This document shows positions 1 to 37,332 of a stretch of DNA of 37,332 nt, one piece after another. The translations under genes and the position numbers were made by a program. The first letter of the stretch is position 1; each line of letters opens with the position of its first letter. This DNA comes from a virus. The stretch lies in IMG/VR virus record IMGVR_UViG_3300037486_000738, positions 1 through 37,332 of that record; one strand, written 5' to 3'. Under the pieces are notes generated by a model. It ran no database searches. It was given only the letters and a program-made list of their open reading frames with translations, and was not told the origin of the DNA.

Positions 1-483
1 ATGAGTTACGATTCAGTAGAAGACAAAAAACAAGCCAGGCTTATTATTAAATGGTCTACACTGGGAATATTTATGGTTTTCATGATCATAATTGGCGGAA
101 TGATAGGATGCCCAAGATATGATGTTTATCGTCAAAATCTTCAAGGTAAAGCAGAATTAGCAAGAGCAACACAAAATCGTCAAATTCGTATTCAGGAATC
201 TCAGGCTAAATTTGAAGCTGCTGTTTATGATAAACAGGCCGATAGTACGAGAGCAGTAGGTATCAAAATATCTAATAGTATAATCGGTGAAAGTTTGCGA
301 AATAATGAAGCTTATCTAGAATGGCTTTGGATAACTGACGTTGCGGGCGCAAACGTAGATAAAACTATTGTTTATATACCTACTGAAGGCAACATTCCAA
401 TATTAGAAGCAATGAGAATGAATAGATCAGATATTAAAGTAAGTACTCCAGAAACTACACCATGCGATGGGACACTACGATAA
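1..483 (+). CDS. Band-7/prohibitin-tail-like membrane protein
   Basis: This 160-residue protein has one membrane segment near residues 19-36. A charged stretch follows (GKAELARATQNRQIRI, about 50-65) and then an IYIPTEGN-type motif near 124-131. That order resembles the C-terminal half of phage and bacterial SPFH/band-7 'membrane protease subunit' proteins, which have AELAxAxQNRQ followed by IGxSLxxNEAYLxWLW and VIYxPTExxxPILEA. The N-terminal SPFH domain proper is missing, so it may be a stripped-down membrane scaffold. The ATG is the first base of the window, so an upstream start cannot be excluded. It heads the block that leads to the ABC importer genes. Family assignment is from motif memory. 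Confidence 0.6.
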   Translation: MSYDSVEDKKQARLIIKWSTLGIFMVFMIIIGGMIGCPRYDVYRQNLQGKAELARATQNRQIRIQESQAKFEAAVYDKQADSTRAVGIKISNSIIGESLRNNEAYLEWLWITDVAGANVDKTIVYIPTEGNIPILEAMRMNRSDIKVSTPETTPCDGTLR

Positions 484-658
484 ATGTTACGAAGCTGACG
501 AAAAAGAAAAGGCAGAGAAAGAAAATGATGAAGTAGATAATGAGATACGTAATGCTATGTATTCTTTATCTTTAGAAGAAAAGAAATTTCTCGTAGCAGT
601 AATTAAAAATATAGATGCTATAAAGGCATTTTCATCATTCATAAAAAGTATGAAATAA
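467..658 (+). CDS. Small charged hypothetical protein
   Basis: A 63-residue, lysine/glutamate-rich protein with no membrane segment. Its ATG lies 17 nt inside the end of the preceding gene in another frame, so the two are probably translationally coupled. I recognise no family. The C-terminal half looks helical. Codon use is the same AT-rich type as the neighbours. Confidence 0.5.
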   Translation: MGHYDKCYEADEKEKAEKENDEVDNEIRNAMYSLSLEEKKFLVAVIKNIDAIKAFSSFIKSMK

Positions 659-680
659 TTAAGCTTATTAAAATAAAAAA

Positions 681-902
681 ATGGAATATATTAAGAACAT
701 AGTAGAAAAATTTTTAGATTTTATATTTGGAACAAAAATCGGAAAATTTATTTTTATAGTAACACCCATATTATTTATTGATTTAATTGTTTTAGTAATA
801 TTTGAAGATACTGATATATTTCTATCAATATTGATGGGCGGAGTTTTTTCTGCTATTATACTTTCATTTTCTAAATCTAAAAATAACATTAACTTAAAAT
901 AA
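681..902 (+). CDS. Small two-helix membrane protein
   Basis: 73 residues with two hydrophobic stretches, about residues 22-42 and 48-64, and a basic tail. It is probably an integral membrane protein. It lies between the band-7-like gene and the coiled-coil membrane protein and is likely co-transcribed with them. An ORF on the opposite strand mirrors it but has no independent support. Function unknown. Confidence 0.5.
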   Translation: MEYIKNIVEKFLDFIFGTKIGKFIFIVTPILFIDLIVLVIFEDTDIFLSILMGGVFSAIILSFSKSKNNINLK

Positions 903-924
903 TAATTTATAAACAATCAACAAA

Positions 925-1935
925 ATGGAACAAAATTCACTAAGTTCAGGAATGAGTAAACTATCTTTAAACAAAGATTTGTTTAAACAAAAGGGCGGAA
1001 CGCTCGGATTAGTAATTCTCGCGGGTCTCGTACTTCTTTTAGTCTTTAACGCACCTGCTATTTTAGCATGGGCAACAGCAGTATGGAAAATAGTATTGTT
1101 AGTTGTTGGATCTGCAGCTGTAATCTATGTTGTAAGTGATCCTAAGGCAAGACTAGCCGCAAGCACTGCATACATGATATTTATTCGAAAGATATTAGGA
1201 ATCCTTGTAAAAATGGATCCTATAGCAATTCTTGAAGATACTATCAAAAAAATGTATAGATCTATAGATCGCCTTGAAAATTCAATGGGAAAACTTAATG
1301 GCGTACGTTTAAAACTTAAAGACAAAATTACTGAAAAGAAAGAAGATCTTCATAATTGTCTTGAAAGAAAAAAAGTAGCTATTAGACAAGGAAAAAAGGA
1401 TGTAGAGGTTGTTGAAGATAGACAATCAGTCCGCCTTTTAAAGTTAGTACAAGACTATATTGAATTACACGACTCGAGCGAAAAATGGTATAATACTATG
1501 AGCAAAATTGCTGACATGGCTAAGCTTACAGTTCAAGATGCTGAAAATGAAGTAGATGCTCAAAAAGAAAGATATACAATGGTTAAACTTTCTCATTCAG
1601 CATTTAAAAGCGCAATGTCAGTAATTAATGGCAATCCAGATGAACTTGCTCTTTATAATCAGGCATGGCAATACACGCAAGAAGACATTATGTCTAAACT
1701 TGGCGAAATGGATAGAGTTATTAATTCAGCAGGAGGACTTATAGACAAGATTGATGTTGATAAAGAAATCTATAAAATAAAAGGAGATGATCTTTTGAAA
1801 AAATATGATGAACTTGGTCTTGATGCTCTTTTCGATAAATTTGAACCTACGCCAATTTCTAAAATAGCGTTTCCAGTTGCTAACATGACTGAAGGCGAAA
1901 AAACTTTAAAAGAAACAAAAGCAAAATATTTTTAA
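925..1935 (+). CDS. Membrane-anchored coiled-coil protein (PspA-like shape)
   Basis: 336 residues. Two hydrophobic segments (about 27-45 and 50-70) are followed by a long charged helical region (about 95-270) with heptad-like spacing. That is typical of coiled-coil inner-membrane proteins and loosely similar in shape to PspA/IM30 or TelA-type membrane-stress proteins. I see no catalytic motif. The leader (TTTATAAACAATCAACAAAATG) has no Shine-Dalgarno site, as expected for Bacteroidetes. It directly precedes the promoter and gene of the solute-binding/OmpA protein, so it may work with the importer. The PspA comparison is shape only. Confidence 0.55.
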   Translation: MEQNSLSSGMSKLSLNKDLFKQKGGTLGLVILAGLVLLLVFNAPAILAWATAVWKIVLLVVGSAAVIYVVSDPKARLAASTAYMIFIRKILGILVKMDPIAILEDTIKKMYRSIDRLENSMGKLNGVRLKLKDKITEKKEDLHNCLERKKVAIRQGKKDVEVVEDRQSVRLLKLVQDYIELHDSSEKWYNTMSKIADMAKLTVQDAENEVDAQKERYTMVKLSHSAFKSAMSVINGNPDELALYNQAWQYTQEDIMSKLGEMDRVINSAGGLIDKIDVDKEIYKIKGDDLLKKYDELGLDALFDKFEPTPISKIAFPVANMTEGEKTLKETKAKYF

Positions 1936-1946
1936 TTAATAGTGTT

Positions 1947-1985
1947 TAATATCAGAATTTTTATTATATTTACATAATAAACAAA
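1947..1985 (+). promoter_or_regulatory. Promoter for the SBP-OmpA gene
   Basis: TATATTTA lies at 1965-1972 and fits the Bacteroidetes -7 box TAnnTTTG except for the last base. The preceding segment (TCAGAATTTTTAT) is almost identical to that of the promoter at 19588. It sits about 45 nt before the start at 2018. An AT-rich untranslated leader with a repeated AACAAAAT motif follows. Confidence 0.6.
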
Positions 1986-2017
1986 ATAACAAAATAACAA
2001 ATTAAAAAACATTAACT

Positions 2018-3574
2018 ATGTGGAGCAATTTGACATCAGTTTCAAAATTTCTCATCATTCTACTTATAATGGGTGGAATCGGAGCAGGTCTTTACTTTAC
2101 TGGCGTATTTAAGCCAAATGAAAAAAAGACTAAATCAAAAACAGAATCTTCTTCACCCAAAAAGGGTGGCATTGGATCATTATTTAATGATAATGATCAT
2201 CTTACAGTTATTGTAAATACATGGGGTGGTTTTGCACCACTTGCATATCTTAATGGTGGATCTCTTGAACCAAATCCAGAATCGCGTATTACAAAGGAAT
2301 ATGGGATAGATCTTGAAATTAAAATATGTGATATTTTCGATGACTCTCGTAATACATTTAAATCGGGTAATGGCGATATAGTTTATGCAACAATTGATGC
2401 TCTTCCTGTAGAAATGGGTTCTGGTAGTACAATGACTCAATATAATGCGCAAACATTTCTTCAAGTTGACTGGAGTAGAGGTGGAGATCTTATAGTTGTA
2501 ACAAAGGGTATAAATACAGTTGCAAATCTTAAAGGAAAAACTGTTGCTGTTGCTGAAGGAACTGCATCTAATACATTCCTTATTAAAACACTTGAATCTA
2601 ATGGAATGACTATGAATGATGTAGTGCTAAAAAAGGTTACTGATGGTATTGAAGCAGCAAAACTTTTTAAAGCTGGAACTGTTGATGCTGCAGTTGTATG
2701 GACTCCTGATGACGGAGATTGTCTTGCAGCTATTCCAGGTTCTAAAGTATTAGTAAGTACTAAATCTGCACAATATATCATAGCTGACGGCCTTTTAGCA
2801 TCTAAAGAATTTATTGAAGAAAATCAAGAATTACTCATTAAATTTTCTACTGCTTGGCTTACTATTAATGGAGAAATAAATAATTCAGAAAGTGCTAAAC
2901 GTGAAGCTGCGTTAGCTTTCGCAAAAGCATTCAACGTTGATGAAGGATTTGCTCTTAACGGAATAGATAAAGTAAGATTAACAACACTTGGAGATAATAA
3001 GAACTTTTTTGGACTTAATTCTCAATATGTAGGAGTAACTGGAGAGCAACTTTATTCTAAAATGTCTATTATTTATTCAGATCTACGTTTAACATCAAGT
3101 CCTGTAGCTTGGAGAAGTGTTTCAAATACATCTATTGTTGAATCACTTACGCTTACTGGATATGCACAAGATGCAGAAGCTGCAGTTAAATTTACGCCAG
3201 CAACGCCTGAAATAAAAACAAAAGAAGCTGTATCAAGCAAGAGAGTATCTATTAATTTTGCTACAGGCGCATATATACTTACAGATGAAACTAAATCAAT
3301 AATTGATCGAGAATTTGCGGGATTAGCTAAAGACTTTGCAGGATTTAGAGTTAGAGTTGAGGGAAATACAGACGCAATTGGCAATGCTCAGATGAATTTA
3401 TCACTATCATTTAAAAGAGCTCAGGCTGTTGTAGATTATCTGATTAAAGAATATCAATTTGACCCTAATAGATTTATTGTACAGGGTAATGGAAGTAAAC
3501 AGGCTATAAATGACGGAGTTCTTACTGCCAATGAAAATTACAGAAGGACTGATTTCCAGTTTGTTGAAGAATAG
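2018..3574 (+). CDS. ABC solute-binding protein fused to an OmpA-like domain
   Basis: 518 residues in three parts. An N-terminal membrane anchor spans about 11-30. A solute-binding domain of the NMT1/SsuA/TauA (nitrate/sulfonate/bicarbonate) type spans about 60-345, with VANLKGKTVAVAEGT near 170 and a DAAVVWTPDD core near 225. A C-terminal OmpA-like peptidoglycan-binding domain spans about 405-518 (INFATGAYIL, EGNTDAIGNAQMN, LSLSFKRAQAVVDYL, NYRRTDFQF). It would be a binding protein tethered in the inner membrane and held to the cell wall, feeding the permease and ATPase downstream. It has its own promoter and is followed by a strong terminator. The substrate cannot be read from sequence. Such a fusion in a phage is unusual to my knowledge. 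Confidence 0.88.
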   Translation: MWSNLTSVSKFLIILLIMGGIGAGLYFTGVFKPNEKKTKSKTESSSPKKGGIGSLFNDNDHLTVIVNTWGGFAPLAYLNGGSLEPNPESRITKEYGIDLEIKICDIFDDSRNTFKSGNGDIVYATIDALPVEMGSGSTMTQYNAQTFLQVDWSRGGDLIVVTKGINTVANLKGKTVAVAEGTASNTFLIKTLESNGMTMNDVVLKKVTDGIEAAKLFKAGTVDAAVVWTPDDGDCLAAIPGSKVLVSTKSAQYIIADGLLASKEFIEENQELLIKFSTAWLTINGEINNSESAKREAALAFAKAFNVDEGFALNGIDKVRLTTLGDNKNFFGLNSQYVGVTGEQLYSKMSIIYSDLRLTSSPVAWRSVSNTSIVESLTLTGYAQDAEAAVKFTPATPEIKTKEAVSSKRVSINFATGAYILTDETKSIIDREFAGLAKDFAGFRVRVEGNTDAIGNAQMNLSLSFKRAQAVVDYLIKEYQFDPNRFIVQGNGSKQAINDGVLTANENYRRTDFQFVEE

Positions 3575-3587
3575 TTAATGTCTTTGT

Positions 3588-3621
3588 AAAAAGGGAAGGA
3601 GACGATTTCCTTCCCTTTTTT
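3588..3621 (+). terminator. Intrinsic terminator after the SBP-OmpA gene
   Basis: A perfect 13-bp stem (3588-3600 with 3608-3620) encloses a 7-nt loop GACGATT. The 3' arm runs into a T tract. It lies 13 nt after the stop codon at 3574, so it separates the binding protein from the downstream genes or allows it to be made in excess. Confidence 0.9.
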
Positions 3622-3634
3622 AATAAAATATAAA

Positions 3635-3925
3635 ATGAATAAAATACTCTTTATTATATGTTTTATAAGCTTATTTGCTTGTAATTCTAAAAAAGACTGC
3701 ATTAAATCAGAAAAAAATTCTGAAATAGAAATTTGCAATCATTATAATTTAGGCGATATTGTTTATATCAAACCAGATTCAACCAAAGCTGTAATAATTT
3801 TAATTGAATATAATCCATTTAAAGAAAGATATCAATATGTTGCTCGTTATTCAGATAAATGCGGAATACTTCATCAAACGTCTTATCGAGCAGAGTTTAC
3901 TTTAACGCATGAAAGTTTTTATTAA
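3635..3925 (+). CDS. Small lipoprotein
   Basis: 96 residues with a short type II signal peptide ending in a lipobox, LFAC at residues 13-16. A soluble domain with two further cysteines follows. It should be an outer- or inner-membrane lipoprotein. It starts just after the terminator at 3588-3621. No family is recognised. It is one of seven predicted lipoproteins in the window. Confidence 0.65.
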   Translation: MNKILFIICFISLFACNSKKDCIKSEKNSEIEICNHYNLGDIVYIKPDSTKAVIILIEYNPFKERYQYVARYSDKCGILHQTSYRAEFTLTHESFY

Positions 3926-3936
3926 AATTAAATAAA

Positions 3937-4140
3937 ATGAAAATAGAAACAGATAATGTATTTGTTAAATTTGAAGCAGAAACTAATTTCGATATTTTTT
4001 GTTTAGGACAAATACATATGAGCATAAAAAAAGAAGGATTAGATGTACATAGTCTTATAGCTCCGGAAAATTGCAGTGCAAGTTTATCTATACAAAAAGA
4101 ACAATTTATTTCTTATGTAATTAAAACTATGATAAAATGA
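3937..4140 (+). CDS. Small hypothetical protein
   Basis: 67 residues, soluble, with mixed strand/helix character and no recognisable motif. Its stop overlaps the start of the next membrane peptide as ATGA, which supports it as a real, coupled gene. Function unknown. Confidence 0.5.
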   Translation: MKIETDNVFVKFEAETNFDIFCLGQIHMSIKKEGLDVHSLIAPENCSASLSIQKEQFISYVIKTMIK

Positions 4141-4295
4141 AAAAATTTCTATTAATTTTAGTATTATGTTTAATACCTGTTGCAGGATATTATGCATTTT
4201 CTCTAGGATGGATACTTGTAAGAACTTTTATTGGATCAATAGCAGTTATACTTTTTATTTTAGGAATAGTTATAGGAAGAATTTCTAAACAGTGA
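4137..4295 (+). CDS. Small membrane peptide, 52 aa
   Basis: The start overlaps the previous stop as ATGA at 4137-4140. The 52-residue product is nearly all hydrophobic, with two membrane segments (about 4-20 and 28-47) and ends in GRISKQ. It precedes the permease gene by 12 nt, so it could be an accessory membrane subunit of the importer. That role is inferred from position only. Confidence 0.55.
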   Translation: MKKFLLILVLCLIPVAGYYAFSLGWILVRTFIGSIAVILFILGIVIGRISKQ

Positions 4296-4307
4296 AAATA
4301 ATCATAA

Positions 4308-5165
4308 ATGAAAATAAATTCTAATTTATTTAAAATGGGAGCCGAACTTACTCCTAAAACAAGTACTTTGGTAACTATATTTGGAGCCATAGGAATAGTG
4401 TTCTTATGGTTTCTAATAACTACTTATGGTGGAGTATCTAATACTATATTTCCTAAGCCGCAAGATGTCGTAGCGTCCTTTGGAGAATTGCAACGAAATT
4501 ATGGACTAGGACATAATGTATGGTATTCAGTAAAATTAAATCTCTTAGGATATTTTGAAGCTCTTGCAATTTCTATTCCGTTGGGATTCGTTATAGGATT
4601 ATTTCCAATAGCTCGTGGACTTTTTAGCAGATGGGTAGATGCAATAAGATTTATACCTTTAACTGCTGTAACAGGGCTTTTTATAGGTTGGTTTGGAATT
4701 GAATTGGGAATGAAAGTTCATTTCTTAGCATTTGGTATTTTAATATACATTCTTCCAATTATGGTTCAGCGAGTAGATCAAATTGAAAAAATACATTTAC
4801 AAACAGCTTGGACTATTGGAGCAAATAATTGGCAAACATTTAAACATGTATATTTTCCTTCTGTTGTATCTAAGATTTCTGATGATGCACGAGTTATGGT
4901 TGCAATATCATGGACATATATTATAGTTGCTGAATTGATTAACAAAGAGGGCGGCGTTGGCGCACTTATTTTTACAGCAACAAAACAAAGTAGAGTAGAT
5001 ATGGTTTTCGCAATATTATTAATTATAATATTTATAGGATATCTTCAAGATATGCTTTTTAAATATGCAGATTATCTAATGTTTCCATATAAGTATGAGA
5101 AAAGTCAAATTAAGAAAAGAGGATTAAATTTTTCTAAATATTTTATTAAACAAAACGCAGCATGA
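4308..5165 (+). CDS. ABC transporter permease (SsuC/TauC/NrtB type)
   Basis: 285 residues, the usual length for this family, with about six membrane segments. The family EAA-type cytoplasmic loop, which contacts the ATPase, appears as QTAWTIGANNWQTFKHVYFP around residues 164-183. FPKPQDVV near 46-53 is the FPsP-type motif common near the N-terminus of nitrate/sulfonate/taurine permeases. It probably forms the channel for the binding protein at 2018 and the ATPase at 6190. The stop overlaps the next small ORF as ATGA. Confidence 0.9.
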   Translation: MKINSNLFKMGAELTPKTSTLVTIFGAIGIVFLWFLITTYGGVSNTIFPKPQDVVASFGELQRNYGLGHNVWYSVKLNLLGYFEALAISIPLGFVIGLFPIARGLFSRWVDAIRFIPLTAVTGLFIGWFGIELGMKVHFLAFGILIYILPIMVQRVDQIEKIHLQTAWTIGANNWQTFKHVYFPSVVSKISDDARVMVAISWTYIIVAELINKEGGVGALIFTATKQSRVDMVFAILLIIIFIGYLQDMLFKYADYLMFPYKYEKSQIKKRGLNFSKYFIKQNAA

Positions 5166-5302
5166 AAAAAATAATTAAGAAATTAAAACAATTTAATCTC
5201 ACAATGGCGTTATTATTTGGTGGATGGGACTTACCTGCTGAAAGACGTACTAAAAGAGATGAATATCTACGTAATGAACTTTACAAATTAAACGAAAAAT
5301 AA
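5162..5302 (+). CDS. Small hypothetical protein, 46 aa
   Basis: The start overlaps the permease stop as ATGA. The product is 46 residues with a basic N-terminus, a short hydrophobic patch (MALLFGG) and a charged C-terminus. It is too short for a confident family call. Tight coupling on both sides supports translation. Confidence 0.4.
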   Translation: MKKIIKKLKQFNLTMALLFGGWDLPAERRTKRDEYLRNELYKLNEK

Positions 5303-5303
5303 C

Positions 5304-5546
5304 ATGAAAAAACTTATATTTGTATTATTAGTAGTTATTCTGTCAAGTTGTACTACAATGGATTCATATAAAGTAAAGGATGTTGTAAAAAAACAGTTTC
5401 CTAATGCACAATTTATCTATTGTCCGCCGGGAGATTTTCACACATTCATAGTAATGAGCAGGGATAGTTCTCTATATTATGTTAGCAGTGATGCACTTAA
5501 TATTAAAAAAGTTAATATAGATTTGATATACAGATTTGAAAAATGA
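5304..5546 (+). CDS. Small lipoprotein
   Basis: 80 residues. A classic signal peptide ends in the lipobox LSSC at residues 13-16, followed by TTMDSY. The rest is a compact soluble domain of unknown type. The stop overlaps the next gene as ATGA. Its place between permease and ATPase genes suggests it is made together with the importer. Confidence 0.6.
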   Translation: MKKLIFVLLVVILSSCTTMDSYKVKDVVKKQFPNAQFIYCPPGDFHTFIVMSRDSSLYYVSSDALNIKKVNIDLIYRFEK

Positions 5547-5893
5547 AAACTGAGGTTTGGGTAAGTTTTAATTATGGCGGGTGGTCTTTAATTTTTTTAA
5601 AAGAATTTGATTTGCCATTTACACCATTTTATGGAATGTCATTACTTGATGAATTGGACTATTCTGAAAATGATATTAGATTTGTCACTAACGATTATTG
5701 CGAAACAATTATTACATATAATGCTAAACATAAGAAATTCGTAGTCGATGTACACAATCGTTGGAAATGGGCTGTAACAGATGAAACAATAGATGATACT
5801 CTTAAACAATTTTTAAATACAAATTGGGAAAGAAAAGATAGAACAGATATAAGTGAATTAAAAGAATTAATGAATAGAAATAAAGATAAATAA
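5543..5893 (+). CDS. Hypothetical protein, 116 aa
   Basis: Soluble, with aromatic-rich N-terminal strands and a charged helical C-terminus. The start overlaps the previous lipoprotein stop as ATGA. No family recognised. Confidence 0.5.
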   Translation: MKTEVWVSFNYGGWSLIFLKEFDLPFTPFYGMSLLDELDYSENDIRFVTNDYCETIITYNAKHKKFVVDVHNRWKWAVTDETIDDTLKQFLNTNWERKDRTDISELKELMNRNKDK

Positions 5894-5929
5894 TAAAGCT
5901 TTAACGCAAATAAAGTAATAACACAAAAA

Positions 5930-6193
5930 ATGAAAAAAATTACAGGAAAAGAATTTTTAAAATCAAAGGGGTGGGATGATAAAAATCCTATACTTGGCGG
6001 AGCATTATTTAATGGCATCGCAGAATTACTTGAAGAATATGCACGTCTTCAGCCATTTGATCCAAATATTGAAAGATTTCCAAATAATAAAGAAATTCAT
6101 GAATTTGCAGATCTATATCAAGGTGGAGAAATATATGTTTATGCAGGTATAGAACTTGTAAGAGAATGGATGAAAAAACATGGAATACTATGA
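5930..6193 (+). CDS. Hypothetical protein, 87 aa
   Basis: A mostly helical soluble protein with no membrane segment and no motif I recognise. The TGA stop at 6191-6193 overlaps the preferred ATG of the ATPase gene at 6190, so the two are coupled. The 37-nt leader is AT-rich and ends ACACAAAAAATG, the usual start context here. Confidence 0.5.
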   Translation: MKKITGKEFLKSKGWDDKNPILGGALFNGIAELLEEYARLQPFDPNIERFPNNKEIHEFADLYQGGEIYVYAGIELVREWMKKHGIL

Positions 6194-7122
6194 GTAAATA
6201 TTTTCAACCTAAAGACCAAGCAGTAGTAGAACCCACTGCACCTTCTGAAAAGAAGTCAGGGTATTTTGACATAATATCAAATGTAATTAAAGAAGTTATA
6301 CCTCATCCCGGTGTAATTAATCCGTTTTCTGATAATGATACTATAGATGTTATTAGTCTTCGTAACATAAAGCAAGTTTATAAAACTCATAAATCTGAAA
6401 ATGTTCTTTTTGAAAATTTTAATTTTAATATTCCCGATATTAAAAGTGAAGGACAATTCATAGCTCTATTAGGAAAGAGTGGCTGCGGCAAAACTACGAT
6501 ATTGAGATACATTGCAGGATTACAAACTCCAACAGAAGGAGAAGTATATATTTATGGAAAACTAAAGACAGAAGATGATCGTATTCCGATGATCTTTCAA
6601 CAATATTCATCATTTCCTTGGATGAGTGTAATTGAAAATGTAGCACTTCCTCTTATCGTAAAAAAAGTAAACAAAACTGAAGCTTTTGATAAAGCAGAAG
6701 AAATGCTGAAAGTCGTGGGACTTGTAGGCCATGAAGATAAGTGGGCTAAATATCCTTTATTATCTGGTGGACAACTTCAACGAGTGGCCATAGCAAGAAG
6801 CTTGATAGCTAATCCAAAGATACTTTTATTAGATGAGCCTTTTTCGGGATTAGACATTAAAAATAAAGCTGAACTGCAAAATGTGTTATTATCATTGTTT
6901 TATAATCCTACAGTAGACGTTACATTTATTCTTGTAACTCATGATATTAGAGAAGCAGTATATTTGTCAAATAGACTTTATATTATGAAGACTAATCCTG
7001 CTGAAATTTATAAAGAATATAAAATAGATTTAGGACATACTAGAACTCAGGCAACTAAATTTACTTCTGATTATACTGAATATGTAAAACAAGTTGATAA
7101 TGATTTCAATTCACTATTATGA
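6190..7122 (+). CDS. ABC transporter ATPase (SsuB/TauB/NrtD type)
   Basis: 310 residues from the preferred start. It has a complete nucleotide-binding site: Walker A GKSGCGKTT (95-103), Q-loop FQQYSSFPW (about 136-144), signature LSGGQLQRVAIAR (191-203), Walker B ILLLDEP (211-217) and H-loop VTHD (H251). An N-terminal extension of about 55 residues precedes the ABC domain. I chose the ATG at 6190 over 6166 because it overlaps the upstream stop as ATGA, the pattern used across this block. With the permease (4308) and binding protein (2018) it makes a complete importer. All catalytic residues are present, so it should be active. Confidence 0.93.
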   Translation: MSKYFQPKDQAVVEPTAPSEKKSGYFDIISNVIKEVIPHPGVINPFSDNDTIDVISLRNIKQVYKTHKSENVLFENFNFNIPDIKSEGQFIALLGKSGCGKTTILRYIAGLQTPTEGEVYIYGKLKTEDDRIPMIFQQYSSFPWMSVIENVALPLIVKKVNKTEAFDKAEEMLKVVGLVGHEDKWAKYPLLSGGQLQRVAIARSLIANPKILLLDEPFSGLDIKNKAELQNVLLSLFYNPTVDVTFILVTHDIREAVYLSNRLYIMKTNPAEIYKEYKIDLGHTRTQATKFTSDYTEYVKQVDNDFNSLL

Positions 7123-7598
7123 AAACAAAAATAACTATCGATGACGCAAAAAAACTCTTAGTTAGAGTTTCTAAATCATGTATAAAAAGTATTGAAATTG
7201 TCAATGGTGAAGAAAACTTAGAGGAAATAATTCAATATAGAAGATTTTTTTCTGGCAAAGTATATGAACGAGTAAAAACATATCGCTATGGTAAAATTAG
7301 CGTAGATCGTTTCATAGATTATTGGGATAATGGAAGCTCTTCTTTTAATCTTGGATCACGTAATATACGAAGAAAAGATAATCATTTTTTAATATTACCT
7401 TATATATTAATTAGATTAGTTGATCTTAGTGAATATGATATACAGCAATCTTCTAATTGTACATTAGAGATTAAAATATGGAATGAAAGTTTTGACATCA
7501 GTCAACTGAAACTGCAATTTAATGAACTTAAAGAATTTATATCAAACATGGAAAATAACATAGAAGATACTTATTTTAATTTTCATATGCAAAAATAA
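7119..7598 (+). CDS. Hypothetical protein, 159 aa
   Basis: Starts in an ATGA overlap with the ATPase stop, so it is the last coupled gene of the importer block. Soluble, rich in aromatic and charged residues, without known motifs. A regulatory or accessory role is possible from position only. Confidence 0.5.
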   Translation: MKTKITIDDAKKLLVRVSKSCIKSIEIVNGEENLEEIIQYRRFFSGKVYERVKTYRYGKISVDRFIDYWDNGSSSFNLGSRNIRRKDNHFLILPYILIRLVDLSEYDIQQSSNCTLEIKIWNESFDISQLKLQFNELKEFISNMENNIEDTYFNFHMQK

Positions 7599-7618
7599 AA
7601 CAATTAAAAAGTAAGAAA

Positions 7619-7891
7619 ATGAAAAAATTTATTATTTTATTGAATGTAATCTTTTTATCTGCATGTGTAGATGACCTAGATTCAGATGTATCAACTACAG
7701 AAAGTTCTATAAATTCTAAAAATTCTGTAGAAAGTATTTATTATGATAGTGATGAAAATCTTAGAATGTTTACAGCAGAAACAAACGGCATAACATATAG
7801 AATTTTCATGTATGACGGATGGGAGTCAGGCGCAATATTCGTTGTCAACGAAACTAAAGAATTAATGGAAATGAAAAAATTATCTGAATAA
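7619..7891 (+). CDS. Small lipoprotein with acidic post-cysteine segment
   Basis: 90 residues. The signal peptide ends in lipobox LSAC (residues 13-16) and the mature N-terminus begins CVDDLDSDVS. In Bacteroidetes an acidic stretch just after the lipid-bearing cysteine is part of the lipoprotein export signal that sends proteins to the cell surface, so this one may be surface-exposed. The rest is serine/asparagine-rich and then a small beta-rich domain. Function unknown. Confidence 0.6.
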   Translation: MKKFIILLNVIFLSACVDDLDSDVSTTESSINSKNSVESIYYDSDENLRMFTAETNGITYRIFMYDGWESGAIFVVNETKELMEMKKLSE

Positions 7892-7930
7892 CTCAGTCTT
7901 TATATTACAAAATAATTAAAAAGTAAAAAA

Positions 7931-8224
7931 ATGGAAAAGAACACAGTTATTTTATCTCTTGAACAATATAATTATCTTAGAGATGTTGAAAAAAATCAGA
8001 GAGAAAAACATTCGTTTGAAATTAAATCTTGGAATAGTAACTATATTATAGTTATGTCTGATAATGAAATTGTAGAAAAAATTGTAAAAGAAAATCAGCG
8101 ACTCTTTTCAAATGCTAATGAATTGAGTAATGAGCTACTTGATTTGCAAAGGAGATATAATAGATTTAAAGAATTTTCTATTTGGGATTTTTTTAGATGG
8201 AAAAAAGGTTCAAAAAATAAATAA
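7931..8224 (+). CDS. Coiled-coil hypothetical protein
   Basis: 97 residues. A helical, charged middle part (about 45-80) has coiled-coil character, and the tail (about 82-97) is basic and aromatic (IWDFFRWKKGSKNK) and could touch membrane or nucleic acid. The leader ATTAAAAAGTAAAAAAATG closely matches that of the lipoprotein at 7619, suggesting a duplicated translation start context. Function unknown. Confidence 0.45.
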   Translation: MEKNTVILSLEQYNYLRDVEKNQREKHSFEIKSWNSNYIIVMSDNEIVEKIVKENQRLFSNANELSNELLDLQRRYNRFKEFSIWDFFRWKKGSKNK

Positions 8225-8225
8225 T

Positions 8226-8390
8226 ATGGAAAAAGTAAAAATTTTTTATGTAGTAGATGATCCAAAGGGATTGGAAAATCAAATTAATGAGTGGTTAAAT
8301 AGTACCTCTATTATTGAAATTACAAGAGTATTACAATCATCTTCTGGTCGTCTAGATCATCATACTACTGTTACTATTTTTTATAGATAG
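8226..8390 (+). CDS. Small Cse60-like protein, 54 aa
   Basis: The ATG at 8226 comes directly after the stop of the previous gene. A start at 8130 in the same frame exists but would lie inside that gene. The 54-residue pattern (KVKIFYVVD, then LENQINEWLN, then TVTIFYR) resembles the small Cse60 family (KVKxF...LExxINxWL...). Members are found in Firmicutes and in phages and have no established biochemical role. Resemblance is from memory. Confidence 0.5.
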   Translation: MEKVKIFYVVDDPKGLENQINEWLNSTSIIEITRVLQSSSGRLDHHTTVTIFYR

Positions 8391-8429
8391 TAAAAATAAT
8401 TGAAAAAAAGTATTAAAATATTTTTTTAT

Positions 8430-8458
8430 TTCAGAGTTTAATATTATATTTACATCAC
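8430..8458 (+). promoter_or_regulatory. Promoter with TATATTTA box
   Basis: TATATTTA lies at 8445-8452, preceded by the same TTTATTTCAGA-like stretch seen at the other strong promoters. It lies 17 nt before the start at 8469. It follows an AT-rich gap after 8390. Confidence 0.55.
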
Positions 8459-8468
8459 AATCAAAATT

Positions 8469-8636
8469 ATGAAAGTTCTATTAAAAAGAGTATTTATATT
8501 ATTAATATTTTCAGGAATATTGTTTTATATATATAAAATTATAAGTTTTGAAGCAATGATAGTATTTGGATTTGGAAATGTAATAGCAATATTAATATAT
8601 ATAGAAACAAAGCTTGAAGAATATAATAAAAAATGA
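8469..8636 (+). CDS. Small membrane peptide, 55 aa
   Basis: 55 residues with two hydrophobic segments (about 7-24 and 30-44) and a charged C-terminus (ETKLEEYNKK). It has its own promoter with a TATATTTA box at 8445. The TGA stop (8634-8636) overlaps the next ATG at 8633. Function unknown. Confidence 0.5.
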   Translation: MKVLLKRVFILLIFSGILFYIYKIISFEAMIVFGFGNVIAILIYIETKLEEYNKK

Positions 8637-8926
8637 ATACATACGTTAAGACATTAGTTTCTTGCGATCATTATCGCAAAAAGCCTAACTGGTTAAAAAG
8701 ATTGCAAATTTGGGTTTGGCGAGGGAAACTAATTTTTAATAAAGAAAAGGATTGTTGGGAAGAAAAATATAAAGTTAGGGGATTTATTGAAAAGGGCTGG
8801 TTTTATCCAGATTTTTTACAATCGATTAATTATAAAATATTTTGGCCTTATGGACAAACAAATTTGAGTCCCGAAGAGTATAAACAGTTACGCATTGATC
8901 AAATATTACAAAAAATATTACAATAA
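8633..8926 (+). CDS. Hypothetical protein, 97 aa
   Basis: Tryptophan-rich, basic soluble protein, coupled to the preceding membrane peptide by an ATGA overlap. No motif recognised. It is the last clear gene before the first tRNA array. Confidence 0.45.
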   Translation: MNTYVKTLVSCDHYRKKPNWLKRLQIWVWRGKLIFNKEKDCWEEKYKVRGFIEKGWFYPDFLQSINYKIFWPYGQTNLSPEEYKQLRIDQILQKILQ

Positions 8927-8997
8927 GTTAAAAAATCGAAAACTTTTTGTTTGATATATAATAAAAGAATAAAATAAACAATTTAAAAACGCAAAAA

Positions 8998-9084
8998 ATG
9001 TTACGCACGGCGAGACATAATATGGTAAACTGGAATGTCAATGATAAAGGCATTAGAGGATATCTTTGCTCGCTTATAATGTAA
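8998..9084 (+). CDS. Possible 28-aa ORF upstream of the tRNA array
   Basis: A 28-codon ORF starts after an AAAAACGCAAAAAATG leader like those of real genes here. A weak promoter-like TATATAATA lies at about 8955. It is followed by the terminator at 9112-9148. It could be a short peptide or the 5' part of a small transcript. Evidence is only the start context. Confidence 0.25.
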   Translation: MLRTARHNMVNWNVNDKGIRGYLCSLIM

Positions 9085-9111
9085 ACGTCAAATATAAAAC
9101 GTCAAACTTGT

Positions 9112-9148
9112 AAAAAGCGGGCAAACTCAAAAAGTTTCTCGCTTTTTT
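9112..9148 (+). terminator. Terminator before the first tRNA array
   Basis: The arm AAAAAGCGGGCAAAC pairs with GTTTCTCGCTTTTT across a short A-rich loop, with one or two internal mismatches, and ends in seven Ts. It closes the upstream transcript just before the first tRNA-like gene. Confidence 0.7.
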
Positions 9149-9157
9149 TATGAATAT

Positions 9158-9225
9158 AGTGGGGTACCGGAATTGGCAAACGGCAATAATAGGAGCTCTT
9201 AAAGGTTCGAATCCTTTTCCCACTA
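9158..9225 (+). pseudogene. tRNA-like gene lacking an anticodon arm
   Basis: The acceptor pairs AGTGGGG with TCCCACT, the T-arm is AAAGG-TTCGAAT-CCTTT, and a D-arm ACCGGAATTGGCAAACGG of Leu type is intact. Only about 17 nt lie between D-arm and T-arm and they form no 5-7-5 anticodon hairpin. It is therefore either a deleted tRNA remnant or a tRNA-like RNA that does not decode. The acceptor and T-arm are well preserved, which is odd for simple decay. Confidence 0.6.
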
Positions 9226-9239
9226 CAATAATGTTCTTT

Positions 9240-9357
9240 AAAGTAGTAAAAATCGCAGGTACGCACTGCAAGTCACCGCTCCCTCCAAAGGAGCATCGAC
9301 TACCACCGAGGATCGAAAGATACCCGAGAGCAATATCGGTTAGTAGTGCGCTACTTT
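9240..9357 (+). ncRNA. Candidate structured RNA between tRNAs
   Basis: Nested complementary segments: AAAGTAG (9240-9246) with CTACTTT (9351-9357), CGCACT (9262-9267) with AGTGCG (9345-9350), a hairpin GCTCC/GGAGC (9278-9294), and ATC-GAAA-GAT (9312-9321) with a GNRA tetraloop inside CCGA/TCGG (9306-9339). It has higher GC than the surroundings. No known class recognised. Confidence 0.45.
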
Positions 9358-9388
9358 AATACATACGATCTTTGACATGTTGATATTA

Positions 9389-9460
9389 GCACTCGTAGCA
9401 AAAATGGATTAGCTCCGGACTTTTAATCCGGCGATGAGGGTTCGAGTCCCTTCGAGTGCA
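9389..9460 (+). tRNA. tRNA-Lys(UUU)
   Basis: Acceptor GCACTCG/CGAGTGC, anticodon arm CCGGA-CTTTTAA-TCCGG, T-arm with TTCGAGT. Discriminator A; CCA is not encoded. Confidence 0.9.
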
Positions 9461-9465
9461 CAAAT

Positions 9466-9594
9466 GGCGAGAAAGTTTAGTAAAATAATACTCTTGTTAT
9501 CTTTCTCATTTAGGTGTAGTAATTATAAGAGTTACATCGGTAAAACGTCAATATAACAAATTGAAAATTGTTGGTTCAACTCCAGCTCTCGCCA
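9466..9594 (+). tRNA. Irregular tRNA-like gene with long insertion
   Basis: Acceptor GGCGAGA/TCTCGCC is perfect and the T-arm is GTTGG-TTCAACT-CCAGC, but the span is 129 nt. About 55 extra nt sit between the 5' acceptor strand and the D-arm-like part, including hairpin GAGAAAG/CTTTCTC and one copy of the GTAGT...GTTAC element (9515-9536). A candidate anticodon hairpin TCAAT-ATAACAA-ATTGA (anticodon AAC) lies at 9549-9565. The isotype is uncertain. Confidence 0.5.
9515..9536 (+). repeat. GTAGT-N-GTTAC hairpin element, copy 1
   Basis: TGTAGT pairs with GTTACA (T-A closing pair) around a 10-nt loop and is followed by TCG. It is one of four copies in the first tRNA array (others at 9790, 10492 and 11015), each inside or next to an irregular tRNA. 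Confidence 0.55.
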
Positions 9595-9598
9595 CAAA

Positions 9599-9671
9599 GA
9601 TCTCTTAGCTCAGCTGGCAGAGCACATCCCTTTTAAGGATGGGGTCTTGGGTTCGAGCCCCAAAGGGATCA
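9599..9671 (+). tRNA. tRNA-Lys(UUU), second copy
   Basis: Acceptor GATCTCT/AGGGATC, D-arm GCTCAGCTGGCAGAGC, anticodon arm CATCC-CTTTTAA-GGATG, T-arm TTGGG-TTCGAGC-CCCAA. Fully canonical. Confidence 0.95.
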
Positions 9672-9711
9672 CGACACGGTTAGTACTAAACGATGGTTAG
9701 GAAGTACAAAC

Positions 9712-9783
9712 GCAGATATAGCACAATGGCTAGTGTTCCAGTCTTCCAAACTGGCAATGTGAGTTCGATTCTCATTATCTGCA
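9712..9783 (+). tRNA. tRNA-Gly(UCC)
   Basis: Acceptor GCAGATA/TATCTGC, anticodon arm CCAGT-CTTCCAA-ACTGG, T-arm GTGAG-TTCGATT-CTCAT. A second Gly(UCC) gene lies at 16652. Confidence 0.94.
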
Positions 9784-9789
9784 CTAAGT

Positions 9790-9811
9790 AGTAGTGACGG
9801 AAAGAGTTACT
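9790..9811 (+). repeat. GTAGT-N-GTTAC hairpin element, copy 2
   Basis: AGTAGT pairs with GTTACT. Compared with copies 1 and 3 the closing pair is changed from T-A to A-T, a compensatory difference that supports a real hairpin. Confidence 0.55.
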
Positions 9812-9876
9812 TCGAGTGAAATGGTTTCACATTTGTATGCTAAACAAAAGATGCGGTTCAAATCCGCCTGTTACCT
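9790..9876 (+). tRNA. Irregular tRNA-Ser(GCU)-like gene
   Basis: Contains D-arm GTGAAATGGTTTCAC, a perfect anticodon arm TTTGT-ATGCTAA-ACAAA (GCU) and T-loop TTCAAAT. The acceptor is weak: AGTAGTG against TGTTACC with an A1-C72 mismatch and three G-U pairs. The acceptor strand is also part of the second GTAGT...GTTAC hairpin (9790-9811), so about 15 extra nt precede the D-arm. No long variable arm, unlike normal tRNA-Ser. Confidence 0.45.
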
Positions 9877-9899
9877 CTTCTAATTTTCTCTACTTAAAT

Positions 9900-9974
9900 G
9901 GGTAGTATCGTATAATGGATAGGTATTATCTGGCTGTCACCCAGAAGGTCGGGGTTCGAGTCCCCTATTACCCG
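9900..9974 (+). tRNA. tRNA-Asp(GUC)
   Basis: Acceptor GGGTAGT/ATTACCC, anticodon arm TCTGG-CTGTCAC-CCAGA, discriminator G, as expected for Asp. A second Asp(GUC) gene lies at 10412. Confidence 0.92.
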
Positions 9975-9979
9975 CAAGA

Positions 9980-10033
9980 CTGTTTTAGAATTTTTCATTA
10001 GAAGTCACTTATACGAGGCGTAGAAAAATTCAG
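9980..10033 (+). ncRNA. Spacer hairpin between tRNA-Asp and tRNA-Trp
   Basis: A perfect 9-bp stem GAATTTTTC (9988-9996) with GAAAAATTC (10023-10031), flanked by CTG/CAG. No T-run follows, so it is not a usual terminator. It may be a processing signal or a remnant of a lost tRNA. Confidence 0.35.
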
Positions 10034-10037
10034 CCAC

Positions 10038-10110
10038 GGGGGTATGGTGTAATTGGTAACATAATGGTCTCCAAAACCACAGAGTCTGGGTTCGATTCCT
10101 GGTGCCCCTG
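10038..10110 (+). tRNA. tRNA-Trp(CCA)
   Basis: Acceptor GGGGGTA/TGCCCCT, anticodon loop CTCCAAA with stem TGGT/ACCA, T-arm CTGGG-TTCGATT-CCTGG, discriminator G. Confidence 0.9.
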
Positions 10111-10120
10111 CAAATTATAT

Positions 10121-10193
10121 GGGCCTTTGGTATAGATGGCTAACACGCCTGCCTTGCACGCAGGGGTCGGGGGTTCGAGGCCCCCAAGGTCCA
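10121..10193 (+). tRNA. tRNA-Ala(UGC)
   Basis: Acceptor GGGCCTT/AAGGTCC, anticodon arm CCTGC-CTTGCAC-GCAGG, T-arm GGGGG-TTCGAGG-CCCCC. Confidence 0.92.
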
Positions 10194-10238
10194 CATGCAC
10201 GGTTCACCCTATACGCGGAATTGTTAGGAAGGGTAAAT

Positions 10239-10313
10239 GCCTTTGTGGCGCAATTGGATAAGCGCTGCTCCCTCTTAAGGAGAAGGTTAAGGGTTCGAGT
10301 CCCTTCAGAGGCA
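10239..10313 (+). tRNA. tRNA-Lys(CUU)
   Basis: Acceptor GCCTTTG/CAGAGGC, D-arm GCGCAATTGGATAAGCGC, anticodon hairpin CTCC-CTCTTAA-GGAG with anticodon CTT, T-arm AAGGG-TTCGAGT-CCCTT. Third lysine tRNA of the array. Confidence 0.88.
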
Positions 10314-10343
10314 CAGTACTCTATTAGTTAAAAAAGTATATAA

Positions 10344-10406
10344 CTTGGATCATTGAAGTATATTTTTAGATAGAGTTCAAAGATAGAGAGATCCAAGACT
10401 CTCTAT
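10344..10406 (+). promoter_or_regulatory. Two mutually exclusive hairpins
   Basis: CTTGGATC (10344-10351) can pair with GATCCAAG (10390-10397), while ATAGAGAG (10383-10390) can pair with CTCTCTAT (10399-10406). Both stems are perfect 8-mers and cannot form together. The layout is switch-like but lacks a T tract. Confidence 0.35.
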
Positions 10407-10411
10407 ACCAT

Positions 10412-10484
10412 GGTGTCGAGGTGTTGTTGGTAACATCCCTGACTGTCACTCAGGGGATTGCGGGTTCGACCCCCGTGGACACCG
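10412..10484 (+). tRNA. tRNA-Asp(GUC), second copy
   Basis: Acceptor GGTGTCG/GGACACC with a G-G mismatch at 7-66, anticodon arm CCTGA-CTGTCAC-TCAGG, T-arm GCGGG-TTCGACC-CCCGT, discriminator G. Confidence 0.88.
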
Positions 10485-10491
10485 CTAAATC

Positions 10492-10512
10492 TGTAGTAAG
10501 AAAAGAGTTACA
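10492..10512 (+). repeat. GTAGT-N-GTTAC hairpin element, copy 3
   Basis: TGTAGT pairs with GTTACA around a shorter loop and is followed by TCG. It directly precedes a T-arm fragment at 10516-10550. Confidence 0.55.
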
Positions 10513-10515
10513 TCG

Positions 10516-10550
10516 TTGGTTAATCATCGGTTCGAATCCGATACCAAGCT
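10516..10550 (+). pseudogene. Acceptor/T-arm minihelix fragment
   Basis: T-arm ATCGG-TTCGAAT-CCGAT is closed by TTGGT/ACCAA. D- and anticodon arms are absent. It looks like a tRNA 3' remnant or a minihelix; a 5' partner for the remaining acceptor bases is not visible upstream. Confidence 0.4.
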
Positions 10551-10603
10551 CCAAAAATTGCTTAGTATAAACACTCTATTCAAATTTCTCAGATTTAAAA
10601 TAT

Positions 10604-10688
10604 GGAAGTAGGACTGAACATGAATTAAGGTTCAAAAGTCTTTAAGTCGGGTTGATCACCGAAGTAGGTTAGAATCCTGCTACTTTCA
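10604..10688 (+). tRNA. Irregular tRNA, possible Ile(GAU), enlarged anticodon loop
   Basis: Acceptor GGAAGTA/TACTTTC and T-arm GTAGG-TTAGAAT-CCTGC are sound. The D-region is an extended hairpin (GACTGAAC with GTTC...AGTC). The best anticodon hairpin is TCGG-GTTGATCA-CCGA with an 8-nt loop, so the decoded base triplet is uncertain (GAU if read from the second T). Confidence 0.5.
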
Positions 10689-10691
10689 ATT

Positions 10692-10763
10692 GGGGATTTA
10701 GCTCAATGGAAGAGCAATTGGCTGTTAACCAATAGGTTGTGGGTTCGAGCCCCTCAATCCCCG
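10692..10763 (+). tRNA. tRNA-Asn(GUU)
   Basis: Acceptor GGGGATT/AATCCCC, D-arm GCTCAATGGAAGAGC, anticodon arm ATTGG-CTGTTAA-CCAAT, discriminator G. Confidence 0.95.
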
Positions 10764-10769
10764 CAAATT

Positions 10770-10845
10770 GTTCCTGTCGTACTATAATTGGTAAGACCCC
10801 AGGCTGTTAACCTGTCAGATGTAGGTTCGAATCCTACCAGGAACG
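10770..10845 (+). tRNA. tRNA-Asn(GUU), second copy
   Basis: Acceptor GTTCCTG/CAGGAAC, anticodon loop CTGTTAA on stem CAGG/CCTG, T-arm GTAGG-TTCGAAT-CCTAC. The D-arm is slightly enlarged. Confidence 0.9.
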
Positions 10846-10850
10846 CAAAT

Positions 10851-10930
10851 TGTTAGATAGTTCAATGGCAGAACACTCCGGCGCTGCAGCTTAAAGGGGG
10901 AGAGATACGGGTTCGAATCCCATCTAACAA
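10851..10930 (+). tRNA. Irregular tRNA with expanded anticodon region
   Basis: Acceptor TGTTAGA/TCTAACA and D-arm GTTCAATGGCAGAAC are canonical. The anticodon region is 27 nt instead of 17: CTCC/GGAG closes a 19-nt loop containing the palindrome GCTGCAGC. No 5-7-5 hairpin fits, so the isotype is not assigned. Insertion or intron-like expansion are options. Confidence 0.5.
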
Positions 10931-10936
10931 TTAATT

Positions 10937-11009
10937 GGGCGTATCGTATAAACGGTTAGTACGCATCGCTGATACCGATGTAATGAAGATTCGAGTTCTT
11001 CTATGCCCA
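10937..11009 (+). tRNA. tRNA-Ile(GAU)
   Basis: Acceptor GGGCGTA/TATGCCC, D-arm CGTA/TACG, anticodon arm CATCG-CTGATAC-CGATG, T-arm GAAGA-TTCGAGT-TCTTC. Confidence 0.92.
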
Positions 11010-11014
11010 CGAAC

Positions 11015-11036
11015 TGTAGTGAAACAGCGAGTTACT
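11015..11036 (+). repeat. GTAGT-N-GTTAC hairpin element, copy 4
   Basis: TGTAGT pairs with GTTAC, but the closing pair is lost (T against T). It lies just upstream of the homing endonuclease gene at 11093; the tRNA-like 3' part at 11886-12031 lies beyond that gene. Confidence 0.45.
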
Positions 11037-11075
11037 AATATGTTAAATAATTATCATTTGTTCAATTTTTTTATG

Positions 11076-11090
11076 AATATATAAAATAAA
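11076..11090 (+). promoter_or_regulatory. Late-promoter-like TATAAAATA box
   Basis: AATATATAAAATAAA lies 2 nt before the ATG at 11093. The same string recurs before 13365, 16013 and, without the first bases, 35791. It resembles the T4 late box TATAAATA. This is a motif-level inference. Confidence 0.4.
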
Positions 11091-11092
11091 AC

Positions 11093-11839
11093 ATGAAAGC
11101 TTGTGAAAATTGTGGAAAAGAACATACTGGAACTTATGGTTCTGGAAGATTTTGTTCAAGTAAATGTGCAAGGGGCTTTAGCACCAAAGCAAAAAGAAAG
11201 GAAATAAATGAAAGATTAAAAAAACCAAAAATTAAAAAACGGTGTTTAGAATGTGATATTGAATTTAATGTATTCAGTACAAAACGATTACAAAAATTTT
11301 GTTCATGTAAATGTTCAGTTGTATACAATAATAGGCTAAATCGAAAACAACGTTCAGATAAAATGAAAAAATTTATAAATAGCAGTGTAGAAATAAAACA
11401 AAAATATAAAGAAAATTTAGAAAAAGGAAGAAAATTACGAAAATATAATTCTTTATCTGACGAACATAAACGAAAAATATCTTTAAATAATAAAGGAGGG
11501 CGCTGTCTTTGGTATGAAATTGAAAAAAATAATGGCAATAAAGTAAAAATTCAAGGTTCATACGAATTAAGATTTGCAAAAATATTAAATATTATCGATG
11601 AAAATTGGATAAAGCCTTCTATATGGAATAGAGAACATCAATTTCAATGGTTTGACAAAAATAAAAAATCACATTGGTATACTCCTGATTTTTGGAGTCC
11701 AAAATTACAAAAATACTTTGAAATTAAGGGTTTTTGGAAAAAAGATGATAAAGAAAAAGGAATTTTTGTAAGTTCTTTGAAAAATGTTGAAATAGTTTAT
11801 AAAAAAGATTTAGAGAAATATGAAGCCGGAGTAGTGTAA
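11093..11839 (+). CDS. Homing endonuclease, PD-(D/E)XK-like, with N-terminal zinc fingers
   Basis: 248 residues. Two Cys-rich modules at the N-terminus (CENCG...CSSKC, and CLECD...CSCKC) look like zinc ribbons for DNA contact. A basic linker follows (about 85-135). The C-terminal catalytic-looking domain has GSYELRFAKIL, then YTPDFW near 200 and EIKGFWKKDDKEK near 213-225; D and E-x-K positions fit a PD-(D/E)XK fold. It is free-standing in the tRNA array, typical of mobile phage endonucleases. It is the same type as the gene at 22462. Confidence 0.7.
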   Translation: MKACENCGKEHTGTYGSGRFCSSKCARGFSTKAKRKEINERLKKPKIKKRCLECDIEFNVFSTKRLQKFCSCKCSVVYNNRLNRKQRSDKMKKFINSSVEIKQKYKENLEKGRKLRKYNSLSDEHKRKISLNNKGGRCLWYEIEKNNGNKVKIQGSYELRFAKILNIIDENWIKPSIWNREHQFQWFDKNKKSHWYTPDFWSPKLQKYFEIKGFWKKDDKEKGIFVSSLKNVEIVYKKDLEKYEAGVV

Positions 11840-11885
11840 GGGATAGCACAGTAAAAATACTCAAGTTAAATTTCTCAGTTCAAAT

Positions 11886-12031
11886 GGAGATAAATGTGGT
11901 ATTGTACGTTAAGGTGAAAACTGAGACTGACACAAAACTTTTAGGGTCGCAACTTAAAAGATTCAGATGAATGGCAAACATTCTTTAAGTATTCCGCTAA
12001 CGTAATATGGATTCGATTTCCATTTTCTCCA
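11886..12031 (+). ncRNA. tRNA-like RNA with T-arm and long internal structure
   Basis: The 3' end is tRNA-like: T-arm ATGGA-TTCGATT-TCCAT, acceptor TTTCTCC pairing with GGAGATA (11886-11892) with one T-T mismatch, discriminator A. Inside, TACGTTA (11905-11911) pairs perfectly with TAACGTA (11998-12004) and encloses further hairpins (CTTTTA/TAAAAG, GAATG/CATTC). It is twice tRNA length. An intron-bearing tRNA or a new RNA are both possible. Confidence 0.4.
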
Positions 12032-12034
12032 CTT

Positions 12035-12098
12035 ATAGATAAGTTCCCTTTAGTGCCTAAAGGAGGTATACGGCCCTCGGGTTCCTCTACTTATCTAT
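12035..12098 (+). ncRNA. Candidate three-way-junction RNA before tRNA-Val
   Basis: A perfect 10-bp closing stem ATAGATAAGT (12035-12044) with ACTTATCTAT (12089-12098) encloses hairpin CCTTTAG-TGC-CTAAAGG and a second, GC-rich hairpin. It ends 2 nt before tRNA-Val. No known class recognised. Confidence 0.45.
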
Positions 12099-12100
12099 TC

Positions 12101-12176
12101 GCTCTCTTAGCTCAGTTGGTTCAGTAGCGCTTGCCTTACAAGCAAGAGGTCGTGGGTTCGACCCCCTCAGAGAGCA
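12101..12176 (+). tRNA. tRNA-Val(UAC)
   Basis: Acceptor GCTCTCT/AGAGAGC, anticodon arm CTTGC-CTTACAA-GCAAG, T-loop TTCGACC. The D-loop is about 4 nt longer than usual. Confidence 0.92.
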
Positions 12177-12181
12177 CAAAT

Positions 12182-12254
12182 TGCGGGTTATATTAAATAG
12201 CTAGATTGCTGGTCTCATAAGCCAGATATGGGAGCGCGATTCTCCCACCCGCTA
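12182..12254 (+). tRNA. tRNA(CAU) with unusual elbow
   Basis: Acceptor GCGGGT/ACCCGC with unpaired T1-T72, anticodon arm CTGGT-CTCATAA-GCCAG. The D-loop lacks the GG pair and the T-loop is CGCGATT instead of TTCGATT, so both partners of the normal D-loop/T-loop contact are changed. It could be Ile2 (lysidine type), Met, or a second initiator-like tRNA. Confidence 0.7.
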
Positions 12255-12312
12255 CTAAGAAAACAATATTAAACTTCATATATATAATATTATAATAAAA
12301 ATATATTATATC

Positions 12313-13188
12313 ATGAAAAGAATTAAATTTTTATTAGGATTATTACTATTATGTAATTTTATTACATCTGCTCAAGACGTTGTATATGATTCAATAGTAG
12401 GAAACAAATCTTATTGGCGAAATATAAAAGTAGGGCCAACTGAAAAACTCATTAGCACATTTTATGAAAATCAAGGAATATTAGCTAAATCTAAAGTTTT
12501 AATGGCTGCCGGAATTTGGGATGGCCTTTCAGAAAATGTTGACTATAGATTACAAAAATTTAATCATGATACAATTACCTTTGAATTTAAATCTGATCAA
12601 GCATTAAATTTAAATCTATATAAATATTATTGGGACGATACTAATTTTGCTAGTTTTTTAGGTTTAAGAAAAGCATCACTTGGAGGAGATATATTTACAG
12701 GACAATATTTATATATTTGTCCTGTTACAGCAGGATCTATAGTTTATGTTTACACTGGTACAGGAAGCAAACGAAAATTATATCTAACTATTAACGCAAA
12801 TCAATTAATCGATGCTTCATATAAAGACTATAGCGTTTTAAGTTCAATGACAGTTAAAGTAATACACGGAGATCACTTGATGATGCACAGTATGGTTAAT
12901 ACATATATACCGCCAACACCTACTGATAATATTGCTGATCGTATTACTGTTTGGCCTAATCCAACTAAGAATTTCTTAAATATTAAGATAATAAATAATC
13001 CAGGAGTCATTATTAGAATATATGATCAAAAACCTTTATTAAAATATGAAGATCTTAATTTTGTTTCTGAAACAACAAAAATAGATGTTACTTCATGGAT
13101 GTCAGGTGTATATTTTGTAGTATTTGTTAGTAAAGAAAATGGCAGTATTTTATATACTGTAAAAGCAGTCGTAGTTACAAAAGCATAA
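12313..13188 (+). CDS. Secreted protein with type A T9SS C-terminal sorting domain
   Basis: 291 residues. An N-terminal signal peptide (about 1-21, ending ITSAQ) is followed by a beta-rich body (about 25-205). The C-terminal 75 residues fit the Por/type IX sorting domain pattern: VWPNPTKNFLNIKI near 216, then IRIYDQ, DVTSWMSGVYFVVF and a final basic/valine strand. In Bacteroidetes this domain drives export through the outer membrane by the T9SS and is then usually removed. The phage would thus use a host export system. The function of the body is unknown. It sits inside the tRNA array with an AT-rich leader. Confidence 0.72.
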   Translation: MKRIKFLLGLLLLCNFITSAQDVVYDSIVGNKSYWRNIKVGPTEKLISTFYENQGILAKSKVLMAAGIWDGLSENVDYRLQKFNHDTITFEFKSDQALNLNLYKYYWDDTNFASFLGLRKASLGGDIFTGQYLYICPVTAGSIVYVYTGTGSKRKLYLTINANQLIDASYKDYSVLSSMTVKVIHGDHLMMHSMVNTYIPPTPTDNIADRITVWPNPTKNFLNIKIINNPGVIIRIYDQKPLLKYEDLNFVSETTKIDVTSWMSGVYFVVFVSKENGSILYTVKAVVVTKA

Positions 13189-13192
13189 TATA

Positions 13193-13264
13193 CGCGGGTT
13201 AGTTTAGTGGTTAGAGGCAGGGCTCATATCCCAAGCAGCGGAGGTTCGAATCCTCCACCCGCAA
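13193..13264 (+). tRNA. Initiator-type tRNA-fMet(CAU)
   Basis: The acceptor CGCGGGT/ACCCGCA has a C1-A72 mismatch, the hallmark of bacterial initiator tRNA that permits formylation. Three G-C pairs (GGG/CCC) flank anticodon loop CTCATAT, also an initiator feature. The lower anticodon stem is irregular (A-A mismatch and a bulge). Discriminator A. It is paired in the window with genes for IF-1 and deformylase. Confidence 0.78.
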
Positions 13265-13268
13265 CTAT

Positions 13269-13341
13269 GGCGAGTTAGCTCAATTGGAAGAGCGTTGGAA
13301 TCATAATCCAAAGGTTATCGGTTCGAGGCCGTTACTCGCTA
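13269..13341 (+). tRNA. tRNA-Met(CAU), elongator type
   Basis: Acceptor GGCGAGT/ACTCGCT (G1-T72 wobble), D-arm GCTCAATTGGAAGAGC, anticodon arm TTGGA-ATCATAA-TCCAA. Elongator Met is the simplest reading; Ile2 is possible. Confidence 0.85.
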
Positions 13342-13342
13342 C

Positions 13343-13360
13343 AAATATATAAAATAAAAA
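13343..13360 (+). promoter_or_regulatory. Late-promoter-like TATAAAATA box
   Basis: AAATATATAAAATAAAAA directly follows the tRNA and lies 4 nt before the ATG at 13365. It is the same motif as at 11076. Confidence 0.35.
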
Positions 13361-13364
13361 TAGT

Positions 13365-13643
13365 ATGAAAAAGTTTGTTTTATCGCTATTTTTAATTTTA
13401 TCTGTTTTTCTTTCGTGCGATCAAATAGAAACAGAATTAAAATTAGATGAAGTTTGTTATAAATGTTATACGTTTACGATAAAAGATTACTGTACTTATA
13501 CAGAAAATACTGTAATAACAGATTCTCTTAAATGTGATTGGACTTCAGAAGAAATTCTTCAATACGAAGAAAAAGGAACATATACATTAATAGAAAAATG
13601 CTTTACACTTACTCAAATGTGTAAATGCTTTATAGAAGAATAA
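13365..13643 (+). CDS. Cysteine-rich small lipoprotein
   Basis: 92 residues. The signal peptide ends in lipobox FLSC (residues 15-18) and the mature form starts CDQIETEL, with acidic residues early, as in surface-targeted Bacteroidetes lipoproteins. Seven further cysteines suggest disulfides in the periplasm or outside. Function unknown. Confidence 0.6.
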   Translation: MKKFVLSLFLILSVFLSCDQIETELKLDEVCYKCYTFTIKDYCTYTENTVITDSLKCDWTSEEILQYEEKGTYTLIEKCFTLTQMCKCFIEE

Positions 13644-13656
13644 TTAAAACAATAAT

Positions 13657-13839
13657 ATGGAATTAAAATTACAACCCGAAATTAGAGCAGCAGTAGAAAT
13701 TGATGGTACTCTTGCTATTGATTTTAATAACAGCATGGTATACGAAAACATAGATAAAGAAGAAGCGTTCTTTTATATTAAAACTCCAGATGATAGTAAA
13801 CAGATAAAAATAAGGTTTGTTAAACCCAAAAAAGAATAA
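13657..13839 (+). CDS. Small hypothetical protein, 60 aa
   Basis: Soluble, acidic N-terminal two thirds and a basic tail (KIRFVKPKKE). It follows the lipoprotein by 13 nt and ends 2 nt before tRNA-His. No family recognised. Confidence 0.4.
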   Translation: MELKLQPEIRAAVEIDGTLAIDFNNSMVYENIDKEEAFFYIKTPDDSKQIKIRFVKPKKE

Positions 13840-13841
13840 AT

Positions 13842-13925
13842 GGTAGTTGTAACCGGTAAAGGCATCCGACTTGACTGTGAATCAAGGCTCAATTGAGCAT
13901 GCGAGTTCGACCCTCGTCTACTACC
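13842..13925 (+). tRNA. tRNA-His(GUG) with a hairpin in the variable region
   Basis: A G at -1 (13842) faces discriminator C (13925), the tRNA-His identity pair. Acceptor GTAGTTG/CTACTAC (one T-T mismatch), anticodon arm CTTGA-CTGTGAA-TCAAG, T-arm GCGAG-TTCGACC-CTCGT. The variable region is 14 nt and forms GCTC-AATT-GAGC, which is abnormal for tRNA-His. Confidence 0.85.
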
Positions 13926-13932
13926 CTAAAAT

Positions 13933-14008
13933 GCGCTGGTATCACGCCTGACTACGAATCAGGAGAAGTGTAATTGGATACATGAGGGTTCGAATCCCTT
14001 CCGGCGTT
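13933..14008 (+). tRNA. tRNA-Arg(ACG) with D-arm-like segment after the anticodon arm
   Basis: Acceptor GCGCTGG/CCGGCGT, T8-A9, then directly an anticodon arm CCTGA-CTACGAA-TCAGG. The D-arm-like string GTGTAATTGGATACAT follows at 13968-13983, before T-arm GAGGG-TTCGAAT-CCCTT. CAC before and GTG after the anticodon arm can pair and stack on it. Total length (76) is normal. Confidence 0.75.
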
Positions 14009-14022
14009 CAAAAATATGCATT

Positions 14023-14049
14023 AAGTAGCAAAATGGATAATGCATTAAT
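14023..14049 (+). promoter_or_regulatory. Inverted repeat upstream of endonuclease gene
   Basis: ATGCATTA and TAATGCAT form a perfect 8-bp stem around a D-arm-like string containing GTAGC and ATGG. It lies about 30 nt before the start of the endonuclease gene at 14076, followed by TATAAATA (14054-14061). A similar inverted repeat precedes the gene at 22462. Confidence 0.4.
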
Positions 14050-14075
14050 GAATATATAAATAAAATATTATATTC

Positions 14076-14846
14076 ATGAAAAGAAATAAAATTAAGTGTG
14101 AAAAGTGTGATAGGGAAATTTCTAAAAGTAATTATCCCAGACACTTAAAAATATGTGATGGAATATCAAAATGTGGATTTAAGAAATTAGAAAAATGCCC
14201 TCATTGCAAAAAAGATCTTAAAAATATTAAAGATACTGCAAATCATGTAAGATGGTGTATTAAGAATTCTAAACGAAAAGAATATTTAGAAAATTTAAAA
14301 AATATACGTGAAAAGGGCGTGATTAACGGAAAATGTGGCGGATGGAATAAAGGTTTAACAAAAGAAACGGACGAAAGAGTTAAAAAATTTAGTGAAACTA
14401 TAAGTAAAAATACAAAGGGAGATAAAAGTTACTGGTTTAATAAACATCAATCTAAAAAATCTAAAGATCTAATATCCGATGCTTTAAAGCTTTCTCATAA
14501 AAATGGAAAACACCCTGGATGGAAACATATTAATACTGATGAAAATAGAAGAAGCTATCCCGAAAAATGGTTTATTGAAAATATAATAAAACAAAATAAT
14601 TTAGATAAAAAATATACGATAAAAGAAAAAATGCCCTTCGGAAAATATTTCCTTGATTTTGCATTTCTGGAATTAAAATTAGATGTTGAAATTGATGGGC
14701 AACAACATAATAGGACAATTGAAGCCACAGAGCACGATAGAATTCGAGATGAATTTTTAAAACAAAAAGATTGGATAGTTTTTAGAATTGAATGGATTAG
14801 CATGAAACAAGATATAACAAAATTTTTAGAATTTATTAAATTATGA
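14076..14846 (+). CDS. Homing endonuclease, EDxHD/Vsr-like, with zinc fingers
   Basis: 256 residues. Two C-x2-C...H-x-C modules at the N-terminus (CEKCD...HLKIC; CPHCKKD...HVRWC) look like zinc fingers. A helical linker follows with SKKSKDLISDALK-type NUMOD-like residues. The C-terminal domain (about 160-256) has LDFAF, a VEIDGQQH motif and DRIRDEFLKQKDWIVFRIEW. This is the Vsr/DUF559-like arrangement seen in EDxHD homing endonucleases of phages. Catalytic residues are present. It is free-standing in the tRNA array. Confidence 0.72.
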   Translation: MKRNKIKCEKCDREISKSNYPRHLKICDGISKCGFKKLEKCPHCKKDLKNIKDTANHVRWCIKNSKRKEYLENLKNIREKGVINGKCGGWNKGLTKETDERVKKFSETISKNTKGDKSYWFNKHQSKKSKDLISDALKLSHKNGKHPGWKHINTDENRRSYPEKWFIENIIKQNNLDKKYTIKEKMPFGKYFLDFAFLELKLDVEIDGQQHNRTIEATEHDRIRDEFLKQKDWIVFRIEWISMKQDITKFLEFIKL

Positions 14847-14875
14847 AATGCAGTAAAAATTTTCCGAAAGTTTCG

Positions 14876-14917
14876 CCTGAGCAATACGCAAAAGCTCGGG
14901 ACTCAATAAAAATTGAG
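14876..14917 (+). other. Two hairpins downstream of endonuclease gene
   Basis: CCTGAGC (14876-14882) pairs with GCTCGGG (14894-14900), and CTCAAT (14902-14907) pairs with ATTGAG (14912-14917). They could stabilise or end the endonuclease message; no long T tract follows. Nothing else is supported between 14846 and tRNA-Arg at 14959. Confidence 0.4.
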
Positions 14918-14958
14918 ATTAAAACAAAAATAATGAAGCCTATAAAATTTCGTAACTT

Positions 14959-15031
14959 GGCCCCTTAGTTCAACGGATAGCAACAGAAGTTTTCTAAACT
15001 TCCGATATGGGTTCGATTCCCGTAGGGGCTA
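14959..15031 (+). tRNA. tRNA-Arg(UCU)
   Basis: Acceptor GGCCCCT/AGGGGCT, anticodon arm GAAGT-TTTCTAA-ACTTC, T-arm ATGGG-TTCGATT-CCCGT. Reads AGA, a common codon in this AT-rich genome. Confidence 0.93.
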
Positions 15032-15038
15032 CTAACCT

Positions 15039-15110
15039 GGTTCCATATTTCAATGGAGAGAATATGAGTTTCCTAAACTTATGATTCGGGTTCGACTCCC
15101 GATGGAACTA
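15039..15110 (+). tRNA. tRNA-Arg(CCU)
   Basis: Acceptor GGTTCCA/TGGAACT, anticodon arm TGAGT-TTCCTAA-ACTTA, T-arm TCGGG-TTCGACT-CCCGA. Confidence 0.9.
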
Positions 15111-15127
15111 CAAAAATCTAATAAATT

Positions 15128-15529
15128 ATGAAAACACAAAAAAGAACTTTAGAACAAATTGAAAAAGAACTAGAAGAAGCTCAAATTGCTTATGATATGA
15201 AATTTTATGAAGATAATGAAGATAACGCTCAACGTCCATGGGAAGAATTTTTAAAATACGCAGAGCCAGAACTTAAAAAAATAGGGAAATTATCCCGTGA
15301 AAAACGAATGATGATGCCATACAAATTGGAAGAAATTCCTGAATATGGTGATGTAATGTCTCTAAAAGATTTCATTGGTTGCGTAAATGAAGGTGGATTT
15401 ATAGATTATGATGGCTACGGGCATTACGCTAAAGATAATATGATGTCAGATATAATTATACGTCCAAGTGATGTTAAACATAAATCTATTCGTAAAGATT
15501 TTGATACTATAGTTTGGTTTAATAGATAA
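15128..15529 (+). CDS. Hypothetical protein, 133 aa
   Basis: Soluble protein: a charged helical N-terminal third, then a mixed domain with YGDVMSLKDFIGCV and a GGFIDYDGYGHYA segment. No catalytic motif recognised. It follows tRNA-Arg(CCU) by 17 nt, so it is probably on the tRNA transcript. Confidence 0.5.
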   Translation: MKTQKRTLEQIEKELEEAQIAYDMKFYEDNEDNAQRPWEEFLKYAEPELKKIGKLSREKRMMMPYKLEEIPEYGDVMSLKDFIGCVNEGGFIDYDGYGHYAKDNMMSDIIIRPSDVKHKSIRKDFDTIVWFNR

Positions 15530-15567
15530 ATGAAAATACTTATACAAAAATGAATACAGAAAAACTC

Positions 15568-15601
15568 GATGGCTTTTAGGTAACAACCTAAAATAACCAT
15601 C
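15568..15601 (+). promoter_or_regulatory. Strong hairpin 2 nt before the next gene
   Basis: TTTTAGGT-AACA-ACCTAAAA is a perfect 8-bp stem, extended by GATGG/CCATC. It ends at 15601, with the ATG at 15604. It may control translation of the next gene. Two very short ORFs (7 and 9 codons) overlap this leader. Confidence 0.5.
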
Positions 15602-15603
15602 AA

Positions 15604-15786
15604 ATGAAAAAAGAAGACAACTTTAAAACAACATCTCATCCTCGTGTTTACAAAAATGACAGGATTGCAAGACTTGGTTTAACAATGTGCTCAAAATGTT
15701 CTCCACATAAAGGATGTAATATTTGGCAAAAGAAAATGCGTTCTTGGAAAGATTTGACATCTAAACGTAAACAATGGATGTCATGA
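15604..15786 (+). CDS. Small basic Cys-containing protein, 60 aa
   Basis: Contains CSKCSPHKGCN, a possible metal site, and ends RSWKDLTSKRKQWMS. That tail resembles the end of the next protein (KTWKHNRKTQWKN), so the two may be distant relatives. The stop overlaps the next ATG as ATGA. Function unknown. Confidence 0.5.
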   Translation: MKKEDNFKTTSHPRVYKNDRIARLGLTMCSKCSPHKGCNIWQKKMRSWKDLTSKRKQWMS

Positions 15787-15992
15787 AACCAAGATTAAAA
15801 ACGACAATTAATCGTAAAGAATATAGGATATTGTTATTAAAAGAAGAATATCCGCCTTACTGGGATGAAGGTATACATCTTTATCCAAAATATCGAAGTG
15901 GATTTAAAAACTCTAAAAAACTGATAATGTCTTATCAAGTTAGAATGTATAAAACTTGGAAACATAATCGTAAAACTCAATGGAAAAATTAA
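15783..15992 (+). CDS. Small basic protein, 69 aa
   Basis: I chose the ATG at 15783, which overlaps the previous stop as ATGA, over an in-frame ATG at 15774. The product is basic and aromatic-rich, with YQVRMYKTWKHNRKTQWK at the end, a pattern I associate with small phage proteins of unknown role. Confidence 0.5.
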   Translation: MKPRLKTTINRKEYRILLLKEEYPPYWDEGIHLYPKYRSGFKNSKKLIMSYQVRMYKTWKHNRKTQWKN

Positions 15993-16012
15993 ATATATAA
16001 AATAAAGATTTC

Positions 16013-16498
16013 TTGAAATTAGTTCGTGAACATATTAATGAAAAATTTATTGAAGATTCGGATCCTGTACATGATATGGGTGTGGGTGTAGGCAGTTATT
16101 TTGAAAAAATTTGTAAATCTCTTTTAGAAAATGATAAAGATAAGATATTTTTTACCATACAATATATGAGAAATTATAAAGTAGATAATTTAGAATATGT
16201 ACGCATTCATATAAATGAACCAAGAATGAATGATTTTAAAGATCTTCAATCTAATGATGCATTAAGAAACTATATTAAAGAAATTATTGCTGGATTAAAT
16301 TATAATGATATTTTTATTAAAATAGCGTTAGAAGGTAAATTTAAGCATTATCGCGTAGATATAGATGAAGATTATTATTTACTTAGTAATGTTCCTCAAA
16401 TATATTGCTTTATAAATCCAAAAATTAAAATTAAAATTAGATATTGTAAATTTCAACGTGATCATTCTGATCTTAATAAAATTTTACATAAAGAATAA
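16013..16498 (+). CDS. Hypothetical protein with EDSDPI-DMGIG-type N-terminal motif
   Basis: 161 residues, starting at TTG (16013); no ATG fits the conserved N-terminus, and the TATAAAATA-type leader ends just before it. Residues 11-25 (EKFIEDSDPVHDMGV) match the N-terminus of the protein at 20069 (EKFTEDSDPIEDMGI). The rest is an alpha/beta domain I do not recognise. The shared N-terminal motif may be a targeting or processing tag. Confidence 0.6.
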   Translation: MKLVREHINEKFIEDSDPVHDMGVGVGSYFEKICKSLLENDKDKIFFTIQYMRNYKVDNLEYVRIHINEPRMNDFKDLQSNDALRNYIKEIIAGLNYNDIFIKIALEGKFKHYRVDIDEDYYLLSNVPQIYCFINPKIKIKIRYCKFQRDHSDLNKILHKE

Positions 16499-16571
16499 AA
16501 CTATTTAATAATTTTACTATATAAATTTTTTATATTATTTTATGATATCTGTAACAAATAAAATAAATATC

Positions 16572-16644
<73 letters not shown>

Positions 16645-16651
16645 CTATTTT

Positions 16652-16723
16652 GCAGATGTAGCACAACGGTTCGTGCTCCAGCCTTCCAAGCTGGAGATGA
16701 GGGTTCGATTCCCTTCATCTGCT
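16652..16723 (+). tRNA. tRNA-Gly(UCC), second copy
   Basis: Acceptor GCAGATG/CATCTGC, D-arm GCACAACGGTTCGTGC, anticodon arm CCAGC-CTTCCAA-GCTGG. Similar to the gene at 9712. Confidence 0.94.
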
Positions 16724-16745
16724 CCAATTAAAATATCAACATGTC

Positions 16746-17096
16746 ATGAAATTACTTACGATGGGTCGTTTTCTGCTATGGCTGACTAGAGGAAAAATTG
16801 CAGGTATAACATTATCGCCGTTTGGCATTTATTTTAAGCAAGAATGGTATATGCAATATCCGCGATTAGTAAACCATGAAAAAATTCATTGGAGACAACA
16901 ATTAGAAATGTTAATAATTTTCTTTTATGTTTGGTATGTATTAGAATGGTTTATTAAATTTTTTACTCCTCCAGTAGGTGCATATATAGATATCAGTTTT
17001 GAACGAGAAGCACATAGTAATGATGATAACTTAGATTATTTAGAAACAAGAAAATGCTATTCGTGGTTCAAATATCTTTTTAAAAATAATCCATAA
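16746..17096 (+). CDS. Membrane-associated HExxH-like metallopeptidase candidate
   Basis: 116 residues. NHEKIHWRQQLE (43-54) carries an H-E-x-x-H-like motif, followed by a hydrophobic stretch (about 55-73) and FEREAHSND (about 87-95) that could give a third metal ligand. I recall this order (NHExIHxxQQLE ... FYxxY ... FExEAxxN) from conserved Bacteroidetes proteins of unknown substrate. It may cleave envelope proteins. Activity is not shown by sequence alone. Confidence 0.55.
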   Translation: MKLLTMGRFLLWLTRGKIAGITLSPFGIYFKQEWYMQYPRLVNHEKIHWRQQLEMLIIFFYVWYVLEWFIKFFTPPVGAYIDISFEREAHSNDDNLDYLETRKCYSWFKYLFKNNP

Positions 17097-17105
17097 AAAA
17101 TTTTA

Positions 17106-17131
17106 TTTGTCGAATTTTTTTATTATATTTG
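17106..17131 (+). promoter_or_regulatory. Promoter, TTTG-N14-TATATTTG
   Basis: TTTG (17106-17109) and TATATTTG (17124-17131) are separated by exactly 14 nt, as at 19588 and 21648. It drives the gene at 17152 and likely the cluster that follows. Confidence 0.75.
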
Positions 17132-17151
17132 TATAATAAAAGTATGCTGCT

Positions 17152-17346
17152 ATGAGAGAAATTGTAAAACAAAATCTAAAAACTCTTGGATTTGATAAAG
17201 AAGTTAAATTAGTTGAAAAGGGTATATGTCCTTTTTGTAAATCCGATAAAACTAAACGCGAAGATTTTCACGATGAATTATCGTGGACAGAATTTCTTAT
17301 ATCGGGAATGTGCGAAGAGTGCCAAAATAGTATATTTGAAGAATAA
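17152..17346 (+). CDS. Small zinc-ribbon phage protein
   Basis: 64 residues with CPFCK (24-28) and CEECQ (55-59) separated by DFHDELSWTEFLISG. This C-x2-C ... FrDeLSxkEFxISGxCxxCQ order is common in a small phage protein family, presumably zinc-binding, role unknown. It has a strong promoter at 17106-17131. Confidence 0.65.
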   Translation: MREIVKQNLKTLGFDKEVKLVEKGICPFCKSDKTKREDFHDELSWTEFLISGMCEECQNSIFEE

Positions 17347-17375
17347 GTAATATGTTATTTCATTAATCTTTACAT

Positions 17376-17579
17376 ATGAAAAAATTAAATTTTTCAGATC
17401 TCAAAAAAGGAATGAAAGTGCAAGATGATGACGGGCATGTTGGCACAATTGTAAAATTCGTAGATATGCATAATATTTTAGTAAAATATGAAATAGGTAA
17501 CAGTGGTTATGGATTTTATTGTTTAGATCCAGAAAATAAAAAATATTACGATCCGTTATATAAATACAAAGAAAAATGA
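17376..17579 (+). CDS. Small beta-rich hypothetical protein
   Basis: 67 residues. DLKKGMKVQDDDGHVGTIVK and later VKYE look like a small SH3/KOW-type barrel. The stop overlaps the start of the HD-domain gene as ATGA. No specific family. Confidence 0.5.
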   Translation: MKKLNFSDLKKGMKVQDDDGHVGTIVKFVDMHNILVKYEIGNSGYGFYCLDPENKKYYDPLYKYKEK

Positions 17580-18163
17580 AAAATCCATTTAAGACATTTG
17601 AAGAATCTTTAAAGACTCATATTTCTGAAAAAACTATAAAAGAATTATCACATCTCTGGAACGAAAAGACAAGATATTATCATAATGTTAATCATTTAAT
17701 TCAAATACTAGAAGACATTGAAAAACATATAGATTTTAGATATCTTTATGCTCATGAAAAACAAGCGCTTTTGCTTGCTGCATTTTTTCACGATGCTATA
17801 TATAATCCTAAAAGAAATGACAATGAAGATCAATCTATAAAATATTTTAAAGCTTCATATATAGGTAAATTTAAAGTAATATTAGAGACTGTATGTGATT
17901 TAATAGAAACGACAAAATATCGTAATAGACCAACAATAAAATTACAAAGAATTTTCTGGGAAGCAGATAATGCAAAATTTAAAGCGGGCTATAAAGAACT
18001 TCTAAATAATGAAAAAATGTTACAAAAAGAATATTCCTTTATTGATAAAAAAAAATATAAAGAAAAACGAATTAAATTTTTAGAGTCTAATATTGGACTA
18101 TTTGGCCCCTCTACAGATAAAGATATAAATAAGCTTATTGAATATATTAAAAAAGTTTATTAA
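17576..18163 (+). CDS. HD-superfamily metal-dependent phosphohydrolase
   Basis: 195 residues, close to the length of the COG4339 group of predicted HD hydrolases. Metal ligands appear as YYHNVNHL (H36, H40) and FFHDAIY (H72, D73), with a further acid in NDNEDQS. The substrate is unknown; HD enzymes often act on nucleotides or nucleic acids. Translation is coupled to the previous gene. Confidence 0.75.
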   Translation: MKNPFKTFEESLKTHISEKTIKELSHLWNEKTRYYHNVNHLIQILEDIEKHIDFRYLYAHEKQALLLAAFFHDAIYNPKRNDNEDQSIKYFKASYIGKFKVILETVCDLIETTKYRNRPTIKLQRIFWEADNAKFKAGYKELLNNEKMLQKEYSFIDKKKYKEKRIKFLESNIGLFGPSTDKDINKLIEYIKKVY

Positions 18164-18188
18164 ATTTTTTATATTCAGAAATATTTAT

Positions 18189-18196
18189 TATATTTG
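18189..18196 (+). promoter_or_regulatory. Promoter box TATATTTG
   Basis: TATATTTG preceded by TTCAGAAATATTTAT, close to the upstream part of the 1947 promoter. It lies 20 nt before the ATG at 18217. Confidence 0.6.
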
Positions 18197-18216
18197 TTCT
18201 ATCAAAAAATAAAAAA

Positions 18217-18426
18217 ATGAAAGGCGACAAGGGCACATGCACAGCAGGATCTGGAAAAGATCTAATTAATAGAACCAAATATGATACACAAAAACACGCG
18301 CAAGAAGCTCGTGATTTTCATGTAGGCATGAAATTTTCGCCAGATGATTATATAACTTATCACTGTAAACTATGTGGAATGTGGCATTTTGGAAAGCCTG
18401 AATGGGCAAAAAAATATGAAAAATGA
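18217..18426 (+). CDS. Small protein with C-x2-C-x2-WHxG motif
   Basis: 69 residues. The end YHCKLCGMWHFG suggests a zinc-binding site with two Cys and a His. Similar small proteins occur in many phages, role unknown. The stop overlaps the next start as ATGA. Confidence 0.5.
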   Translation: MKGDKGTCTAGSGKDLINRTKYDTQKHAQEARDFHVGMKFSPDDYITYHCKLCGMWHFGKPEWAKKYEK

Positions 18427-18587
18427 AATTAAAATATTTTATTCCGATATGGGGGTTTTATTTAATAATTAAAGAACATCCATATGGAACTGATGAATTA
18501 TGGGGAATAGGACTCCCTCTTTTTCATGGCGCAATAGGCGGATTATTGCTTGGATTATTAATAACTATAATATTTTTTACAGCATGA
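18423..18587 (+). CDS. Small membrane peptide, 54 aa
   Basis: Overlaps the previous gene as ATGA. Two hydrophobic parts (about 5-17 and 34-53) separated by a charged loop. The stop overlaps the next ATG at 18584. Function unknown. Confidence 0.5.
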   Translation: MKLKYFIPIWGFYLIIKEHPYGTDELWGIGLPLFHGAIGGLLLGLLITIIFFTA

Positions 18588-18778
18588 AACATTTAGGATC
18601 TTTTTTAACATGTTTAGTATTGATATTTTTATTATTAAAAATATCACATGTAATATCGTGGTCATGGTGGTGGGTATTTTCTCCATATTGGATTCCATTT
18701 GGATTAACGTTTTTATTTTTTATGATTATTTTATTTAACATAAAAAATGATAATTATACAATGTATAAAAACCAATAA
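18584..18778 (+). CDS. Small membrane protein, 64 aa
   Basis: I chose the ATG at 18584 (ATGA overlap with the previous stop) over an in-frame ATG at 18500. Two membrane helices (about 5-23 and 32-52), Trp-rich in between. Ends 1 nt before the IF-1 start. Confidence 0.5.
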
Positions 18779-18779
18779 T

Positions 18780-19019
18780 ATGTCTAAGCAGATAAATATT
18801 GAAGCAGAAGGATTAGTTATAGAATCGCTTGGAAATTCTATTTTTAGAGTACAACTAGATGCTGGACATATTATATTATGTCATTTATCTGGAAAAATTC
18901 GTATGAATTCAATTCATATTTTAGTAGGTGATAGAGTACGAGTACAAATGTCTCCTTATGATATGACAAAAGGAAGAATAACATTAAGATTAAGCAAAAT
19001 AGCAAAATTAGAAAATTAA
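18780..19019 (+). CDS. infA: Translation initiation factor IF-1
   Basis: 79 residues, slightly longer than the usual 71-72. It covers the whole S1/OB fold: [56 protein letters not shown]. The HLSGKIRMN and SPYD-TKGRI segments are the conserved core of IF-1, which sits in the ribosomal A site during initiation and helps IF-2 and IF-3. The start at 18780 was chosen over 18747 because it gives the standard MSK-x-IN N-terminus. It overlaps the next gene by one base (TAATG). A phage copy could tune host ribosomes for phage messages. Confidence 0.93.
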
Positions 19020-19411
19020 TGAAAAACATTATATTTTCTATTTTGCTTTTTATTTTAATAAACATTCCTTCTTTTGCGCAAATTTATAAAAGTTATTTAA
19101 CATTAATGCCTGTTATTAAATACGAAAATGAATCTAAAATAACAGACATAATTATTACATCTGCAGCAATTACTATTAAAAACGCAACATATCAAGATGA
19201 AATTCTTAATTTACGAATAGATTCAATTTTAAATAAAGAATGGGATTCTTACACCGGTTATATTAAAACATATTATTGTACTGATATTGATATTAATAAA
19301 AGTCCTAAAGTATTTTTATTAGATCTTTTAGAAAAACAACAAACATTTAAATTAATTTATGTTTGGGATGAAATAACTATTGAAGAACATTTATTTTGTA
19401 TAATAAAATGA
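19019..19411 (+). CDS. Secreted hypothetical protein
   Basis: 130 residues. A hydrophobic signal peptide (about 1-21, ending SFAQ) is of the Bacteroidetes type. The mature part is a mixed alpha/beta domain with no known motif. Starts in a TAATG overlap with infA and overlaps the next ORF as ATGA. Confidence 0.5.
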   Translation: MKNIIFSILLFILINIPSFAQIYKSYLTLMPVIKYENESKITDIIITSAAITIKNATYQDEILNLRIDSILNKEWDSYTGYIKTYYCTDIDINKSPKVFLLDLLEKQQTFKLIYVWDEITIEEHLFCIIK

Positions 19412-19554
19412 GAAATGAATTACAAATATTAGTAGAAGTAGTTAGAGAAATAATACTTCAATTAGCTAATAGAGAATTAAGTAACGATAAGAGCATAGAA
19501 TTGCTTGAAGAATTAGATCGTATAGAAAAAAGACTCAATGGAGATTATGATTGA
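19408..19554 (+). CDS. Small helical protein, 48 aa
   Basis: Acidic helical peptide (leucine/isoleucine heptads), started by an ATGA overlap with the previous gene. Could be a small adaptor or inhibitor; nothing more specific can be said. Confidence 0.4.
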   Translation: MRNELQILVEVVREIILQLANRELSNDKSIELLEELDRIEKRLNGDYD

Positions 19555-19587
19555 AAATATGTTAAAATTCTGTTAAAAATATTTTTA

Positions 19588-19613
19588 TTTGTCTAGAATT
19601 TTTATTATATTTA
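19588..19613 (+). promoter_or_regulatory. Promoter, TTTG-N14-TATATTTA
   Basis: TTTG (19588-19591) and TATATTTA (19606-19613) with a 14-nt spacer. It lies 19 nt upstream of the start at 19633. Confidence 0.75.
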
Positions 19614-19632
19614 CTTATCAAATCTAAATATT

Positions 19633-20022
19633 ATGAGAAACTATAATCCTGATCCAATTAGATTTTCTGGTAAGTACGTACCTCCCCAGTATCATTTCGA
19701 AACTTCAAGAGAAGAAAAATTAAGAGAAGCAAGAGAAAAGCTTTTTAACAATAAAGCATATATTGCAAAATTTAGTAATATTAAAGATTTAGTAAAGTTT
19801 AATCCGCAAGATCATGATTGGATATTACGCTCTGCTGATGGAGATGGAATTTTACTTTTATTTGATGGTAATTTAATATCAGAAGAAGAAGTAAATGAAC
19901 TTAAAGATTATTATAGAATAGATCAAAATCTTGAGTATTTTTCAGCCAGGCCAATTAGATACCATTCGTGGGAAAAATTATCAGACAAAAGAAAAATGGC
20001 GTCAAGAATTAAACGCCATTAA
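19633..20022 (+). CDS. Hypothetical protein, 129 aa
   Basis: Soluble protein with a basic/aromatic N-terminus (FSGKYVPPQYHF) and a compact C-terminal part. Has its own promoter. No family recognised. Confidence 0.5.
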   Translation: MRNYNPDPIRFSGKYVPPQYHFETSREEKLREAREKLFNNKAYIAKFSNIKDLVKFNPQDHDWILRSADGDGILLLFDGNLISEEEVNELKDYYRIDQNLEYFSARPIRYHSWEKLSDKRKMASRIKRH

Positions 20023-20068
20023 TATTATTTTTTTAATTCAAAGATAAATAAATAAAATTATCTATCTT

Positions 20069-21028
20069 ATGCGAGCACGTTTTGTTTTTGAGAAATTTAC
20101 TGAAGATTCAGATCCTATTGAAGATATGGGAATAGGAATACAATATCAATTGGAACAATGGTTAGAAAAAAATCAACATTCATGGAGACGTATTAGCATA
20201 AATGATACGGATGAGATTCTTTCTAAGCTTATATATGCAGAAACTAATGAAAAACATAATAAAGATAACCTTGATAGATTTATTAATTTTTTATTAAAAA
20301 GTCGTAGTAATTATAATAAAGACGATATTTTACAAACGTGTATAGGATATAATCAATATCAATTTTTAGATTTTTTAATAGAAAGAGGAGCAAAATTTAA
20401 AGATTTATCTAGTAAAGCTAGTTATATTTTGCATGATGGTAAATTAGTTTCTTTTACACCAGAAGAAGAAATGTTAATTGCATGCAGTGATGGTAATTAT
20501 TCAGTATTTGTAAAAATGATAAATAGTGGAGTTAAACTTAAAATTGGAATGATTAGTGCTGCATTTAAACATGATGTAATTGCAAGATATCCACCAGATA
20601 AAAGCGAAAAAGAAAAAATATTACAATTTTTGAGAGATCATATAGATAATTTGGAAGATTATATACACCCCAGAGATCATAAAAAAATAGACAAAATTAA
20701 AAATTTATTGAGTGCCAAAAAATCCTTGGATGGTAAATTTTATCCTACAGGATATAAATTATATAGAGTTTTAAAATATATAAATGAAAATGAAGTCAAT
20801 TCATCGCGTCAAATTGCCAAACTAGTTTATGAATTGAGTTACGGAAAAGATACATTTAATCCAATATTAAATGGAAGTTATTGGAGTGATAGTATGGAAG
20901 GAGTTAAGTCTCATACTTATACAGATGATGACGGTAATTGGGTTCTTACAGATACTGCAAAACTTAAATTAAGAAAATTAGAAATTAAATTTAAACCTCA
21001 AGAAGCAGAATTAAACCCTTATGTATAG
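20069..21028 (+). CDS. EDSDPI-DMGIG motif protein with ankyrin-like middle
   Basis: 319 residues. The N-terminus EKFTEDSDPIEDMGIG (9-24) matches that of the protein at 16013. The middle (about 70-180) has short helical repeats of ankyrin look (QYQFLDFLIERGAKF; NYSVFVKMINSGVKL). The C-terminal part (about 230-300) may be a winged-helix-like domain (YKLYRVLKYINENEVNSSRQI). Function unknown; ankyrin repeats would suggest protein binding. Confidence 0.55.
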   Translation: MRARFVFEKFTEDSDPIEDMGIGIQYQLEQWLEKNQHSWRRISINDTDEILSKLIYAETNEKHNKDNLDRFINFLLKSRSNYNKDDILQTCIGYNQYQFLDFLIERGAKFKDLSSKASYILHDGKLVSFTPEEEMLIACSDGNYSVFVKMINSGVKLKIGMISAAFKHDVIARYPPDKSEKEKILQFLRDHIDNLEDYIHPRDHKKIDKIKNLLSAKKSLDGKFYPTGYKLYRVLKYINENEVNSSRQIAKLVYELSYGKDTFNPILNGSYWSDSMEGVKSHTYTDDDGNWVLTDTAKLKLRKLEIKFKPQEAELNPYV

Positions 21029-21075
21029 TATGCCAAAAATGGAAGTAAAAGTATGCCAAAAATGGAAGTGAATAA
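21027..21075 (+). repeat. 23-nt tandem duplication over a start codon
   Basis: AGTATGCCAAAAATGGAAGT occurs twice with a 23-nt period (starting 21027/21028 and 21050/21051). The first copy starts a frame that ends after 13 codons; the second starts the bactofilin. It looks like a recent replication slip or a start-site decoy. Confidence 0.7.
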
Positions 21076-21430
21076 CAATACAGTGACTATTATAAGTCAA
21101 GGAACAGAAATAACCGGTGATATAAAATCATCTGGAGATATTCGTATTGATGGAACATTGAATGGTAACATGATAATTAAAGGAAAGGTTGTTATTGGTT
21201 CAACTGGCTATGTCAAAGGAGAAATAGAATGTAAAGATTCTGAGGTATCTGGAATGATTAATGGTAAAATAAGTGTATCTCAACTTCTTAATTTAAAGGT
21301 TTCTTCAAAGATGATTGGCACAATTAATACTACAAAACTTTCTATTGAATCTGGCGCTATTTTTACTGGTAACTGTTTAATGAAAGATATCAATGAAGAT
21401 ACATCTAATTTAAAAGAAAAAAGAAAATAA
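21053..21430 (+). CDS. Bactofilin (polymer-forming cytoskeletal protein)
   Basis: 125 residues, near the usual size. The core is a run of short hydrophobic/glycine repeats typical of the bactofilin beta-helix: ISQGTEITGDIKSSGDIRID, GTLNGNMIIKGKVVIGSTG, VKGEIECKDSEVSGMINGKI, IGTINTTKLSIESGA. Bactofilins self-assemble into non-polar filaments at the inner membrane and help shape cells. No membrane segment, short flanks. A phage copy might make a scaffold inside the infected cell. It is preceded by the 23-nt duplicated start region. Confidence 0.88.
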   Translation: MPKMEVNNNTVTIISQGTEITGDIKSSGDIRIDGTLNGNMIIKGKVVIGSTGYVKGEIECKDSEVSGMINGKISVSQLLNLKVSSKMIGTINTTKLSIESGAIFTGNCLMKDINEDTSNLKEKRK

Positions 21431-21489
21431 TCTAATAATAAAACTTTATGTATAGTTTTTAATATAATTAACATAGATATATAGTATAT

Positions 21490-21555
21490 ATGAAAAAATA
21501 TTTTTTGAGCATATCGACCTCCTCATCAACTAGTATAACAACTTTAATGGAATAG
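21490..21555 (+). CDS. Putative leader peptide rich in Ser/Thr
   Basis: A 21-codon ORF encodes a peptide with seven Ser and four Thr in its middle (SISTSSSTSITT). It overlaps a perfect 9-bp stem (21507-21515 with 21555-21563) and is followed by a strong terminator (21581-21615). The order leader peptide, hairpin, terminator resembles amino-acid attenuators such as thrL, but the downstream gene also has its own promoter. Translation is not proven. Confidence 0.4.
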   Translation: MKKYFLSISTSSSTSITTLME

Positions 21556-21563
21556 ATATGCTC
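21507..21563 (+). promoter_or_regulatory. Hairpin overlapping the leader ORF
   Basis: GAGCATATC (21507-21515) pairs perfectly with GATATGCTC (21555-21563), bracketing most of the Ser/Thr-rich ORF and including its stop codon. Translating ribosomes would open it. Confidence 0.55.
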
Positions 21564-21580
21564 TCGTGTATCCTTGGACG

Positions 21581-21615
21581 GGGGAGAGCATTTGGCTCTC
21601 CCCTTTTCGTTTTTT
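21581..21615 (+). terminator. Strong intrinsic terminator
   Basis: GGGGAGAGC-ATTTG-GCTCTCCCC is a perfect 9-bp GC-rich stem followed by TTTTCGTTTTTT. It ends the bactofilin transcript or forms the terminator of an attenuator. Confidence 0.9.
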
Positions 21616-21647
21616 AGTTCTTTGAAATTTTGTTAAAAATATTTTTA

Positions 21648-21673
21648 TTTGTCAAAAAAATATATTATATTTG
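21648..21673 (+). promoter_or_regulatory. Promoter, TTTG-N14-TATATTTG
   Basis: TTTG (21648-21651), 14-nt spacer, TATATTTG (21666-21673). It drives the WYL_2-like gene at 21686 and, by position, the RNase P RNA and the second tRNA array. Confidence 0.78.
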
Positions 21674-21685
21674 TATTAACTAAAA

Positions 21686-21940
21686 ATGAGTATTATGACA
21701 CCGGTTAAACAAGATGAATTGAAAGAAATGCTTAGAATGGGAAAAGTACATTTTGAGTATAAAAAGGCAGATGGAACTATAAGAGAAGCTCTTGGAACTC
21801 TTAATTCAGATTATATTCCAGTAGCAATGATACCTAAAGATAGTTCAACTTACAAAGAATATAATCTAAGATATTTTGATTTAGATAAAAATTCTTGGAG
21901 ATCTATCGCAAAAGAAACAACACAAATAATAGTTCTTTGA
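21686..21940 (+). CDS. WYL_2/DUF2693-like small phage protein
   Basis: 84 residues. VHFEYKKADGTIREALGTLN near 21-40 followed by LRYFDLDKNSWRSI near 62-75 is the pattern of the small Sm-like/SH3-barrel family DUF2693 (WYL_2), frequent in phages of Bacteroidetes. The role is unknown; WYL-type folds can bind ligands or nucleic acid. The stop lies 6 nt before the RNase P RNA, so they may share a transcript. Confidence 0.7.
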   Translation: MSIMTPVKQDELKEMLRMGKVHFEYKKADGTIREALGTLNSDYIPVAMIPKDSSTYKEYNLRYFDLDKNSWRSIAKETTQIIVL

Positions 21941-21946
21941 CAATAT

Positions 21947-22210
21947 AATTTATTAGTAAAGAGGGTCCATTGCACTACGGTGAGGAACTTCGCGACATCT
22001 CAGCTTAATTCAGGAGATAGTGCCAGACGAATGATTCTGGTTAAATGAAAGCTGGAAGAAATTCCAATGGGAAGCAGCTATCGTTATTACTGAAGAGGAT
22101 GCAACTTAAAAAAGCTTAAACGGTGAGCTGGTTAATGATAGCAAGGTAAAGGCCAATAGATAAATAATGGATTAAAACAGAATCGCGGGTACGCTCATAT
22201 TAATAAATTT
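21947..22210 (+). ncRNA. rnpB: Compact RNase P RNA
   Basis: About 264 nt with the bacterial RNase P core. P1 pairs 21947-21958 with 22198-22209. P2 pairs TCCATT (21966-21971) with AATGGA (22166-22171). P3 is only CAC-TACG-GTG (21973-21982). P4 pairs CGCGA (21991-21995), inside GAGGAACTTCGCGA, with TCGCG (22183-22187), inside ACAGAATCGCGGG. Other conserved strings: TGCCAG/CTGG (P8-like), GATGCAAC (22098), AAACGGTG (22118) and GGTAAAGGCCAATA (22145). It is shorter than the usual 350-400 nt, so P3 and P12-type arms are reduced. It lies directly upstream of tRNAs it could process. Confidence 0.85.
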
Positions 22211-22214
22211 AAAT

Positions 22215-22327
22215 GCGCTCGTAGTTTAAGGAAGAAGAAGAAACAGGTACCATTTCTCTTGAGAAAATTCTTTGTAGAACACTTCCATAGTTGGGAAGAA
22301 GTCTTGGTTCAAATCCAAGGGAGCGCT
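22215..22327 (+). tRNA. Irregular tRNA with insertion before anticodon arm
   Basis: Acceptor GCGCTCG/GGAGCGC (one G-G mismatch), D-arm GTTT...AAAC with GG, T-arm CTTGG-TTCAAAT-CCAAG. A 5-7-5 hairpin CTTCC-ATAGTTG-GGAAG gives nominal anticodon AGT (Thr), but about 36 nt with two small hairpins lie between D-arm and it. It starts 5 nt after the RNase P RNA. Isotype uncertain; a type II tRNA with insertion is also possible. Confidence 0.5.
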
Positions 22328-22332
22328 CTAAA

Positions 22333-22409
22333 CCTGATGTATCCCCTCTGTCTTATACACAGTAGAAAGGGTAATTGGTTACATGTGGGTTCGATTCCCT
22401 CTATCAGGA
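22333..22409 (+). tRNA. tRNA-Ile(UAU) with D-arm-like segment after the anticodon arm
   Basis: Acceptor CCTGATG/TATCAGG, T8-A9, then anticodon arm CTGT-CTTATAC-ACAG, then the D-arm-like GGGTAATTGGTTACAT (22370-22385), then T-arm GTGGG-TTCGATT-CCCTC. CCC before and GGG after the anticodon arm can pair, against CAC and GTG in tRNA-Arg at 13933. Normal length (77). Reads AUA. Confidence 0.75.
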
Positions 22410-22419
22410 CAAATGGTTA

Positions 22420-22457
22420 GTACACATTTCTTTATTAAACACATAAATATATATTAT
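22420..22457 (+). promoter_or_regulatory. Inverted repeat in front of endonuclease start
   Basis: TACACATTT (about 22420-22428) and AAATGTGTA form a 9-bp stem whose 3' arm ends a few bases before the ATG at 22462. It could sequester the start region, as hairpins do for some T4 homing endonuclease messages. Confidence 0.45.
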
Positions 22458-22461
22458 AAAT

Positions 22462-23259
22462 GTGTATATCATGAAAAGAAAAAAACTTATTTGCAAAAAG
22501 TGTAATAAATTAATTGATTCTTCTAATTTTATTAGACATTCTAATTCATGCAAAGGTATAGATAAAAAATTAAGAGTAAAAGAAGAATGGAAACAAGAAA
22601 ATGGAAAATATTTATGTATATTTTGTAAAAAAGAATACACAAAGATGGGAATTATTTCTCACATTTTAATTAAACATTTGGGGCATACAATACATAATAA
22701 TCTTAAAAAATATAATGAAGATGTAAAAAAAGGAAAAATAAAATCTAAAAATCAATATATTTTAGCTAAAGAACAGGGCAAAAAATGGATAATGCCTCCA
22801 GAAGCGATTGAAAAACAAAGGCTTAAACATATAGGAAAACATCTTAGTAAAGAACATAAAGAAATACTTTCTTTAAAACGATCAAAAGCTATAGAAGAGT
22901 TAGGAAGAGGAGGATTTAAACATATTAAATGGTATAAAATTACTAATATTCAAAATCAAGAGTTTATAGTAAGAGGAAAATGGGAATTAAAGGTAGCTAA
23001 TTTGTTAAATGCTAATAATATTGTTTGGATTAGAAAAATTTATTTAAAATATGAAGATGAAAAAGGGGTTTTAAAAACTTATACTCCCGATTTTTATTTA
23101 CTAAATTATAATAAGTACATTGAAGTTAAAGGATATTTCAGTGTTAAAGATAAACAAAAAATTGAAAAAGTTTTACAAAAAAATAAAATTAATTTAATAA
23201 TAATAGATAAAAATATTATTAATAATGAAGATGAAATACTTAAAAAAATTATAACGTAA
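22462..23259 (+). CDS. Homing endonuclease, PD-(D/E)XK-like
   Basis: 265 residues. N-terminal zinc-finger-like modules (CKKCN...HSNSC; CIFCKKEY...HILIKH), a basic middle, and a C-terminal domain with RGKWELKVANLL, YTPDFYLL and YIEVKGYFSVKDKQK. The D and E-x-K positions match a PD-(D/E)XK core, as in the gene at 11093, with which it shares the GxxELxxAxxL and YTPDF...E(I/V)KG patterns. It lies in the second tRNA array behind an inverted repeat. Confidence 0.7.
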   Translation: MYIMKRKKLICKKCNKLIDSSNFIRHSNSCKGIDKKLRVKEEWKQENGKYLCIFCKKEYTKMGIISHILIKHLGHTIHNNLKKYNEDVKKGKIKSKNQYILAKEQGKKWIMPPEAIEKQRLKHIGKHLSKEHKEILSLKRSKAIEELGRGGFKHIKWYKITNIQNQEFIVRGKWELKVANLLNANNIVWIRKIYLKYEDEKGVLKTYTPDFYLLNYNKYIEVKGYFSVKDKQKIEKVLQKNKINLIIIDKNIINNEDEILKKIIT

Positions 23260-23261
23260 TT

Positions 23262-23333
23262 GCACTTATAGTTCAGAAGGAAAAATGCATCCTTGGTACG
23301 GATGCGCCGCCAGTTCGAATCTGGCTAAGTGCT
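23262..23333 (+). tRNA. tRNA-Thr(GGU)
   Basis: Acceptor GCACTTA/TAAGTGC, anticodon arm CATCC-TTGGTAC-GGATG, T-arm GCCAG-TTCGAAT-CTGGC. Confidence 0.92.
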
Positions 23334-23338
23334 CAATT

Positions 23339-23411
23339 GCTTCTATCGTATAATCGGTAATTATGCCTGCCTTGTAAGCAGGAGAACGGGGTTCGATTCC
23401 TCGTAGAAGCT
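23339..23411 (+). tRNA. tRNA-Thr(UGU)
   Basis: Acceptor GCTTCTA/TAGAAGC, anticodon arm CCTGC-CTTGTAA-GCAGG, T-arm CGGGG-TTCGATT-CCTCG. Confidence 0.93.
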
Positions 23412-23418
23412 CAACAAT

Positions 23419-23504
23419 GCAAAGTCGTGTCAGAGCGGCTTATTGTAACCCAAGGCGGGTCAAGGAGGAATTCCTTCGCAGGTTCGAATCCTGCCGACTT
23501 TGCA
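23419..23504 (+). tRNA. Type II tRNA, isotype unclear (Tyr-like)
   Basis: A 9-bp acceptor GCAAAGTCG/CGACTTTGC, a long variable arm AAGGA/TCCTT and T-arm GCAGG-TTCGAAT-CCTGC mark a class II tRNA. The anticodon arm is irregular: TTGTAAC would give GUA (Tyr), but its stem does not pair well; ACCC/GGGT with a 5-nt loop is the only clean hairpin. Confidence 0.6.
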
Positions 23505-23510
23505 TTTTTT

Positions 23511-23597
23511 GGATGGATGGCCGAGTGGTCTATGGCGTTAGTCTTGAAAACTAATGATCGCGTAAGTGATCCGTGGGTTCGAATCCGACTTCATCCG
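23511..23597 (+). tRNA. tRNA-Ser(UGA)
   Basis: Acceptor GGATGGA/TTCATCC, anticodon arm TTAGT-CTTGAAA-ACTAA, variable arm GATC/GATC, discriminator G. Class II as expected. Confidence 0.92.
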
Positions 23598-23610
23598 CAA
23601 TGTTAGCATA

Positions 23611-23654
23611 AAACCACACGATGCTACGTGTAAGTTCGAATCTTACCTCGTTTA
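23611..23654 (+). pseudogene. Short tRNA-like fragment without D-arm
   Basis: Hairpin ACACG-ATGCTA-CGTGT (GCT in a 6-nt loop) runs straight into T-arm TAAG-TTCGAAT-CTTA and a 3' acceptor CTCGTTT that can partly pair with AAAC upstream. No D-arm. Probably a decayed tRNA; a minimal armless tRNA is a less likely option. Confidence 0.4.
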
Positions 23655-23716
23655 GATCGGGAGATTGATAATGAGCAATGGGTGAAGGAAGAGACCCAGC
23701 GTTGGTGTGGATGAAT

Positions 23717-23805
23717 GGAGAGTAGAGCACAAGGGAGTGCAGCCGGTCTCGAAAACCGGTCCGGCGTTAAGTATTTCGTCGAGGGTTCGATTCCTTTATT
23801 CTCCG
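23717..23805 (+). tRNA. tRNA-Ser(CGA)
   Basis: Acceptor GGAGAGT/ATTCTCC, D-arm GCAC/GTGC, anticodon arm CCGGT-CTCGAAA-ACCGG, long variable arm GGCG/CGTC, discriminator G. Confidence 0.92.
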
Positions 23806-23811
23806 CTTATT

Positions 23812-23899
23812 GGATGGTTACCCAAGTTGGTTAAGGGGGCAGTTTGCTAAACTGTTAGATCGGGAAACTGATGCGTGAGTTCGAACCTCACACCATCCG
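23812..23899 (+). tRNA. tRNA-Ser(GCU)
   Basis: Acceptor GGATGGT/ACCATCC, anticodon arm GCAGT-TTGCTAA-ACTGT, long variable region, T-arm GTGAG-TTCGAAC-CTCAC, discriminator G. Confidence 0.92.
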
Positions 23900-23918
23900 C
23901 AGATTTAAAACTATAATT

Positions 23919-24038
23919 ATGAATGAATTATCATTATTAGATTACATTATTGGAATTCTTTGTATTGCAATTCTTATAGGAGGAGTTATTGGAGGTCGAT
24001 GGTGGATTAAAGATATGAAAGACAAAGGACAATGGTAA
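23919..24038 (+). CDS. Small membrane peptide, 39 aa
   Basis: One hydrophobic helix (about 8-27) rich in Ile/Gly, then a basic tail (RWWIKDMKDKGQW). Fits neatly between tRNA-Ser and tRNA-Thr. Function unknown. Confidence 0.45.
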   Translation: MNELSLLDYIIGILCIAILIGGVIGGRWWIKDMKDKGQW

Positions 24039-24043
24039 ATAAT

Positions 24044-24117
24044 GGCCGCATCGTCTAGATGGCACAAGATTCTGCACTCGTAATGCAGGGAAGTCGGTTC
24101 GATCCCGATTGTGGCCT
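24044..24117 (+). tRNA. tRNA-Thr(CGU)
   Basis: Acceptor GGCCGCA/TGTGGCC, anticodon arm CTGCA-CTCGTAA-TGCAG, T-arm GTCGG-TTCGATC-CCGAT. Confidence 0.92.
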
Positions 24118-24135
24118 CAATTTTAAAATATAAAT

Positions 24136-24345
24136 ATGAAAACGCCAACATTAGAAGAAGAATTATCAATTTATCGTAGATTATTAATTCGTTTACATAC
24201 TGCAAGATGGACAGGACATAGCGAAATAGTAGAAGATCTTTTAAAAAGAATTGGAGATTATTCATATGCTCGTACTAATAGTAATGGAAATTACAAAGAA
24301 GAAGAAAAATATCAAATTGAAACTTTATTAAATCTCGATAAATAA
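24136..24345 (+). CDS. Small helical protein, 69 aa
   Basis: A helical N-terminal half (LEEELSIYRRLLIRLHTARW) and a charged end. Preceded by TATAAATATG, a late-box-like leader. No family recognised. Confidence 0.45.
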   Translation: MKTPTLEEELSIYRRLLIRLHTARWTGHSEIVEDLLKRIGDYSYARTNSNGNYKEEEKYQIETLLNLDK

Positions 24346-24346
24346 A

Positions 24347-24457
24347 ATGGCAGATGAAGGATGTTGTGAAGGTTGCTTAAAACTTTCAGGATGTTTATTT
24401 TGGGCTATTATACTTTTAGCTATAATAATAGTAGGGGCAATAGGCTGGCTACGTTAA
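24347..24457 (+). CDS. Small Cys-rich membrane peptide, 36 aa
   Basis: Begins MADEGCCEGCLKLSGC, four cysteines, then a single membrane helix (about 18-34). Starts one base after the preceding stop. Possibly a membrane-bound metal or lipid-modified peptide; function unknown. Confidence 0.45.
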   Translation: MADEGCCEGCLKLSGCLFWAIILLAIIIVGAIGWLR

Positions 24458-24467
24458 TATCATAAAA

Positions 24468-25112
24468 ATGGATTTAAAAATATTTGGAGATAGTCATGGT
24501 GATGCGTTTCTAAGTGTTAATCTTAAGAATAGTATACCGACATTAAATTGGATATGGTCTGTTTGGCAAGCACCAATAACTATGTCTCGTTTTGCATTTG
24601 AAAATTTGAATTTAATAAACATTAAAAATGGCGATGGCGGAGATGTATATGTAAATGAAGGAGACATTGTATGTTTTTGCCTCGGAGAAATAGATTGTCG
24701 CGGACATTTATGCAAGCCTGAAAATTTTATAAAATATAGAGAACTTGTTGATGAAATTGTTCCTCGTTATTTTGAAGCAATTAGATTGAATGTAGAACAA
24801 TATCAAAATTTAACGACAATGGTTTATAATATAGTTCCTACAGTAAAACACGCAGAAGAAATTTCAAATCCGTGGCTTCCTCATATAGGATCAGACGAAC
24901 AAAGAAAAGAAGTAACATTATATGTAAATTTAAAATTGAAGGAATATTGTAAAAAATATAATTATGTTTTTTTTGATATTTATGATAAATATTGTGATAA
25001 AGAAGGCTTTTTGAATCCCGAATTAAAAGATAGTAATATACATATAAAAAATTCAATTTATATAGAAGAATTTTTAAAAAATAAAATACAAGACATTTTA
25101 ACTAAACATTAA
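24468..25112 (+). CDS. SGNH/GDSL-like hydrolase candidate
   Basis: 214 residues. GDSHG at 7-11 gives the block I serine (S9), FCLGEIDCR near 66-74 fits an oxyanion-hole block, and DSNIHIKN near 190 offers D and H as in the D-x-x-H block of SGNH esterases. Such enzymes remove acyl groups from sugars or lipids. No signal peptide, so it would act in the cytoplasm or in the particle. Function otherwise unknown. Confidence 0.6.
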   Translation: MDLKIFGDSHGDAFLSVNLKNSIPTLNWIWSVWQAPITMSRFAFENLNLINIKNGDGGDVYVNEGDIVCFCLGEIDCRGHLCKPENFIKYRELVDEIVPRYFEAIRLNVEQYQNLTTMVYNIVPTVKHAEEISNPWLPHIGSDEQRKEVTLYVNLKLKEYCKKYNYVFFDIYDKYCDKEGFLNPELKDSNIHIKNSIYIEEFLKNKIQDILTKH

Positions 25113-25145
25113 CAGAACATAATGTATTATATATAATATAATTAT

Positions 25146-25153
25146 TATATTTA
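25146..25153 (+). promoter_or_regulatory. Promoter box TATATTTA
   Basis: TATATTTA lies 5 nt before the ATG at 25159, so the transcript would have almost no leader, which is possible in Bacteroidetes; the upstream part is AT-rich without a clear TTTG. Confidence 0.45.
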
Positions 25154-25158
25154 CAACT

Positions 25159-25665
25159 ATGGAATGGGAAAATGAAAATATTGAAGATTTTATCAAATCT
25201 CACAGAGATAAATTTGATACTTATCGTCCTGAACTCAATCATCATAACAGATTCTTAAAAAAATTATATAATAAATTTAAAAAATTAATTGATATTACTC
25301 CCTATCTCGTAAAAGTTGGCATAATAGGCACAATTATTACGATTTTTTCTTTTTTTATATGGAAACAATATCTTTGTCCGCCATTGACTCATATTTCTTT
25401 ACATAATTATAAAATAGAACATGTGTATAAATATGAAATCTGTAGCAATATTAGAAACGTTAAAAAGTATATTGAAACTGAAGAAGAAAAAGCAGAATTT
25501 AAACTTGAGTTACAAAATTTTAATGATCAATATAAAAATTTAAATAAAGCATTAAGAAAAGAACATTCTGCTAAAAATGCAATGAATGTGGTATATTTTT
25601 ATAAAGCAAAACTAGAATTTTTAAATAACAAAATAGAAAATTATAAATCTATAAATAAACAATAA
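25159..25665 (+). CDS. Single-pass membrane protein with C-terminal coiled coil
   Basis: 168 residues. A charged N-terminus (about 1-48) is followed by one membrane helix (about 50-70) and a long charged helix (about 95-168). Possibly a bitopic envelope protein or spanin-like component, but no lipobox partner is adjacent. No family recognised. Confidence 0.5.
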   Translation: MEWENENIEDFIKSHRDKFDTYRPELNHHNRFLKKLYNKFKKLIDITPYLVKVGIIGTIITIFSFFIWKQYLCPPLTHISLHNYKIEHVYKYEICSNIRNVKKYIETEEEKAEFKLELQNFNDQYKNLNKALRKEHSAKNAMNVVYFYKAKLEFLNNKIENYKSINKQ

Positions 25666-25669
25666 AAAC

Positions 25670-25906
25670 ATGAATGCGCAAGAAGCAGCAAACAAAACTA
25701 AACAAAATTTAGAATCTAGTATTCCACAACAAGAATATGATAGTCTAATGACCAGAATTGAATACCTGATTTCTGTAGGAGAATTTCTTACATGGGAAGA
25801 ATCTCTTAGTAAAAAAACGATAGAAAGATTGAAAAATGAAAAATACAAAGTTAATAAGTGTATTGGTGGCGGCTATAATATTACATGGAATCATATAAAA
25901 ATTTAA
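25670..25906 (+). CDS. Small hypothetical protein, 78 aa
   Basis: Helical, charged, with a Gly-rich end (CIGGGYNITWNHIKI). Follows the membrane protein by 4 nt, likely co-translated. Function unknown. Confidence 0.45.
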   Translation: MNAQEAANKTKQNLESSIPQQEYDSLMTRIEYLISVGEFLTWEESLSKKTIERLKNEKYKVNKCIGGGYNITWNHIKI

Positions 25907-25916
25907 AATATAAGTA

Positions 25917-26135
25917 ATGACAACGATGACAAGCATGACCGACGAAGTGGTATTTAGTCCAGTAAAAGATGATAAAATAAGCTCTCATCTTAAAGATAGT
26001 GAAATTTGGGAAAAGGCATATACTCTTGAAGAGTTTACAGATGAAGCTCGTGCTAAATATCCCGCATGGTACGAATATCACATTAGATTTGATGGAGTTG
26101 TTCCAATTCAATGTACTAAGATTAAAGAAATATGA
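25917..26135 (+). CDS. Small hypothetical protein, 72 aa
   Basis: Soluble, acidic. The stop overlaps the ATG of the large T9SS protein at 26132, so the two are coupled and it might assist it. No family recognised. Confidence 0.45.
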   Translation: MTTMTSMTDEVVFSPVKDDKISSHLKDSEIWEKAYTLEEFTDEARAKYPAWYEYHIRFDGVVPIQCTKIKEI

Positions 26136-28660
26136 AAACATGGTTTCTGGGATTAATCTTAGCAATTTTGTCTCTTAATATTTTTGGACAAAATTGCACA
26201 ATTCTTTCAAAAGCAAATAATATAACTCCTGATAAGTTATGTTCTCCTGTTACAGCAACATGGAAAGTAACTTATACTGGAGTTAATGATGCTGGCACGC
26301 CTGTTTCTATCAGATATAATTGGGATAATGGTGTAGTAATAACAGTTCCGGCAACTCAAATAGGCCCAGGAATTTTTGAAGCTACTGCAGCCAATACGTA
26401 TACGTCTGCTGGTAATAGATGTAATTATCATCCTCAAGCAACTTTAGTTGTAAATGGAGTAATTTGTAGTTCCTCTACTCAAGAACAGATTGTAACAGTA
26501 TGGGATGACGATGATCATAACGGCGGCAGAATGCATATAAATCCACTTATATGGCCGATATGTTTTGGAAATAGCGCGAACGTTCGTTTTCAAGATTTAA
26601 CTTTATTTAATTGCGTTCCACCTCAAGAAAGAGATAATCCTAATGTTAATACAAGATGGATACAGTGGATTTATGGAACTGATATTACAATGACTGGAGT
26701 TCCTATAACTATCGGAGGAAGAAATCGAACATTCCCGTTTATAGATAATGTAATAACTCTTCCAGGACCTGTTACAGGATCCGGTGTTTGGTCTGATGTA
26801 ATAAATGTAGCTAATGATAAACAAATAGGCGAGTATTTTCAAGTTACTTTACGTAATTGGAATTATTGTAATCCTTATGATGATCCAACTATTCCAGGTG
26901 GCCCAAGAGATAAAGAAAACGGCGATCATCCACCAGTAGTCACAACTGCAATAATATTAATTGTGCCATATCCTGATGCAACTATAACTCCGGTTTCTCC
27001 TATGTGTGAAAATGATATACCCATTGTTTTATCAGCAGCAACGCCCGGTGGAACTTGGAGAGGAGATGGAATGAATGGAAGTACCTTTAGTCCATCAGTT
27101 GCTGGCGCAGGAAATCATATAATTCAATATGACGTTACAAACTCTTCAGGGTGTACAGATAGAGATACAATAACAATATTAGTTAAGCCCAACCCTGACG
27201 CAATAATAGCGCCTATAGGAGTTACATGTGAAACTGATCCGCCATTTATGTTAATAGCAATTGATACTGGTGGTGTATGGTCAGGTACAGGAGTCATTGG
27301 AAATATGTTTCATCCAGCAATTGCTGGAAATGGTAATCATTTTATTACATATAATATATCTTGGGATGGATGTGATAATTTTGATCAGCAAATAATTACA
27401 GTTGCAACTCCAGATGCAACTGTAAATCCTATAGATACTTTATGCGTAGATGATCCTGCTATTATTTTAACTGCGCATGATTTAAACGGAACGTGGTCAG
27501 GTCCTGGTGTTGTAGGAAACGCATTTTATCCTAGATTAGCTGGAATTGGAGATCATCTTATTTCATATACTCTCAACAATCCTCAGTGTAATGATAGTGA
27601 TAGCACAATTATAACTGTAATGCCAATTCCTATTATAACAATACAACCAGTAGGTATTACTTTTATTAATGGGCCCTTAATAACTCTACAAGCTACACCA
27701 ACAGGAGGAGTATGGTCCGGATCAGGTGTAACAAATAGCATTTTTAATCCAAACATAGCAGGAGTAGGAGTTCATACTATAACATATGAAATGTTACCAG
27801 ATAGATGGGGCTGTGCAGCAAAAGATACTATACAAATTACAGTAATTATGCCGCCGAAGCCTATTGCGGATTTTGAGCCAGATACAGTTGGCTGTGCAGT
27901 TTTAACGGTTCCATTTATTAATAATAGCTTATACGGAGAAACTTATATATGGGACTTTGGAGATGAAACATATTCTAATGAAAGAGATCCTATTCATACA
28001 TATTATTTCCCTGGAGCTTATATTGTAAAATTAACTGTTATTAATGTAGCTGGTACATCTATACATAATGGAATAATTCAAGTATATCAGAATCCTATTG
28101 CGATTATTGATGCATATCCTACTACTGTAATAAATAATGAACAAATAGTTATTTTTTATAATCACTCGCATTATGCGCAAACTTATTTATGGGAATTTGG
28201 AGATCGAGAAATATCAACAGAAGAAAACCCTTATCATAAATACTTAAATCCTGGAACTTATTTAGTTACTCTTACTGTAACATCTGAAAATGGATGTACT
28301 GATTCAACAACATTTAATACTCCTATAATTGTTGATTGGAAAACGGGTGTTATTAAATTTCCTAATGCATTTAAGTGGAATGAGACAGGACCTACTGGAG
28401 GAATATGGAAAGATGGAGTTTATCCTGAAATGGATTTTGTTTTTAGACCATTTTTTGAAAATATAATAGAATATTATCTTCAAATTTATAATAGATGGGG
28501 AACTCTAATATATGAAAGTAATGATTTATACAGAGGGTGGGATGGATACACAAAAGATGGCAGATTGTCACCGCAAGGAGTTTATGTATGGAAAGCAAAT
28601 GGAAGATTTGCTGATGGAAAATATTTTAATGAAGTTGGCGATGTAACATTTTTACACTAA
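26132..28660 (+). CDS. Large secreted repeat protein with PKD domains and type B T9SS sorting domain
   Basis: 842 residues. Signal peptide about 1-20. An N-terminal beta-rich region (about 20-280) is followed by four repeats of about 75 residues (about 283-590), each with a P-D-A-x-I-x-P start, a GGxWSGxGV core and an AGxGxHxIxY strand. Two PKD domains follow (about 593-755; YIWDFGDETYSNERDPIHTY and YLWEFGDREISTEENPYHKY). The last ~95 residues match the gliding-motility-associated (type B) C-terminal domain: KFPNAFKWN, YLQIYNRWGTLIYES, GWDGYTKDG, PQGVYVWK. In hosts such proteins leave by the T9SS and stay on the surface or help adhesion. This is the largest gene of the window. Confidence 0.85.
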   Translation: MKTWFLGLILAILSLNIFGQNCTILSKANNITPDKLCSPVTATWKVTYTGVNDAGTPVSIRYNWDNGVVITVPATQIGPGIFEATAANTYTSAGNRCNYHPQATLVVNGVICSSSTQEQIVTVWDDDDHNGGRMHINPLIWPICFGNSANVRFQDLTLFNCVPPQERDNPNVNTRWIQWIYGTDITMTGVPITIGGRNRTFPFIDNVITLPGPVTGSGVWSDVINVANDKQIGEYFQVTLRNWNYCNPYDDPTIPGGPRDKENGDHPPVVTTAIILIVPYPDATITPVSPMCENDIPIVLSAATPGGTWRGDGMNGSTFSPSVAGAGNHIIQYDVTNSSGCTDRDTITILVKPNPDAIIAPIGVTCETDPPFMLIAIDTGGVWSGTGVIGNMFHPAIAGNGNHFITYNISWDGCDNFDQQIITVATPDATVNPIDTLCVDDPAIILTAHDLNGTWSGPGVVGNAFYPRLAGIGDHLISYTLNNPQCNDSDSTIITVMPIPIITIQPVGITFINGPLITLQATPTGGVWSGSGVTNSIFNPNIAGVGVHTITYEMLPDRWGCAAKDTIQITVIMPPKPIADFEPDTVGCAVLTVPFINNSLYGETYIWDFGDETYSNERDPIHTYYFPGAYIVKLTVINVAGTSIHNGIIQVYQNPIAIIDAYPTTVINNEQIVIFYNHSHYAQTYLWEFGDREISTEENPYHKYLNPGTYLVTLTVTSENGCTDSTTFNTPIIVDWKTGVIKFPNAFKWNETGPTGGIWKDGVYPEMDFVFRPFFENIIEYYLQIYNRWGTLIYESNDLYRGWDGYTKDGRLSPQGVYVWKANGRFADGKYFNEVGDVTFLH

Positions 28661-28671
28661 ATTTTATAATT

Positions 28672-29010
28672 ATGAAAAGAAGAAATTTTTTTAGATCACT
28701 ATTAATAATCGGAGCAGCATCTATTGTAGTACCTTCAATATTATTACAAGAAAATGATGATGATAGGTTAGATAGAATGGTTGGAAACGGAGATCATATC
28801 GTTAATGAAAAATTTTATTTACGTAGATATCATCGTTTTGATGGAATGCCATGTTTTATAGATAAATGTGAATTTTATTCTAATAGTAACGAAATTTGTA
28901 TCTATGTAAATAACGGGTCAATAGTTACAAATAGTTATTTTAATCATACAAGCGTAAAATGCAATACGTATATTAATGCTATACAAGTTATTAAACCATC
29001 ATCCAATTAA
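28672..29010 (+). CDS. Exported protein with Tat-like signal
   Basis: 112 residues. The N-terminus MKRRNFFRSLLIIGAAS looks like a twin-arginine signal (RRNFF). The mature part has short strands (ICIYVNNGSIVTNSYFNHTS) like a fragment of a right-handed beta-helix. It follows the large T9SS protein by 11 nt. Function unknown. Confidence 0.5.
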   Translation: MKRRNFFRSLLIIGAASIVVPSILLQENDDDRLDRMVGNGDHIVNEKFYLRRYHRFDGMPCFIDKCEFYSNSNEICIYVNNGSIVTNSYFNHTSVKCNTYINAIQVIKPSSN

Positions 29011-29025
29011 ATAAATATAATAAAA

Positions 29026-29625
29026 ATGAAAAATATTTTATTGTTTTTATTTTTAGTATGTTCTTTAGCTTTAAGCGCTCAACCAATTCGTACAGAATTA
29101 AGTATTCAAGCTAGAGGTTCTGATATAAATGGTCTTTTAGGAGTAGAATTACAATTGGGTAATTTTGGAATATCTGAGAGTTGGCGCCCAATGACTAATG
29201 GAATTAATTCATTTATAACTACAATATCTTTATATGCTAGCGAATTTAATTTCGATCCTCAACCTTATGTAACTATAGGATACGCAACAAAGGGATATGC
29301 ATATATTTCTACTCCCGATTCTATACCACTTGATAATCCTTACGTTGGATATGATTTAAATAATGCAACATTTATTCCGTGCATGTTTTTATTAGTAGGA
29401 GTTAAAAGTACAATATATAATGTTTTAGATAATCGTTTAAGTGGAAAAGCGGGAGCAGGAATTACTATAAGTGATAATGGCCAGCAATTTTCATTTGAAT
29501 TATCAATGAATTATATTTTATTTAAAAATAGAAAATACGAAAGAATGCGAAGAGATAAGTATTATTATAATCAATGTACTACTTATAGAGATTCAGATGG
29601 TTATTATCATAATTATAAAAAATGA
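29026..29625 (+). CDS. Secreted protein, possible small outer-membrane barrel
   Basis: 199 residues. Signal peptide about 1-18 (ALSAQ). The mature part alternates amphipathic strands (FGISESWRP, PYVTIGYATKGYAYIS, FSFELSMNYILF), as in small beta-barrels or periplasmic beta proteins. A basic, Tyr-rich tail follows. Function unknown. The stop overlaps the next ATG. Confidence 0.5.
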   Translation: MKNILLFLFLVCSLALSAQPIRTELSIQARGSDINGLLGVELQLGNFGISESWRPMTNGINSFITTISLYASEFNFDPQPYVTIGYATKGYAYISTPDSIPLDNPYVGYDLNNATFIPCMFLLVGVKSTIYNVLDNRLSGKAGAGITISDNGQQFSFELSMNYILFKNRKYERMRRDKYYYNQCTTYRDSDGYYHNYKK

Positions 29626-29840
29626 AATATAAAATACTTATATTATTTTTAATAAATATGTTTTTATTTTCTAGATGCGTAGTATCTCATCAACAACCGT
29701 ATGCGGCTAGAAAAGATTTAATCACTTCTGAAAAATATATTTATGGAATGGCTAAAACACCATATAAACCTTCAAAAACAATAAGAAACTTAGAAAAGAA
29801 AAATCATAAAAAAGGAAAAAAAATAAAAAGAAGATATTAA
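29622..29840 (+). CDS. Small basic lipoprotein
   Basis: 72 residues. Lipobox FSRC (residues 16-19); the mature part is very basic (NLEKKNHKKGKKIKRRY), which might bind lipopolysaccharide or nucleic acid. Coupled to the preceding gene by ATGA. Function unknown. Confidence 0.5.
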   Translation: MKYKILILFLINMFLFSRCVVSHQQPYAARKDLITSEKYIYGMAKTPYKPSKTIRNLEKKNHKKGKKIKRRY

Positions 29841-29842
29841 AT

Positions 29843-29992
29843 ATGATTTATATAACAGAGTGTACTAAATGTAAGGAATCCATTTCCTTTTTAAACAACG
29901 AAGAAACAAAAATCTGTAATAAATGTAAAGAAGTAATTATAAATCCTACTTATAAAAAAGGTATCAAGAATAAAAAATCTAAAAAAGAATGA
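29843..29992 (+). CDS. Small zinc-ribbon protein, 49 aa
   Basis: Two C-x2-C pairs (CTKC, CNKC) 17 residues apart, then a lysine-rich tail. Typical zinc-ribbon layout. The stop is one base before the next gene's ATG. Confidence 0.5.
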   Translation: MIYITECTKCKESISFLNNEETKICNKCKEVIINPTYKKGIKNKKSKKE

Positions 29993-29993
29993 A

Positions 29994-31736
29994 ATGAAAA
30001 AATTAATGTTTTTACTATCGATCATTCTGATGAGTTTGATCATAGGCTGTCAGCCTGATAAGCCAGCTGGCGGCGAAGTTGATGCATATAAATCATCAAA
30101 TTCTCCATCAGATCCTTCAATGAGAGCTCCATCATTTAAATACCCTCCTGTCGGTATTGCAGTATCTACTGGTTCAGCATGGGCAGCTTCAGTAGTTAAT
30201 AATTCAAGTAATTGGAATACTGCTTATGGCTGGGGTAATCATGCAGGACTTTATGAACCTAAATTAGGAAATCCATCTGCGGCCAATTATGTATTAACAT
30301 CTACAACTAGTGGTGTAAGATCTTGGATTCCAATGGCTGGAGGGGGGACTATGATTTATCCTTCATCAGGAATTCCAATATCTTTGGGTAATTCTTGGGG
30401 AACTTCTATTATTAATAATTCATCAAATTGGAATACTGCTTATAGTTGGGGAAATCATGCGGGACTTTATAAATTAATTTCCTATGTGCCAACTTGGAAT
30501 GAGATAACCGGAAAGCCGAATTTTGATGCTTTATATAAATCTATTTCTTATATTCCTGCGTGGTCTGAAATATCTGGAAAGCCAACAACGTTAACTGGTT
30601 ATGGAATTATTAATGCGATGAGTACTTCTCACCCTGCGAACGTTATCACTGCTGCTGCTATTACTAGCTGGACTATGGCCTATGGGTGGGGTGATCATGA
30701 AGGATTATATAAATCAGTTTCTTATGTACCTACATGGGTAGAAATTACTGGAAAGCCAAATTTTGCTATTGTAGCAACATCTGGAGATTATAATGATTTA
30801 GTTAATAAACCGTCTGGAATTACTTGTGATTGGCCAGATATTACAAATAAACCTATAACATATCCCCCATCAATGCATAATCATGATTTACTTTATAAAA
30901 CAGTATCTTATGTACCTACATGGGAAGAAATAACTGGAAAGCCCGCAGTTTATCCTCCATCACCACATAGTCATGATTTATTTTATAAACCTGCATCTTA
31001 TGTACCTACATGGGAAGAGATAATTGGAAAACCTACAACATATACTCCATCAACACACGGACATAATTGGACAGTAATTACAAATACGCCTGCTACATAT
31101 CCACCATCAACACATAATCACGATGGCTTATATAGACCAATTTCTTATGTACCTATATGGGCAGAAATAATTGGAAAGCCTACAACCGTTTCGGGCTATG
31201 GAATTACTAATGCGATGACTACATCACACCCAGCAAATGTTATTACATCGGTTAATATTACTAATTGGAATACTTCTTATAGTTGGGGAAATCATGCAGG
31301 ACTTTATAAACCAATTTCTTATGTACCAACTTGGCCAGAAATAACCGGAAAACCAGCAACATATCCTCCATCAACGCATAATCATGATACATATTACAAA
31401 CCAATATCTTATATACCTACATGGGCAGAAATTGCAGGAAAACCAGCGTTTGCTGTAGTTGCAATATCGGGCAGTTATACTGATTTAGCTAATATTCCTA
31501 CATCATTTACTCCAAAAAGTCATGCTCATACGTGGACTGAAATAACGAATAAACCTCCAGAACAAGAATTATTAGAAGCTTTACAATTATTAGATTATTT
31601 ACCAATTCCAACAAGAACAACTGCAGCAATCAATACATTAGTTCCTGTAAATAGTAGTGGTATCGTTAAAGACGGAGATTTAAACGTTTATAAAGTTTAC
31701 ATAAATGGAGTATGGAGAATAATACAAACTAATTAA
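29994..31736 (+). CDS. Lipoprotein built of phage tail-fibre repeats
   Basis: 580 residues. A type II signal peptide ends in lipobox IIGC (residues 16-19). The body has two repeat types known from phage tail fibres: WNTAYGWGNHAGLY units (at least four) and YVPTWxEITGKP followed by YPPSxHNHD (about eight). The end has VYINGVWRIIQ. With a lipobox the protein should be made in the infected cell and lipid-anchored in the envelope instead of, or before, joining a particle. It could be a decoy fibre, an adhesin or a superinfection blocker. The role is inferred. Confidence 0.75.
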   Translation: MKKLMFLLSIILMSLIIGCQPDKPAGGEVDAYKSSNSPSDPSMRAPSFKYPPVGIAVSTGSAWAASVVNNSSNWNTAYGWGNHAGLYEPKLGNPSAANYVLTSTTSGVRSWIPMAGGGTMIYPSSGIPISLGNSWGTSIINNSSNWNTAYSWGNHAGLYKLISYVPTWNEITGKPNFDALYKSISYIPAWSEISGKPTTLTGYGIINAMSTSHPANVITAAAITSWTMAYGWGDHEGLYKSVSYVPTWVEITGKPNFAIVATSGDYNDLVNKPSGITCDWPDITNKPITYPPSMHNHDLLYKTVSYVPTWEEITGKPAVYPPSPHSHDLFYKPASYVPTWEEIIGKPTTYTPSTHGHNWTVITNTPATYPPSTHNHDGLYRPISYVPIWAEIIGKPTTVSGYGITNAMTTSHPANVITSVNITNWNTSYSWGNHAGLYKPISYVPTWPEITGKPATYPPSTHNHDTYYKPISYIPTWAEIAGKPAFAVVAISGSYTDLANIPTSFTPKSHAHTWTEITNKPPEQELLEALQLLDYLPIPTRTTAAINTLVPVNSSGIVKDGDLNVYKVYINGVWRIIQTN

Positions 31737-31737
31737 C

Positions 31738-32232
31738 ATGAAAAAAACACTTTTATGCCTAAGTTTGCTAATTTTGAGTTTTGCAATTAAAGCTCAAGTA
31801 TTAGGAGTTGACAGAACTGAAATAACTATGGGATCATCTGCCAATATTGAGAAATTTGATCTTTGTTCAGATACAACTTGGACTGTTGTAACTTCTCAAT
31901 CATGGCTAAAGGTTATAGTTTATTTGTGGTACGGAAACACGCACTCTACTTCTATGGGCTATAGCGGTTCAGCACCAGATATTGGATATAGTGAATTTAT
32001 CAATAATACAGGAGCTGGGCGTGACAGCGCATTTATTAAATTAATTGCTGATGCAAACACTTCTACAACTAGAACAGCTATGGTAACAATAACAGGAATG
32101 AATGTACCAGTAATTAGAACAATTACAGTTACACAAACTGGAATAGGAGAGAAAGTAACTAAAATGGTAATGAATAACGGCAGTATGATAATAAAGAGTT
32201 CAAATACAATAATAAACAAAATAAATCCATAA
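31738..32232 (+). CDS. Secreted BACON-domain protein
   Basis: 164 residues. Signal peptide about 1-19 (AIKAQ). The domain fits BACON: CSDTTWTVVTSQSWLKV, then ANTSTTRTAMVTITG and TITVTQTG. BACON domains occur in Bacteroidetes surface proteins and crAss-like phages and are thought to bind carbohydrates or mucin. It follows the tail-fibre lipoprotein by 1 nt. Confidence 0.72.
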   Translation: MKKTLLCLSLLILSFAIKAQVLGVDRTEITMGSSANIEKFDLCSDTTWTVVTSQSWLKVIVYLWYGNTHSTSMGYSGSAPDIGYSEFINNTGAGRDSAFIKLIADANTSTTRTAMVTITGMNVPVIRTITVTQTGIGEKVTKMVMNNGSMIIKSSNTIINKINP

Positions 32233-32257
32233 AACAATAAATTTAAATCAAAAATAT

Positions 32258-32680
32258 ATGAAAAAAACAACATTTTTTAAAACTATTATTGCATCATTAG
32301 CAATCATAGTAATGGCGCTTGGATTAAATTCTTGTACTAAAAAATCCTGTGAAAAGAACAATTTTGGAACTGTAATAGTTACAAATAATACTGGCCAGGT
32401 AATATGGGTAGACTGTACTCAGGCAGGCAGTGACTATAATGACGAAAGAATGCTTGGCGTTGGGCAGAAAACTCAATATCAAATGAAGCCGGGCGAGATA
32501 ACTGAATGGGCGATTGAAGCTTGGGATTATCCCAACGGCACATGGTATACTGATACATATTATCTCGACCAATGCGATACGCATAACGATCCTTGGACAA
32601 TAGGAAAAAAGAAATCTACAAAAAATCTTGAGAAATTTAATATTAAGATCAATTCTACAGTAAAAATCACTCATGAATAA
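32258..32680 (+). CDS. Lipoprotein, 140 aa
   Basis: Signal peptide with lipobox LNSC (residues 23-26), mature part CTKKSCEKNNFG then a beta-rich domain (GTVIVTNNTGQVIWVDC). Codon use is a little less AT-rich than the neighbours. Function unknown. Confidence 0.6.
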   Translation: MKKTTFFKTIIASLAIIVMALGLNSCTKKSCEKNNFGTVIVTNNTGQVIWVDCTQAGSDYNDERMLGVGQKTQYQMKPGEITEWAIEAWDYPNGTWYTDTYYLDQCDTHNDPWTIGKKKSTKNLEKFNIKINSTVKITHE

Positions 32681-32690
32681 ATAGATTAAA

Positions 32691-32762
32691 GGAGGTATGG
32701 TGTAATGGATAGCACGTTGGTCTTCGGAACCAACTGTACGGGTTCGAATCCTGTTACCTCTA
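32691..32762 (+). tRNA. tRNA-Arg(UCG)
   Basis: Isolated from the arrays. Acceptor GGAGGTA/TACCTCT, D-arm GTGTAATGGATAGCAC, anticodon arm TTGGT-CTTCGGA-ACCAA, T-arm ACGGG-TTCGAAT-CCTGT. It lies between a lipoprotein and a hypothetical gene. Confidence 0.92.
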
Positions 32763-32777
32763 CTAATCATACTGTTT

Positions 32778-33149
32778 ATGGCACCGAATTTTTATGATAG
32801 TACAAGCACAACCTCAGGACACTGGGGTTATGTGTTTCCTATAGATCGTTCGTTTACAGTTTATCACACTACCAGAAACGGCCGAGAATCTTATGAGTAT
32901 CAAGGAACTTCAGCTCCTGAAGTATTTTGGTCTCACCAAGATAAATATGAAATTTCGTATACGCAAACCGCAATTTACCCCAACAAAGAAGCCGAGATCA
33001 AGATCAAAAAGTTGTTAAAAATAATGGCAAGCGCTCTTTGTAAAGAAGGATGGATAGACCATAAATACTATTATTCAGAGCCTCTACCAATTCCTGTGGG
33101 GCTTAGGGGTGTTCGTCTAGAAGGTCGCGGATGGGGCAACAAAAAATAA
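32778..33149 (+). CDS. Hypothetical protein, 123 aa
   Basis: Soluble, aromatic-rich (SGHWGYVFPIDRSFTVYHTT), with a charged helix near 70-90 and a Gly/Arg end. Less AT-rich than its neighbours. No family recognised. Confidence 0.45.
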   Translation: MAPNFYDSTSTTSGHWGYVFPIDRSFTVYHTTRNGRESYEYQGTSAPEVFWSHQDKYEISYTQTAIYPNKEAEIKIKKLLKIMASALCKEGWIDHKYYYSEPLPIPVGLRGVRLEGRGWGNKK

Positions 33150-33184
33150 TTATATAAATATTTCTTCGTGTAATAAATTTTGAT

Positions 33185-33192
33185 TATATTTG
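33185..33192 (+). promoter_or_regulatory. Promoter box TATATTTG
   Basis: TATATTTG 21 nt before the ATG at 33214, with TTCGTG about 20 nt further upstream as a weak partner. Likely drives the membrane-peptide and deformylase operon. Confidence 0.6.
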
Positions 33193-33213
33193 TATAAGTA
33201 AAAATATAAAGCA

Positions 33214-33411
33214 ATGACAGCATTTCCAAGTTGGGGAGCAATAGTAGCAAATACTATTAATTCGTTAAATAATAAACAAGATGGATTAATTGGTGATTAT
33301 GTAAAAGAAAGAGCAACGGCAAAAGATAGATTAATAGGCTATGGAATACTGATTGGAATTACTGCATTTATTTTAGGAATATTTCTCATACTAATGCTAA
33401 TAACAAATTAA
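33214..33411 (+). CDS. Small membrane protein, 65 aa
   Basis: A polar N-terminal half with NKQDGLIGDYVKERATAKD and one strong membrane helix (about 42-63). First gene after the promoter at 33185. Function unknown. Confidence 0.5.
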   Translation: MTAFPSWGAIVANTINSLNNKQDGLIGDYVKERATAKDRLIGYGILIGITAFILGIFLILMLITN

Positions 33412-33422
33412 AACATAACGAA

Positions 33423-33632
33423 ATGAAATCTTTAATATTAATATTCATAAAATATTTAGCGTTATCCATTTTAATATTTGGATCAATTGTGTCTATTATA
33501 ATTGCAATTATGTTTTTTGTTAATCCACAAAGTATTAATGACACAAATCTTGCAGGAATTGGGTGTTTAATAACTGGCACGTTTGGTTGGATGTATGGAG
33601 CATATAATTTATTTAAAAATAACGAGAGATGA
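33423..33632 (+). CDS. Small membrane protein, 69 aa
   Basis: Two membrane helices (about 4-32 and 42-60) with a short basic tail. The stop overlaps the next ATG. Function unknown. Confidence 0.5.
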   Translation: MKSLILIFIKYLALSILIFGSIVSIIIAIMFFVNPQSINDTNLAGIGCLITGTFGWMYGAYNLFKNNER

Positions 33633-33727
33633 AAACACAATTATGTATTTTCGCAACAGCGGCTGCTGTTATGTATATTATTTGGGCAATTAAAATGATT
33701 AAAGATTATGATAAAATAAGAAAATAA
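33629..33727 (+). CDS. Tiny membrane peptide, 32 aa
   Basis: Started by an ATGA overlap; a single hydrophobic helix (about 5-23) and a basic/acidic tail (KDYDKIRK). Too short for family assignment. Confidence 0.4.
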   Translation: MKTQLCIFATAAAVMYIIWAIKMIKDYDKIRK

Positions 33728-33734
33728 ACCAAAA

Positions 33735-33977
33735 ATGATAACATTTAAATTATTTTGTATAAATTTTATTCTTTTTGTATACGAAAATTATGTAAAAGAA
33801 GATTTTGATGTATTAACTAAATTTGGAAAAATAATAATTTATCCTGCATGGTTAGCTCTCGCAATAAGTATATGGTTAATATGTCCTATATTTATTCCAG
33901 AATATTTTTTTAAACAAAGTAAAATATATGCAGAAATACAAAAACAAATAAAAACAATAAAAATGCCAACTTTATAA
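33735..33977 (+). CDS. Small membrane protein, 80 aa
   Basis: Two hydrophobic segments (about 1-16 and 32-52) and a basic tail (EIQKQIKTIKMPTL). The stop overlaps the deformylase start as TAATG. Function unknown. Confidence 0.45.
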   Translation: MITFKLFCINFILFVYENYVKEDFDVLTKFGKIIIYPAWLALAISIWLICPIFIPEYFFKQSKIYAEIQKQIKTIKMPTL

Positions 33978-34507
33978 TGATTTATCCTATTTACACATAT
34001 GGCAACGAAATACTTCGAAAAAAGACTGATTATGTAGATATTAAAGATCCTACATTGCCTATTCTTATTTCAGATATGTTTGAAACTATGCATAACGCAG
34101 AAGGCGCAGGTCTTGCTGCGTCGCAAATAGGCATTAGTAAAAAAATAATAGTCATTGATGAAGAAATATCTAAAGGAGAAAGATTTACTGGAGTTTTTAT
34201 AAATGCTGACGTGCTTCAACTTTTTAGTTATGGGACAGTATTGGAAGAAGGCTGCCTTAGTTTTCCGGGAATAATAATTCCTGTTGTACGAGCTCTTATG
34301 GTAGAAATAGAATACTTTGATAAAGATTTAATATATCATAAAGAACAATTTAGCGGGATAAAAGCAAGAATACTTCAACACGAATTTGATCATACAGAAG
34401 GAACACTATTTATAGATAAAATAAGTTCAGAGAATAGATTAAAACTTTTTATGCAATTAGAGGATATAAAGAATAAAAGAGTAATAACTAAATATCCAAT
34501 AGCATGA
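33977..34507 (+). CDS. def: Peptide deformylase
   Basis: 176 residues, full length. All three signature motifs are present: GAGLAASQIG (43-52), EGCLS (91-95) with metal ligand C93, and QHEFDH (134-139) with ligands H135 and H139 and catalytic E136. The enzyme removes the formyl group from the N-terminal Met of new proteins. Phage copies are known in several groups. It begins in a TAATG overlap with the membrane peptide and ends in an ATGA overlap. It complements the initiator tRNA and IF-1 of this window. Confidence 0.95.
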   Translation: MIYPIYTYGNEILRKKTDYVDIKDPTLPILISDMFETMHNAEGAGLAASQIGISKKIIVIDEEISKGERFTGVFINADVLQLFSYGTVLEEGCLSFPGIIIPVVRALMVEIEYFDKDLIYHKEQFSGIKARILQHEFDHTEGTLFIDKISSENRLKLFMQLEDIKNKRVITKYPIA

Positions 34508-34779
34508 AAACGTCAGGAAATTTTGAAGAAGCTGCAAGAATTCACATGATGATAGATTTTAAGAAAAAAATGAATTATTTGCGTAAATCATATAAAGAAA
34601 GCAAAAAACAATTCGATGATCTTTGCGAAGAACTTGATAATTCACCTGTAAATGAACAATATCTTCGAGAAATAACAACTCATTTAACAGTTCATTTGTC
34701 TGAAATGGATATAATTGAACAAAAAATAAAAGAAATAAATGAAATAGTAGAACATTTAAAAATGGAAATTTCAAATTAA
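34504..34779 (+). CDS. Coiled-coil protein, 91 aa
   Basis: Nearly all helical and charged (FKKKMNYLRKSYKESKKQFDDL; IEQKIKEINEIVEHLKM). Coupled to the deformylase gene by ATGA. Resembles small UvrB/UvrC-motif-like helices at its start (EEAARIHMMIDFKKK), but too short to call. Confidence 0.45.
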   Translation: MKTSGNFEEAARIHMMIDFKKKMNYLRKSYKESKKQFDDLCEELDNSPVNEQYLREITTHLTVHLSEMDIIEQKIKEINEIVEHLKMEISN

Positions 34780-34791
34780 TAAGTATACAAT

Positions 34792-35502
34792 ATGGAAAAA
34801 GATTTAACAAATAGAATATTTTTTATAGGAGACTTACACGGTCTAGATACATGGAAAGAAGAAGCTGAAGAAGCGTTAAGACAATATTATGAAATTGTTT
34901 TTCTTGGAGATTATGTCGATAGTTTTCATGTAAAAGCAGCTGAACAAATGTATAATCTTAAAGAAATATGCGCGTTTGTTCGTAAAAATAAAAAGCATGT
35001 AACTGCGCTTCTTGGAAATCATGATTATGCATATATTTATGGAATAGATGGCATAAGTGGAAAACAATACGATCATGCATTTGAATACAAAAAGATATTT
35101 GATGATAATTTAGATCTTTTTCAAATTGCTTGGGGCTATACAAATAAAAAAACTAAAAAGTATACTCTTGCAACGCATGCTGGATTAACTAAACAATTTT
35201 ACAAAAAATATGTTACGCCCGAAATTAAAGAAGGAGAATTAATTCACGAAACATTAAATGGCTTACAGGATAAAAAGGATATCATTTGGAAAGTTGGAGA
35301 TTGGAGAGGTGGTAGAGGAACTCCTGGGCCTTTATGGGCAGATTATAATGAAATATTAGAAGATCCATACACTGGAATAAATCAAGTATTTGGACATACT
35401 CCTCAGATAACTCCTAGATTGGATTATTTTGGAGAACATTTTATAGCATGCATAGATAATTGGGGAAATAAAAAAATGGTAAGTATGCTTATAGATTTAT
35501 AA
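34792..35502 (+). CDS. Calcineurin-like metallophosphoesterase
   Basis: 236 residues with the complete metal site of the PPP-type phosphatase family: GDLHG (13-17), GDYVDS (39-44), GNHD (75-78), THAGL with H129, and FGHTP near 201. Phage protein phosphatases of this type (lambda PP-like) remove phosphate from Ser/Thr/Tyr or His. The substrate here is unknown. It is followed by a terminator at 35527. Confidence 0.85.
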   Translation: MEKDLTNRIFFIGDLHGLDTWKEEAEEALRQYYEIVFLGDYVDSFHVKAAEQMYNLKEICAFVRKNKKHVTALLGNHDYAYIYGIDGISGKQYDHAFEYKKIFDDNLDLFQIAWGYTNKKTKKYTLATHAGLTKQFYKKYVTPEIKEGELIHETLNGLQDKKDIIWKVGDWRGGRGTPGPLWADYNEILEDPYTGINQVFGHTPQITPRLDYFGEHFIACIDNWGNKKMVSMLIDL

Positions 35503-35526
35503 TATTTAAAAATATCTTTAAAAATA

Positions 35527-35552
35527 AAAAGAGACCTAAAAAGTCTCTTTTG
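35527..35552 (+). terminator. Intrinsic terminator after the phosphoesterase gene
   Basis: AAAAGAGAC-CTAAAAA-GTCTCTTTT, a 9-bp stem with A-rich 5' and T-rich 3' ends, 25 nt after the stop. It separates this operon from the structural gene. Confidence 0.88.
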
Positions 35553-35790
35553 TCGTTTACAAAGAAAGAAAAATGCGTTAAAATTTAATTAAATTTTATT
35601 TTTAACATTTCTTTAACATCCCATATATTTCCAAATTATTAAATATTAATATGTTGATGTTATATATCTTTATGCATTTTTATATGTATAAAGGGTATGC
35701 ATTTACTTTACTTTTAATCACTTAAAACTCTGTATATATAATAATATAGTAATAAAATGACTACTAATATAAAATAAACAATTAGAAACT
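35553..35790 (+). promoter_or_regulatory. AT-rich leader of the prohead gene
   Basis: No gene is supported in this 238-nt gap. It contains a repeated TATGCATTT string (about 35672 and 35697), TATATATAATAATATA near 35735 and TAATATAAAATAAA at 35765-35778, 13 nt before the start. The last is the late-box-like motif also seen at 11076, which fits a late structural gene. Confidence 0.45.
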
Positions 35791-37332
35791 ATGGCAATGA
35801 AAAATTTATTGATTCTCGAAAGATCTTCGCAGAATCTTCAAAAAATCACCCGTAACGGAAAAACAATGTTAGAGGGTGTGTTTGCTGAGTTTGGAATTGA
35901 AAATCGCAATGGACGTATTTATGAAGAAAAGGAATATCTTCCTCACTTAGAGTATTTGAAAAAAGACATTGCTAATGGTAACTTACTTGGTGAATTAGAT
36001 CACCCTGAAAGATTTGAAGTTGCTCTTGGTAATGTTTCTCATAGAGTTTCTGAGTTATGGTACGACCAGCAAAAACGTCAAGTTTTAGGTCGTATTGAGA
36101 TTTTGGAGGGTACACCAAAGGGACAAATTGCTAAATCATTATTAGAAGCGGGAGTTCCACTTTCAATTTCTTCAAGAGCTGCAGGAACAGTAAATGAAGA
36201 TAAAACAGTTGCAATACAACAAATTTACACTTATGACTTAGTTGCTAAGCCAGGGTTTGAATCTGCTCAATTGCATTCTGTTAATGAAAGTGCTAATCCA
36301 AAACAAGCTTACATTAATGAATTAGTAAAACAACTTAATGAATCTTATACTTCGCGTCACGATCACAGCATCAGTTCTAAATTTGGCTTAGTAAATGAAA
36401 ATATCTCTATTATCGATTTGACGGATAAATTTCCTCAATTGAAAATACGTGAAGAAGCACAATTAATTAATAAAAATAATAATGAAAGTCAAATGGCAGA
36501 AACAAAACCAATGATGAATGAAGAAGCGATCCAACAATGGACAGAATTATTCAATAAAGAGCTTATCGCCATTAAAGATGATTTAAAGAAATTACAAGAA
36601 TCAGCCGGAGGCCCCGGTGAAATATCAAAATTGAAAGAATATGTTGAAAAAATACGTAAAATTCAAGAAGATTCTTTAAATTGGTCATCGGAAATCGCAA
36701 AAGCTGTAAATGAAGTTGCTACATATGCTGATGAATTAGCAAATAAAAGCAACAAACATTATAATCTAACTAAGAAGATTGTAGAAACTGTAGATTACAA
36801 TGCTAAAACACTTAATGCAACACAAGATTGGACGAGTGAAATAGCAAATGTTACAAATGCAATCGGAGAAACTGTAGACCATAATGCAGAAATGCTTGAT
36901 GGTTTAAACGAGTGGACAACTCAAATTGCAAAAGGTGTTAATTCACTTAATGAGTGGGGCGAAGAAAAAGCAAAAGCTATTAACGGCATGCATGAATGGA
37001 CCTCATCAATCGCAAAAAATCTTAATCACTCTGTTAACTGGACAGAAGATATGCTTGGAAGAGCAATTAGTAAAGAAGACGCGGTTAAACTAATGGAATA
37101 TGTAGAATTAGTTGCAGAATCAAAATCAAATCCAGAATTAAAAAATAAAATTGATGAAATGCTTAAAACAAACTCAATCACAGAAAAACCACTTAACGAA
37201 GCAAGTCTTAAAGGAATTGCAGTACTAGATACTGTTGCTAAAGTTGGTAATGTAAAAGTTGATACATCAAATCAAGGTCTCTCAGACGTTAAATTTGATG
37301 AAAAAACTAGAACAATTGAAGCTACTAAAATT
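35791..37332 (+). CDS. Prohead protease fused to scaffold/core region (3' partial)
   Basis: Open from 35791 to the window end (514 codons, no stop). Residues about 20-165 form a T4 gp21-like/Herpesvirus-type prohead protease: GELDHP with H71, SISSRAAG with candidate serine S127 or S128, and a DLVAKPGF segment near 160. The rest (from about 170) is a long charged helical region with four W(T/S)xxIA(K/N)-type repeats (NWSSEIAK, DWTSEIAN, EWTTQIAK, EWTSSIAK), as expected for a scaffold core. The enzyme would cleave head proteins during maturation. Start ATGGCAATG lies after a late-box-like motif. Confidence 0.85.
   Translation, partial: MAMKNLLILERSSQNLQKITRNGKTMLEGVFAEFGIENRNGRIYEEKEYLPHLEYLKKDIANGNLLGELDHPERFEVALGNVSHRVSELWYDQQKRQVLGRIEILEGTPKGQIAKSLLEAGVPLSISSRAAGTVNEDKTVAIQQIYTYDLVAKPGFESAQLHSVNESANPKQAYINELVKQLNESYTSRHDHSISSKFGLVNENISIIDLTDKFPQLKIREEAQLINKNNNESQMAETKPMMNEEAIQQWTELFNKELIAIKDDLKKLQESAGGPGEISKLKEYVEKIRKIQEDSLNWSSEIAKAVNEVATYADELANKSNKHYNLTKKIVETVDYNAKTLNATQDWTSEIANVTNAIGETVDHNAEMLDGLNEWTTQIAKGVNSLNEWGEEKAKAINGMHEWTSSIAKNLNHSVNWTEDMLGRAISKEDAVKLMEYVELVAESKSNPELKNKIDEMLKTNSITEKPLNEASLKGIAVLDTVAKVGNVKVDTSNQGLSDVKFDEKTRTIEATKI

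Follow-up and report, generated by a model that had tools for sequence, protein, structure and literature searches.

RNase P is, to our knowledge, a near-universal RNA enzyme of cells, and the question raised by the locus described here is whether a bacterial virus also encodes one. The DNA analysed, which we call the window, is the whole 37,332-nucleotide stretch of IMG/VR record IMGVR_UViG_3300037486_000738, in which ARAGORN identifies 25 tRNAs. A sequence-only reading had proposed that a reduced, phage-encoded RNase P RNA lies beside tRNA genes, and this is borne out by the family covariation and homologues described below: positions 21947-22209 of the plus strand are an RNase P RNA gene. 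The motifs cited for the proposal are found in the window where they were said to be (GAGGAACTTCGCGA at 21982-21995, ACAGAATCGCGGG at 22177-22189 and GGTAAAGGCCAATA starting at 22145). One of them had been misassigned: GGTAAAGGCCAATA is not the GGCCAAAUAG element of E. coli but comprises the L15 GGU motif, the 3' strand of P15 and the strand that joins P15 to P2.

At gathering thresholds, Rfam finds tRNAs alone across the whole window and no match to an RNase P family; RF00010, at its gathering score of 100 bits, has no match in the window or in the huge-phage records considered below. Under relaxed thresholds over 21900-22450, RF02357 is not reported, and the best Rfam score for the window is that of RF00373 (RNaseP_arch), which aligns over its full model to 21957-22202 with 18.6 bits (E = 0.0026). 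By itself, this match is weak evidence; it can be placed far above chance because the helices are preserved through compensatory changes among the homologues in other phages, and the sub-cutoff scores of the window RNA reflect divergence. The covariance-model check that had been suggested for the proposal is thus negative at gathering thresholds, but below them there are RNase P matches in the window and stronger ones in its relatives: 32.4 bits (E = 1.4e-6) with RF00373 in LR756502.1, 46.8 bits (E = 6e-12, cutoff 100), the best RF00010 score, in L042, and 37.1 bits (E = 5e-5, cutoff 60) with RF02357 in L020. All of the scored copies stay below the Rfam RNase P gathering cutoffs, so that the phage RNAs are easily missed.

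The first of these relatives was LR756502.1, a 642 kb uncultured phage, which gave the sole blastn match overlapping the RNA in a distant search of phage records; the second, from another search, was the 595 kb LR756511.1. Motifs common to the window and these two records were made into two patterns with which IMG/VR was scanned, and the 52 stretches obtained included 14 further distinct RNase P-like RNAs and four near-identical copies from other contigs, the remainder being chance matches. When the P4 strands of the window itself, or over-specific patterns, were used to scan IMG/VR, the yield was nil or a single chance match. The family thus comprises 17 distinct phage sequences with a median identity of 63%.

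These sequences were aligned with MAFFT, which is blind to structure, and the helices named on the alignment were P2-P6, one specificity-domain stem, P15, P16 and P17. For this structure, which was itself drawn from the same 17 sequences, 92.2% of cells are paired, as against 68.0% when shuffled and 36-42% when slid; none of the 500 shuffles, and none of the slid versions, approached the observed pairing. Two-sided changes occur in 34 of the 42 pairs, with 167 cells showing such a change compared with 45 in shuffles. Each of P2-P6, P15-P17 and the specificity stem also beats all 10,000 strand permutations in a set of 14 sequences with strands chosen by eye. The P4 strands, whose conservation in homologous phages had been singled out as a check on the proposal, pair in 97.8% of cells and show two-sided changes in six of eight pairs. 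P6 is paired in 85-94% of cells, P16 in 72.5% and P17 in 82.8% on the alignment, the values for P16 and P17 being 100% and 89.6% with hand-placed strands. Homology, structure and conservation are in this way observed directly. A degenerating RNase P gene, acquired by the phage from a host and now functionless, would fit the short form and the scores below the Rfam cutoffs, and one huge-phage copy, in LR756500.1, looks degenerate, with no clear P4 bulge. Such a gene would not, however, be expected to show so many two-sided changes at this level of identity, which indicate that the structure has long been under purifying selection, and we consider this explanation very improbable.

The anatomy of the RNA (Table 1) is that of a bacterial type-A catalytic domain in which P7-P14 have been cut to one stem and P18 has been lost. 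P1, P2, P3 and P5 stand in fixed order around P4, the arrangement that defines the RNase P superfamily (P1 in the window being assigned by eye and from a duplex fold). The helices first claimed, P1 to P4, are all there, although the inventory was incomplete: P5, the P6 pseudoknot, P15, P16 and probably P17 are present too. Likewise, the supposed ‘P8-like hairpin’ exists, but is actually the sole remnant of the specificity domain. P7-P14 are otherwise absent between the strands of P5, and the relatives' RF00010 and RF00373 alignments skip the specificity-domain positions; in the RF00010 alignment of L042, those passed over are P7-P14, with CR-II and CR-III, in place of which the family has one stem only. 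In relatives, the CAC/GTG of P3 becomes CTC/GAG, and some have a longer P3. The bulged U of P4, which we take to occupy the place of U69 in E. coli, is present in all 17 family members. So too is the L15 GGU; in bacteria, this motif contacts the 3' CCA of tRNA. The strand 3' of P15 goes straight into UAGANAAAU and then P2, and P18 is therefore missing, as it is from all 17 family members. The idea that P15-P18 are all missing was considered and rejected: the RF00373 and RF00010 alignments, together with covariation, show P15-P17, with P18 alone absent.

Table 1. The RNase P RNA of the window and the two tRNA-like genes that follow it.
Feature	Position	Strand	Pairing and evidence
Whole RNase P RNA gene, P1 to P1	21947..22209	+	about 263 nt; R1 match 21963-22193
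P1, 5' strand AATTTATTA	21947..21955	+	pairs with 22201-22209 TAATAAATT; by eye and duplex fold
P2, 5' strand TCCATT	21966..21971	+	pairs with 22166-22171 AATGGA; 93.0% paired, two-sided changes in 6/6 pairs in family
P3, three-pair hairpin CAC-TACG-GTG	21973..21982	+	covariation
P4, 5' strand, bulged U at 21990	21987..21995	+	pairs with 22183-22190; bulged U in 17/17 family members
P5, 5' strand CATC	21996..21999	+	pairs with 22098-22101 GATG; 98.5% paired, two-sided changes in 4/4 pairs
P6 pseudoknot, 5' strand CAGCTT	22001..22006	+	pairs with 22125-22130 GAGCTG; family alignment
Specificity-domain remnant, one stem and long apical hairpin	22009..22094	+	22009-22013 TTCAG with 22090-22094 CTGAA
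P15, 5' strand CTT	22105..22107	+	pairs with 22149-22151 AAG; 98.0% paired in family
P16/P17 region, carries P6 3' strand	22114..22142	+	GCT 22114-22116 with AGC 22140-22142
L15 GGU motif	22145..22147	+	GGU in 17/17
Joining strand GCCAATAGATAAAT to P2, immediately 3' of P15, no P18	22152..22165	+	aligns with Bacteroidota UAGAUAAAUGA
ACAGAA (CR-V) and P4 3' strand TCGCGGGT	22177..22190	+	family alignment, window sequence
tRNA-like gene, directly 3' of P1	22215..22327	+	sequence and fold; paired acceptor ends, T-arm, CTTCC/GGAAG stem
Odd tRNA-like gene	22333..22409	+	RF00005 26.6 bits, below cutoff; D-arm region shortened

A covariance model, R1, was built from the 17 family sequences (the window sequence is one of these, which bears on its own R1 match) and applied to records that had been held out. 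It recognises RNAs in LR756503 (735 kb; 108.9 bits, E = 7e-31), LR745206 (635 kb; 104.5 bits), LR756508 (484 kb; 77.8 bits) and LR756500 (462 kb; 59.8 bits), whereas chance matches across other viral contigs totalling 352 kb reach no more than 17.8 bits. In all but one of the four held-out RNAs, P4 is perfect at fixed offsets and has its bulged U. A second record of the same 735 kb length, LR756501, has the same RNA as LR756503 (L066, LR756501.1, 823-1030, minus strand); this RNA has a short P18-like hairpin with a GAAA loop, which is absent from the others, and may represent an intermediate form. Matches of 17.7 bits in LR756504.1 and 15.3 bits in a 242 kb contig encoding the protein subunit, RnpA, are at noise level and were set aside, and R1 finds no RNA in Lak-C1, MT835475 or LR745208. 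Altogether, the RNA occurs in about twenty other bacterial viruses besides the window phage, the 735 kb giant among them.

The viral nature of these records has a bearing on a further explanation, that host contigs have been binned as viral. No terminase was detected in the window, an IMG/VR fragment of 37 kb, and ABC-transporter genes are present, as they might be in a cellular contaminant. On the other hand, the family is present in phage records of 462-735 kb, and each of the six huge-phage records carries a terminase; when 84,980 cellular genomes were scanned with a motif pattern, the four matches obtained were all due to chance. Two Bacteroidota genomes reached through such chance matches have ordinary type A RNAs (402 and 334 nt; 203 and 188 bits), and R1 has no match on one of the genomes and scores 14.9 bits on the other. 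Since R1 barely recognises these host RNAs, the phage form is distinct, and contamination is the least probable of the explanations that we consider.

Some of the phages also encode RnpA. PF00825 (RnpA) is above cutoff in five phage records, and scores 52 bits in LR756502.1, 50.9 bits in the 508 kb contig of L029 and 49 bits in LR745206.1, where the protein was found by tblastn and confirmed with PF00825; all three of these carry both the RNA and RnpA, a co-occurrence that is new here. The phage proteins are 46-50% identical to one another and share the RNR motif of bacterial RnpA (PF00825, TIGR00188), in the form RNRxKR; what sets them apart is that they are encoded by phages of 508-642 kb. 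That of LR756502 scores 52.5 with TIGR00188, passing the equivalog cutoff of 38.35, and matches the solved RnpA chains 4jg4 and 1a6f, and that of the L029 record, at 38.0, falls just below the cutoff. PF00825 was not found in the other fifteen records of the search that covered LR756502.1 and L029, nor in LR756503, LR756500, Lak-C1 or LR756508. Most RNA-bearing records are thus without a detected RnpA, and those phages would depend on that of the host. Conversely, two RnpA-bearing contigs, L082 (242 kb) and L083 (15.7 kb), have no RNase P RNA recognisable by R1 or RF02357; their RNA may be more diverged, or may lie outside the fragment. Because three viruses carry both subunits, tRNA maturation is probably carried out by these viruses themselves, and we lean towards the view that, in some huge phages, both subunits of a complete RNase P are encoded, giving host-independent maturation of phage tRNAs, with a substrate range of its own in the absence of the elbow-binding domain.

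The same observations bear on whether the RNA is a ribozyme at all. It might instead be a mimic of RNase P RNA that binds host RnpA or tRNA precursors and so inhibits or titrates the host enzyme. Loss of the specificity domain would be compatible with this, as a decoy retaining an RnpA-binding catalytic core would be expected to sequester RnpA. However, a decoy has no need of the conserved P4 bulged U, of the ACAGAA and L15 GGU, both held amid much surrounding change, or of the RnpA that three phages themselves supply, and we regard this possibility as decidedly unlikely.

Our preferred reading, to which we give a probability of roughly 85%, is that this locus supplies a phage RNase P with its catalytic RNA, and that the enzyme would use host or phage RnpA to mature phage tRNAs. 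The catalytic domain of the E. coli RNA alone cleaves substrates, with reduced efficiency, and for it P18 is dispensable, whereas a P6-type contact matters (PMC5839562); in Pyrobaculum, the RNase P RNA has next to no specificity domain (PMC4919922). By analogy with these systems, the phage RNA, which keeps the parts reported to be needed and lacks those that are dispensable, is probably active with RnpA on phage pre-tRNAs. It would bring to the enzyme P1-P5, the P6 pseudoknot, P15 with the L15 GGU, P16, and P4 with its presumed metal-site bulged U, and would most likely assemble with host RnpA, at least three huge phages having their own protein available. That the RNA is expressed, assembled and catalytic, and what substrates it prefers, we infer. 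The holoenzyme would then remove 5' leaders from the many tRNA precursors of the phage. It might also cut its own array transcript, as suggested by the position of the RNA in four records (L009, L012, L017 and L039), 11-14 nt from a tRNA and inside the array. Several other records have no tRNA within the fetched neighbourhood of the RNA. This last observation, and the fact that bacterial RNase P also cleaves RNAs other than tRNA precursors (PMC4919922), would be in keeping with an active enzyme whose main substrates are other phage transcripts; the four array-embedded copies and the L15 GGU invariant across the family speak against it, and we judge it unlikely.

Without the domain that binds the tRNA elbow, the enzyme would be expected to recognise its substrates by their leader, their 3' end and the acceptor/T-stem end, and so aberrant tRNAs could be accepted. 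Of the two tRNA-like genes downstream of the RNA, that nearer to P1 is about 40 nt too long and is not called by ARAGORN; both possibly bear introns or are unusual substrates, and any link between the phage RNase P RNA and odd tRNA shapes, as the sequence-only reading had suggested, is speculation. A connection between the form of the RNA and CCA-less tRNA genes was dropped, since the GGU loop persists even though CCA is encoded by no more than 19 of the 131 tRNA genes near these RNAs. Elsewhere in the window, 9530-9586 and 9815-9867 match the Rfam tRNA model at positions 9-63 only and are not called by ARAGORN; they are candidate tRNA-like genes with aberrant acceptor stems. On a 494 kb viral contig (L011), ARAGORN calls a tRNA-Pyl at 8568-8641, which may be a suppressor-type tRNA. 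Proteins resembling homing-type or other small endonucleases are encoded among the window tRNAs at 11093-11839, 14076-14846 and 22462-23259, the last matching phage endonuclease families. Another translation-related gene, for peptide deformylase, is at 33977-34507. The stretch 2018-7122 encodes an ABC ATPase, a permease-like protein and a fusion of a substrate-binding-like protein with an OmpA domain; together they resemble a transporter set of the nitrate/taurine type, and such a set is unusual in phages.

The suggestion that RNase P RNA is rare or unreported in phages agrees with the open-access papers searched, in whose full text no report was found; on the basis of this open-access set, any priority is provisional. 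Term searches of the huge-phage paper (PMC7162821) and of jumbo-phage papers (PMC13282480, PMC7824862) found no phage RNase P RNA in the text that such terms reach. A virus-borne RNase P, if real, would mean that the translation machinery carried by viruses extends to tRNA maturation; three of the phages have both subunits.

Among known RNase P RNAs, the phage RNA most resembles the Bacteroidota form of type A (RF00010), with which it shares P1-P5, the P6 pseudoknot, P15 with its GGU, P16, the P4 bulged U, GAGGAA and ACAGAA. The joining strand UAGAUAAAUGA is common to the phage RNAs and those of Marivirga and Flavobacteriaceae, UAGAUAAAUGAU in both of the Bacteroidota RNAs above is identical in many phage RNAs, and the cellular RNA of Marivirga, like the phage form, is without P18. 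It is reasonable to infer that the phage RNA came from Bacteroidota, and one of the proteins encoded in the window has a CHU_C type IX secretion domain, in line with this. The phage form has the P6 pseudoknot, P16/P17 and P15 with the L15 GGU that characterise type A, but it differs in having one stem for P7-P14 with CR-II and CR-III, in the absence of P18 (in the 17), in its length (170-274 nt from P2 to P4, compared with 334-402 nt for whole host RNAs) and in scoring below the gathering score of 100 bits. It belongs to the RNase P RNA superfamily (Rfam clan CL00002), but to neither RF00010 nor RF02357 as defined. The diverged RNAs of CPR bacteria, like the phage form, have missing helices and scores below model thresholds, being without P12-P14/P18 or most of P15 (PMC8172020), whereas the phage RNA is viral and lacks nearly the whole specificity domain. 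The archaeal type T (= type P) RNA of Pyrobaculum (RF02357) has also kept its catalytic domain and almost lost its specificity domain. The phage RNA, whose score stays under the cutoff of 60 for RF02357, differs in its bacterial-type features and in its likely partner, RnpA in place of archaeal proteins, and the two reductions were probably independent. As a bacterial-type RNA nearly devoid of the specificity domain, and apparently separate from type T, the phage form would offer a small natural ribozyme with which the purpose of that domain can be tested.
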